A stretch of DNA of 41,237 nt. Source: a virus. This document shows positions 1-41,237 of this stretch, piece by piece. The stretch covers positions 12,601-53,837 of IMG/VR virus record IMGVR_UViG_3300000553_000052, one strand, 5' to 3'. Numbering within the stretch: position 1 is the stretch's first letter; each line of letters begins with the position of its first letter. A model generated the notes under the pieces. The model had not been told where the DNA came from, ran no database searches, and saw only the letters and a program-made list of their open reading frames with translations. A program made the position numbers and the translations under genes.

Positions 1-41
1 TCTTTAAGTTTTGCAATAGCTGTTGGTTGTAATGTAATCAT
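1..41 (-). CDS. A-type iron-sulfur carrier (IscA/HesB-like), 5' end only
   Basis: Only the first 13 codons lie in the window, reading [13 protein letters not shown] before the left edge. The ATG overlaps the TGA stop of the IF-1 gene (ATGA), so the two are translationally coupled. The opening matches the usual start of HesB/IscA/ErpA A-type carriers (M-I-T-L-x-x-x-A-x-x-x-I/L-K), which hold and pass on Fe-S clusters. HesB-like genes are known in marine T4-like phages. The conserved cysteines are outside the window, so the call rests on the N-terminus alone. Confidence 0.5.
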
Positions 42-253
42 CGTCTGTATACTATCCTTGCTTTATTTAAATCGTATGGGCTCATTTCAATATCGACTTT
101 ATCGCCTTGAATGATCTTAATAGTAAACTTACGCAATCGTCCACCGATATACGCAGTCACCATGTGATTGTTTTCTAATTTAACTCTAAATAGTGAATTG
201 CCGAGAACTTCCTCAACCACTCCACTAAACTTTAATACTTCTTCTTTTGCCAA
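38..253 (-). CDS. infA: Translation initiation factor IF-1
   Basis: A 71-residue protein of normal bacterial IF-1 length (71-72). It starts [17 protein letters not shown] and keeps the OB-fold landmarks FRVKLEN, the GRLRK strand, GDKV and the closing EMSPYDL..RIVYRR. IF-1 binds the 30S A site and helps IF-2 and IF-3 select the initiator tRNA. The start is TTG, with an AAGGAAA Shine-Dalgarno about 6 nt upstream; no ATG fits. It ends in an ATGA overlap with the Fe-S carrier gene. Being the penultimate gene of an early-type operon, it probably biases host ribosomes toward phage messages (inference). Complete, with no missing blocks. Confidence 0.95.
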
Positions 254-283
254 CCGTTATTTCCTTAATGTAATACTATTTAA

Positions 284-388
284 CTAATTTTTAGCTATTG
301 AGGTAGATATTAAATACCAAACGATTGCTCCGCCAACTGCGGCACCCATTGTAAAACTCCACGCATAACATAGTACATATTCTATCAT
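284..388 (-). CDS. 34-residue single-pass membrane peptide
   Basis: It starts MIEYVLCYAWSFTMGAAVGG and continues with a hydrophobic stretch to a short hydrophilic tail (SIAKN), so most of it is one membrane segment. The ATG overlaps the TGA of the preceding 96-residue gene (ATGA), which supports translation despite its size. Function unknown. Confidence 0.6.
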   Translation of the reverse strand: MIEYVLCYAWSFTMGAAVGGAIVWYLISTSIAKN

Positions 389-675
389 TTGTTGGCCTTT
401 TGTTCTAATATAATCATATCAAGTTCAGATAAACCTGCCCTAACTTCATTTAATGAGCGGCGACAAACATCATCATAACCAGTCCAATTAGTTTCTGTAA
501 TGCGGGCATAAACATTACGAAATTCATTAGTATCACGTAATAGAAGATTATCTCTAGCTTGCTGTAATGCTCGACGGCAAACATCATCATAACCAGTCCA
601 GTTAGTTTCTGTAATGTGGGCATATATATTACGAAATTCGTCGGTATCGCGTAGTTGTTCGTCAGTTAATATCAT
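385..675 (-). CDS. 96-residue protein made of two tandem 38-residue repeats
   Basis: First gene downstream of the promoter at 709-737. Residues 8-41 and 46-79 are near-identical copies of a unit built around EFRNxYAxITETNWTGYDDVCRR. The unit is predicted helical, with a conserved Trp, Tyr and Cys. The period is 38 residues (114 bp) and the DNA copies have diverged mainly at third positions, so the duplication is not very recent. I do not recognise the family; a repeat that binds the same partner twice is possible. Confidence 0.75.
   Translation of the reverse strand: MILTDEQLRDTDEFRNIYAHITETNWTGYDDVCRRALQQARDNLLLRDTNEFRNVYARITETNWTGYDDVCRRSLNEVRAGLSELDMIILEQKANK
439..654 (-). repeat. Internal 114-bp-period duplication in the 96-residue gene
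   Basis: The DNA at 439-540 and 553-654 encodes the two repeat units. The cores are nearly identical (the ACATCATCATAACCAGTCCA stretch appears in both) and differ at scattered, mostly synonymous positions. Confidence 0.85.
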
Positions 676-708
676 TTTTGATTCTCTAAAGTAATTGTTA
701 ATACAAGT

Positions 709-737
709 ATTATACAGTGAAATTAGTCTTTTGTCAA
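709..737 (-). promoter_or_regulatory. Sigma70 promoter, consensus
   Basis: On the minus strand TTGACA (737-732), a 17-bp spacer and TATAAT (714-709), both boxes perfect. It drives the operon 675 to 41, including infA. The -35 box lies inside the last codons of the 51-residue gene. Confidence 0.9.
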
Positions 738-878
738 TCGATATTCACAAGTTAACTGATGCCAAGTGAATATTTTAACTGTATAAAACAATTCATTAAT
801 GTATTGCTCCACTCGGTAATAATCAGTGTCACCGATTCTTGTTGCATTTCTCTGACTAGGAAGTATTACGTAGCCCAT
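723..878 (-). CDS. 51-residue hypothetical protein
   Basis: It starts MGYVILPSQRNATRIGDTDY and ends CEYRLTKD. The ATG shares one base with the TAA of the 131-residue gene (TAATG), the same coupling used by its neighbours, which is the main reason to accept it. Soluble, no membrane segment. Its 3' end overlaps the next promoter. Function unknown. Confidence 0.6.
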   Translation of the reverse strand: MGYVILPSQRNATRIGDTDYYRVEQYINELFYTVKIFTWHQLTCEYRLTKD

Positions 879-1273
879 TATCCTCTCCGCATCTTACTAA
901 TATCAACAGCATCTTCTTTACTAAACACAGGAATAGCGTTACTCTTATGCAACTGTCCAATGCCAATCATTGCTGTACCTGTGTACACTTTATCTGGTGG
1001 TCGAACACATTGCCCATTGCCTGTTGTTTCTAACGAAGCAATTCGCGGACCAGTGTCACGTCTATATGGTGCAGGCTTAGGTTGTGCAACTGGCGCTTTT
1101 AATCCACGTTGCTTCTTCTTTTCATCGGCTTCAATGCCCCAACGCTTCTGTAACTCTTTCCAAGATTCTTCTTCCATACGTGCCCTTTGTGCGTGTATAA
1201 CAGTGCGAAACTTTGCCTTACCTTTCTTCTTACCTGTTGTAGTAAGATACGCTTTTTCCATGTGCATTGACAT
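878..1273 (-). CDS. 131-residue basic hypothetical phage protein
   Basis: The N-terminal half is rich in Lys/Arg and charged helices (TTTGKKKGKAKFR...). The C-terminal half carries a compact GTAMIGIGQLHKSNAIP block followed by an SKEDAVDISKMRR tail, a pattern I associate with conserved T4-like phage hypotheticals. It starts at a TAATG overlap with the upstream gene. The N-terminus has several Met codons (residues 1, 3 and 5); the first gives the coupling. A nucleic-acid-binding role is possible from the charge, but no domain is recognised. Confidence 0.75.
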   Translation of the reverse strand: MSMHMEKAYLTTTGKKKGKAKFRTVIHAQRARMEEESWKELQKRWGIEADEKKKQRGLKAPVAQPKPAPYRRDTGPRIASLETTGNGQCVRPPDKVYTGTAMIGIGQLHKSNAIPVFSKEDAVDISKMRRG

Positions 1274-1518
1274 TAACTTCTCTTTTCTAATTCTGCTGTT
1301 AGCCCACGATATGCTTTTGTGTTTGTTTGATTATTTTTCTCTAACAACCAAATACAGTTTTGAATATGCGATGTAGACATATCAACTATAGCAACTCCGA
1401 CACACTCTTTAGTCAACCACATCTTGCCATTCTTAAGTCTATGCTGTTGGAAAAAATTATTTGGATCTGGGATTGCTAATCTATCCCATACCTGTTGTTG
1501 TTCTTTAGTTAACGTCAT
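1273..1518 (-). CDS. 81-residue hypothetical protein
   Basis: It starts MTLTKEQQQVWDRLAIPDPNN and is soluble and mixed alpha/beta, with the motif STSHIQNCIWLLEKNN. It is coupled at both ends: an ATGA overlap with the upstream Cys-rich gene and TAATG with the next gene. No family recognised. Confidence 0.7.
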   Translation of the reverse strand: MTLTKEQQQVWDRLAIPDPNNFFQQHRLKNGKMWLTKECVGVAIVDMSTSHIQNCIWLLEKNNQTNTKAYRGLTAELEKRS

Positions 1519-1706
1519 TCTTCCACTAACTCGTCATCACAAGTAAATTGCCCAACCATATCACACATTGAGCTAAAGCAGAATGGACAAAACGCTACAG
1601 GTAACATACCAAAGTAACCAAGTGTGCCTCCTTCATCTTCTGTAAAGTCGCATGAACAAATGTTACACTTATGTTCCTCACCGACATGCTCGAAGCCAAC
1701 TATCAT
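1515..1706 (-). CDS. 63-residue zinc-ribbon-like protein
   Basis: It has CNIC near residue 14 and CPFC near residue 41, two CxxC knuckles about 24 residues apart, plus further cysteines. This fits a small rubredoxin-like or zinc-ribbon fold that binds one Zn. Small zinc ribbons in phages often act on RNA polymerase or nucleic acids, but nothing here fixes the target. It starts at an ATGA overlap with the upstream gene. Confidence 0.7.
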   Translation of the reverse strand: MIVGFEHVGEEHKCNICSCDFTEDEGGTLGYFGMLPVAFCPFCFSSMCDMVGQFTCDDELVEE

Positions 1707-1900
1707 AAGCCAGTACCTGTAGTTGCAATTAAGTCTCGCTTAATCATGTTGTACGCAGTGCGCTCGTGTCTATCCAAGTCGTCCCAACAACCTTCCATAT
1801 CTTGAAGTATTGCAAATAAGCCATGTATACCTTGTATGTTACCGTAACCAGTAACAACTCTATACGCATCTTCTATATCCATATAAACCGGAACGCCCAT
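1703..1900 (-). CDS. 65-residue hypothetical protein
   Basis: First gene after the promoter at 1933-1961. It starts MGVPVYMDIEDAYRVVTGYG, soluble, with a C-terminal helix (DRHERTAYNMIKRDLIA). The leader carries AAAGG upstream of the ATG. Function unknown. Confidence 0.7.
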   Translation of the reverse strand: MGVPVYMDIEDAYRVVTGYGNIQGIHGLFAILQDMEGCWDDLDRHERTAYNMIKRDLIATTGTGL

Positions 1901-1932
1901 ACTCAGTACCTTTCTTAATTGTCAATACAAGT

Positions 1933-1961
1933 ATTATACAGTAAAATTAGTCGTTTGTCAA
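1933..1961 (-). promoter_or_regulatory. Sigma70 promoter, consensus
   Basis: TTGACA (1961-1956), 17 bp, TATAAT (1938-1933) on the minus strand. It drives the operon 1900 to 723. Confidence 0.9.
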
Positions 1962-1969
1962 GAGATATT

Positions 1970-2332
1970 TTATTGGTTAAATGATTGCTGTGAGAAGCGT
2001 TTAGCCATTGCTTTTTGTGTGTTTGCTTTAGATGGATTTCCAGTACCGAGTTCTTCATGCGAAAATAAACCATATAGATCAATTAGCATTGGATTTTTGC
2101 TGTGTACTTTATAAACTATACTAATATCAGTCGAAAGATGCGCATGTCGTAAATTTGGAATAGTTGTATTATATAAACCACTTGACGCAAATTTTCTATC
2201 TGACGCACCGAATGGTGCAAGGGGATTGTTTCTTTTAAATTCAAAAAAATCTAATAGTTTTTGAACTACTTGTCTGTGTTTAATCAATGATTCTACATGA
2301 AGAGAACATTCTCTAAATTGCACCTGCTCCAT
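1970..2332 (-). CDS. RelE/YafQ-like toxin-fold protein (putative)
   Basis: A 120-residue protein starting MEQVQFRECSLHVESL. An upstream in-frame ATG at 2347 exists, but the ATG at 2332 forms a TAATG overlap with the upstream gene, so it is preferred. The C-terminal half (NLRHAHLSTDISIVYKV, then DLYGLFSHEELGTG) resembles the beta-sheet core and tail of RelE/ParE/YafQ ribosome-dependent mRNA interferases, which have the arrangement lxHaHLs.D..ivYk....l.ly.l..H.eL. A 64-residue partner lies directly upstream, as in toxin-antitoxin pairs. Catalytic residues cannot be assigned by eye, so it could also be an inactive ribosome-binding relative. Confidence 0.5.
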   Translation of the reverse strand: MEQVQFRECSLHVESLIKHRQVVQKLLDFFEFKRNNPLAPFGASDRKFASSGLYNTTIPNLRHAHLSTDISIVYKVHSKNPMLIDLYGLFSHEELGTGNPSKANTQKAMAKRFSQQSFNQ

Positions 2333-2526
2333 TAAACAATTCCACAAAGTTGCTTAGTACGTGCAATCATTTCATCTGCTGTATAAGTAGTCCACGCAGA
2401 ATCTGGAAGTTGTGCAGTTTTTACAATGTTAAACAAATCATTATTGCTGTAACCTGTATCATTTTCAGCAACAATTGACTCCATCAATGCTTCATCATTT
2501 GTTTTTTTAATTTCGTTTAACTTCAT
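2332..2526 (-). CDS. 64-residue protein upstream of the RelE-like gene
   Basis: It starts MKLNEIKKTNDEALMESIVA behind a clear AAGGAG ribosome site. Acidic and helical, with no recognisable DNA-binding motif. Position, size and tight coupling are what an antitoxin would show, but no antitoxin family is recognised. Confidence 0.65.
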   Translation of the reverse strand: MKLNEIKKTNDEALMESIVAENDTGYSNNDLFNIVKTAQLPDSAWTTYTADEMIARTKQLCGIV

Positions 2527-2557
2527 AACTAACTCCTTATTAACTATTTATGTGTAC

Positions 2558-2586
2558 ATTATACAATCATTCAGAGTAGTTGTCAA
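2558..2586 (-). promoter_or_regulatory. Sigma70 promoter, consensus
   Basis: TTGACA (2586-2581), 17 bp, TATAAT (2563-2558) on the minus strand. It drives the 64-residue/RelE-like pair. Confidence 0.9.
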
Positions 2587-2589
2587 CCG

Positions 2590-2898
2590 TTATTTAAGTA
2601 GCAATTCTTTGCTTGGGAATAGGTCTTTAGCAAGTGCCCACAGTTCTTCTTCTGTTGCGGCCTGGCAGATAAATGCATGATTTATAGCATCATACATCAT
2701 GACGCGGTCAGCAACAACTTCAACGCTAACTAGCTTAACTGATTTAAGTACATCATTAATTACTTTATCTCGACGTGCTTCATCTAGTGCTGGCTTAATA
2801 CCAGTGAAGAACTTAACCATAAAGAATGTTGTGAATATAAAACAAAACACGAGATATGCTGTCCACATTCCGTGTAGTATTGACATAGCTAAGTCCAT
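2590..2898 (-). CDS. 102-residue membrane-anchored hypothetical protein
   Basis: One strong hydrophobic helix at about residues 8-30 (YLVFCFIFTTFFMVKFF), followed by a soluble domain with a VSVEVVADRVMMYDAINHAF strand-rich part and a helical C-terminus (EEELWALAKDLF). It is probably an inner-membrane protein with a cytoplasmic tail. A GAGAAAA ribosome site precedes the ATG, which overlaps the 285-residue gene by 10 bp. Function unknown. Confidence 0.7.
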   Translation of the reverse strand: MDLAMSILHGMWTAYLVFCFIFTTFFMVKFFTGIKPALDEARRDKVINDVLKSVKLVSVEVVADRVMMYDAINHAFICQAATEEELWALAKDLFPSKELLLK

Positions 2899-3746
2899 AA
2901 ATTTTCTCTTATCTTAATTAAACGTGTAAGCATTTCTGTATCTTCATCTGAGTATTGCTTTTCAAGTGCAGTACTAGCATCAAGAACGCGACGTGTTTCT
3001 GCCTTGTCTTCGTCAGTTTTATCGTCTGACATCAATGACCAAAAATCATCATCGCCACCATTCTCTGCCACTTGTTTTAGTCGACGCCGTTCACATAGCG
3101 CACTCCAACCACTTGCTTCACTTTCATCTACACGACGTGGGCGAACATGTTTCCACCAGTAGTACAATGCCCATTTCTCTTTAGCGGCAATTGCTTGATG
3201 AGTTGGTTGTCCAAAGTCTGGATGGTCCACAGGAATATAAGCATCGTCATATTGAAGAGTCATTTCCCACTGTAGGTGTGCAATAGCGGCTTCGGCACAG
3301 CGCCACTCCATAAACCAGCGAGTGTACCATTGTTCTCTCCACCATGGCAGATTGTATTTTGCACGTTCTTCTTTATTTGCCCAACATAGATGACTCCATG
3401 CTGTTTCAATTTCAATAAAGTCTACAAAGCTATCAAATGAGCAATGTAGTAAACGTGTACTAAACTCATGCCATTGCCCACGTTTAAGTGTGCTTGTAAG
3501 CGCATGTGTCTTAGTTGTATAGCGGTTGTTTAGATAGTAGCGTACATCATTAATCTTGTCTGGCACATAGCAAAAAACATCCTGTGCTTTGTGCAATGCT
3601 GTTTCGACTAGCCAGTAGCGAAATGGATGTGTAGTTTTTGCTAACCTGGTCCACGTATTCCATTCTTCACCTGTACCACTTGGGATACATTTAGTACCAC
3701 GAAGCCAGTCCGCAAACTTTCCAATTGTCCAATAGTGTGATCTCAT
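2889..3746 (-). CDS. 285-residue Trp-rich conserved phage protein
   Basis: It starts MRSHYWTIGKFADWLRGTKC, and tryptophans recur throughout (WYTRWFMEW, WALYYWWKHVRPRR). The last third is acidic (NGGDDDFWSLMSDDKTDED). Mostly helical, with no signal or membrane segment. The ATG overlaps the stop of the 44-residue gene (TAATG). I have the impression of a family common in T4-like marine and freshwater phages, but no activity is recognised. Confidence 0.75.
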   Translation of the reverse strand: MRSHYWTIGKFADWLRGTKCIPSGTGEEWNTWTRLAKTTHPFRYWLVETALHKAQDVFCYVPDKINDVRYYLNNRYTTKTHALTSTLKRGQWHEFSTRLLHCSFDSFVDFIEIETAWSHLCWANKEERAKYNLPWWREQWYTRWFMEWRCAEAAIAHLQWEMTLQYDDAYIPVDHPDFGQPTHQAIAAKEKWALYYWWKHVRPRRVDESEASGWSALCERRRLKQVAENGGDDDFWSLMSDDKTDEDKAETRRVLDASTALEKQYSDEDTEMLTRLIKIRENLWT

Positions 3747-3880
3747 TACATAGTACCTTTCAGTGTTTCGATTATTGCCATTATGATTGCGGGATCAACT
3801 TTAAGTTTAGTTGCTACTTCAAATACGTCCCAATGTCTTTCTAATAATTCCTGTACTGCCAACAGTAAATCATGTTTCAT
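3746..3880 (-). CDS. 44-residue helix-turn-helix-like microprotein
   Basis: It starts MKHDLLLAVQELLERHWDVF, followed by EVATKLKVDPAIIMAIIETL, which has the spacing of a helix-turn-helix (helix, turn at KVDP, helix). Two adjacent ATGs (3883 and 3880) both overlap the upstream TGA. It ends in TAATG with the 285-residue gene. It could be a small regulator; this is inference from pattern only. Confidence 0.6.
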   Translation of the reverse strand: MKHDLLLAVQELLERHWDVFEVATKLKVDPAIIMAIIETLKGTM

Positions 3881-4065
3881 CATTGCTTGAAATGCTCCGT
3901 TAATTGAATTGCGGCGTCATCATACCCATTGTTATACAGTGTATTTACGCAATCTTGTACTATTTGCTCAGCAAAAAATTCAATTTCTTTCCAAGTTGCT
4001 TCTGGGCTATTACTATCAATAGTTAACCCACATTCGTCGGCTAATGCTTTAATCTTCTCGTTCAT
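3880..4065 (-). CDS. 61-residue conserved small phage protein
   Basis: It starts MNEKIKALADECGLTID and carries FFAEQIVQDCVNTL. It is related to the next upstream gene (shared MNExxKALAxE opening, FAExIVxxC core, C-terminal HF), so the two are tandem paralogs. Helical and soluble. Function unknown. Confidence 0.7.
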   Translation of the reverse strand: MNEKIKALADECGLTIDSNSPEATWKEIEFFAEQIVQDCVNTLYNNGYDDAAIQLTEHFKQ

Positions 4066-4298
4066 TCTTCAACTCCGAAATGTTTCTTAATCAAATCAAA
4101 AGCCTGGCCTCTACTGACCATATCACGCAACATAGGACTCAACGCTACGCCACATTCAGTCACAATCAACTCAGCAAACTTTACTAATTCAACTTCGCTA
4201 AACTCGTAACACTCATGTACAGTTCCGTCATTAAATTCAGTTGAACAAAAATGTTCTTTAGCAAGTGCTTTAAGTATCTCGTTCATTATAGATCTCAT
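4062..4298 (-). CDS. 78-residue paralog of the 61-residue protein
   Basis: The paralogous core FAELIVTECG sits near residue 40, and the C-terminus ends IKKHFGVEE. The chosen ATG (4298) overlaps the upstream TGA; an internal ATG at residue 5 (MNEILKALAKE) aligns better with the paralog and may be the true start. Helical small protein of a family seen often in T4-like phages. Function unknown. Confidence 0.7.
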   Translation of the reverse strand: MRSIMNEILKALAKEHFCSTEFNDGTVHECYEFSEVELVKFAELIVTECGVALSPMLRDMVSRGQAFDLIKKHFGVEE

Positions 4299-4462
4299 TT
4301 ATTAGCATTGCGTTCCTTTTCGATCCGAGCGTGTGCTTTTAGCATAGTGGCATGTGCCCGCTCTGCCGCAGCCAATGCCTCTCGCATATACTCAATTTTC
4401 TCTTCAATTGTGGGCTCTTTTTTTGGTAATTTAGTATTCAATTCGTTTAAGTCATCAGTCAT
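4295..4462 (-). CDS. 55-residue helical hypothetical protein
   Basis: The start is MTDDLNELNTKLPKKEP, behind a CTGGAGC ribosome site. An in-frame ATG further upstream (4495) lies inside the -10 box of the promoter at 4487-4515 and cannot be on the transcript. The C-terminal half is one long Ala-rich charged helix, probably a coiled coil. Overlaps the next gene by ATGA. Confidence 0.7.
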   Translation of the reverse strand: MTDDLNELNTKLPKKEPTIEEKIEYMREALAAAERAHATMLKAHARIEKERNANK

Positions 4463-4486
4463 ATATTGCTCCAGTTCAATACAAAT

Positions 4487-4515
4487 ATTATACATTCAAA
4501 TGAAGTAGATGTCAA
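4487..4515 (-). promoter_or_regulatory. Sigma70 promoter, consensus
   Basis: TTGACA (4515-4510), 17 bp, TATAAT (4492-4487) on the minus strand. It drives the operon 4462 to 2590. The -35 lies 2 nt beyond the stop of the 39-residue gene. Confidence 0.9.
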
Positions 4516-4516
4516 T

Positions 4517-4636
4517 CTAATCTTGAATATTTGCTTCCCATCGTAGACGAGCAATTTCATCTTTAAGTTTTATGTTTTTTACGATTTCTTGTTGCAGTTT
4601 AGCTAGTGTTTCAAAGTATGCTTCTTCCCAGTTCAT
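4517..4636 (-). CDS. 39-residue helical microprotein
   Basis: It starts MNWEEAYFETLAKLQQEIVK and ends EIARLRWEANIQD. Heptad-like Leu/Ile spacing suggests a short coiled coil. The ATG overlaps the TGA of the 110-residue gene (ATGA). Function unknown. Confidence 0.6.
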   Translation of the reverse strand: MNWEEAYFETLAKLQQEIVKNIKLKDEIARLRWEANIQD

Positions 4637-4965
4637 TTTATTTTCCTAAATTCTTCAACGTCTTTAATTGCTGACTTTAATGTTTCTGCATAATTAAATG
4701 CTTGCTGTTTTGTTAACAGTGTAGTCGATTGAGTTTTAATATAACCCTTAGTTAGCAATGTCCAGATATGTTGCCAACGATTCATAGTCCACCAATTAGT
4801 CTTTTGTGTAGTATAAATGTGTACAGCAATACCGCAGTCATCTGCTTCGATGCTAACTTCCTGTTGTCCGTCATCGCAACCACATTCGCAGGAGACAGTA
4901 TACATTTTCATATCACCCCAACTCTTATGTAACATAATTCCTTCTGCTGGTATTTGTGTTTCCAT
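4633..4965 (-). CDS. 110-residue conserved phage hypothetical protein
   Basis: The N-terminal half is beta-rich with an ECGCDD cysteine motif (residues 27-32) and a WWTMNRWQHIWTLL aromatic helix; the C-terminal half is helical (KQQAFNYAETLKSAI). The CxC pair could bind metal. The arrangement (cysteine-bearing strand region, aromatic helix, helical tail) is one I have seen in T4-like hypotheticals; function unknown. Confidence 0.7.
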   Translation of the reverse strand: METQIPAEGIMLHKSWGDMKMYTVSCECGCDDGQQEVSIEADDCGIAVHIYTTQKTNWWTMNRWQHIWTLLTKGYIKTQSTTLLTKQQAFNYAETLKSAIKDVEEFRKIK

Positions 4966-4972
4966 ACAACTC

Positions 4973-5149
4973 CTAGTGTGCTAATACTGCCATTAAATGT
5001 ATCTGCGGGTCATTAAATTCAAACTTGTAATGCAGTGGGCTCATTGATAACAATTGTAAATCCCACTCATTGTTATTTAAGTTCGCATGACACCAGTCAA
5101 TACATTTTGCGGTACGGGCAACATCACTGTAGATATCAATCTTGTACAT
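4973..5149 (-). CDS. 58-residue conserved phage hypothetical protein
   Basis: It reads MYKIDIYSDVARTAKCIDWC and later PLHYKFEFNDPQIHLMAVL, a small alpha/beta protein. Two starts are possible: ATG 5164 (five residues longer, no ribosome site) and ATG 5149, which follows AGAGAA and gives the natural first beta strand; the latter is chosen. It overlaps the upstream gene by 14 bp. Function unknown. Confidence 0.65.
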   Translation of the reverse strand: MYKIDIYSDVARTAKCIDWCHANLNNNEWDLQLLSMSPLHYKFEFNDPQIHLMAVLAH

Positions 5150-5618
5150 CGTTCTCTGTGCCATATAATAAATTTTCTAACGTCTTGTAGTGCTCATATG
5201 CTTGCTGTAATGCTTCATACTTAGCAAGTAGCTCTGCTTTAGGTTCGAGTATGCTAAGACGTTGCTCTACTTTCTGCATCCACGTAACCATACTTTTCCC
5301 ACCAATCACAATGTCTGGTTCAAACCCTTCTAACGTTAGTTGCCCAGACATTGATACTTTTGCCGCAGTCGAATTTACCCATGCTGTATTTGCCATACTT
5401 AAACCGCCGCCACCTGCGCCAATGCCGGATACAGTAATATTTGATGGTATTGCACCAGAGCCAAACGTATTAGTACCACTTGCGCCAATGCCGGATACAG
5501 TAATATTTGATGGTATTGCACCAGAGCCAAACGTATTAGTACCACTTGCACCAGCGCCACCAACTAATACCTGCCCACTAGATCCAGCGCCGTTAAGCGT
5601 AACATTATTAGTCGCCAC
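5136..5618 (-). CDS. 160-residue Gly-rich structural-type protein with perfect tandem repeat
   Basis: The start is GTG (5618), behind AAGGA; the frame is open further upstream but without a ribosome site. The N-terminal part is a Gly/Ser/Asn fibre-like sequence containing two identical 22-residue repeats (core TNTFGSGAIPSNITVSG). The C-terminal part is a compact domain (GFEPDIVIGGKSMVTWMQKV, then EQRLSILEPKAEL and a long helix). The domain pattern of a DIxIxGKSL-like strand followed by EQRLxIL and a helical tail recurs in T4-like phages, often on virion-associated proteins. A minor structural role is my inference. Confidence 0.7.
   Translation of the reverse strand: MATNNVTLNGAGSSGQVLVGGAGASGTNTFGSGAIPSNITVSGIGASGTNTFGSGAIPSNITVSGIGAGGGGLSMANTAWVNSTAAKVSMSGQLTLEGFEPDIVIGGKSMVTWMQKVEQRLSILEPKAELLAKYEALQQAYEHYKTLENLLYGTENDVQD
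5415..5546. repeat. Perfect 2 x 66-bp tandem repeat
   Basis: Positions 5415-5480 and 5481-5546 are identical base for base; a degenerate third copy begins at 5547. The unit is a multiple of three, so copy number changes keep the frame. Confidence 0.95.
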
Positions 5619-5769
5619 TAGTTTCGTCCTTGCAATCACAGTTGCGACCTTGATTACAATTGCCCGTACAGCCAGTGTCGCTACAACCATTCGGTCCAAC
5701 CACCATATAAACCAAACCCCAACCAATCGCTACCATTACTGCTAGTGCTAATATTACGTAACTAATCAT
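5608..5769 (-). CDS. 53-residue membrane protein with Cys-rich tail
   Basis: It starts MISYVILALAVMVAIGWGLV behind a strong GGGAGGT site; an earlier in-frame ATG (5817) would overlap the upstream gene by 47 bp and lacks a site. One N-terminal membrane helix is followed by a short tail with five cysteines (CSDTGCTGNCNQGRNCDC). The tail could be periplasmic and disulfide-bonded or metal-binding. Compare the Cys-rich membrane peptide at 39679. Function unknown. Confidence 0.75.
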   Translation of the reverse strand: MISYVILALAVMVAIGWGLVYMVVGPNGCSDTGCTGNCNQGRNCDCKDETSGD

Positions 5770-5770
5770 A

Positions 5771-6529
5771 CTAACCTCCCTGTTCCGTTGCGTTAGATTC
5801 GTCGTCTTCATCTTCACTTAACTTGTCCATTTGTTTGTGTAACTTACTAAGTTGTTTGTCGAATCCATCAATAGTTTCGTCGTCTTCATCTTCACCAATA
5901 CAAGTCAATGTATGATACATACCTTTACCCCACGTGTCGCCACCTGAGTCATTATCGATGTCATCACCATCATATGTTAATCCACCGCACAGTTGCCAGC
6001 CTTCGATAACATTGTATTCAAACGTTAGTTTCGTTGGGTCGAATGGTGCAGTAAGTTTAATCTCGCCATCAAAGAATGTACCTTTCTCTGTACTTTGTCC
6101 AACGTAAATGCAAGTACCAACATCTTCAGATTCTGAATTAAAACTCCATGCATCAGCAACATTACATCCGTCTTTAATTAATTCATCAATATCAAGATTG
6201 TGTACCCATACTTCATTACCATTCTCATCATTGACAGTTACCTCACATCCTGCCTCCAGCTCAACTCCAGATTCGTGTGCGGCGTTATCGCAGTCATGCC
6301 AGCTACCTGGTTCGAACGGCATCATATCTTCTGGCACTGCTAGTTCATTATCCCAGTCACCTGCGTATTCTTCGATGTCGATATCGTTCTCTTGGAAGTA
6401 ATCGTAAATCTTACGGTCAACACGTCCAGCTACAATTTCCCCACCAAACCCACCAAGCGATATAGTGTACGTTCGCGGAGTAAACTTTAATGTTTGCATT
6501 AATACATCTTTCTCTTTTTTAGTTGCCAT
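5771..6529 (-). CDS. 252-residue highly acidic conserved phage protein
   Basis: The N-terminus reads MATKKEKDVLMQTLKFTPRT and continues with an YTISLGGFGGEIVAGRVDR strand region. The rest is strongly acidic, ending in a Glu/Asp-rich helix (GEDEDDETIDGF...). Conserved T4-like phage proteins share the TIGGYGGEVV-type N-terminus. There is no catalytic motif; the acidity would suit DNA mimicry or binding of a basic partner, which is speculation. Coupled to the upstream gene by TAATG; an internal Met at residue 11 is an alternative start. Confidence 0.75.
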   Translation of the reverse strand: MATKKEKDVLMQTLKFTPRTYTISLGGFGGEIVAGRVDRKIYDYFQENDIDIEEYAGDWDNELAVPEDMMPFEPGSWHDCDNAAHESGVELEAGCEVTVNDENGNEVWVHNLDIDELIKDGCNVADAWSFNSESEDVGTCIYVGQSTEKGTFFDGEIKLTAPFDPTKLTFEYNVIEGWQLCGGLTYDGDDIDNDSGGDTWGKGMYHTLTCIGEDEDDETIDGFDKQLSKLHKQMDKLSEDEDDESNATEQGG

Positions 6530-6759
6530 TAAACAATTCTCCCAATAGCATCAAAAATTAATTGATCAAGTAACGCTTCGTAATTTTTACCTAATGTCTT
6601 AGCATTGTAGATGTCGAGCACTGTGACTAATAGACGTGATGAACGATCCGAAGATAACGAATCACCCAATTCACGTTCTTCATATTCATCTGCAATTTCA
6701 TCGTCGCTGAAGTCATCTAAACTAATATCAACTTCAATTTCTTTATATATAGTTGCCAT
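6529..6759 (-). CDS. 76-residue acidic conserved phage protein
   Basis: It starts MATIYKEIEVDISLDDFSDD and continues with EIADEYEERELGDSL. The opening YxEVEVDVSLxDFDDxDLxxE is a common phage small-protein pattern. The C-terminal helices (NYEALLDQLIFDAIG) may mediate dimerisation. Function unknown. Confidence 0.75.
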   Translation of the reverse strand: MATIYKEIEVDISLDDFSDDEIADEYEERELGDSLSSDRSSRLLVTVLDIYNAKTLGKNYEALLDQLIFDAIGRIV

Positions 6760-6769
6760 TGTAATTCCC

Positions 6770-6931
6770 TTATTCGAAATGAATGTGTGCTTGCTGATCT
6801 AAGATAGCACGTTCTGTCAATGATTCAACAGTGAAGTTTTTAACTAAGTATTCTTTCTCGGTTGGCACGTAAGCTGGTAATAGATTAAAAACATCAACAG
6901 CACTCATGCCAACAAATTTTGTAAAGTCCAT
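6770..6931 (-). CDS. 53-residue hypothetical protein
   Basis: It starts MDFTKFVGMSAVDVFNLLPA and ends RAILDQQAHIHFE. The start shares one base with the upstream TAA (TAATG); it is followed by AAGGGAA, the ribosome site of the next gene. Helical and soluble. Function unknown. Confidence 0.65.
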   Translation of the reverse strand: MDFTKFVGMSAVDVFNLLPAYVPTEKEYLVKNFTVESLTERAILDQQAHIHFE

Positions 6932-7146
6932 TAGATATACTCCACAATATCAGCATACTCAGTAATCTCATAGTCTGGCAACGCAATTACATCAAGCTCA
7001 CGTTTCTCTACAACGTACGAATCAAATGTACCACCGTTAGCAACGTATAAATCTTTAGCCGACACAGCACCTTCGCGAGTTGAATACACTCCCAATAGTC
7101 CTTGTCCTTCGTAATCAATTTGTCCTAACAATACAAATACAGCCAT
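6931..7146 (-). CDS. 71-residue conserved phage hypothetical protein
   Basis: It starts MAVFVLLGQIDYEGQGLLGV, then a YSTREGAVSAKDLY helix and beta strands. Behind GGAGAAATAAG, the same leader as the 29-residue gene upstream. This fold pattern (VxGxIDYE, then a helix of alternating charge) recurs among phage hypotheticals. Function unknown. Confidence 0.7.
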   Translation of the reverse strand: MAVFVLLGQIDYEGQGLLGVYSTREGAVSAKDLYVANGGTFDSYVVEKRELDVIALPDYEITEYADIVEYI

Positions 7147-7156
7147 CTTATTTCTC

Positions 7157-7246
7157 CTAATATCCTGCTAAGTAATCGCGTAGTACGTATGCTGTAGGAA
7201 CTGCAAATATAATCGCAATAATTAAGTTTTCTAAAAAGTTACGCAT
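7157..7246 (-). CDS. 29-residue membrane microprotein
   Basis: It reads MRNFLENLIIAIIFAVPTAY and ends VLRDYLAGY: one membrane helix with charged ends. A perfect GGAGAAATAAG ribosome leader identical to that of the next gene, and a position as first gene after a consensus promoter, argue that it is translated. Confidence 0.6.
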   Translation of the reverse strand: MRNFLENLIIAIIFAVPTAYVLRDYLAGY

Positions 7247-7275
7247 CTTATTTCTCCGTTGCGCTAGTTTATGTA

Positions 7276-7734
7276 TTACATTATACAGCCAAATGCGTCA
7301 TCTGTCAAGCGATATTTGACGTGTACACGGTCAACAGCATCATTCAATTGATCCAATCTGATACCGTGTGCTTCGTAGCCATCGGCAACTAAATTGTAGT
7401 AGCTCTTGCTTGGCATGCCCAACACTTCTTCTGGGTACATAAAGTATGTCATTGCTTGTACAGTAATGCCGTCTACGATAACGTCAACCATCTTCTTATC
7501 GTAGTAGAATGGGTAGCCTTCAAGTATATCAAGTGATGCCTCATCATCAGGTTGTATTTCCCATAGCACACCATCAACATCAGACTCGAGGTCGTACTCA
7601 ACAGTTGCAAAGTTTTTAAACTCAAAGCGATAGCATGGTAGCACTGCCGCACCTAAACTTACTGCTGTTGGGCAACGTCTAGCCATTTGTGCTAAGTTTG
7701 TATTCATGCCATAGCTCATATATAGTTTCTTCAT
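7276..7734 (-). CDS. Gamma-glutamylcyclotransferase-like (GGCT/AIG2 fold) protein
   Basis: A 152-residue protein with the family landmarks: LYMSYGMN at residues 4-11 (a variant of the YGSN loop that holds the substrate), GVLWEI at 55-60, and LDILEGYP with the likely catalytic Glu72. Such enzymes cyclise gamma-glutamyl amines to 5-oxoproline and are used in glutathione turnover; phage members may act on other gamma-glutamyl adducts. It follows the SleB gene with an ATGA overlap. The Ser to Met change in the YGSN loop suggests altered substrate use. Confidence 0.75.
   Translation of the reverse strand: MKKLYMSYGMNTNLAQMARRCPTAVSLGAAVLPCYRFEFKNFATVEYDLESDVDGVLWEIQPDDEASLDILEGYPFYYDKKMVDVIVDGITVQAMTYFMYPEEVLGMPSKSYYNLVADGYEAHGIRLDQLNDAVDRVHVKYRLTDDAFGCIM
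7280..7308 (-). promoter_or_regulatory. Sigma70 promoter, consensus
   Basis: TTGACA (7308-7303), 17 bp, TATAAT (7285-7280) on the minus strand. It drives the operon 7246 to 4517 and lies inside the last codons of the 152-residue gene. Confidence 0.9.
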
Positions 7735-8300
7735 AATGTAATCGTCGATCCTTTTGCCTGTGTGTAGAAGATGTGTGCGCCAATCTTCATTATTTTACGT
7801 TTATTATCACGCCATGTTGGACTTACATAATCTGCGTGATAAAAAAGAGCTTTCTTCAATGGCTTAACTCTTACACCATTGTTTAATACTTGACTTGCAA
7901 TTTCTCTACTGCGTTCCCAAGTTGCGTCTTTAGGTTTGGACCAAGCACGTTCTTTAACTTTCGTCCAACTAAACTGTGCTTTTGAATATACAACGTTGCA
8001 TATATTCTTTCCCCAGTAACCTGACTTCTTACGATTTAATGTTACCTGCGCAACCGCATACTTGCCCATATCATTCTCAACACCTGCTTCGTAATATATG
8101 TTACGTACCATACATTCAAACTCTTTTGGGGTAAACTTGGCATGTACGCTACTGCGTTCTAATATAGCATCTTTAATTTCAGTAACATCATTATGTATGC
8201 CAGTAACCTGTTCTTCCATCCTATCTATGCGTTGATCTTGCATAAATAGTACATATATAGCACCTGCAATAACAATGTAAATTAAGCCACGTTTTATCAT
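7731..8300 (-). CDS. Membrane-anchored SleB-type cell wall hydrolase
   Basis: Residues 4-19 are a membrane helix, 20-50 a helical linker, and 55-180 a SleB/Hydrolase_2 lytic transglycosylase domain. The hallmark NIYYEAGVE carries the catalytic Glu71, followed by YAVAQVTLNR, an AQFSW motif and a C-terminal FYHADYV. It would cleave peptidoglycan from the inner-membrane side or once exported by the anchor. First gene after the promoter at 8331-8359, so it is expressed under sigma70 control rather than from a late promoter. Confidence 0.88.
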   Translation of the reverse strand: MIKRGLIYIVIAGAIYVLFMQDQRIDRMEEQVTGIHNDVTEIKDAILERSSVHAKFTPKEFECMVRNIYYEAGVENDMGKYAVAQVTLNRKKSGYWGKNICNVVYSKAQFSWTKVKERAWSKPKDATWERSREIASQVLNNGVRVKPLKKALFYHADYVSPTWRDNKRKIMKIGAHIFYTQAKGSTITL

Positions 8301-8330
8301 GATGCTTTCTCTAATGTTTAAAACAAGTGT

Positions 8331-8359
8331 ATTATACTATAGTTTTACTCAGAAGTCAA
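8331..8359 (-). promoter_or_regulatory. Sigma70 promoter
   Basis: TTGACT (8359-8354), 17 bp, TATAAT (8336-8331) on the minus strand. It drives the SleB-type hydrolase and the GGCT-like gene. Confidence 0.85.
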
Positions 8360-8365
8360 GAGAAT

Positions 8366-8373
8366 GATAAATA
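8366..8373 (+). promoter_or_regulatory. T4-type late promoter (GATAAATA)
   Basis: GATAAATA 21 nt upstream of the 119-residue rightward gene, one base off the T4 late consensus TATAAATA. It lies back to back with the minus-strand promoter at 8331-8359. Confidence 0.55.
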
Positions 8374-8393
8374 TTTAAAATAGGAAGAATACA

Positions 8394-8753
8394 ATGTCAA
8401 TACTGCATACATTTACGATTACTAAGCCATATTCATCAATCACTGGACTTTCACCATTAGTTTTGTTGCATAACAACTTTAAGGATATAACCGACTCATT
8501 AAATGCTGTCTATACTAACACCGATACCGTCGAAACTTTTAAAATTACTTTTGTAGATCAAACTGCATTAATATCATTTATTACTGCCACTAAACTTACA
8601 ACAGACGAGATTTCTCAGCTCGCCGAATGGAAAACAGCATATAATATATCATATACCGTTACGATAGAACAACTTTCGGATACTGAACCAACGATTACTA
8701 CTAGTTATGATTGGCCTTACGCGGTTTGGCCAACTGGTAATTGGCCAAACTAA
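8394..8753 (+). CDS. 119-residue hypothetical protein under a late promoter
   Basis: Behind TAGGAAG. It starts MSILHTFTITKPYSSITGLS and is beta-rich with many Thr/Ser; the C-terminus is Trp/Pro-rich (YDWPYAVWPTGNWPN). It is an isolated rightward gene between leftward operons and is preceded by a late-type promoter, so a virion or lysis-stage role is likely. No family recognised. Confidence 0.7.
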   Translation: MSILHTFTITKPYSSITGLSPLVLLHNNFKDITDSLNAVYTNTDTVETFKITFVDQTALISFITATKLTTDEISQLAEWKTAYNISYTVTIEQLSDTEPTITTSYDWPYAVWPTGNWPN

Positions 8754-8756
8754 CTA

Positions 8757-8776
8757 TTGAATAAAGGGTTATTCAA
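8757..8776. terminator. Hairpin between convergent genes
   Basis: TTGAATAA, loop AGGG, TTATTCAA: a perfect 8-bp stem spanning the junction of the 119-residue gene and the AbrB-like gene. It is A/T-rich with no long U run, so it may work weakly in both directions. Confidence 0.4.
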
Positions 8777-8942
8777 CAATCAACTGTTTAGTTAATCCAA
8801 TACTTCCATCTGCTCTAACGTCCCAAACTAAATTATCACCTTCCTTCCACCCTAAACTTGCAATTAGCTCGTCGGGTAGAGGGAGGAGTAATTCTCCAGT
8901 AGCCAAATCTTCTTCTAATACCGCAGTCCATGTCTTAGACAT
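8769..8942 (-). CDS. AbrB/MazE-like small protein
   Basis: 57 residues starting MSKTWTAVLEEDLATGELLL behind AAAGGTGG; an in-frame ATG at 8996 lacks a site and overlaps the upstream gene. The pattern LEEDxxTGELLLPLPDELIxxLGWKEGDxLxW is the swapped-hairpin AbrB/SpoVT/MazE type that binds DNA or acts as antitoxin. A related sequence (LGWKGGDHFKL) is encoded at 38548. There is no toxin gene adjacent. Confidence 0.75.
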   Translation of the reverse strand: MSKTWTAVLEEDLATGELLLPLPDELIASLGWKEGDNLVWDVRADGSIGLTKQLIVE

Positions 8943-9192
8943 TAATTTCCACCTTTGTAACACTGTCAAAGCGGAAACTGCGCCATGAGCCAGCATCAGT
9001 ACACCAAACGCTGATAGTGGGCTTTACTACAGCCTCAGTTACTACAACTTCTTTAAGTGACTTAACACTTGCAATCATATCTGCTTTAAGCGTACACGGC
9101 ATAACTCGCACTTCACCATTTACTTTAGTGAATGTAACAGTACACACATTGTTCTTTAATGCTTCGATCAGTTCTTCTTTAGTTAGTTTCAT
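8935..9192 (-). CDS. WYL_2/DUF2693-like Sm-fold protein
   Basis: 85 residues starting MKLTKEELIEALKNNVCTVT behind AAAGGAA. The pattern KxTKEEL..L....VTFTKVNGExRVMPCTL, then a C-terminal VWCTDAGSWRSFRFDSV, matches the DUF2693/WYL_2 family (SH3-like beta barrel) that is frequent in T4-like phages. Members are small and of unknown biochemical role; the WYL relation suggests nucleotide or nucleic-acid binding. Confidence 0.75.
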   Translation of the reverse strand: MKLTKEELIEALKNNVCTVTFTKVNGEVRVMPCTLKADMIASVKSLKEVVVTEAVVKPTISVWCTDAGSWRSFRFDSVTKVEINV

Positions 9193-9234
9193 ACGATTCC
9201 TTTCGTTTGCTTCAGTAAATGCATCCTAATAACA

Positions 9235-9489
9235 TTATTTTGCCTTCAATGTTTCAAATGTAATTTCTTTTGCACGTTCATCTAATGCCTTGCGTTCTAA
9301 CACATCAATAGTGCGCATTAAGTCCTGCACTAAATCAACAATGACTTCACGACCCGATTCTGTCAAATTACAATACTCGCGCCCAACTGGACTAGTGTGC
9401 CAGAGTTTAGGGTTTTTAATTAGCCCTTGTAGCGCACCATACACAACATCTTTGTTTGCTTCCTGTGCTAGTTTATAGTTTTTAGTCAT
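9235..9489 (-). CDS. 84-residue helical hypothetical protein
   Basis: It starts MTKNYKLAQEANKDVVYGAL behind AGGA; the ATG at 9528 falls a few bases after the -10 box and is rejected. Central NPKLWHTSPVGREYCNLTES, then a long helix (IVDLVQDLMRTIDVLERKAL). Soluble. Function unknown. Confidence 0.65.
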   Translation of the reverse strand: MTKNYKLAQEANKDVVYGALQGLIKNPKLWHTSPVGREYCNLTESGREVIVDLVQDLMRTIDVLERKALDERAKEITFETLKAK

Positions 9490-9533
9490 TGATAATAATC
9501 CTATTAGTCGTTTTACTAATTTTAACATTACTT

Positions 9534-9562
9534 ATTATACTATGAATTTGTGGAGAAGTCAA
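9534..9562 (-). promoter_or_regulatory. Sigma70 promoter
   Basis: TTGACT (9562-9557), 17 bp, TATAAT (9539-9534) on the minus strand. It drives the operon 9489 to 8769. Confidence 0.85.
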
Positions 9563-9572
9563 TCGGAGATTA

Positions 9573-9580
9573 GATAAATA
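9573..9580 (+). promoter_or_regulatory. T4-type late promoter (GATAAATA)
   Basis: GATAAATA 60 nt upstream of the GIY-YIG gene at 9641. Transcription would begin just before the conserved leader hairpin at 9586-9615. Confidence 0.55.
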
Positions 9581-9585
9581 AAAGT

Positions 9586-9640
9586 GCTAGTCGCGATATT
9601 GAAGTATCCACTAGCTCTAACATTATGGAACAATGCCAGC
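9586..9640 (+). promoter_or_regulatory. Conserved structured leader of a homing endonuclease gene
   Basis: Outer stem GCTAGT/ACTAGC (9586-9591 with 9610-9615) and inner stem GATA/TATC (9595-9598 with 9605-9608), followed by CTCTAACATT and a ribosome site GGAA before CAGC-ATG. The leader at 25978-26032 has the same architecture with a different outer stem. Confidence 0.6.
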
Positions 9641-10306
9641 ATGTCTATTTATTACGTTTACGCATACCTCAGAGAAGATTTAACTCCATATTATATTGGC
9701 AAAGGCAAAGGAAAACGTGCGTGGTCAAAGGGTAAGAATCATATTCCTCCGAAGAATAAAGACCTTATACAAATAATAGCACACAAACTTTTCGAGTACG
9801 AAGCACACTTATTTGAAAAGAAACTTATTGCGCTGTATGGGCGTAAAAGTAATGGTACTGGCATATTACGTAATTTAACAGACGGTGGCGAAGGTAACTC
9901 TGGTTATGTAATGTCCAATGAAACAAAGAAAAAGATATCTATTATACGCAAAGCACAAATGGCAACTATACCACATCCTCGAGGAATGCTAGGAAAGAAA
10001 CATTCAATTGAAACCAAACAACATCTTAAAGAAGTGCGCCAACTGAATCATCCCCGTGGTATGTTGGGCAAAAAGCACAGTGATATTGTTTGTGCTAAAT
10101 TCTCAGATCAACGTACAGGAGAAGGTAATGGAATGTATGGTAAAACTCAATCAGACCTATGTAAGAATAAAGTCTCAGGCACTAATAGTCGTATGGTGAG
10201 CGCACGTGATCTGGTAACAGGATTAACATTACGTGTCACAAAAGAAGAATTTGACACCTACAAGAATATAAAATACGTAGGTGTCATGAAAAGAATTAAT
10301 CCTTAA
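9641..10306 (+). CDS. GIY-YIG homing endonuclease with NUMOD3-type repeats
   Basis: 221 residues starting MSIYYVYAYLREDLTPYYIG. The GIY-YIG core is YVYAYLR...PYYIGKGKGKRAW at residues 5-28, with the likely catalytic Glu in the EYEAHLFEKKLI helix. Two HPRGMLGKKHS repeats downstream are NUMOD3-like DNA-binding modules. The frame is open upstream to a GTG at 9584, but the conserved leader places the start at 9641. It is convergent with DNA ligase, the stops overlapping by 11 bp. A free-standing mobile gene (seg-like) that would cut phages lacking it at the ligase-flanking site. Confidence 0.88.
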   Translation: MSIYYVYAYLREDLTPYYIGKGKGKRAWSKGKNHIPPKNKDLIQIIAHKLFEYEAHLFEKKLIALYGRKSNGTGILRNLTDGGEGNSGYVMSNETKKKISIIRKAQMATIPHPRGMLGKKHSIETKQHLKEVRQLNHPRGMLGKKHSDIVCAKFSDQRTGEGNGMYGKTQSDLCKNKVSGTNSRMVSARDLVTGLTLRVTKEEFDTYKNIKYVGVMKRINP

Positions 10307-11630
10307 TTGCGCTTTCAAATTGATCGATGATACGTTGTAAATCATCTGCTATTTGTTTATCATCTCTAATTTCTTCGCAACGTGGTAAAAATAATGAGTA
10401 ACTTGTATTACTATCACTCGGTGGCATAATGCTGTTAGATTTAACTGCCATAATCTTGCCAATTACTTCGTCCTTGCTTGCCCAGATACTGATTCTATCT
10501 GAATCAGTAAAGCCGCTTACATTAACTTCAAGTAAGCCATCACTTGATCGACAAGCAATAGAACCAAATGTATCTTCATTTTTACCTTTACCTGCATTAA
10601 ACCCAGTGATAATAAGATCAATGATTGTTTCGAGTTTCATTTTAACTTGTTGTTTGCTTGTTGTATCTTTCCAAATACCCTGTGCATCTTTAATGATTGT
10701 GCCTTCTAATCCTTCTGCAAGCATTTCACGATAGTGTGTAAGTGCATCTTCCATGTTATGTACAATAACAGTTGGGATTAGGGTAATACAAGTTGCCGTT
10801 AATGTTTGTGTTGCTAATTCAGCAAAGCGAGCTTTATACGGAACATTGTAAGTACCTTTAGAAACGACTGAAGTTAAGGCAATTTGGTCCCAAACTAAGT
10901 AAACAATCTCGTCATTTGGTCCAATGTCGCCACCTTTTTGTACCTTGTTTAAGATACCGTTACCTAACTGTCTGGGAAGCACAACACCATCACGTTTAAT
11001 TAACAATTCACCATGTGATTGTGTATTAGTTGGGAACGTTGCTTGTACATCAGTGACTAAATGTGCAAAGTGTTGTTGTGGAAACAATGAACCAGCGCGA
11101 CTTAAAATTTGTACTTCGCCATCTGCTGTATGATTTACGTTGGCAAACATACCATCTGCTTTAAGCTGACTAAACACACCATCAACCCAGCTAAACTCAT
11201 CTAACTTAGCGGCTTTAGGAAGTGCGCAACGCATATATGGAAACTCTGGAATTAAATTCTTCCATACTTTGTTTGCTGTTGACTCACCGAAGCCCGCACG
11301 TAAGTCACGGTCAATAATTTTAGCAATTACTTTTGCTTTTTCTTCAGGTAAGTTACTTAGAATATTTTGTAAATGATTAATACCAGCAGTACCAGTAACT
11401 TGTCTGCTGCTTAACTGACCAAGTTGACTAATTGCTTCTGTTAAACTGATATCTGTTGTATCAATTTGTTTGTATGTAGGAATTTTCTTAATGAAGAAGT
11501 TTACAGTTGGGTCGTAGGTTAAACGAACAACTTCTTGTAATACTTTATTGTCTTTATGCTGAGTAAGGATAGCAATTTTTGCATTCTTACTTGGTTCGTT
11601 TGCAACTTCTTCTAAAATAGCGTTTATCAT
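10296..11630 (-). CDS. 30: ATP-dependent DNA ligase, T4 gp30 type
   Basis: 444 residues. The start MINAILEEVANEPSKNAKIA aligns with the T4 gp30 N-terminus; an ATG four codons earlier exists but is less likely. Motif I KADG has the adenylated Lys157 (T4 Lys159), motif III is GELLIKRDG, motif IV EGLEGTIIKD, motif V VKMKLE. It seals nicks in replication and repair with ATP. It has its own sigma70 promoter (11661-11689), so expression is early. Complete, slightly shorter than T4 ligase (487). Confidence 0.95.
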   Translation of the reverse strand: MINAILEEVANEPSKNAKIAILTQHKDNKVLQEVVRLTYDPTVNFFIKKIPTYKQIDTTDISLTEAISQLGQLSSRQVTGTAGINHLQNILSNLPEEKAKVIAKIIDRDLRAGFGESTANKVWKNLIPEFPYMRCALPKAAKLDEFSWVDGVFSQLKADGMFANVNHTADGEVQILSRAGSLFPQQHFAHLVTDVQATFPTNTQSHGELLIKRDGVVLPRQLGNGILNKVQKGGDIGPNDEIVYLVWDQIALTSVVSKGTYNVPYKARFAELATQTLTATCITLIPTVIVHNMEDALTHYREMLAEGLEGTIIKDAQGIWKDTTSKQQVKMKLETIIDLIITGFNAGKGKNEDTFGSIACRSSDGLLEVNVSGFTDSDRISIWASKDEVIGKIMAVKSNSIMPPSDSNTSYSLFLPRCEEIRDDKQIADDLQRIIDQFESAIKD

Positions 11631-11660
11631 TTGTACACCCATTTGTTAATTTATAAGTGT

Positions 11661-11689
11661 ATTATACAGCCAATTTGCTATCTTGTCAA
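11661..11689 (-). promoter_or_regulatory. Sigma70 promoter, consensus
   Basis: TTGACA (11689-11684), 17 bp, TATAAT (11666-11661) on the minus strand, upstream of DNA ligase. Confidence 0.9.
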
Positions 11690-11696
11690 CCGATAA

Positions 11697-14600
11697 TTAG
11701 ACCCTACCAACAACTACTTCGATAGTAACTATTCTATTTTCTGTAATATCTTCAAGTGCTTTACCAATCACACAGCCCGGGAAGTATTGCGCACGGTCTA
11801 ATCTTTGTGCTACACCGGCTGTGTCGCTTGTAACTACTAAGTCACCTTTATTAATTGGGCCCTGTACTAAGCACGGAACACGACCTTGTAATGCAACTGG
11901 TAAGCCATCAAGTTCAGAATTCATTAGATATGCTGGATTGGAAGATATAACGCCAGCAACCGCAGTATCATGACTAACTGTACTAATGGTAATTTCTTTA
12001 TCGCCACCAAACACAACTACTGTGCCTGGCACATAGTCGTTATCTGATGTGTATTTTTCTGCCAAATCGGCATATTGAGCTGTTGTTGCTTTAAGGAACG
12101 CAGTATTAAATGTTACAGTCGAACTACCAATATTACCAACACCTGTAGTAGCACCATTGATAATAGCAGTAACAGCACTACCACTATTGACTGTAATTGC
12201 ACCACTTACAGTAAGTGCAGTCAACGTACCAACTGATGTAATTGCTGTTAGTGCTGTTGTTGTAACAACTTGTACCCACCCACCCCAAGAAGCATTGACT
12301 CTAGTATTAGTATATATAATTCCACTACCCGTTGTTAATCCTGTTGCTGTAAGAACATGATAAAGGTTGACACTAGTATCGTTTGAATGTCTCTGTAGTT
12401 GAATATGCCACCAAGCGGCCGGCAAAGCACCTTGAACAGTTGTAGTAGATATATCATAATGACCACATCTTGGTAATGTATCTGCCCAAGTCTGTAAGTT
12501 GGTATCAGCAGCAATATTGACATTTTTGCCCGCTACTGAATAAACTGCATTTGTTGTATCAGTAGCTGTTGCCGCCGAACCAGTTACTGACCCTACTATG
12601 GCCGCTGTTACTGTAAGTGCCGATAGTGTACCGACAGAAGTAATGCTTGGTTGAGCGGCTGTTGTTACTGTTGCTGCACTACCACTTACGCTACCTGTAA
12701 TAGCGGCTGTTACTGTAAGTGCTGATAGTGTACCAACTGATGTGATATTTGTTTGTGCCGCAGTTTGTAATATACCTGTGATAGTTGTTGTGCCACTTGC
12801 ACCGATACTTGTAACACCACCCAATGTTGTAATAAGTGGATGACTTGCTGTTTGTATTACGCCCTGTAATTTTTGAGCATATACTGTATTAAATGTAGCA
12901 GATGCAGTACCAATATTACCTTGTCCACTTGTACCAGCATTAATTATTGCTGTACCACCAGTTCCTGTAACAGATGTTCCATTAATTGTTAATGCACCCA
13001 TACTTAATGGGTCATATATTGCATTTGTTAAACTTACCTGTCCGCCAGTGGGTTCAGCTACATTACTAAACAGATACCATGTACTGTCAGCATCGTTACG
13101 AATCATACCAGTATGTGCATAAACATTGGCTGGGCCACCGGTAAATGCCGAGTAAAAACCAAGATCGTAGTTGTATGGATATGGTGCACTCGTTACGAGA
13201 TATAGCAATGGAGCATTTGAACTTATTGATTGAGTGCTTGAACTAATAACGTTTGTTACATATAAGTTGCCGCCAATCCATAAATGCCCAGCAACACCAA
13301 CACCACCGTTAACTACTAATGCACCAGTTGAGATTGAACTTGCTACTGTTGCTGTATTAACAGTAAGCCCAGTGTCGTTTATTGTCACACGTTTATTAGC
13401 ACTTAATGTACCACCAGTATGGAATATTAATCCTTTACCTGATGTCTGTGTACCAATTGCATAGTTACCACCATTTGTGTATGAATATCCATCTAATCCA
13501 GTGCCGATTGTGTATGCTACATCTGAATAGTTGCTCGAGTTAATGCCATGATCGATATAATTTATGCTGTCGGTGCCAGTATCTGCTACGCAAATATAAT
13601 CAGATGATGCACTTGTGCCACTGCTGATGTTTTGTAATAGTACTTGAGTATAGCTGTTAACATTTGCATTGAACTGTGCTAATACGTTACTATACGCACC
13701 AATTAAGTCTGGACCGATGTGTAAAATTTTAGTTGATTGTATGTGTACATTGCCTGCAACACCAACACCACCTTTGGCCACTAATCCACCATCTGTGTAC
13801 GTGGTGCTATCAACCGCCGAGTTGGCATACACTATGCCGCTGACAGTGGCAATACCTGCTATCGCTGTAGTTGCGTTATTAAGATTTAATGTACCTGTTG
13901 CCGCACCAATGTTAAGTGTAGTGGCCGCGCCGCCGATATTAAGCGTAGTTGCAGTTGCATTTGCTAATAAAAATGTAGTTTGGTTTGTTGTTAATCCACC
14001 GGCCGCATTTAATGCTAGTGTGCCTGTTGTAGTAATCGCACCTGTTGCCAAACTTGTCAGTGTACCAAGTGATGTAACATTGGTTTGTTCCGCAGTTTGT
14101 AATATACCAGTAAGTGTAGTTGTTCCGCTAGCACCGATACTAGTAACGCCACCTAATGTTGTAATGTTTGGTTGACTTGCTGTTAATAATGTACCTTGAT
14201 AGTTAGTAAAGGTAGCAGTTGTACCAATAATGTTACCAGCATTAATATTACCACTCGCTCCAATACCACCAGTTACCTGTAATGTTCCGGTTGTGGTTGA
14301 TGTTGATACTACTCCGGCGCTTGCTAGTACTACACCATTACCTGTAAAATAATGTAAACTTGTTGCACCTGCTAATAAAGTAGCATTATTAAATAATACT
14401 TGCGTATCTGACCCCGTCGCAGTTGCAGCAAATGGATTAGTAAATGTTAATAATGTTGATCCCAGGGTAATAGGATCTGAGGTTGTTAATTTATAAGTTC
14501 TGCCAATATTTGTTACACCTTCCGCTACTGTTGTAGTTAATCCACTTGTTACTTTGTCGCTAGCATCAGCATCATGATCTCTTATCCATGTACCATTGAC

Positions 14601-14822
14601 ACCCGTTCCTACTACAGTAACACGATAGATACCATTTTGTGCAGAGTCAGTTTGATCTTTAACTAAAACACGATCATTTAATATTAATGTAACTGTATCA
14701 ACTGTGTTGGGCGCACCGCCGGCTACTAATAAAGTTCCCACGTCGCCTGTAGTAGCCACACGAACACTTTGTTTGTAATCTGTATCGTATATCTGACTGT
14801 ATTTTGGTCTGGTTAATGCCAT
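11697..14822 (-). CDS. Large tail fibre protein (1041 residues)
   Basis: Residues 1-130 form an N-terminal domain of the fibre type with LNDRVLVKDQTDSAQNGIYR and a DHDADASDKVTSG segment. Next come low-complexity beta-repeats (TSIGASGTTTLTGILQTA, SVGTLSALTVTAAI) typical of trimeric fibre shafts, a pyocin-knob-like segment (NLQTWADTLPRCGHYDI ... GGWVQVVTT), and a C-terminal domain ADLAEKYTSDNDYVPGTVVV ... GRVPCLVQGPINKGDL ... GKALED. Residues about 320-650 are closely related to the fibre at 14899. It has a late promoter at 14846. Likely host-receptor binding; it may need trimerisation help. Confidence 0.85.
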   Translation of the reverse strand: MALTRPKYSQIYDTDYKQSVRVATTGDVGTLLVAGGAPNTVDTVTLILNDRVLVKDQTDSAQNGIYRVTVVGTGVNGTWIRDHDADASDKVTSGLTTTVAEGVTNIGRTYKLTTSDPITLGSTLLTFTNPFAATATGSDTQVLFNNATLLAGATSLHYFTGNGVVLASAGVVSTSTTTGTLQVTGGIGASGNINAGNIIGTTATFTNYQGTLLTASQPNITTLGGVTSIGASGTTTLTGILQTAEQTNVTSLGTLTSLATGAITTTGTLALNAAGGLTTNQTTFLLANATATTLNIGGAATTLNIGAATGTLNLNNATTAIAGIATVSGIVYANSAVDSTTYTDGGLVAKGGVGVAGNVHIQSTKILHIGPDLIGAYSNVLAQFNANVNSYTQVLLQNISSGTSASSDYICVADTGTDSINYIDHGINSSNYSDVAYTIGTGLDGYSYTNGGNYAIGTQTSGKGLIFHTGGTLSANKRVTINDTGLTVNTATVASSISTGALVVNGGVGVAGHLWIGGNLYVTNVISSSTQSISSNAPLLYLVTSAPYPYNYDLGFYSAFTGGPANVYAHTGMIRNDADSTWYLFSNVAEPTGGQVSLTNAIYDPLSMGALTINGTSVTGTGGTAIINAGTSGQGNIGTASATFNTVYAQKLQGVIQTASHPLITTLGGVTSIGASGTTTITGILQTAAQTNITSVGTLSALTVTAAITGSVSGSAATVTTAAQPSITSVGTLSALTVTAAIVGSVTGSAATATDTTNAVYSVAGKNVNIAADTNLQTWADTLPRCGHYDISTTTVQGALPAAWWHIQLQRHSNDTSVNLYHVLTATGLTTGSGIIYTNTRVNASWGGWVQVVTTTALTAITSVGTLTALTVSGAITVNSGSAVTAIINGATTGVGNIGSSTVTFNTAFLKATTAQYADLAEKYTSDNDYVPGTVVVFGGDKEITISTVSHDTAVAGVISSNPAYLMNSELDGLPVALQGRVPCLVQGPINKGDLVVTSDTAGVAQRLDRAQYFPGCVIGKALEDITENRIVTIEVVVGRV

Positions 14823-14845
14823 TTGGATTCTCGTATTATTCTAAG

Positions 14846-14853
14846 TATTTATA
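14846..14853 (-). promoter_or_regulatory. T4-type late promoter (TATAAATA)
   Basis: TATAAATA on the minus strand, 23 nt upstream of the large fibre ATG and just after the terminator hairpin at 14858-14879. Confidence 0.75.
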
Positions 14854-14857
14854 CGAA

Positions 14858-14879
14858 AATAGGACCCGAAGGTCCTATT
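14858..14879 (-). terminator. UUCG-loop terminator after the 584-residue fibre
   Basis: AATAGGACC, loop TTCG, GGTCCTATT on the minus strand: a 9-bp stem with a stable UUCG tetraloop followed by TTTCG. It separates the two fibre transcription units. Confidence 0.75.
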
Positions 14880-14898
14880 ATGTTTTACTACTAATTAA

Positions 14899-16653
14899 TT
14901 ATCTAACGCCAACTACTACTTCAATTACTGCGTCGCCTTCTGAATTTGCCAGTGCTTTACCGATTACTGATCCAACTTTCGGATTAGCTTCTGCTCTAGC
15001 ACGACCACTACCGGCTGATACCATTAAGTCACCTTTATGTACAGTACCCTGTACTTGACATGGCACACGACCGTTTAATGCAACCGCAACAACGTTAGCA
15101 CCTTCTAAACCAGTGTTCATCAAATGTGCTGGGTTAGTAGATACTACGCCTGCTACACTTGTACAACCATCTGTATCACATGCTGTAACTTCAAACTCAC
15201 CACCAAAGTGTACTACTGTACCTGGTGCGTATTCTGCATCTGCTTGATAATTTTCTGCCAAATCGGCATAGTTAGCAGTAGTTGATGTACCACTAAATGT
15301 TACTCCGTATATTGTTGACCAACGTACACCTGATGCACCCAATGTACGAGTATTATCACCATCGGGTTGAACAATTTGTGTTGTTAATGTTGCAGATAAT
15401 GTACCAAGTGAAGTAACGTTAGTTTGTGCTGCAGTTGTTAATGTACCTTGTAGTTTAGATGCATACACAGTATTAAATAAACCAGCTGCAGCACCAATAT
15501 TACCAACACCACTTGTACCACCATTGACTATTGCAGTACCACCGGTGCCAGTCACTGTGGCACCTAAGATTGTTAATGCCCCGTGATTAATTGGGTCATA
15601 TATTGCATTTGTTAAACTTACTTGCCCACCAGAGGGTTCACCAACATTACTAAATAAACTCCACGAGCTATCTGCATCATTACGTACTAAACCAGTATGT
15701 ACATAAACGTTAGCAGGTCCGCCGGTAAATGCAGAGTAAAAACCAATGTCGTAGTTATATGGGTATGGTGCACTTGTAGTCAAGTACAATAATGGGTCGT
15801 TAACTGTAATTGTTTGTGAACTTGAACTAATAATATTAGTTACGTATAAGTTACCACCTAGACGTAAATCACCAGCAATACCACAACCACCGTTAATTAC
15901 TAATGCGCCAGATGAGATTGAACTTGTTGCTGTTGTTGTATTAACCGTTAAGCCAGTATCATTAATTTTAGCACGTAATTGAGCACTTAATGTACCACCA
16001 GTGTGGAATATTAATCCTTTACCTGATGTCTGTGTACCAATTGCATAATTACCACCATTTGAATATGTGTAAGCATCTAATCCAGTACCAATGGTGTATG
16101 CTACATCTGAATAGTTGCTCGAGTTAATACCCATATCAACATAGTTTGCACTGTCACTACCAGTATCTGCCACAACTACAACGTCTGCTGATGCACTTGT
16201 ACCATTGCTGATATTTTGCAATAATATTTGACTATAACTGTTAACGTTGGCATTAAATTGTGCAAGTACATTACTATACGCACCGATTAAATCCGGTCCT
16301 ACGTGTAGAATTTTACTAGACTGTATGTGTACGTTACCGCCAATACCAACACCACCTGCTACTACCAATGCACCATCTGTATATGTAGTACTTGCTGTTG
16401 ATGCTGTAAGATTTAATCCAACGGCCGAAAGAGTAGATGCAAGTGAGCCATCTACATTCATAACAACATTAGATCCAGTACCAGTGTCATTAATTGTAAT
16501 GCTCGAATCGTTTTTAGCAATTTGACTAACGCCTAAACTACCTGTTCCAGATAATGTTACATTACCTGTTGTTGTAATATCACCTGTTGCTGCTGATATT
16601 GTTAGTGGCCCAACTGTTAAGCCATTGTGTACTACGAAGTTACTATTTGCCAT
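14899..16653 (-). CDS. Tail fibre protein (584 residues), paralog of the larger fibre
   Basis: It starts MANSNFVVHNGLTVGPLTIS, a short N-terminal domain common in phage fibres. Residues about 85-400 (VHIQSSKILHVGPDLIGAYS ... GGQVSLTNAIYDP) are near-identical to part of the larger fibre, and the C-terminal ADLAENY ... GRVPCQVQGTVHKGDLMVS ... GKAL domain is shared too. It has a different N-terminus, so it probably attaches elsewhere on the virion. Late promoter at 16688; terminator downstream. Confidence 0.85.
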   Translation of the reverse strand: MANSNFVVHNGLTVGPLTISAATGDITTTGNVTLSGTGSLGVSQIAKNDSSITINDTGTGSNVVMNVDGSLASTLSAVGLNLTASTASTTYTDGALVVAGGVGIGGNVHIQSSKILHVGPDLIGAYSNVLAQFNANVNSYSQILLQNISNGTSASADVVVVADTGSDSANYVDMGINSSNYSDVAYTIGTGLDAYTYSNGGNYAIGTQTSGKGLIFHTGGTLSAQLRAKINDTGLTVNTTTATSSISSGALVINGGCGIAGDLRLGGNLYVTNIISSSSQTITVNDPLLYLTTSAPYPYNYDIGFYSAFTGGPANVYVHTGLVRNDADSSWSLFSNVGEPSGGQVSLTNAIYDPINHGALTILGATVTGTGGTAIVNGGTSGVGNIGAAAGLFNTVYASKLQGTLTTAAQTNVTSLGTLSATLTTQIVQPDGDNTRTLGASGVRWSTIYGVTFSGTSTTANYADLAENYQADAEYAPGTVVHFGGEFEVTACDTDGCTSVAGVVSTNPAHLMNTGLEGANVVAVALNGRVPCQVQGTVHKGDLMVSAGSGRARAEANPKVGSVIGKALANSEGDAVIEVVVGVR

Positions 16654-16687
16654 GGTTCCATATTCCCCAAATGAATGAATTATATAG

Positions 16688-16695
16688 TATTTATT
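16688..16695 (-). promoter_or_regulatory. T4-type late promoter (AATAAATA)
   Basis: AATAAATA on the minus strand, 34 nt upstream of the 584-residue fibre ATG, directly after the groEL terminator. It carries the same ATAAATACT extension as other late promoters here. Confidence 0.6.
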
Positions 16696-16701
16696 CCAGA
16701 C

Positions 16702-16728
16702 AAAAAAATAGCACCCGAAGGTGCTATT
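16702..16728 (-). terminator. Rho-independent terminator of the groES-groEL operon
   Basis: AATAGCACC, loop TTCG, GGTGCTATT followed by an uninterrupted T run (16708-16702 on the minus strand). A textbook intrinsic terminator. Confidence 0.92.
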
Positions 16729-16747
16729 AGTTATAACATATTGCTAA

Positions 16748-18638
<1,891 letters not shown>

Positions 18639-18702
18639 TTCTTACTCCTTTATTAAGCAAATAGAATTATGTACGCCGCCCTAAGTTAGGCACGAAATAC
18701 AT

Positions 18703-18731
18703 AGTGTATTACAGATAATTACTTATGTCAA
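18703..18731 (-). promoter_or_regulatory. Sigma70 promoter of groES-groEL
   Basis: TTGACA (18731-18726), 17 bp, TACACT (18708-18703) on the minus strand. The -10 is weaker than at the other promoters. The roughly 60-nt leader contains CGTGCCTAACTTAGGGCGGCG, which could fold. Confidence 0.7.
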
Positions 18732-18752
18732 TGGGTTTCTGTGGATTTATTT

Positions 18753-19196
18753 TTATTCAATTAATATACTGTTTAATTTAGTACGTTCTAATACTTCCAC
18801 AATTGCCTTGTAACGATGTATATCTTCTGCGGTTGAATTATTTTTCAACAAATTGCATCGCATACATATAATCCAAAGATTGCTTATGTCATGTATTTGT
18901 TCCTTAGACCAACCCAACTTTTTAGCTTCGTCCTGCGACACAATATGATCGGTGCTAGGAGTGTTAATATCAAGTTTATCTTCTATGTTGTTTTTACCTA
19001 ATCCATAGTTTAAAGTACTTCCACAACACGAGCACATTTCGCCGCATAGTTTTAAAAACGGTTCGTTTTCTACACCCCATTTGTTGGCATTTTTATATGC
19101 CCAAACAGGACGTAAGTCATTGGTATTGCAAACTATACGATAAAGGGTACGGCTATGATATGTGCCGGGGTCATATTTATTATATAATTTTGCCAT
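18753..19196 (-). CDS. HNH homing endonuclease
   Basis: 147 residues with the HNH/zinc arrangement: CSCC near residue 55, STDHIVSQDEA (the DHI histidine), SNLWIICMRCN with the second Cys pair and Asn, then KNNST. It cuts DNA with one metal ion. Overlaps the ParB-like gene by TAATG, so it travels as the second gene of that operon. Confidence 0.85.
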   Translation of the reverse strand: MAKLYNKYDPGTYHSRTLYRIVCNTNDLRPVWAYKNANKWGVENEPFLKLCGEMCSCCGSTLNYGLGKNNIEDKLDINTPSTDHIVSQDEAKKLGWSKEQIHDISNLWIICMRCNLLKNNSTAEDIHRYKAIVEVLERTKLNSILIE

Positions 19197-20185
19197 TATG
19201 CCGCCTTTAGTTCATCATCGATTACTGGCATCGTAATGCTAAATGGTTTGGCAACTAATGTTTTACCAGTCTTATATTCATACGCATCAATGATACCGCT
19301 TGCAATTTTTTCACGAACACCCATACCCTTGTAGTTTGTTGGGTACTCATATTCAAATTGATCCTTAATGTCGCCGTGAAGTCTATCACTACTCTCAAAG
19401 AAATTTGAATTTTGATATACAACATCTTCAAATAAGTCATCTGTATATAATTCAGCAGATATCATAAGTTCACGAACTTTAAGGAAGCCTAGCATAGTTG
19501 CTGTGGCGATTTTTTCAGTCGGCCAATATGTACGCATTTTACTTAAAATTTGTCCTAGCGCACCTAACCCAAACTGATCCCGGGCCATGGTTAAATCACT
19601 GATGTGAGTAATAACTCCTGCTGTACGTTTTTTGTAGCCGGTAGTACAACCAGCATCGATAACACAATTTTCAAGGGCAACAGCATCTTTCTCACCCATG
19701 ATAACTTCTTGTTGGTGAATAAAATATTTTGCCATCGGCTCATTATCATTATTAAGTGCCAATAACATAATCGATTCTACATTTTCGTCCTCACTCTCAA
19801 CATAGAATACAGGAACCATGCTTTGCTCTCCATACTGCGCAATCCACTCAGTGGAGTGTTGTTGACCATCTGCACCATAGTAACGATTTTCGCTAGGACT
19901 ATAACGGCATTGAAGCGGAGTTACGCAATGAATATTCCACTTACCACGTAGTTTCTTTTGGTGTTTTGGCTCAGGCCAACGTTGGCGCTCATAATTAAAA
20001 TAAACTAATTCAGCAGGCACCCATGCAAACTTTAATATATCTTGGTATGGGAAACTTGGGTTTGTTGCAATAGTGCCGACTCGTTTTTGGACCATTCGTC
20101 CAACTTGAATCAAAGACACTTTCTTGTCTTTGCGTCCTTGACTAGGATCAAAAGGTTGCATTTTTAAATCTTCAGATTTACTCAT
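19196..20185 (-). CDS. ParB-like nuclease-domain protein
   Basis: 329 residues. Residues 50-130 have a ParB/sulfiredoxin-like fold: ELVYFNYERQRWPEPKHQKK, then CRYSPSENRYYGADGQQHST, which corresponds to the ParB box (basic strand, then the ADGQHR-like motif). The C-terminal two thirds are helical. Phage proteins of this type are annotated as ParB-like or DUF6551; their target is unknown. It follows a consensus promoter (20263-20291). Confidence 0.6.
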   Translation of the reverse strand: MSKSEDLKMQPFDPSQGRKDKKVSLIQVGRMVQKRVGTIATNPSFPYQDILKFAWVPAELVYFNYERQRWPEPKHQKKLRGKWNIHCVTPLQCRYSPSENRYYGADGQQHSTEWIAQYGEQSMVPVFYVESEDENVESIMLLALNNDNEPMAKYFIHQQEVIMGEKDAVALENCVIDAGCTTGYKKRTAGVITHISDLTMARDQFGLGALGQILSKMRTYWPTEKIATATMLGFLKVRELMISAELYTDDLFEDVVYQNSNFFESSDRLHGDIKDQFEYEYPTNYKGMGVREKIASGIIDAYEYKTGKTLVAKPFSITMPVIDDELKAA

Positions 20186-20262
20186 TGTTACTTCTCCGTA
20201 TAATGTACAAAATTATGTAAACATTGTTTACAAAATAAGCCGTTCTCTTAGCTTATAAAGCT

Positions 20263-20291
20263 ATTATACGCTCGATTTACTAAAATGTCAA
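20263..20291 (-). promoter_or_regulatory. Sigma70 promoter, consensus
   Basis: TTGACA (20291-20286), 17 bp, TATAAT (20268-20263) on the minus strand. It starts directly after the terminator at 20294-20323 and drives the ParB-like gene and its HNH partner. Confidence 0.9.
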
Positions 20292-20293
20292 CC

Positions 20294-20323
20294 AAAAAGA
20301 AAGCCCACCGAAGTGAGCTTTCT
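20294..20323 (-). terminator. UUCG-loop terminator of the 133-residue HNH gene
   Basis: On the minus strand AGAAAGC, a mismatch, CAC-TTCG-GTG inner stem, GCTTTCT and a short T run. It precedes the next promoter by a few bases. Confidence 0.85.
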
Positions 20324-20328
20324 ACTAG

Positions 20329-20357
20329 TTTTGGTAACAAGGTATAGCTACCCCGGA
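20329..20357 (-). repeat. Imperfect copy of the tmRNA 3' tail
   Basis: Minus strand TCCGGGGTAGCTATACCTTG and the following TTACCAAAAC resemble the tmRNA tail at 20831-20853 (CCGGGGTAGGACTTACCTGG, CAACAGAAAC). Both have a GGTA/TACC hairpin and are followed by a terminator. It lies downstream of the HNH gene, so the endonuclease sits between two versions of the same tail. Confidence 0.55.
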
Positions 20358-20369
20358 CGAAGCAGTTTC

Positions 20370-20771
20370 TTAGGCGGATATCACATATTTGTTACTTTTA
20401 CTTAAATTTACTTCAGCTATAAGATATTGCATATTCTCTACTATATGTAGTCCGCTTACTATTTTACCACGCAACGGAATTATATGATCAACATGATATC
20501 CTGCAGGGCAGCTTAGATAAAACTCTTTAACCGCTTCTTTATCTGCCCACGGTGGGATTCTCTGTAATCTTGCGGCTCGTTCGTTGGCACTTTTTAATCG
20601 TGTCTTATGCTTATTTGCTTGACGCCAACGCTTATGTGCGTCTGCTGAATATTTCTTATCCGATTTATATTTCTTTTCCTTATTACCAGGTTTTGCTATC
20701 CATCGGTTATAAGCAGCTCGTAATCGTAGTCTGCGTTCTTCTTCTGTTTCTATTAGTTTTGGTCTTCCCAT
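20370..20771 (-). CDS. HNH homing endonuclease next to the tmRNA gene
   Basis: 133 residues. The N-terminal two thirds are very basic helices (RRLRLRAAYNRWIAKPGNKE ... KHKTRLKSANERAARLQR); the C-terminal HNH core is HVDHIIPLRGKIVSGLHIVE, then NMQYLIAEVNLSKSNKY. It is the VDHxxPLxG...GLHxxxNxQ...NxxKxNK subfamily. The late promoter (20777-20784) ends about 5 nt before the ATG, so the message is almost leaderless. Flanked by terminators, it is inserted immediately after the tmRNA. Confidence 0.88.
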   Translation of the reverse strand: MGRPKLIETEEERRLRLRAAYNRWIAKPGNKEKKYKSDKKYSADAHKRWRQANKHKTRLKSANERAARLQRIPPWADKEAVKEFYLSCPAGYHVDHIIPLRGKIVSGLHIVENMQYLIAEVNLSKSNKYVISA

Positions 20772-20776
20772 AATAG

Positions 20777-20784
20777 TATTTATT
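20777..20784 (-). promoter_or_regulatory. T4-type late promoter (AATAAATA)
   Basis: AATAAATACTATTATG on the minus strand: the box ends 5 nt before the HNH start codon. The same arrangement occurs at the GIY-YIG gene at 35020. Confidence 0.65.
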
Positions 20785-20796
20785 TGCGTTGTCGTA

Positions 20797-20820
20797 AAAA
20801 AGCCCCTTGCGGGGCTTTTT
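20797..20820 (-). terminator. Intrinsic terminator of the tmRNA gene
   Basis: AAAAAGCCCC, loop GCAA on the minus strand, GGGGCTTTTT: a symmetric, bidirectional terminator directly after the tmRNA tail. Confidence 0.92.
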
Positions 20821-20864
20821 GGTTGTTTCTGTTGCCAGGTAAGTCCTACCCCGGTTGTTTTAGA

Positions 20865-20957
20865 CTAAGCTAAAACAGCAGCATCAGTACGTGAACCGAA
20901 GCGGAAGCCACGACCCATAGATACTTTTACTGCACCAGTTGTATTTGCTTTTTCTGC
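20865..20957 (-). other. tmRNA tag reading frame (proposed)
   Basis: Open frame in the mRNA-like part, with proposed resume codon GCA (20957-20955) preceded by UAAAU, the position of UAGUC in E. coli tmRNA. The tag would be 30 residues, starting AEKANTTGAVKV, with a basic aromatic middle (GRGFRFGSR) and ending TDAAVLA before TAG. GCA codons nearby in the same frame are alternative resume points. It is longer than usual tags; the hydrophobic end resembles ClpXP-directed tags. Confidence 0.6.
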
Positions 20958-21036
20958 ATTTACGGTTTTTGCATTTAACGTGACCCCACGTGTTGCCCTT
21001 TATCCTATCTATCGCAATCGAATCTAAGTCATCCCC

Positions 21037-21094
21037 ATCAAAGATATACTACCGAACTTATGGCGTTTCTTGCCAATATTGCTTAATATATCTT
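21037..21094 (-). other. Internal transcribed segment of the permuted tmRNA
   Basis: 58 nt between the CCA end of the acceptor piece and the GGGG start of the coding piece. Its ends, with the last bases of CCACCA, form a perfect 10-bp stem (CAAAGATATA with TATATCTTTG) stacked on the acceptor stem, as expected for a pre-tmRNA loop removed by processing. Confidence 0.75.
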
Positions 21095-21163
21095 TGGTGG
21101 AGATGGCGGGTTCTGCCCCCGCGTCTTGCAATCCTTACTTTGAGAGTTATACAACAATTTCTT

Positions 21164-21295
21164 TTACTGAATTACTTCAGTGTGTTTGTGTTTCAAACTT
21201 AGCTTTAATGCTTTAAGCCATAGTTTCTTTTGTTTCTTTGTATTCTTACGCACACATGCTAGATACATTTTTCTTATTAATTTCTTTCTTTTCAT
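21164..21295 (-). CDS. 43-residue very basic protein
   Basis: It starts MKRKKLIRKMYLACVRKNTK and continues with KKQKKLWLKALKLSLKHKH. Behind AAGGAAGTAAA, 9 nt after the upstream stop. About a third of residues are Lys/Arg; helical. It lies just upstream of the tmRNA acceptor piece and its message may run into it. Possibly RNA-binding; no family recognised. Confidence 0.6.
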   Translation of the reverse strand: MKRKKLIRKMYLACVRKNTKKQKKLWLKALKLSLKHKHTEVIQ

Positions 21296-21304
21296 TTTAC
21301 TTCC

Positions 21305-21727
21305 TTATGGCTTAACTACAATTGGTGGCAATGTCAGTTCAAATGTGCCATTACTTAAATAACGTTTCTTCTCTTTATTAAAGTTTGTTTGAAAGAATGA
21401 TGCCTTACCGCCCTCTTTCCACCAAGTATTAACTATAACAATAACACGTATTGTTGGTGCTTCCGGTGCGCCTTCTGACTTTGAAAATAACTTAGTTGGC
21501 ACATTCGATACATCTGGCAGAGTCCAGCAACCTTCGTGTGCTACTACATCTGAACTTTCTGTAGCATAAGTTCTGTACTCATATTCTTTTGCCACTTGTT
21601 CAAATGCACAGGGCTCTGTAGTTAATACAACAAAGCCACCAGCATCATTTGGCATGTACATTTCTTTTGGTACTTCTTCTGCGCTAACTGATAGCGATAC
21701 GAGCAATGCTACTAAAGCAAGTTTCAT
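21305..21727 (-). CDS. 140-residue secreted hypothetical protein
   Basis: A signal peptide at residues 1-16 (MKLALVALLVSLSVSA, cleavage before EEVPKE). The mature part has two cysteines (TEPCAFEQ and HEGCWTLP) that may form a disulfide, and a beta-rich C-terminus ending TFELTLPPIVVKP. Expected in the periplasm. Behind GGGGAGT. The family is not recognised. Confidence 0.75.
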   Translation of the reverse strand: MKLALVALLVSLSVSAEEVPKEMYMPNDAGGFVVLTTEPCAFEQVAKEYEYRTYATESSDVVAHEGCWTLPDVSNVPTKLFSKSEGAPEAPTIRVIVIVNTWWKEGGKASFFQTNFNKEKKRYLSNGTFELTLPPIVVKP

Positions 21728-21790
21728 AATGACTCCCCTAAGGCCGTCATTAAGATTGCATTTAGGACAGCATTATAGCTATTTAGTTAA

Positions 21791-22114
21791 CTACGCAGTT
21801 TTCTCCACATTGATACGTGAACGAATAGCATCTAAACTTAACTCGGGTTTGGTAACACGATAAACTGGTGCGCCAGAACCATTGTACTTCTCATCTGCTT
21901 CGGCAATTGCTTGTGCAAATAGCGGAGTGTTGATTAAGTCAGTTGTCTTAAGATACGCGACTGCATCTGCTTTAGAACAGAATGTATCCATTTCAATTAG
22001 ATTAACATTAGTGTGTCCACCTTTAACTAATGTCTTAACACGTGTTACAAAGTCATTTGCAAAACGTACTTTTGTTTGTCCTGCATGCGTCGAAACGCCT
22101 ACTATCTTAAACAT
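21791..22114 (-). CDS. 107-residue conserved phage hypothetical protein
   Basis: It starts MFKIVGVSTHAGQTKVRFAN behind AAGGAGA, then DFVTRVKTLVKGGHTNVNLI. The motif VGVSTHxGxTKVRFANDFVxRxKxLxKxGHT recurs in T4-like phages. Alpha/beta, soluble. Function unknown. Last gene of the operon from 22847. Confidence 0.75.
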   Translation of the reverse strand: MFKIVGVSTHAGQTKVRFANDFVTRVKTLVKGGHTNVNLIEMDTFCSKADAVAYLKTTDLINTPLFAQAIAEADEKYNGSGAPVYRVTKPELSLDAIRSRINVEKTA

Positions 22115-22123
22115 ACTTTCTCC

Positions 22124-22315
22124 TTATGCCTGCGGAAGTACAACCACGCCGCGGATTAATTCACAAAGTTTATCTACATCACCAACAATAACTTTATTGG
22201 TGACCCAATCATTGTCACTGTTGTTACCAGTGTACTCCAATGTATAACCATTGTCTAAAATGCTAACACTAAAACTGTCAACACCATTTACAATTGCTTT
22301 ATTTTTCTTTGCCAT
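22124..22315 (-). CDS. 63-residue hypothetical protein
   Basis: It starts MAKKNKAIVNGVDSFSVSIL behind AGGAGAA. Beta-rich (NGYTLEYTGNN ... NKVIVGDVDKL), soluble. Function unknown. Confidence 0.65.
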   Translation of the reverse strand: MAKKNKAIVNGVDSFSVSILDNGYTLEYTGNNSDNDWVTNKVIVGDVDKLCELIRGVVVLPQA

Positions 22316-22326
22316 TACTAGTTCTC

Positions 22327-22641
22327 CTATGCTTCGTTTGGGAATTTAATATAACCTAAATAGCTTTTCACTGATTCAGCAGTTTGTCCAAGTGGTAAAG
22401 ACTGAATAGTAAAACCTTTTTCAAACAGTGACTTTGCATACATCTTGTTATAGATAAATGCCATAACAATACCTGCAATGCCCCACGTAAACACATTGGC
22501 TACAATGATAAGAATTCCAGGTAACCAATCCTGACGAAGTAATGCCGGGATACCACTAAAAAAGAACGTGGTCCAAGAAAATCCTAGTGGTACTTTTTTA
22601 AGTTCGATACCGTTCGATACTGTGATTACTGCGTATGCCAT
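22327..22641 (-). CDS. DUF2628-like membrane protein
   Basis: 104 residues. The motif PLGFSWTTFFFSGIPALLRQ followed by DW is the opening of DUF2628/HrgC-type small membrane proteins, with two membrane helices (about 22-36 and 43-66). The C-terminal LPLGQTAESVKSYLGYIKF is cytoplasmic. Behind AAGGGAAG. Role unknown; bacterial homologs are uncharacterised inner-membrane proteins. Confidence 0.7.
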   Translation of the reverse strand: MAYAVITVSNGIELKKVPLGFSWTTFFFSGIPALLRQDWLPGILIIVANVFTWGIAGIVMAFIYNKMYAKSLFEKGFTIQSLPLGQTAESVKSYLGYIKFPNEA

Positions 22642-22652
22642 TTTTACTTCCC

Positions 22653-22847
22653 TTAACTAATGTGACGTGCGTATTGAATGATACAACGATTTGCACCACC
22701 GTTCATATTGCGTACTTGATTTTCTGCATAATTTTGATTTGCCGCTTCAACTACAACAACATAGTTGCTTGGGCCATCGGTGCCCTGAATACTACCACCT
22801 TCATTTAAGCCACGTGCTAAAGTTTTATAACTAACTTCGAATCGCAT
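22653..22847 (-). CDS. 64-residue hypothetical protein
   Basis: It starts MRFEVSYKTLARGLNEGGSI behind AGGAGAA, first gene after the promoter at 22885. It carries NYVVVVEAANQNYAENQV, then MNGGANRCI. A small alpha/beta protein. Function unknown. Confidence 0.65.
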   Translation of the reverse strand: MRFEVSYKTLARGLNEGGSIQGTDGPSNYVVVVEAANQNYAENQVRNMNGGANRCIIQYARHIS

Positions 22848-22884
22848 TTTAGTTCTCCTGTCGTTTAATTAACTTCTAAATACT

Positions 22885-22913
22885 ATTATATAACCATTTT
22901 GGTAAACTGTCAA
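22885..22913 (-). promoter_or_regulatory. Sigma70 promoter, consensus
   Basis: TTGACA (22913-22908), 17 bp, TATAAT (22890-22885) on the minus strand. It drives the operon 22847 to 21791. Confidence 0.9.
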
Positions 22914-22921
22914 CCAAAATC

Positions 22922-22952
22922 TGCATTGTAACATTTGAATTGTTCCAATGCA
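22922..22952 (-). terminator. Hairpin terminator after the 90-residue gene
   Basis: TGCATTG ... CAATGCA outer stem with an AACA/TGTT inner stem, followed by GATTTTGG on the minus strand. It lies between the stop of the 90-residue gene and the next promoter. Confidence 0.5.
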
Positions 22953-22964
22953 AGTTAACTGTTA

Positions 22965-23237
22965 TTATGCAACTTCCAACATATTAGCTGGCACGTTCCA
23001 AATGCCTTGTGCAGTGCTAACACGTACATTTTTAATTGCAATTTTAAGCACTGTACCTTTAACAGTTAGCCCGCTACGTGAGCTAACAAATGAAACATTA
23101 TCACCTACAGTTAAACTACGTTTAGTTGCTCTACCTAACTTAACGCGAGCATACTTAACAGCTTCGATTACGCTTTGTAATTCTTCGTTAGTAAATGTAC
23201 CTTGAACTAAAGCAGTTGTAATTTGTTGTGCATTCAT
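22965..23237 (-). CDS. 90-residue conserved phage protein (MNAQQIT family)
   Basis: It starts MNAQQITTALVQGTFTNEEL, then a helix (IEAVKYARVKLGR) and an SH3-like C-terminus (KRSLTVGDNVSFVSSRSG ... GTVLKI ... GIWNVPANMLE), which suggests RNA or DNA binding. I have seen this arrangement in T4-like phages. The promoter, leader and first seven codons are repeated at the SGNH gene at 37437. Confidence 0.75.
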   Translation of the reverse strand: MNAQQITTALVQGTFTNEELQSVIEAVKYARVKLGRATKRSLTVGDNVSFVSSRSGLTVKGTVLKIAIKNVRVSTAQGIWNVPANMLEVA

Positions 23238-23281
23238 TTTTTATTACTCCGTGTTGTTAGTGTATGTATAGCATTATACAG
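23216..23281 (-). repeat. Promoter-leader-start cassette, copy A
   Basis: 66 nt covering the -10 box, leader, ribosome site CGGAGTAATAAAAA and the first seven codons. It differs by one base from copy B at 37416-37481, about 14 kb away. Confidence 0.92.
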
Positions 23282-23301
23282 CCAAAACAACCAGATGTCA
23301 A
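23273..23301 (-). promoter_or_regulatory. Sigma70 promoter, consensus
   Basis: TTGACA (23301-23296), 17 bp, TATAAT (23278-23273) on the minus strand, upstream of the 90-residue gene. Confidence 0.9.
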
Positions 23302-23309
23302 CCTTTATT

Positions 23310-23693
23310 TTAAGCAATCCAACCTTGTCCAGTAATTTCATGATACCACGGATAAAAACTCGGAATGGTTAATACCCAAGTATCATTGGTATCTATGTAA
23401 TCAGTCGGCGGTTGCGCATAATGTTGATATAATGGAATGATAGGAAATCCGTCTACAGTAATGTCGACTATTACTGCATCGGGATGTTGACGGGTTACAT
23501 TTATTGATATATTTAATGGATCGATTAATGAATGACTGTGCTGTAATACCGTTAGTTCAGTTAACTTGTTGTTATAAATTACTCCATCATTGATTAATAC
23601 AATGCATGGACACTGACCGACAGGAGTTAATGTAATTACTACATCTAATCTTAGGGTTGGTTTAATAACCGTACTGTCGTAAAAATTCTTCAT
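23310..23693 (-). CDS. 127-residue protein encoded after the radical SAM gene
   Basis: It starts MKNFYDSTVIKPTLRLDVVI, overlapping the radical SAM 3' end by 32 bp. Beta-rich, with GQCPCIVLINDGVIY and a Trp/Tyr-rich end (DTNDTWVLTIPSFYPWYHEI, then TGQGWIA). It could be the substrate or partner of the radical SAM enzyme, from position alone. No family recognised. Confidence 0.7.
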   Translation of the reverse strand: MKNFYDSTVIKPTLRLDVVITLTPVGQCPCIVLINDGVIYNNKLTELTVLQHSHSLIDPLNISINVTRQHPDAVIVDITVDGFPIIPLYQHYAQPPTDYIDTNDTWVLTIPSFYPWYHEITGQGWIA

Positions 23694-24975
23694 ATTCTGG
23701 GAGATAATCCAATATTGTATTATTGCGCAATGATTCGAATGCTTTAATAAATTTAACTAAATTGTGGCGTTCTTCGTCCACATCATTGGGTACTTGGTAA
23801 TTCTCAAGGAAATGTTTATATTCAAAAAGTATGCTTGTAATAACTGGGTCAATCAAATCATCTCGCCTGCGATTAATAATAACCTGATTACTATTGGTTA
23901 ATTGATATTTATTTATAACTGCATTAAGTTTTTCAAGTGCAATAGCAATTAAATTTGGTGGCAATAGTTCAATTCGTAACCAACTCGGTTCGTATAATAT
24001 ATCACAACTTTCTGCAATAATAGAATTATTAATCATAAATTCAAATAATGTATCTAAATGATAAATGCTGAAGATAGTCGGCGTTATACGCAAACTTAAA
24101 TGTAAATTAGTTTGCTTTCTAAGATCCAAAAATTTCTGAATGTTCGATGATACTGAATCAATCGTACTCGGATAACGAATATAATCATTAACTTCATGTA
24201 GAGATTCAATACTAAGTCCCAAATGAACATGCTTAAAATTCTTAATAATGTTTTCTAATTCTTCTGAATACACAGTACAATTAGTTGTTGTTCCGATATT
24301 AATATCCTTCGCAACTCCTGCTTCTATTAATCTTTCACAAATATCATAAAAACTTTTTAAGTAAAGTGTTTCACCACCCAAGAAATGTATGTATTTAATG
24401 TTAGGAATAGTAATTAATTCTGCTACAAACTTATCCATTAATATTGGATCATCTGCCCAATTCTTAAATTTAGAAAAGGATTTAAATAATGTCGGTTCTA
24501 GTTTGTTAAGTTTAACATAGTCGTTAGATAATTTACTGCTATAAGTCGGAGTACACATAATACAACCACTATTACAAGTATTGCCGAGATCAATTTGTAA
24601 ATCAATTGGCAAACTATTAGTATGACCATTATTAGTGGCACTATATTCAAATATTTCATAATGTGGGCTTGCACAAAATGTCTTATCAAAATTTGTAATA
24701 CTAATTACGCTCTTTAAGAGTTGGCGTTGACGTCCACTTACTTTATTGTTCGAATCTTCATAATGACAACTACTGCACATACGTAATTTGTCACCATCTA
24801 ATAGAGAGGCTCTAATTCCTTGCATGATATCAGAATTCATAAATTCTGCGATAGATGTTGTTGCAATATTATAACCAGTATCGTCATGCGACCCCCATCG
24901 GCAAGGTAAAAATTTACCCGATGGCCCTATCCTAATATGAAACCATGGACTTGAGCAAAATGTATCTTTAAGCAT
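23662..24975 (-). CDS. Twitch-domain radical SAM protein
   Basis: 437 residues. The radical SAM cluster motif CNSGCIMC gives Cys134, 138 and 141 (CxxxCxxC). N-terminal cysteines in CSSPWFHIRIGPSGKFLPCR (7, 25) and MCSSCHYED (67, 70) form a twitch/SPASM-like site for an auxiliary cluster. GGETLY at about 199 is the SAM-binding GGE motif. It would reduce SAM to a 5'-deoxyadenosyl radical and modify a peptide or sugar. The start shares TAATG with clpP. Similar proteins occur in T4-like aquatic phages with unknown substrates. Confidence 0.88.
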   Translation of the reverse strand: MLKDTFCSSPWFHIRIGPSGKFLPCRWGSHDDTGYNIATTSIAEFMNSDIMQGIRASLLDGDKLRMCSSCHYEDSNNKVSGRQRQLLKSVISITNFDKTFCASPHYEIFEYSATNNGHTNSLPIDLQIDLGNTCNSGCIMCTPTYSSKLSNDYVKLNKLEPTLFKSFSKFKNWADDPILMDKFVAELITIPNIKYIHFLGGETLYLKSFYDICERLIEAGVAKDINIGTTTNCTVYSEELENIIKNFKHVHLGLSIESLHEVNDYIRYPSTIDSVSSNIQKFLDLRKQTNLHLSLRITPTIFSIYHLDTLFEFMINNSIIAESCDILYEPSWLRIELLPPNLIAIALEKLNAVINKYQLTNSNQVIINRRRDDLIDPVITSILFEYKHFLENYQVPNDVDEERHNLVKFIKAFESLRNNTILDYLPEYEEFLRQYGY

Positions 24976-25595
24976 TAACGTTTTGTAATAACTTCATCTG
25001 CCAAACCATATGCTACTGCTTCGTCTGCTGATAAGAACGTATCAAACTTCATAGTTTCAAATAAGTCTTCGTAAGTTTTTCCCGCAGTATTATGACGTAC
25101 ATACAATTCAGTTAAGCGTTGATTAATACGCATTGATTCGTCAAAGCTACGTTTAGCATCTTCGAATTGTAATTCTTGTACGTGTACGCTACCACGTGTG
25201 CCCGGAGTGCCGGAGCTAACTCGATGAATCATTGTACGTGCTTCTGGCAATACAATACGCTTACCTTTAGCACCAGCTTGCGCCAAGAATGAACCCATTG
25301 AACATGCTTGTCCAAGTACAATAGTCGACACATCGCATTTAATAAACTGCATTGTATCGTAAATTGCCAAGCCAGCAGTTACGCTTCCGCCCGGTGAGTT
25401 AATGTAGAACAAAATGTCTTTCTCTGGGCTTTCGCTTTCTAAAAATAGCAACTGTGCAACGATTGAACTTGCTGTCTGCTCGTTAACATCTGTATCTAAC
25501 ATAACGATACGATCTTTAAGTAGACGTGAATAAATGTCATAAGCACGTTCGCCTTGACTTGTACGTTCTACTACCATTGGGACTAAATTCGGCAT
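24975..25595 (-). CDS. clpP: ATP-dependent Clp protease proteolytic subunit ClpP
   Basis: 206 residues with an intact catalytic triad: Ser99 in GQACSMGS, His124 in MIHRVSSG, Asp185 in KFDTFLSA. The oxyanion SPGGSV and the head-domain helices are present. It follows AAAAGGAAA and heads a three-gene unit with the radical SAM enzyme and the 127-residue protein. It forms tetradecamers that need a host ClpX/ClpA unfoldase; no Clp ATPase is seen in the window. Together with the tmRNA it could degrade tagged proteins. MIHQ is replaced by MIHR, which is unusual. Confidence 0.96.
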
Positions 25596-25622
25596 TGTAT
25601 TTCCTTTTGTGATTGTTTATTA

Positions 25623-25651
25623 AGTATACAGGATTTATTTCAAAAGATCAA
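25623..25651 (-). promoter_or_regulatory. Sigma70-like promoter of clpP
   Basis: TTGATC (25651-25646), 17 bp, TATACT (25628-25623) on the minus strand, weaker than the others. Confidence 0.6.
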
Positions 25652-25905
25652 TGTCGTTCTGCACGTTCTTTACAAAATACGCAAAGTTTAACACCGGGGA
25701 TTGCTAACTGACGTGCTAGTGGGATATCTTCACCACATTCTTCGCATTCACTTAAACTTGGTTGTAATGCTTGTTTAGCAAGCTCACGTTGCACTGCGGC
25801 AATATGATTCATGTTATTATGAATTGCATGGAGCTGTCCGAATTCTGCTTCTTCGAGATTGTCATTGCTATAATCATGATCATCATAACTTTGTGTAGCT
25901 GTCAT
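25648..25905 (-). CDS. DksA/TraR-type zinc finger protein
   Basis: 85 residues: acidic N-terminus, central coiled helix (NNMNHIAAVQRELAKQAL), then the C4 finger CEECGEDIPLARQLAIPGVK, followed by LCVFCKERAE. This is the DksA/TraR pattern CxxCGxxIPxxR...GVxxCxxC. TraR-size members bind the RNA polymerase secondary channel without ppGpp and reset transcription. Last gene from the consensus promoter at 25942. Likely an early host-takeover factor (inference). Confidence 0.85.
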   Translation of the reverse strand: MTATQSYDDHDYSNDNLEEAEFGQLHAIHNNMNHIAAVQRELAKQALQPSLSECEECGEDIPLARQLAIPGVKLCVFCKERAERH

Positions 25906-25931
25906 ATAAGTTCTCTTTCATCGTAAAATAA

Positions 25932-25939
25932 TATAAATA
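25932..25939 (+). promoter_or_regulatory. T4-type late promoter (TATAAATA)
   Basis: TATAAATA on the plus strand, 93 nt upstream of the GIY-YIG start at 26033, overlapping the leader of the divergent DksA-like gene. Confidence 0.65.
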
Positions 25940-25941
25940 GT

Positions 25942-25970
25942 ATTATAACAGAAATTTAATACGTTGTCAA
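25942..25970 (-). promoter_or_regulatory. Sigma70 promoter, consensus
   Basis: TTGACA (25970-25965), 17 bp, TATAAT (25947-25942) on the minus strand, for the DksA/TraR-like gene. Confidence 0.9.
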
Positions 25971-25977
25971 CAAAAAT

Positions 25978-26032
25978 GTCCCTCACGATACTGGTAATAT
26001 CTAAGGACTCTAACATTTTAAGGAATGTCAGC
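25978..26032 (+). promoter_or_regulatory. Conserved structured leader of a homing endonuclease gene
   Basis: Outer stem GTCC/GGAC (25978-25981 with 26005-26008), inner stem GATA/TATC (25987-25990 with 25998-26001), then CTCTAACATT, AAGGA and CAGC-ATG. Same layout as 9586-9640. Confidence 0.6.
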
Positions 26033-26626
26033 ATGAATATTTATTCAATCTATAAAGCCACTAACACAATAAATGGTAAATCCTATATCGGATTTGATTC
26101 TTCTTGGCCTACTCGCTGTGCTGATCATAAAAGAAATTCAATTAAAAAGAATTCTCGTTTCTATGCCGCTATACGTAAATATGGTTGGGAGGCATTTGTT
26201 TGGTCTGTGCTATATCAATCCACCGACAAGCAACATACCTTACTTGAAATGGAAGAATTCTTTATCCGCAAATATAATACCCACGTTGATTATGGCAACG
26301 GATATAATATGAGCTACGGCGGCGATGGAGGAAATCGTTCAATTGAAACTCGGAAAAAGATGTCTAATCTTGCCAAAAATAGATCGCAGGAGCATAAGGA
26401 TAATCTTAAAGGTCAGTGGGAACAAGGATGTATTCCGTGGAACAAAGGAATTATCGGAGTATATATTCGGTCCGAAGAGTTTAAAGAAAATTTGCGTAAG
26501 CCCAAATCCGAAGCCTTTAAAGCAAACCTACGTAAACCATTACCAAAGATCATATGCCGTATATCTGACAGAAAAGAAATGGCTATCCAACAATATACAC
26601 AATGGGTGAATAACTTGTCCAAGTAA
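26033..26626 (+). CDS. GIY-YIG homing endonuclease
   Basis: 197 residues starting MNIYSIYKATNTINGKSYIG behind AAGGA; the frame is open upstream but that part is the conserved leader. GIY-YIG core YSIYKATN ... KSYIGFD at residues 4-22, with the catalytic Glu in LLEMEEFFIRKYN. NUMOD-like DNA-binding repeats follow (SEEFKENLRKPKSEAFKANL). It is convergent with the 108-residue gene at 26630. Mobile, free-standing. Confidence 0.87.
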   Translation: MNIYSIYKATNTINGKSYIGFDSSWPTRCADHKRNSIKKNSRFYAAIRKYGWEAFVWSVLYQSTDKQHTLLEMEEFFIRKYNTHVDYGNGYNMSYGGDGGNRSIETRKKMSNLAKNRSQEHKDNLKGQWEQGCIPWNKGIIGVYIRSEEFKENLRKPKSEAFKANLRKPLPKIICRISDRKEMAIQQYTQWVNNLSK

Positions 26627-26629
26627 CCA

Positions 26630-26956
26630 TTATGCTTCTTCCTTTTTGCCTACGTTGCTGTAGTCGTTAATTTGTATTTTTAAATCTTTAGTTTCTTTCT
26701 CTACTTCTTGTAACTTGTTGACTAAGTATTCTTCTGCCGCAAGTCGAAACACATTTGTTAACTTTGGGTCTTGTACAATTTCAGCAAGCTCTGCGCCACG
26801 TGCTAAATCTTCGAGTAGTATCTCAACACGATATAAACGCTCGATAGCTTCATCTAAGTCAGTGGGTGCGTTAGTGTAAGTAACTGTGTTTGCCTCTGCT
26901 AACTCCTTTAAAGCGTCCAGCATATCCTGTTCTTCGACTGTGTTCTCTGTAGACAT
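26630..26956 (-). CDS. 108-residue coiled-coil hypothetical protein
   Basis: It starts MSTENTVEEQDMLDALKELA behind ATAGGAA. Acidic and almost entirely helical (LYRVEILLEDLARGAELAEI ... YLVNKLQEVEKETKDLKI), probably a coiled coil. Own consensus promoter. Function unknown. Confidence 0.7.
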   Translation of the reverse strand: MSTENTVEEQDMLDALKELAEANTVTYTNAPTDLDEAIERLYRVEILLEDLARGAELAEIVQDPKLTNVFRLAAEEYLVNKLQEVEKETKDLKIQINDYSNVGKKEEA

Positions 26957-26986
26957 GTTTATTCCTATTGTTAGTTTATGTGTAAC

Positions 26987-27015
26987 ATTATAGACTATTT
27001 AACTACTTTTGTCAA
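26987..27015 (-). promoter_or_regulatory. Sigma70 promoter, consensus
   Basis: TTGACA (27015-27010), 17 bp, TATAAT (26992-26987) on the minus strand, upstream of the 108-residue gene. Confidence 0.9.
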
Positions 27016-27016
27016 C

Positions 27017-27439
27017 CTATTTTAATTTATTCATTAATGCTTTCTCAGTAATAGATATACATAGTTCAACTAATTGATCAGTTGACCAAACACTTTTCGC
27101 ACAATTTACCTGCCACGTAACTAATTGAATATTCCCTACATGATATCCTTTAGAATTATCAATTCGGTCAAAACTTACTTTTGTAGGATTTTGTGATCGT
27201 AATGTTCCGTGCGTAAGTGTCATTGGTATGTTGCTTAACTTACAAAATCCTCGTTGTTTTGACCAGAGAGAAATAATATCATCGGCAGTAATGCTAAAAT
27301 CAATTTTCCGATCTCTTGCTCCCTTGCGAGCTTGTTGCCAATAATAAGTTAATGAACGATTAGTGTCGTTTGATAATTTAGAATAATAAGCATCTTTCTT
27401 AGCTTTATTCTCTTCAGGTGAAACCCAGTCTTTTGTCAT
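27017..27439 (-). CDS. HNH-type homing endonuclease
   Basis: 140 residues: a basic N-terminus (YYWQQARKGARDRKIDFSIT), then FCKLSNIPMTL, VSFDRIDNSKGYHVGNIQLV and WQVNCAKS. This is the phage HNH subtype with (S)FDRIDNSKGY.xGN as core. It overlaps the preceding membrane-protein gene by ATGA, so it relies on that operon for expression. Mobile gene. Confidence 0.82.
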   Translation of the reverse strand: MTKDWVSPEENKAKKDAYYSKLSNDTNRSLTYYWQQARKGARDRKIDFSITADDIISLWSKQRGFCKLSNIPMTLTHGTLRSQNPTKVSFDRIDNSKGYHVGNIQLVTWQVNCAKSVWSTDQLVELCISITEKALMNKLK

Positions 27440-27663
27440 TTTACAAACAATCCAATAAAGTAAATCGTTAGTAGCGCCACGTTGATTGTAATTAAACTTG
27501 TTTCTTTAATGCGTATACTCCACGTTAAGTACACTACAGCGCCGATGTTTAACAAGTAAATGTTAAGTGGGTCGATACGAAAGCTAGTGCAGAGTGCGCC
27601 TGCTATTGTAATACAGCAAGCGACCCAGCGTAACCAAAAGTTAATACGACAGTTATCAATCAT
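27436..27663 (-). CDS. 75-residue three-helix membrane protein
   Basis: Start at the Met of MIDNCRINFWLRWVACCITI, which overlaps the upstream TGA (ATGA). Three hydrophobic segments of about 20 residues (WVACCITIAGALCTSF, YLLNIGAVVYLTW, LITINVALLTIYFIGLF). The layout recalls small phage PnuC/SemiSWEET-like proteins, but no signature is convincing. Confidence 0.65.
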   Translation of the reverse strand: MIDNCRINFWLRWVACCITIAGALCTSFRIDPLNIYLLNIGAVVYLTWSIRIKETSLITINVALLTIYFIGLFVK

Positions 27664-27764
27664 ACCCATTTCAACCTAAACCAATCCACGTTTGTTTTTA
27701 CTGTAAATCCATACCCATTACTGCCCGATGCTTGTAGTGCGTACTCAACTCCATTTTCACGCAT
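27660..27764 (-). CDS. 34-residue hypothetical peptide
   Basis: It starts MRENGVEYALQASGSNGYGF and ends NVDWFRLKWV. It overlaps the neighbours at both ends (8 bp with the 39-residue gene, ATGA with the 75-residue gene), which supports it. No strong ribosome site, so translation probably depends on coupling. Confidence 0.5.
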   Translation of the reverse strand: MRENGVEYALQASGSNGYGFTVKTNVDWFRLKWV

Positions 27765-27876
27765 CCACTGCGCCGACTAAGCAACCATTCCATAACATCA
27801 TAATGGGCCAGCTTAGTAAAAAACTAAGCAATACTATAAGACCGAATGCACCTAAAATCGTTACTAATATTTTCAT
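27757..27876 (-). CDS. 39-residue membrane microprotein
   Basis: It starts MKILVTILGAFGLIVLLSFL behind GGAGAT, continuing LSWPIMMLWNGCLVGAVDA. One long or two short membrane helices. The WPxMxLWNxCLVxAVD end is a pattern I have seen in short phage membrane peptides. Function unknown. Confidence 0.65.
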   Translation of the reverse strand: MKILVTILGAFGLIVLLSFLLSWPIMMLWNGCLVGAVDA

Positions 27877-27894
27877 TTTAAATCTCCTTTTAAT

Positions 27895-28158
27895 TTACAT
27901 GCTCCAGTATAATTCTGAACTCGGATCGCAACAACGCGGAGTGTTGCTATCAATTTCAACAAGCGCACCTGACATAATATTACGTACTGTTTTCTTAGTA
28001 ACAATAACAGTATTATAATATTCTAAAGTAGCATAAGCAACAACACCAGCACCTGCACGTTTATTTGCACATGTAGTACTACGTTTAGCTGAAGCTAATG
28101 TATCAAAATAGTTAATTGATTGTGTACTTTTTACGTTGTAAGTAACAAATGTAGTCAT
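27895..28158 (-). CDS. 87-residue conserved phage hypothetical protein
   Basis: It starts MTTFVTYNVKSTQSINYFDT, then LASAKRSTTCANKRAG, a helix, and a cysteine-bearing C-terminus (NTPRCCDPSSELYW). First gene after a consensus promoter. Function unknown. Confidence 0.7.
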   Translation of the reverse strand: MTTFVTYNVKSTQSINYFDTLASAKRSTTCANKRAGAGVVAYATLEYYNTVIVTKKTVRNIMSGALVEIDSNTPRCCDPSSELYWSM

Positions 28159-28195
28159 TTCGTTTTCTTCTCTGTGTTGTTAGCGTATGTGTAAC

Positions 28196-28224
28196 ATTAT
28201 ACAGTCGTTTTACCAAAATGTCAA
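28196..28224 (-). promoter_or_regulatory. Sigma70 promoter, consensus
   Basis: TTGACA (28224-28219), 17 bp, TATAAT (28201-28196) on the minus strand. It drives the operon 28158 to 27017. The core resembles those at 37473 and 38053. Confidence 0.9.
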
Positions 28225-28257
28225 CCGAAATATAAATTTATCTATGCGTATATAATG

Positions 28258-28265
28258 AATAAATA
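28258..28265 (+). promoter_or_regulatory. T4-type late promoter (AATAAATA)
   Basis: AATAAATA on the plus strand, 18 nt upstream of the 78-residue gene, just before AAGGAG. Confidence 0.5.
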
Positions 28266-28283
28266 ATGTACAAGGAGTAACAC

Positions 28284-28520
28284 ATGATTAATTATATCAA
28301 AGGACTACTATCCGATTTATTCGGCTCTGCACCAGCAGCAGTAGTAGTTGAAGAAGTAAAAGAAGTAGCAGTTAAAGCACCAGTAAAACAACGTGCAGGT
28401 ACAGTAGCAGGAGTTAAGCTAGCACCATTGGCAGTAGCACCGGCGCCAGCTAAGAAACGTAAACCATATTACGGTAAGAAGAAAGCAACTACTAAACCAA
28501 AAGCAGTCGCAACTAAGTAA
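28284..28520 (+). CDS. 78-residue Ala/Lys/Pro-rich basic protein
   Basis: Behind AAGGAGTAACAC. The N-terminal amphipathic helix MINYIKGLLSDLFGSAPAAV is followed by a low-complexity Ala/Pro/Val/Lys region ending KKRKPYYGKKKATTKPKAVA. The disordered basic tail resembles histone H1-like or DNA-binding tails. Possibly packaged or nucleoid-binding; the sequence shows composition only. Confidence 0.7.
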   Translation: MINYIKGLLSDLFGSAPAAVVVEEVKEVAVKAPVKQRAGTVAGVKLAPLAVAPAPAKKRKPYYGKKKATTKPKAVATK

Positions 28521-28523
28521 TAA

Positions 28524-29516
28524 ATGACAGCGGCAAGGGACGATGAATATTTAGACCCTTGCCGATGGCATTTGAATTGTATCAATCTTCTTGACACAAG
28601 ACACGCAATATTTCATATACCATTTCCACTTACTATCGAGTTTAAGCAAGCAATCAATGATGCATTAATTCAACACGACTGTATTGTAATATTAGGGTCA
28701 GAATTGCATGCAAGCACAGTTGACTTTATAACACAATATCAGAATCCAAAAATAACTTATTTTTTATGTGGTGTCGTTAGTGACATTACTACGCAAAATT
28801 GGATGGATTGGTTTATTACAAGTACTGAATTTTACAAACAAAGTAATATATTAAATCAACTAACTCCATACCTATCAAAGCCAAAAACATTTGATATACT
28901 GTTAGGTCAGCCCAGACGACATAGAGATTATGTATACAATTATATATGTCGCAATGAATTAAATAATCGGGTTATAATGACTTATCTGCAAAACAAAATA
29001 ATACAGCAACAAGACTCGGATGGATGGATTTGGGAATCTGAGCCAACGTCTGATGAATTTAAATGGACTGTTACTTCGGTGAGCTATCAGAATAGTACAT
29101 TATCATTAAGTCAAATAATACCAATTAGTATCTATAATCAAACTGCATACAGCATTGTTGCAGAAACAAATTTTGACAATCATTATAGTTTTTACACTGA
29201 GAAGATTGTTAAACCTATATTAGCAGAAAGATTATTTCTTGTGTTTAGTGGACAGCATTATCTACGCAATTTACGCAGTATGGGATTTAAAACATTTGAT
29301 ATTATTGTAGATGAACGTTATGATGAAGAAGCAGATAATAATATCAGATTCGAAATGGTATGTAATGAAATGAATAGATTATTTAATTTACCACAACAAC
29401 AAGTGTTGGATAGTATACGACCAATAACAGAACACAATCGTAAAGTTATGTTAGAGACAGATTGGTTAGGACAGTTTCACGCGAATCTTAAGACTGTGTT
29501 AACTGAAACCAAGTAA
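28524..29516 (+). CDS. Glycosyltransferase-like protein (paralog A)
   Basis: 330 residues, starting 3 nt after the previous stop and so probably coupled. The C-terminal block YTEKIVKPILAERLFLVFSG followed by LRNLRSMGFKTFD resembles the donor-binding end of alpha-1,3-fucosyltransferase-type enzymes (xSEKxxKPLLAxxPFLV). The same block occurs in the protein at 35104, while the N-terminal halves differ. It could decorate virion or host glycans. No DXD motif can be assigned with confidence. Confidence 0.55.
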   Translation: MTAARDDEYLDPCRWHLNCINLLDTRHAIFHIPFPLTIEFKQAINDALIQHDCIVILGSELHASTVDFITQYQNPKITYFLCGVVSDITTQNWMDWFITSTEFYKQSNILNQLTPYLSKPKTFDILLGQPRRHRDYVYNYICRNELNNRVIMTYLQNKIIQQQDSDGWIWESEPTSDEFKWTVTSVSYQNSTLSLSQIIPISIYNQTAYSIVAETNFDNHYSFYTEKIVKPILAERLFLVFSGQHYLRNLRSMGFKTFDIIVDERYDEEADNNIRFEMVCNEMNRLFNLPQQQVLDSIRPITEHNRKVMLETDWLGQFHANLKTVLTETK

Positions 29517-29715
29517 ACTCTCCTGGTGTCATCCATTTGTGTAAATAAACCGGAGTACCTGGGCCAGATATTCCTCGCATACCGTGATATGCTGTTGTAA
29601 GCCAAATCCATTTATCATATTCAGTTTTGCGTGGCCACCAAACAAATACTAACGCCCAATGCCATTCACCATCTAGCCAAGAATCATTCCACGGTGTTGT
29701 ATATCCAGTTCCCAT
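29488..29715 (-). CDS. 75-residue Trp-rich hypothetical protein
   Basis: It starts MGTGYTTPWNDSWLDGEWHW and has ten tryptophans. Beta-rich. The start overlaps the stop of the 422-residue structural gene and the 3' end runs 29 bp into the convergent gene. Perhaps a small virion or fibre accessory; unknown. Confidence 0.6.
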   Translation of the reverse strand: MGTGYTTPWNDSWLDGEWHWALVFVWWPRKTEYDKWIWLTTAYHGMRGISGPGTPVYLHKWMTPGEFTWFQLTQS

Positions 29716-30983
29716 TATTCGATTATCCCAAACTTAGCCCAGCGTGAGCCACCAATACATACCCATCCAATTGGACTGCCTGGTGCCGGCGATTCGTTGT
29801 AGACAATTTGTGCCATTGTACCTGCATAGTTTGGGACTGCTGTGGCCGACGACATAGCAACCCGACCCACTACTAAGTTCTCTATATGCGCACTACCATC
29901 AGTATCAAGTATAATGTTTTCTTTTCCGTTGCTACCAAGTATAAGTTGTTGTTTGCGTGGTGTTGCAAGATAAGCAACATCTGTTTTACGTTTAGCTACG
30001 ATAAGTTCGACTTCTTCGTCCCACACTGCGAACACAGCACTCGGGTCCATCGTGTTAACACCAACTCTACGTTGTGTAACATAAAGTGTTTCACTTAAAA
30101 AGTTTTCACCCGATGTTTGTAAGTCTTTAAGCACACCAACACGTTGTAAATTACTGTCAACAATCTGATAGCCCAGTTGCGCACCTTTAACAATTTCCTT
30201 ACCACCTTGCGTAATGCGATCTAAATCAATGCCAGATGTTTTAAGTTGTTCTTGTATAATGTTACTATAACCAGTAAACAATGTATCGTTTAAGCCCGCT
30301 GTTACTGCAACACTTGTGGCGGCAACTAACTGTGTAAAGCCCACACAATCTTCTGTTACTGTGCCATTAAGTGTTAGTGCGCCATCTACTACTAAGTCGC
30401 CTTTAATCTCTGCGCTGGGTGCAAACAATGGACCTTCAAACGCAACAGCATGATCCATTAACGTCATCTGTACAAAGCTAGCTCTGTCCTCGATACCAGT
30501 ACTACCAAATTGTTCTATAATGCCGCCGGCAATGCTATCGCCTGTTAGTTTAAGACCTTGAAAGTTTATTGCAGTATGCGCAATGCTTTGTGATGGGAAG
30601 TTTTGTAATTTAATTATGCTAGCCAACGAAGTTTTTACAATTTCATTAACTATTAAATTAATATCAATGGAGGCAAGTTGGCGTTTAATTTCTTGTACTA
30701 TTTGTGCGTTGGCTTTGTCAACTACTGTCTTGTTAACATCGGCGGTGATTTTTGCAATTTGTGCGGTAAGTTGTTCTCTACTTGTATCAGCAAAGTTAAA
30801 TGTGTCTAGGCGTGTACCAATTTGTTGTTTAACTAAAGTATCAACTACTGCATCAAGTTCTGTTGCGGCAATTTTTTTAATTACCTCATCAGTAATTTTA
30901 GCCTGTAGCTCTTGTTCAATTGATACTTTAAGACCGTCGATTAAACCTGCGACGATAGGTTGTAGCTGTTGATTGATATCCAT
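29715..30983 (-). CDS. Virion structural (fibre/baseplate-type) protein, 422 residues
   Basis: Residues 1-130 are a helical coiled-coil region. Residues 130-240 are beta-rich, with KGDLVVDGALTLNGTV, a shaft-like motif; the middle is helical and the C-terminus (ENIILDTDGSAHIENLVVGR ... GWVCIGGSRWAKFGII) is a beta domain of the kind that ends phage fibre or wedge-associated proteins. Behind GAGTGAG. Likely a minor tail or fibre-linked protein; the exact T4 counterpart is unclear. Confidence 0.65.
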   Translation of the reverse strand: MDINQQLQPIVAGLIDGLKVSIEQELQAKITDEVIKKIAATELDAVVDTLVKQQIGTRLDTFNFADTSREQLTAQIAKITADVNKTVVDKANAQIVQEIKRQLASIDINLIVNEIVKTSLASIIKLQNFPSQSIAHTAINFQGLKLTGDSIAGGIIEQFGSTGIEDRASFVQMTLMDHAVAFEGPLFAPSAEIKGDLVVDGALTLNGTVTEDCVGFTQLVAATSVAVTAGLNDTLFTGYSNIIQEQLKTSGIDLDRITQGGKEIVKGAQLGYQIVDSNLQRVGVLKDLQTSGENFLSETLYVTQRRVGVNTMDPSAVFAVWDEEVELIVAKRKTDVAYLATPRKQQLILGSNGKENIILDTDGSAHIENLVVGRVAMSSATAVPNYAGTMAQIVYNESPAPGSPIGWVCIGGSRWAKFGIIE

Positions 30984-31002
30984 ATACTCACTCGAAAAAA
31001 CT

Positions 31003-31734
31003 CTAAATTGAAATACTAATTACGTGCTCATAGTTTTTACGTATGAGACTTTTGTACATTAAATCTTTGTGTACATAAAACTCTTTTGCACCAGCGTCAA
31101 TACTAAACTTTGCTAACTGTTTAAAAAACATATTACGTCTTGCAAACGGACCATGCGACTGTGTGTTACTATCTTGCATTTCAAACACTGTTGTCTGCCA
31201 TGCATTCTTATCTACATATTCATACTTGTGATATTCTAAAAATACTAAACTATCATTGTTTCTATATACAGCAAGAGGTTGACTAAATTCACGCTCTCGA
31301 AAGTTTTGATTCTTATAATCACGTAATGTTGTTACTATTAATTCATTTGCTAAACTTGCAATTAACGCCACACTTGCCTGCTGATCTTGTTCTGTTTCTG
31401 CAAATGTAAAATACTCATCGCCGGCCACAACCCACGAAAACTGTTTAGTGTAACCTTTTAAATCTTTAGCATCTATATATGTGTATTTAATCGCAATACT
31501 GTCGAGGTAATTTTTTGTTTCTGCACTAATACCAGTTACAAATATGTTCTTGTATGTTACACCGAGCATCAATGGGCTAAAGCCAACAAATAATACGCTG
31601 TCGGGGGTTGAGTTATAATGTTGTTCGATGCCATGTAATATCTCTTGTTTCTTATTAATTGCATCTTGACTTTTAAGATTAAATTTTAAGGCGCTAAGTG
31701 ATGTTTGTGTGTACGTCGCGAAAGACTGCGGCAT
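31003..31734 (-). CDS. 243-residue alpha/beta hypothetical protein (methyltransferase-like fold?)
   Basis: It starts MPQSFATYTQTSLSALKFNL behind GGGGAAT. Residues 45-170 show a Rossmann-like alternation (DSVLFVGFSPLMLG, then NIFVTGIS, YTYIDAKDL, FSWVVAGDEYFTFAE, NELIVTTLRDYKNQ), which fits a divergent class I methyltransferase lacking a clear GxGxG. It sits in the operon between the amidinotransferase and a structural gene. Activity not established. Confidence 0.6.
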   Translation of the reverse strand: MPQSFATYTQTSLSALKFNLKSQDAINKKQEILHGIEQHYNSTPDSVLFVGFSPLMLGVTYKNIFVTGISAETKNYLDSIAIKYTYIDAKDLKGYTKQFSWVVAGDEYFTFAETEQDQQASVALIASLANELIVTTLRDYKNQNFREREFSQPLAVYRNNDSLVFLEYHKYEYVDKNAWQTTVFEMQDSNTQSHGPFARRNMFFKQLAKFSIDAGAKEFYVHKDLMYKSLIRKNYEHVISISI

Positions 31735-31773
31735 GTTGATTCCCCGTGTTACATTTACTTAGCAATTTGTAGC

Positions 31774-32688
31774 TTATTCTCTTTCTAGATCAAGGGTTAC
31801 ACAGTGAAATCCCCCTCCTAATGTCCTGCTGTGACGTAGCTCTAGCGGAATAGTAGTAAATCCCGCCTTCTCTAAGTCTTCTATAAGAGTATATTGCGCA
31901 CGATCAACAATTACTGTCTTTGGGTCAACACTTAACATGTTCAATCCGATCCATTTACTTGCGTATGGGTATTCATGAAAACTTTGTGCTTCGACATCAT
32001 TTACCCATAACTTAGTCCAACCATCAAATGCTCGTGGGCAGTTGTCTGGAGTTACTCTACTTGCATTAAGCACAACAAATCCTTGACGTAGCGGAACAAT
32101 TGTACTATCAATGTGTACACCATTGTAAAAGTTGCATGCTTCAATATTGATGTTCGGTAACTTATCACGTAACCAATCTAATGCAAGTTGATTGCCACTG
32201 TCGCTTAGTAAGTACAACCACGTACTGCCAAGTCTACATACATTAGCCGCATCCATAACCATATCTTGATTGCGTGGCATGTTCTTAACAGTCTGTGCCC
32301 TATCAAGTACAAAGTCTAATGTTTCAAGCTCTTGGTCGCGACATGGATACATCATAGCAGGGTTGATTACGCAATTGTCTGCAATCAATAATCTGTCACG
32401 TGGGCAATAGTTGTACATACCGTCACGTTCAACAAAGTTCATTTCATTTGGGCGGAATACTTCGACACCTAGTTTAGTAAGTACACTGGCTAAGTTATCT
32501 AAATCTTCATTTGCTTCGTCGACAATCCATTGTGGCACTGGTCCGCTTGGTACAGGTGTTTCATGCCAAGATGTTTTTAAATGTTCTTGTGAGAATACAG
32601 AATCGTTGCTTGGCCAGTTCGCATGTGTTGCTGACCCCACTACTATACTTTTAAGTTTACCCCATTCATTGCTACTGCTTAATTTCAT
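31774..32688 (-). CDS. Amidinotransferase (AGAT/StrB-like)
   Basis: 304 residues of the pentein fold. CPRD at residues 95-98, the catalytic Asp146 in MDAANV, His192 in GVHIDST and Cys296 in GGGFHC form the amidinotransferase triad and framing motifs, as in glycine and inosamine-phosphate amidinotransferases. It moves an amidino group from arginine to an amine acceptor, making a guanidino compound. The 17-bp overlap with the upstream oxygenase gene indicates joint expression. The acceptor is unknown; a sugar amine or lipid is possible given the neighbours. Confidence 0.88.
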   Translation of the reverse strand: MKLSSSNEWGKLKSIVVGSATHANWPSNDSVFSQEHLKTSWHETPVPSGPVPQWIVDEANEDLDNLASVLTKLGVEVFRPNEMNFVERDGMYNYCPRDRLLIADNCVINPAMMYPCRDQELETLDFVLDRAQTVKNMPRNQDMVMDAANVCRLGSTWLYLLSDSGNQLALDWLRDKLPNINIEACNFYNGVHIDSTIVPLRQGFVVLNASRVTPDNCPRAFDGWTKLWVNDVEAQSFHEYPYASKWIGLNMLSVDPKTVIVDRAQYTLIEDLEKAGFTTIPLELRHSRTLGGGFHCVTLDLERE

Positions 32689-33199
32689 CCATGTGTCCTG
32701 TTATTTGAAGCGTGTATCGTGGCAATAAACCCATATTGGCCGCCATATGTGGTGCATCATATTGCCATATTACTGTGTCACCGGCTGACCATTTAACTAT
32801 CGGTTCGCCGTTTATTTCTAAGTAATGTCCGCTCTGCCAATCTTCTAAAAATACAATTGCGCGGTGTATTGTTTGTTCTTTACCTTGTAAATTAAACAAT
32901 TCAACATATCGTTTATATATATCATAGTGTACCGGTAACGTAGTACCAGTATCCATCCTATAATAACTTGTACAAACATCTTTCCAACCACGTTGTTCGA
33001 ACTGTGCTAGTATATAACTATTCCAAATTGGTTGTGACTTACGCATATCACACATAGCACCAGTAAACTTATTACTATATCCCTGTGCTAGCCAACGTGT
33101 AGTATCATCGGAATTGTTAAATGGTTCTGTGACATAATCTAGTCGAGTATACGCTTCGCCCCAATTTGGTTCTATCTTAATTAATTCGTGTGTTGCCAT
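32672..33199 (-). CDS. Fe(II)/2-oxoglutarate oxygenase-like protein
   Basis: 175 residues starting MATHELIKIEPNWGEAYTRL behind AAGG; the frame is open 18 codons further upstream but within the dehydrogenase gene. His91-x-Asp93 (PVHYDIYKRY), distal His151 (DAPHMAAN) and Arg161 (RYTLQITG) match the 2-His-1-carboxylate triad and the 2OG-binding arginine. It likely hydroxylates a small molecule or sugar lipid in the same pathway as the flanking genes. Confidence 0.72.
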   Translation of the reverse strand: MATHELIKIEPNWGEAYTRLDYVTEPFNNSDDTTRWLAQGYSNKFTGAMCDMRKSQPIWNSYILAQFEQRGWKDVCTSYYRMDTGTTLPVHYDIYKRYVELFNLQGKEQTIHRAIVFLEDWQSGHYLEINGEPIVKWSAGDTVIWQYDAPHMAANMGLLPRYTLQITGHMDEIKQ

Positions 33200-34406
33200 A
33201 ATGCAGAACCTTAATTGATTTTGTGTCTGTTTTAAACTTGCGCCACGGGTCAACTACAATACTACTTAATCCAAGTCGGTAATACAATTGTTGTTCTGGC
33301 AGTTCGCCGGTGTAACCGTAGGTAATAGTTCTATTGTGAGCAAGTAGTACAATAGCAGTTGTGTCATCAGCAACAATGTCACCTGTTAAAGGATCAGAAT
33401 AAGTGTATTTTGCTCCTATTTCAGTCAGATAACTGCCGATTAAGAGGCTATAACTGCCATCTAATAGATCCACATCTGGCTTGTACGCTTTTCCGTGTAT
33501 AACGATAGGCAAATCAGTTAATTCTTGTAAATCACTAAGATATATAGCAAGATTCTTTGCTTGTATCTCACGTGCATATATAACTGTATTAAAAATATCG
33601 TAGCCCAAGTCTAAATTCTCAGCTAACCAACGTAGCGCAATGTTATCACGTGGGTGACACGGGCCTGCATCACCCATACCCGCTGTCATATACTTTGTAC
33701 TAATGATACGCATAGTAGAAGCGCATAATGCGTCAGTTACAACATCAACATTAATGTTGCCTGACTTCATAGCAACGTCTTGTATCATGTTTACTAAGCC
33801 AACTTTAGTACTAATAAATGTATTGTAGAAGATTTTAATTGCTTCTGCTTCATCCCATGTGCCAATTGCAATATGTGGATTGTTTTGCATTAGTGGTGCG
33901 TAAAAGTCTGTAAGCAACTTAGCATCACCAGTTACGCTACCATCTTCTGTACCGATAATAATCATGTCTGGGTTAACCATATCCCACGCTACAGAACCCA
34001 TTGCAATTAAGTATGGGTTATAGATGAAACGTGCGTTAGTGATATGCTTACGTAGCTCTCTACGTGTTGTTCCTGGTAGTACTGTGCTGATTAATACTAC
34101 AAGTTGATCTTGCGTAACGTATTGATTAATGTCTGCTAATACTTGATTTATAATTGTATAATCAAAGTCTTTGTTTGGTAAATGTGTAATTGGTTGCGAG
34201 CCATCATAGATCGGATCATGCGGTGTTTGTACTGCAACAAAGATAACATCCTTGCCCTTTACTGCTCCTTCTAATGTATCAGATATTGCTATCTTATCAC
34301 CAGTACGTGGGTAAATATCATAGCCAGTGACGTCATATGTTTGTGCCATCACTTCTGCACATGCCATTCCTAATTTCCCTAACCCTACAAATCCTACATT
34401 ATTCAT
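33177..34406 (-). CDS. UDP-glucose/GDP-mannose dehydrogenase family protein
   Basis: 409 residues. The NAD site is GFVGLGKLG (5-13), the catalytic Cys250 lies in AGPCHPRDN, and KIFYNTF around residue 191 is the usual KxxxN motif region. It oxidises a nucleotide sugar to a uronic acid in two NAD-dependent steps. The start overlaps the GIY-YIG stop (ATGA). Compared with the typical GGPC(F/L)PKD, the His and Arg after Cys differ, so the donor sugar may too. Confidence 0.9.
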   Translation of the reverse strand: MNNVGFVGLGKLGMACAEVMAQTYDVTGYDIYPRTGDKIAISDTLEGAVKGKDVIFVAVQTPHDPIYDGSQPITHLPNKDFDYTIINQVLADINQYVTQDQLVVLISTVLPGTTRRELRKHITNARFIYNPYLIAMGSVAWDMVNPDMIIIGTEDGSVTGDAKLLTDFYAPLMQNNPHIAIGTWDEAEAIKIFYNTFISTKVGLVNMIQDVAMKSGNINVDVVTDALCASTMRIISTKYMTAGMGDAGPCHPRDNIALRWLAENLDLGYDIFNTVIYAREIQAKNLAIYLSDLQELTDLPIVIHGKAYKPDVDLLDGSYSLLIGSYLTEIGAKYTYSDPLTGDIVADDTTAIVLLAHNRTITYGYTGELPEQQLYYRLGLSSIVVDPWRKFKTDTKSIKVLHYGNTRIN

Positions 34407-35020
34407 ATACTACCCTTTTTAAATTTTTCCATTAATGTATTTCTAATTTTTTGTTTTGTTTCTTCGGTGTGTTTTTTAGGACCATACCCACCTGCTAATT
34501 TTTGTTGCATACTCATTTTTTGTTTTGTTTCATCTGACGTAATTTGTTTTGCTCTTGCTTCTCTAATCTTTTGTTTTGTTTCTTCAGTTTGAGTCTGCCC
34601 TTTTCTTGTATTAATTTGTTTTGCTCTTGCTTCTCTAATCTTTTGTTTGTGCTCTTCTGATTTAGGCTTACTTTTATTAGACGCACTTATTTTTTCTTTA
34701 GTTGAATCCGACATAATTCTATTGTTTATTGGAGGAGCCGGCGCATCATTCTTGTTTAAAAATTCTTCTCTACGTATTACTTTCATTCTGCGTAATACTT
34801 TTGTTTCCCATAATCTTGCAGCTTGTTTGTCAGTAAATATTTTTCTAATTTGGCGCACATCTGGTTCACCATAAATTAATCGCATTGCTTTAACAGTAGG
34901 CGAAGATGTAAAGTATTTTGCCCAAAGATCAGTGGGATTACAATCAATGGCATAGCGTACTCCGTAATAATATTTTTGCTGGGTACTCCATCCGATTAAA
35001 TATGTGTATGGTTGGTTCAT
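34403..35020 (-). CDS. GIY-YIG homing endonuclease with four C-terminal repeats
   Basis: 205 residues: YTYLIGWSTQQKYYYGVRYA is the GIY-YIG core (residues 5-24). A catalytic Glu lies in ARLWETKVLRRM. Four EETKQKIREARAKQ-like repeats (residues about 117-195) are a NUMOD3-type DNA-binding tail. The late promoter at 35026 is only 5 nt from the ATG. It is inserted upstream of the UDP-sugar dehydrogenase, which it now precedes in the operon. Confidence 0.87.
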   Translation of the reverse strand: MNQPYTYLIGWSTQQKYYYGVRYAIDCNPTDLWAKYFTSSPTVKAMRLIYGEPDVRQIRKIFTDKQAARLWETKVLRRMKVIRREEFLNKNDAPAPPINNRIMSDSTKEKISASNKSKPKSEEHKQKIREARAKQINTRKGQTQTEETKQKIREARAKQITSDETKQKMSMQQKLAGGYGPKKHTEETKQKIRNTLMEKFKKGSI

Positions 35021-35025
35021 ATTAG

Positions 35026-35033
35026 TATTTATA
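35026..35033 (-). promoter_or_regulatory. T4-type late promoter (TATAAATA)
   Basis: TATAAATACTAATATG on the minus strand; the box ends 5 nt before the GIY-YIG start codon, so the transcript should have almost no leader. Confidence 0.75.
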
Positions 35034-35103
35034 CCGATACCAACAAAACCTATAATTTGCCAATACCAATGAAACCTACTGTTTTTAATTGAGACGACAT
35101 TTA

Positions 35104-36351
35104 ATGCTCCAAATTGATCATGTTTACGAATTTTTATATTCTACTATCTTTGTTGAGAACTTTGATTTCTATTATTGTAAAAATGGTGTAATTAATACTA
35201 ATCAGGTAACTATCAATGATATAGTATTATTTACGCCAAGTTTCCGCACCACAGAAAAAATCTTCTTTTATGATCAGGAACCGCACCTGCAGCAAATAGT
35301 CGAACAATATATGGATTTATTTACATATTCTGATGGGAGAGATATGCATGAAATGTATCAACTTATGTTACAAAATAATCTTCCATATGGATTAACTGGT
35401 TGTATATCGTTGGACGAACACATGGAAAATTTGGCTAATCCACAATATGTATATAAAAAGAAAACTATTGTTACTAGTGAGAAATCTGCACTAGTTGATT
35501 CTTGTGCTATAAAATATGATGCTCGACTATTGTATTACTTCTTTCACGGTTTTGCCGCACTTGATTGGTATCGCGGGTTTTACGCACTAAACTATAACAA
35601 ACAAGTAATTAAGGACTATACTTACGATTATATAACATTCAATAGGCTTGTGTCAAATGATCGTAGCTATCGTTGCTACTTTGTGAGCAAATTAGCCGAA
35701 GAATTATTATTAGAACATGGACAAGTGAGCTTTGGGCTAGCTACAGAACAAGCAAGCTGGCAAGAAGAGATTGCTGATGTTAATACAAAGTTGTCAAGCA
35801 AAGCCGTAGACCACATTAAATTACACTTACCTAGCACTCCATTGATTATAGACAATGAACGTGTGTTAGGTTCAGCTAGTGCAGATATCCCACGTTGTAC
35901 TAATGACAGCTTATGGCATGTTGTTACAGAAACTGTATTCTACTATGACAAACTACAGTTAACTGAAAAAATATTTAAGCCAATTGTAATGAAACAACCA
36001 TTTATGTTACTTGGGGCGGTTGGTAACTTGGCTTACTTGAAGTCATATGGATTTAAAACATTCGAAGGTATTATAGATGAAAGCTATGATACTATTACAG
36101 ACAACGATGCACGTACAGAAGCTGTTGTTGCGCAGATTGCGTGGTACTGTGCGTTAAGTGCAGAAGAGAAGCGAAGCGTTATGGAGGCTATAGCGCCAAT
36201 CGTAGAGTACAATTTCCATCACTTCTACGGTGAGTTTAAGCATATCATTACTCGTGAACTACTTGATAATTGTAAGACGCTATTCGAGGAAATAGGCTAC
36301 AACGATAACGCCATAGCCTATGATGATCTTTACCGAGTACTAACTACTTAG
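35104..36351 (+). CDS. Glycosyltransferase-like protein (paralog B)
   Basis: 415 residues, starting at the ATG of MLQIDHVYEFLYSTIFVENF behind GAGA; a TTG further upstream is possible. The N-terminal half has IFFYDQEP and a DARLLYYFFHGFAALDWYRG region. The C-terminal block LTEKIFKPIVMKQPFMLLGA followed by SYGFKTFEGIIDESYD is shared with the protein at 28524. The pair resembles fucosyltransferase-like phage enzymes. Probably a glycosyl transfer to virion or host-surface sugar. Confidence 0.55.
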   Translation: MLQIDHVYEFLYSTIFVENFDFYYCKNGVINTNQVTINDIVLFTPSFRTTEKIFFYDQEPHLQQIVEQYMDLFTYSDGRDMHEMYQLMLQNNLPYGLTGCISLDEHMENLANPQYVYKKKTIVTSEKSALVDSCAIKYDARLLYYFFHGFAALDWYRGFYALNYNKQVIKDYTYDYITFNRLVSNDRSYRCYFVSKLAEELLLEHGQVSFGLATEQASWQEEIADVNTKLSSKAVDHIKLHLPSTPLIIDNERVLGSASADIPRCTNDSLWHVVTETVFYYDKLQLTEKIFKPIVMKQPFMLLGAVGNLAYLKSYGFKTFEGIIDESYDTITDNDARTEAVVAQIAWYCALSAEEKRSVMEAIAPIVEYNFHHFYGEFKHIITRELLDNCKTLFEEIGYNDNAIAYDDLYRVLTT

Positions 36352-36621
36352 ATATAGGACTATCGTTTCCGACTGTCTATTGCCTTTTGCTTTTGCTTAT
36401 TGACTCCGCAAAGCTACAGAGTAAAGGAGATTGGGCGACCAACTCCGACTCGTATAAGCTACGAGAGAAATGCTAGGTCTTTGTTAGTTAACTACTTAAC
36501 TTCTTTTGTGTAGCGCACTGCACCTGATGCCATCCAGTGTGTAGTCTACTCTACACGTTACAAGTGCGGCCATTACGCGAGCACCATCTCCTCTGGATAC
36601 AGAACTTAATCTGCAAAGGGG
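36352..36621 (+). ncRNA. Structured intergenic region, candidate ncRNA (270 nt)
   Basis: No convincing gene. On the plus strand at least three strong hairpins lie in a row: GGAG-A-TTGG with GNRA loop GCGA and CCAA-CTCC; CTCGTA, loop TAAGC, TACGAG; and GTGTAG ... CTACAC. A weaker GACTATCG/CGACTGTC stem follows the stop codon, and an ACTC/GAGT stem lies between. The GNRA loop suggests plus-strand transcription from the upstream gene. There is no U run, so it is not a simple terminator. It may be an ncRNA or a stabilising 3' UTR. Confidence 0.45.
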
Positions 36622-37437
36622 CTAATAATTTGTTTCTGTATATATTTTTACTAAATTGTAATACAATTTGTTACTATTAATGCCAGGGTGATGATTATCT
36701 AAATTAACATCTGTTTGTAAAGTTAAAAACGAATTATATAAATTAACCCAAGAGCTTGCAGTTATCCCGCCGACTTGCGTATATTGTTTGTGCTGTAAAG
36801 CATATAGTTTATAAATTTCTTCATCATCTCTTGTTTTGGTATTTAAAATTTCTTTTCTTGTAAACTCAGTCATGTCACTGGGTAAAAAATTATCAGTTAG
36901 TTGCGTAAAAAACTGATTATCCCACGGACATAGACTATTAACATTGATAATTTTAACATTAGGTGCTAATTGTTTAATTATGTTAATATATTTTATTAAT
37001 TTAACTATTTCATATTGTAAATGAATCAATGATCTGAGTCTATCACGCACATTGGCAATATAATCGGCCGGAATAACCCTATCATTTAACTTATGTTCTC
37101 TGGGCGGGTTTCCGGCATTAGTGTCATACAATTCAAATCCTACATTAAAACTATATCTCGGCATTGAAGTCCAAGAACAAATTAAATATTTTAAATTAGG
37201 ATATAAACTAATTGCTTCTACGGCTTGTTCAAAAACTTCAGCATTGCTAGCACCACCTTTGCTTAGGTTGACTAATTGTAATTCATTGAAACAATTAATG
37301 TTTCTGTGACATAAATTGACCCATAATTCTGGAGAATCTTTCTCATCGAAAAATCCAGTTCCTGCTGCAAAAGAACACCCTGCAACTGCTAAAATACCCA
37401 TCTTACTAAATTTATTTGTAATTTGTTGTGCGTTCAT
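36622..37437 (-). CDS. SGNH/GDSL-type hydrolase with a captured N-terminus
   Basis: 271 residues. Block I GCSFAAGTG with Ser22, NLSKGGASNAEVF with Asn65 and the C-terminal DNHHPG with Asp and His give the SGNH serine-hydrolase set. Family proteins normally begin near MGILAVAG; the first seven codons (MNAQQIT) instead belong to the cassette shared with the gene at 23237. It may deacetylate or de-esterify a glycan, in line with the glycosyltransferase-like neighbour. Confidence 0.8.
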   Translation of the reverse strand: MNAQQITNKFSKMGILAVAGCSFAAGTGFFDEKDSPELWVNLCHRNINCFNELQLVNLSKGGASNAEVFEQAVEAISLYPNLKYLICSWTSMPRYSFNVGFELYDTNAGNPPREHKLNDRVIPADYIANVRDRLRSLIHLQYEIVKLIKYINIIKQLAPNVKIINVNSLCPWDNQFFTQLTDNFLPSDMTEFTRKEILNTKTRDDEEIYKLYALQHKQYTQVGGITASSWVNLYNSFLTLQTDVNLDNHHPGINSNKLYYNLVKIYTETNY

Positions 37438-37481
37438 TTTTTATTACTCCGTGTTGTTAGTGTATGTATAGCATTATACAG
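37416..37481 (-). repeat. Promoter-leader-start cassette, copy B
   Basis: 66 nt, one mismatch to copy A at 23216-23281: -10 box, leader, CGGAGTAATAAAAA and the first seven codons. Confidence 0.92.
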
Positions 37482-37501
37482 TCATTTTACCAAAATGTCA
37501 A
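37473..37501 (-). promoter_or_regulatory. Sigma70 promoter, consensus
   Basis: TTGACA (37501-37496), 17 bp, TATAAT (37478-37473) on the minus strand, inside the last codons of the 71-residue gene. It drives the SGNH gene. Confidence 0.9.
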
Positions 37502-37697
37502 CCGAATTAAATGGGCTAACCTTAACTTTTTCAAACTTGCGTCTACGCTTATCTAGCTTCTGTTTAGTCTTAAAGTAGATGGGTTCACCTTCGCCCCATT
37601 TTTGATATGCTAATACTTTATCCCCATCCATCAAGTACACATGGTTGGGTTGACGAAAGTCCACATTCCAATCAGTTATTTCTTTAATAACTTCCAT
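37482..37697 (-). CDS. 71-residue basic conserved phage protein
   Basis: It starts MEVIKEITDWNVDFRQPNHV, 1 nt after the 106-residue gene's stop. An ATG further upstream (37769) overlaps that gene and is rejected. It carries YLMDGDKVLAYQKWGEG, then a Lys/Arg helix (KQKLDKRRRKFEKV) that suggests nucleic-acid binding. Its 3' end carries the promoter of the next gene. Function unknown. Confidence 0.7.
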   Translation of the reverse strand: MEVIKEITDWNVDFRQPNHVYLMDGDKVLAYQKWGEGEPIYFKTKQKLDKRRRKFEKVKVSPFNSVDILVK

Positions 37698-37698
37698 A

Positions 37699-38019
37699 CT
37701 AGTCTGCACGTGAACCCATATAAGCACGGAAGCCATGTTTTTGTAAAACTTCTGCAAACGCTTGCGCACCAGCTTCTTTTACATCCATACTTTGTCCATG
37801 ATAGCTACCACAAGTCCACAAGTTTAATGTTTTAGGACGATAGCTTTTCTTAAAGCCGACTGCTAACAATTCTTTAGCCGCTGTTGAGTTAGTACGTTCT
37901 ACAAATACATCTACCCATGCAAATCCGCAGTAAGCCATATCACCATGTGTAGCAAGAAATGCTTGTTCTGCTTTGATTGCAGCTTGTTGCGCTTCGTCGA
38001 ATATAGTTTGTGTAGTCAT
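37699..38019 (-). CDS. 106-residue conserved phage protein
   Basis: It starts MTTQTIFDEAQQAAIKAEQA, then MAYCGFAWVDVFVERTNSTA and YRPKTLNLWTCGSYHGQSMD, ending MGSRAD. The pattern CGFAWVxVxxxRTNSxxAKEL ... GFKKxxxPKxLxLW is highly conserved among T4-like and other phages, but its function is unknown. Own promoter at 38053. Confidence 0.8.
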   Translation of the reverse strand: MTTQTIFDEAQQAAIKAEQAFLATHGDMAYCGFAWVDVFVERTNSTAAKELLAVGFKKSYRPKTLNLWTCGSYHGQSMDVKEAGAQAFAEVLQKHGFRAYMGSRAD

Positions 38020-38052
38020 TTTGTTCTTCCTTGTTGTTAGTGTATGTATAGC

Positions 38053-38081
38053 ATTATACAGCCAGTTTACCCAAAAGTCAA
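38053..38081 (-). promoter_or_regulatory. Sigma70 promoter
   Basis: TTGACT (38081-38076), 17 bp, TATAAT (38058-38053) on the minus strand. It shares the ATGCTATACATACACTAACAACA leader core with copies A and B. Confidence 0.87.
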
Positions 38082-38089
38082 CCGAAATC

Positions 38090-38097
38090 TATAAATA
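38090..38097 (+). promoter_or_regulatory. T4-type late promoter (TATAAATA)
   Basis: TATAAATACTAATAT on the plus strand, 34 nt upstream of the rightward cassette 38132-40159. Divergent from the minus-strand promoter at 38053. Confidence 0.75.
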
Positions 38098-38131
38098 CTA
38101 ATATAATAATAACAAAGTTCGAGGGGAATGT

Positions 38132-38410
38132 ATGGATATTTTCAAATTAATTGGCGATTTGGGCTTTCCCGTTGCAATGGCACTAGCCGGCGGGTACTTT
38201 GTTTATCTTACAATCAAATTATTACTAGGCGGCGTACTAAGTAGCATTAAAGGTATGGCTGGTATTATCACTGCATTAGACAATAGAGTTAAAACAATGA
38301 ATCACGATGTTATACGTATCGACACTGTCGTGAGCAATGCTCTCGGATTAAAGCCAGACGTCGACCGTATTAGTCGTGCTGATGGGAAAAATGATGCAAG
38401 ACGAGATTAA
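38132..38410 (+). CDS. 92-residue membrane protein (holin-like, paralog 1)
   Basis: It starts MDIFKLIGDLGFPVAMALAG behind GAGGGG. One long membrane helix (about 12-35), then a helical soluble tail (ITALDNRVKTMNHDVIRIDT). Same layout as the protein at 39815 (D/E-Ixx-LIxxxGFPxxM opening, TM, LDxRxxxxxxDxIRxxxxV). This arrangement is typical of small phage proteins near lysis genes (BhlA/UviB-like); a holin or spanin-like role is inference. Confidence 0.65.
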   Translation: MDIFKLIGDLGFPVAMALAGGYFVYLTIKLLLGGVLSSIKGMAGIITALDNRVKTMNHDVIRIDTVVSNALGLKPDVDRISRADGKNDARRD

Positions 38411-38546
38411 TAAAACATTAGACGACGATGTTATAACATTACATAACATTGCTAGAAAAATAGAACAAACAATTGGCAATGGACAATTAAGCGAAGATGT
38501 GCGAAATGTTGCAGATCGGTTAAGCGAAATACTTAAAAAACAGTAA
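38391..38546 (+). CDS. 51-residue helical hypothetical protein
   Basis: It starts MMQDEINKTLDDDVITLHNI and continues ARKIEQTIGNGQLSEDVRNV. Overlaps the 92-residue gene by 20 bp. All helical and acidic. Second gene of the rightward cassette. Function unknown. Confidence 0.6.
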   Translation: MMQDEINKTLDDDVITLHNIARKIEQTIGNGQLSEDVRNVADRLSEILKKQ

Positions 38547-38547
38547 T

Positions 38548-38745
38548 ATGAAGTACGTAGATTATAACTGGGATTTAAGTCCCGACAGAATAGTATTTGA
38601 TAGTGAACTCAATATTGATGCATTAGGTTGGAAGGGTGGTGACCACTTTAAGCTCGTAAACATCGATGGTGTAACACAATTAGTTAAGCTCGACCCACTT
38701 TTAACATTTATTAAGGGATATACTCAAAATGACAACTCCGATTAA
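38548..38745 (+). CDS. AbrB-like 65-residue protein
   Basis: It starts MKYVDYNWDLSPDRIVFDSE, 1 nt after the previous stop. The core IDALGWKGGDHFKLVNIDGV resembles the AbrB/MazE-like hairpin of the protein at 8769 (LGWKEGDNLVWDV). It overlaps the lipase start by 17 bp. DNA-binding or antitoxin-like; uncertain. Confidence 0.55.
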   Translation: MKYVDYNWDLSPDRIVFDSELNIDALGWKGGDHFKLVNIDGVTQLVKLDPLLTFIKGYTQNDNSD

Positions 38746-39523
38746 CATGCGCCCGTTTCCAGAGCAAGCACATTTGTTTGCACAACTAAGTGACATTGCA
38801 TATAGTGACCCAAAAGATAGTGAAGTGCAATTTAAAGAGCTCGGCTTTAAGTCAGAGTTTATTAATGTTAATAGCAGTCAAGCATATTTGCTAACTAACG
38901 CAGATGATGCAATTGTCGTATGTCGCGGTACACAGCCAACAGAGTTTAAAGATATCGGTGCAGATTTAGATGCACGACCAGTCGCAAGTAGTACAGGCAT
39001 CGGTAAAGTTCACCACGGTTTTAAGTCAAGTGTAGACAATATTTGGCCTACTTTAGAGCCAAAACTAATCAAATTAAGCAAGAAACGAACCATTTGGTGT
39101 GCCGGACATAGCTTGGGTGCAGCAATGGCTACAATCGTCGCATATAAACTACAACGTAATGAAGAATTGCCAAGTGCGCAAGCATTGTTTACATATGGTA
39201 GCCCACGTGTTGGTGATAGCGCATACATTAAAGGCATTACTGCAACAGGTGTTTTACACTTCCGCTTCGTAAACAATGCAGACATTGTTGCACGTGTTCC
39301 ATTATGGCCATTCCATCACTTCGGTGGTATGTACTATATGAATCACTGGGGAAATTTACGCACCCTGACCTATACTCAGCTAATTAAAGATGTAGCACGA
39401 GGATTTGTAAAAGGCATTATGCGTAAAGATATTAACTTCTTTTCAAATCACAGTATTACACGTTACAGTAATAATTTAGCTCGTTGGGCAGCTGGCGAGC
39501 AAGCGCCGCAAGATAACATTTAG
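38729..39523 (+). CDS. Class 3 lipase
   Basis: 264 residues. The nucleophile elbow GHSLG holds Ser128. A downstream Asp in NNADIVARVPL and a C-terminal His (FFSNHSITRY) would complete the triad. The N-terminal YLLTNADDAIVVCRGTQPTE is the typical lipase-3 opening (vxFRGTxs). No signal peptide. Such enzymes hydrolyse acyl esters and could attack host membrane lipids during lysis. Part of the late rightward cassette. Confidence 0.87.
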   Translation: MTTPINMRPFPEQAHLFAQLSDIAYSDPKDSEVQFKELGFKSEFINVNSSQAYLLTNADDAIVVCRGTQPTEFKDIGADLDARPVASSTGIGKVHHGFKSSVDNIWPTLEPKLIKLSKKRTIWCAGHSLGAAMATIVAYKLQRNEELPSAQALFTYGSPRVGDSAYIKGITATGVLHFRFVNNADIVARVPLWPFHHFGGMYYMNHWGNLRTLTYTQLIKDVARGFVKGIMRKDINFFSNHSITRYSNNLARWAAGEQAPQDNI

Positions 39524-39529
39524 GGGAAT

Positions 39530-39682
39530 ATGATGTCGTGGAATTTCAAAAGTGATTGGCCTGAAGGTGATGTAAGAACACAAAATTGGTTAGCAAAACA
39601 AGCATTATGGCACGATAGTGATATGCTACTTTCTTTAACAATCGGCTTTGCTATTGGTTTATGTATTGGTGTTATATTATGA
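39530..39682 (+). CDS. 50-residue C-tail-anchored membrane protein
   Basis: It starts MMSWNFKSDWPEGDVRTQNW behind TAGGGGA and ends in one membrane helix (LLSLTIGFAIGLCIGVIL). The next gene overlaps by ATGA. Function unknown. Confidence 0.65.
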   Translation: MMSWNFKSDWPEGDVRTQNWLAKQALWHDSDMLLSLTIGFAIGLCIGVIL

Positions 39683-39813
39683 GTGTACGCGAACGTAATC
39701 GGCACTGTACTTGCGCACAATGTGAATGTGGTGCTGGTCATAGATACGAAGCATTGTTTATAGCAGTTGTAGTAGCAATAGGATGGATGTTACTTTATGC
39801 AATAGGAGCATAA
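39679..39813 (+). CDS. 44-residue Cys-rich membrane peptide
   Basis: It starts MSVRERNRHCTCAQCECGAG, four cysteines within eight residues, then one membrane helix (ALFIAVVVAIGWMLLYAIG). The start overlaps the previous stop (ATGA). The cysteine cluster could bind metal. Compare the protein at 5608, where the order of the two parts is reversed. Confidence 0.6.
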   Translation: MSVRERNRHCTCAQCECGAGHRYEALFIAVVVAIGWMLLYAIGA

Positions 39814-39814
39814 T

Positions 39815-40159
39815 ATGAACGAAATAGCAGATTTAATTAATAAGTACGGTTTTCCTATCATTATGACAATTGGTATGGGATATATTATTCGTATGGTATG
39901 GGAATGGTGTACTAAAGAAGTTAAGCCAGTTATCACAGATGCAAATAATGTATTGATTGCCCTTATTGACCGCATACGTATGTTAGATAATGACTTGATT
40001 AGACTTAATCAAAAAGTTAATACTGTACTACATTTACGTGGCAAGATGATTGAATCGGATCGTGTTATGGAACAGGTTAAAGTTGATCGCACTGCCGCTG
40101 CACAATTTGACGAAGCCGCTAAGTTAGATGATACCTTACCGAAAATAAAGAAAGATTAA
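39815..40159 (+). CDS. 114-residue membrane protein (holin-like, paralog 2)
   Basis: It starts MNEIADLINKYGFPIIMTIG behind AGGAGC. A membrane helix at about 12-32, then a helical tail (LIALIDRIRMLDNDLIRLNQ ...). Paralog of the protein at 38132, longer at the C-terminus. Closes the rightward cassette; the stop overlaps the convergent D,D-peptidase gene by 4 bp. Confidence 0.65.
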   Translation: MNEIADLINKYGFPIIMTIGMGYIIRMVWEWCTKEVKPVITDANNVLIALIDRIRMLDNDLIRLNQKVNTVLHLRGKMIESDRVMEQVKVDRTAAAQFDEAAKLDDTLPKIKKD

Positions 40160-40914
40160 ATATTAGCTAAAGTTTGCGCTTCTGGAATACGGGTATGTGT
40201 ATTTTTGCTACCAAGTATTGCTACTATGCGCTGTCCAAATTGAGTATTCATAAGCATCACAACACACCCTCCACTTTGATGTATGTATCCTGTTTTACTT
40301 ACAATAACATCATCTGTATTACGCACTAACAAATTAGTATTCCAAAACTGCCACCAATGTTTCTTAACTTTAATATCTACACTAGATCTAGTAGCACCAA
40401 CAATCTCTAAATAACTCCTAGCTGAGATAATTAATTTAATTAAATCACGTGCTGTACTTACATTAGTTTCTTCTATCCCTGTTGGGTCTGTGTAGGTGGT
40501 ATGGTCCATACCTAACGTAACAGCTTTGTTGTTCATAGCATATACACAATTATCTATGCCACCTGGGTAATTTAAACATAACGTGTAAGCGGCGAAGTTA
40601 TCACTCTTAACCATTGCTAAATCTATTAGTTCGTGACGTGTTAGCGTTTTGATACTACGTGGTAAATGTGTATGATATTGTTTAGCCAACTTAAAGTTTA
40701 ATTTAATATCTTCGTCTAACGGTTGTTTAGCATCGAGCACAACCATAACAGTCATTAGTTTAGTAATGCTAGCAATGGGTCGTGGCTGGTCGGCATCACG
40801 CTCATTAATAACTTGTCCTTGCGTATCAGTAACAAGATAACTTTTAGCAGTTACATCAGCAAATACAGAACTGCTGAATAATAATAATGCTATTAAACTA
40901 TTTCGAAGTAGCAT
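40156..40914 (-). CDS. D-alanyl-D-alanine peptidase, PBP7 type (S11 family)
   Basis: 252 residues starting MLLRNSLIALLLFSSSVFAD: a signal peptide with cleavage after residue 19. Active-site motifs are complete: S49-I-T-K52 (SxxK), S104-D-N106 (SxN) and K207-T-G209. It would cut D-Ala-meso-Dap cross-links of peptidoglycan in the periplasm, as PbpG does. In-frame ATGs at 40926 and 40962 are possible, but the signal peptide begins here and the overlap with the cyclase gene is short. Confidence 0.9.
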   Translation of the reverse strand: MLLRNSLIALLLFSSSVFADVTAKSYLVTDTQGQVINERDADQPRPIASITKLMTVMVVLDAKQPLDEDIKLNFKLAKQYHTHLPRSIKTLTRHELIDLAMVKSDNFAAYTLCLNYPGGIDNCVYAMNNKAVTLGMDHTTYTDPTGIEETNVSTARDLIKLIISARSYLEIVGATRSSVDIKVKKHWWQFWNTNLLVRNTDDVIVSKTGYIHQSGGCVVMLMNTQFGQRIVAILGSKNTHTRIPEAQTLANI

Positions 40915-41237
40915 GATATGTTCCATCCCAATTAGCTGGAAGCCCGCCTTCCATACGTTCAATCATTAGTTCGTAATAATGTTTAATATCAACGTCGTCA
41001 TTATTAACTAACTTCTTGGCCCACCCAATTGCTTCTTTCCAATTACCGCGGAAGTATTCTTTTAAATATTCATCATGTATGTAATTAACTGTGTGTCCAA
41101 CAGTATAGATGTCTAAGCCAACTGTCTTACCTTTAACCGCAATGTTGTCGAGATGTACAATATGAAAATCATCTTTAACCAAGCGAGCAGTTTCTGGTCC
41201 AATAATTAGTAATACACCATATGCTTTAGTCTGTCCT
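40898..41237 (-). CDS. Class III adenylate/guanylate cyclase, C-terminal part
   Basis: The right edge cuts the gene; 112 residues remain. They begin GQTKAYGVLLIIGPETARLV, then LDNIAVKGKTVGLDIYTV: the end of a class III cyclase catalytic domain (xQTKxYG...GExTxxxV...LDxxxVKGKxxxxxIYxV). The rest (EYFRGNWKEAIGWAKKL, ending LPANWDGTYHATSK) matches the short tail of bacterial membrane cyclases, where PPxDWDGVxxxTxK is usual. The active-site Asp residues and any sensor domain lie outside the window. It would make cAMP or cGMP. Confidence 0.85.
   Translation of the reverse strand, partial: GQTKAYGVLLIIGPETARLVKDDFHIVHLDNIAVKGKTVGLDIYTVGHTVNYIHDEYLKEYFRGNWKEAIGWAKKLVNNDDVDIKHYYELMIERMEGGLPANWDGTYHATSK

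Follow-up and report, generated by a model that had tools for sequence, protein, structure and literature searches.

We found that the minus strand of the viral DNA analyzed here (the window, which is 41,237 bases long and comes from a virus record of 53,837 bases) almost certainly carries a circularly permuted tmRNA gene, at 21156-20818, and that its tag frame encodes a peptide of 30 residues, AEKANTTGAVKVSMGRGFRFGSRTDAAVLA, with a conserved core. This tag sets the window apart from the tmRNA family RF04321, since the commonest tag length is 10 residues according to the available text of a database report (PMC11915505). The boldest reading, to which we assign a probability of roughly 0.35, is that tmRNA serves large aquatic phages as a private tagging system, in which a virus-specific peptide, existing in several versions, stands ahead of the degron and is handled by a dedicated phage reader, most simply ClpA with ClpP, independently of host SsrA adaptors. 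The 30-residue tag is the unusual part of the gene and was absent from an earlier note on this DNA. Its length and conservation may be what a specialist would not expect; no description of a conserved long phage tmRNA tag was found in the titles and abstract openings of the papers listed by our literature searches.

The identity of the RNA is supported by two covariance models, both above their cut-offs. RF04321, a permuted model, covers minus strand 21156-20925 from end to end (91.6 bits, cut-off 47; E = 1.5e-16), and the alpha_tmRNA model RF01849 covers 21200-20818 (71.4 bits, cut-off 50; E = 1.2e-17), which bears out the circularly permuted, two-piece gene order that the earlier note had proposed and had suggested checking in this way. 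Reading the gene base by base along the minus strand, we found first an acceptor piece, then a spacer of 58 nt and last a coding piece. The 3' strand of the acceptor, CATCTCC (21105-21099), is followed by A73 (21098) and CCA (21097-21095) and forms seven pairs, including G3:U70, with GGGGATG (21036-21030) at the start of the coding piece. The T stem has five of five pairs, and P2 joins TTGCGAT (21017-21011) to ATTGCAA (21132-21126) by seven of seven, one of them G-U. These acceptor and P2 features had been described correctly before, as had a spacer that closes on itself; its outer helix has 11 pairs, and its fold (-13.7 kcal/mol, z -3.56) was equalled in stability by none of 200 shuffles. The terminator that had also been claimed can be read by eye on the minus strand, whereas a terminator scan places the same palindrome (20797-20820) on the plus strand only. 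That scan returned four terminator-like sites against 1.9 in shuffles, and a promoter scan of the window gave no excess over shuffles. Taken by itself, the geometry of an ACCA end with a full acceptor, T stem and P2 has one occurrence in the window and also turns up in 2 of 60 dinucleotide shuffles, so it is the covariance models, with the E-values given above, and not the geometry, that led us to reject a chance origin. Table 1 lists the features.

Table 1. Coordinates of the tmRNA and of neighboring features in the window.
Feature	Position	Strand	Basis
groEL	16748..18358	-	TIGR02348, 783.8 bits (cut-off 582.1)
groES	18345..18638	-	PF00166, E 2.9e-31
133-aa ORF, endonuclease VII-like, downstream of terminator	20370..20771	-	phrog_1035, E 2.3e-10
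Intrinsic terminator, GCCCC-GCAA-GGGGC-TTTTTT	20796..20815	-	Read by eye
Coding piece, starts GGGGATG	20818..21036	-	End of RF01849 match, 20818
Tag frame from resume codon GCA (20957-20955) to stop TAG (20867-20865); 30 aa, AEKANTTGAVKVSMGRGFRFGSRTDAAVLA	20865..20957	-	ARAGORN calls the homologous frame in 20/25 relatives
Intervening segment, 58 nt, self-complementary ends, removal expected	21037..21094	-	Fold z -3.56; place in RF04321 alignment
Acceptor piece (first gene segment), ends A73-CCA	21095..21156	-	RF04321 start, 21156; base reading of the CCA down to 21095
T arm, stem GCGGG/CCCGC, loop GGCAGAA	21106..21122	-	Base reading; RF04321 alignment
43-aa ORF	21164..21295	-	Read; ends 7 nt before RF04321 match, overlaps longer RF01849 match
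140-aa ORF, conserved neighbor upstream of tmRNA	21305..21727	-	20 relatives in viral contigs; no Pfam match
clpP, 206 aa	24975..25595	-	PF00574, E 1.4e-65

The window's tmRNA is like RF04321, RF01849 and RF01850 in its gene order, G3:U70 acceptor, T arm, P2, CCA, intervening segment and the resume context UAAAUGCA, which Rfam aligns at the tag start; its T loop, GGCAGAA, differs from the RF04321 consensus, UUCGAUU. Perhaps because of this loop, which is our guess, ARAGORN called no tmRNA in the window. The program, which the earlier note had suggested as a second check, also failed on L055, L084 and L180, three copies identical to the window's tmRNA, and on L163 and L177, and it called a tmRNA in the other 20 of 25 loci that share the window's tag core, marked with an asterisk, its sign for permuted genes. 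RF01849 is passed by L149 (63.1 bits) as well as by the window, and the beta model RF01850 (cut-off 84) by the core-bearing loci L127 (84.3), L129 (97.7) and L131 (98). Of 181 sequences, 161 (55 distinct) allowed parsing of the tRNA-like domain; among the distinct ones, acceptor pair 4 is G-C in 46 and C-G in 9, and pair 5 is G-C in 32, C-G in 11, A-U in 8 and U-A in 4. Parsing required six of seven acceptor pairs, G3:U70 and four of five T-stem pairs, so these features do not count as independent evidence. Under a fixed definition, P2 has only five of seven pairs in two of eight distinct core-bearing domains and three to five in many other viral ones.

The permuted layout is not new in phages. 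The earlier note had it that no permuted tmRNA was known in this phage group; such genes are already in print, so that claim was wrong, and we rejected novelty of the layout. The available text of a 2022 study of marine T4-like phages (PMC9004378) describes a two-piece tmRNA in the OM43 (Methylophilales) myophage Melnitz, permuted tmRNAs in 17 of the 47 contigs that cluster with this phage and, by ARAGORN, a two-piece form for 53 of 133 unique phage tmRNA structures, the samples behind 50 of the 53 being marine or aquatic. The window and these phages are alike in that the permuted tmRNA belongs to a T4-like myophage whose host is an aquatic bacterium, and they differ in the conserved long tag, of which that available text makes no mention. 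The 2025 tmRNA database holds 79 bacteriophage sequences, according to the part of its report cited here (PMC11915505). Our own permuted-layout pattern matched at least 119 viral stretches, and ARAGORN called a tmRNA in 105 of 119 among the matches listed; 20 of those 105 calls have tags of at least 20 residues, in other families such as ANAFKPEVTVPVSIFADAELVAA. Loci L026, L033, L051 and L083, which we guess to be pelagimyophage-like contigs, have a 13-residue tag, ANDNYSPEMALAA. Two further observations concern single loci: L094 and L121 carry a tag, ATASTKGSFKFSGKGVKLASAAREAVMA, laid out like the window's with a different core, and near the phage tmRNA of L112 ARAGORN places, at 5325-5399, a tRNA with a CTA anticodon, labelled Pyl, that would read TAG stop codons.

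The window probably belongs to a large phage. A 329,321-base contig, IMGVR_UViG_3300021137_000001, has neighbor proteins 100% identical to those of the window and an identical tmRNA region, and it encodes the Gp23 capsid protein, found in 2 of 18 records searched; the window phage is therefore taken to be a jumbo phage of the T4-like kind that had been proposed. Besides clpP, groES and groEL, the window encodes DNA ligase, tail fibre and endonuclease VII-like genes; the best match of the 133-aa ORF is phrog_26577, of unknown function, and it has no Pfam match. The groES and groEL genes adjoin each other (16748-18638) and share a strand with clpP and with the tmRNA, which lies 2 kb upstream of them, and a radical SAM protein with a SPASM domain is encoded beside clpP (23662-24975). 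Matches to GroEL in 235 records gave no pointer to the host, and a nucleotide search of the phage collection returned two short Erythrobacter phage matches only. Two neighboring proteins of the tmRNA recruited 20 and 16 loci. When Rfam was run on 30 of these 36 loci together with L055, a permuted tmRNA was found in 9 of the 31 sources and none above threshold in 22. The neighbors led to six distinct tmRNAs (the window type, L125, L127, L129, L131 and L149), and the core is present in four of the five besides the window type. In L125 (3707-4003), the same conserved neighbor gene accompanies a different permuted tmRNA with an ordinary tag, ANDELFALAA, as if the tmRNA gene had been replaced or exchanged.

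The tag core recurs in other viral sequences. A degenerate pattern, KVSMGR[G/D]FRF, matched 25 viral stretches and lay in the tmRNA tag frame in all 25, as KVSMGRGFRF in 24 and KVSMGRDFRF in one; it is followed by alanine (FRFA) in 12 and by glycine (FRFG) in 13. Together with the window these make up only 16 distinct regions, so many core-bearing stretches are near-copies; the records are fragments of unknown completeness, several nearly identical. The same pattern had no match in genome_contigs, a collection of bacteria and archaea covering 84,980 species. The window's own tag would have 35 residues if an upstream in-frame GCA is the resume codon. Upstream of the tag, 23 of the 25 core-bearing loci have a CCACCA end; the acceptor piece of L158 and L178 reads CTCCACTGA, with the CCA seemingly not encoded. 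In L161, L166 and L177, the tmRNA spacer is longer than in the window and, by eye, seems to hold an ORF.

Tags were also collected through the conserved non-coding stretch just before them, a pattern that is blind to the tag, not to lineage. It matched 52 viral stretches with 50 complete tags, the other two running off the contig, and 48 of the 50 have at least 20 residues (the two shorter ones have 10 and 13). This set holds at least two clear core families: family A, with the window's core, at 14 loci, and family B, ADT[F/Y]DF[S/T]AMSFTGN, at 25, beside a looser rest of nine tags (NTFEYFQVPV and similar). In family B the module is kept while the tail varies among ANDSRFALAA, ANESRFALAA and SGKSKVALAA. 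A degenerate form of the first of these matched seven genome contigs, two exactly (Paralcaligenes and Jezberella), four as ANDTRFALAA and one as ANDSSFALAA, with titles naming what we take to be betaproteobacteria. ARAGORN calls a one-piece bacterial tmRNA in all seven, so that the bacteria with the matching tail do not have the permuted form. This tail thus looks like a tag of betaproteobacteria, and freshwater members of that group may be the hosts. In the tag-blind set, 16 of 27 distinct tags finish with ALAA, and several tags of the core family still have an ALAA or AVAA end that could be recognized by host ClpXP; departures from LAA are AVLA in the window and AVLV in L149 and L163.

Comparison of the tag sequences indicates that the cores are under purifying selection at the amino acid level and that family A tails are less so. 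In the tag-blind set, pN/pS is 0.10 for core A (four distinct sequences) and 0.16 for the family B module (nine distinct), against 0.62 and 0.79 for family A tails of equal length (four and three distinct, respectively); these and the following estimates come from few sequences. When core-selected sequences are added, core A gives 0.14 (eight distinct), a value that the search itself biases downward. Read in frames +1 and +2, the same DNA gives 10 and 18 for core A, with core-selected sequences added, and 4.7 and 1.9 for module B. Because pN/pS is low in the tag frame only, the feature preserved is the peptide, and its core most of all. RNA-level conservation alone was rejected as the cause of the core for the same reason, and because the changes fall mostly at third codon positions.

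These values bear on the possibility that the gene is an ordinary auxiliary tmRNA, which would rescue ribosomes during infection and add a long tag to be degraded, as other SsrA tags are, by host ClpXP or ClpAP, with the core as a linker that has no reader. The ALAA ends of most distinct tags are consistent with this explanation, as are the family B tails that equal a tag found in one-piece bacterial tmRNAs. In a family of plain degrons, however, we would expect the end to be best kept, and the strongest constraint in the tag would not be looked for in a linker, yet it falls on core and module here (0.10-0.16, against 0.62-0.79 for family A tails); the AVLA and AVLV ends, too, depart from LAA. 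We consider an auxiliary tmRNA of this kind a serious candidate that is nonetheless unlikely.

Several different cores hold the same place in different phages, and family A tails drift, which could also point to a sorting or binding signal unrelated to proteolysis, one that docks tagged proteins on a phage or ribosomal component, for example, or spares them from host ClpXP. The many tags that keep a degron-like end argue against such a signal, as do our searches with the tag, which had no match in PDB, Pfam or PHROG, returned nothing by tblastn against the phage collection and, in seven phage records, found the tmRNA itself in five and nothing in two, with no second copy. A purely non-proteolytic role seems rather improbable to us. 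The same searches led us to reject the idea that the core is a borrowed piece of a known protein.

If the tag is instead part of a private tagging system, a phage-encoded reader would be expected, and Clp genes are common in core-bearing phages. The clpP gene of the window, already recognized in the earlier note, has counterparts in the core-bearing records: ClpP was found in 24 of 25 (in one as a piece at the contig edge), and the miss is a 9.5-kb fragment. Wherever both could be placed (five records of five), clpP and the tag share a strand, with clpP 2.4-4.7 kb upstream; the distance in the window is 4.0 kb. The Ser, His and Asp of the window ClpP triad align with those of a solved ClpP, and the protein passes the subfamily model NF001368 (255.5 against 249) and scores below the equivalog TIGR00493 (242.3 bits, cut-off 308.6), which makes it a divergent ClpP. 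In ClpP of the window type, 10 aa are inserted after the His region, and the sequence following the catalytic His is MIHRVSSGT, compared with MIHQPSGG. Among 10 ClpPs compared, this insertion is missing in the L219, tag B, tag C and G016 phages, and the core-bearing record G028 has a different ClpP that also lacks it.

ClpA-like proteins of about 770 aa are present in 8 of 25 core-bearing records, including all seven over 105 kb, and absent from three of 94.7-104 kb. The two that were scored, which come from relatives and not from the window, reach 828 and 822.7 bits, under the cut-off of 993 for the bacterial ClpA equivalog, and are called ClpA-like for that reason. One aligns with E. coli ClpA over nearly its whole length, and all eight carry IGF in place of the IGL of E. 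coli ClpA, in the loop through which ClpA binds ClpP. In a second set of 38 records with long and short tags, ClpP was found in 10 (five at full strength and five weak, with an internal stop) and an AAA_2 match in four, two of them of ClpA size. A strict link between long tags and ClpA was rejected, as it fails both ways: G048 (265 kb, 27-residue tag) has ClpP without a ClpA-like protein, and G016, with a 13-residue tag, has ClpP and ClpA. The association of Clp genes with tag length is thus not strict, nor is it corrected for descent.

SmpB was found in none of three overlapping record sets (0 of 1, 0 of 26 and 0 of the 25 core-bearing records) and SspB in none of 18 records searched, all of which may be fragments; on this basis, a phage SmpB or SspB partner was rejected. 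Phages of more than 200 kb with tmRNA are known from PMC7162821, and the core-bearing records differ from them in that SmpB is mentioned among huge-phage genes in the available text of that study. The lack of SmpB in the core-bearing records would suit a decoy RNA that titrates SmpB or blocks the host tmRNA, and the tag-less tmRNA of phage DS6A offers a precedent in the available text of PMC11915505 and PMC4131195. A tag frame would be superfluous in a decoy, whereas the one here is open and under selection, and we regard this explanation as very unlikely. A functionless remnant captured through integration or excision can practically be set aside: phages can integrate at ssrA genes and pieces of ssrA are present in prophages, according to the available text of PMC9004378, yet the stems are intact, with compensatory changes, a conserved neighbor and a tag under selection.

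We give about even odds to the whole mechanism in which a functional two-piece phage tmRNA uses its core as a second recognition element, with phage ClpAP as the likeliest reader. By analogy with known members of the family, cleavage on either side of the 58-nt spacer would leave two pieces held together by the acceptor stem and P2, alanyl-tRNA synthetase would charge the acceptor by way of G3:U70, and host SmpB would bring the charged tmRNA to stalled ribosomes. The core, placed before a host-like degron that drifts, may then act as a second recognition element through which tagged proteins would reach a phage-specific reader, most probably the phage ClpP with the ClpA-like unfoldase found in larger relatives. 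Co-occurrence and synteny are the whole of what points to phage ClpAP as this reader. Counting against the mechanism are the loose association of ClpA with tag length, the presence of full-strength ClpP matches in no more than five of the 38 records of the second set, the different ClpP of G028, the reduced P2 pairing in some domains, the 22 neighbor-recruited sources with no permuted tmRNA above threshold, and the ALAA or AVAA ends of several core-family tags. The proposed system is like the bacterial SsrA tag with ClpAP and ClpXP in its degron-like tag ends, with a phage ClpP and, in larger relatives, a ClpA-like protein; it differs in that some 15-20 additional residues precede the degron.

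That the core is better conserved than the end of the tag indicates that the peptide itself matters to the phage, and who reads this peptide can be tested. If phage ClpAP reads the tag, the virus would supply both the writer and the eraser of its protein tags, and orthogonal degrons would be available, ready for use, in the cores. At a minimum, our results suggest that studies of phage tmRNAs should look at the tags as well as at gene layout.
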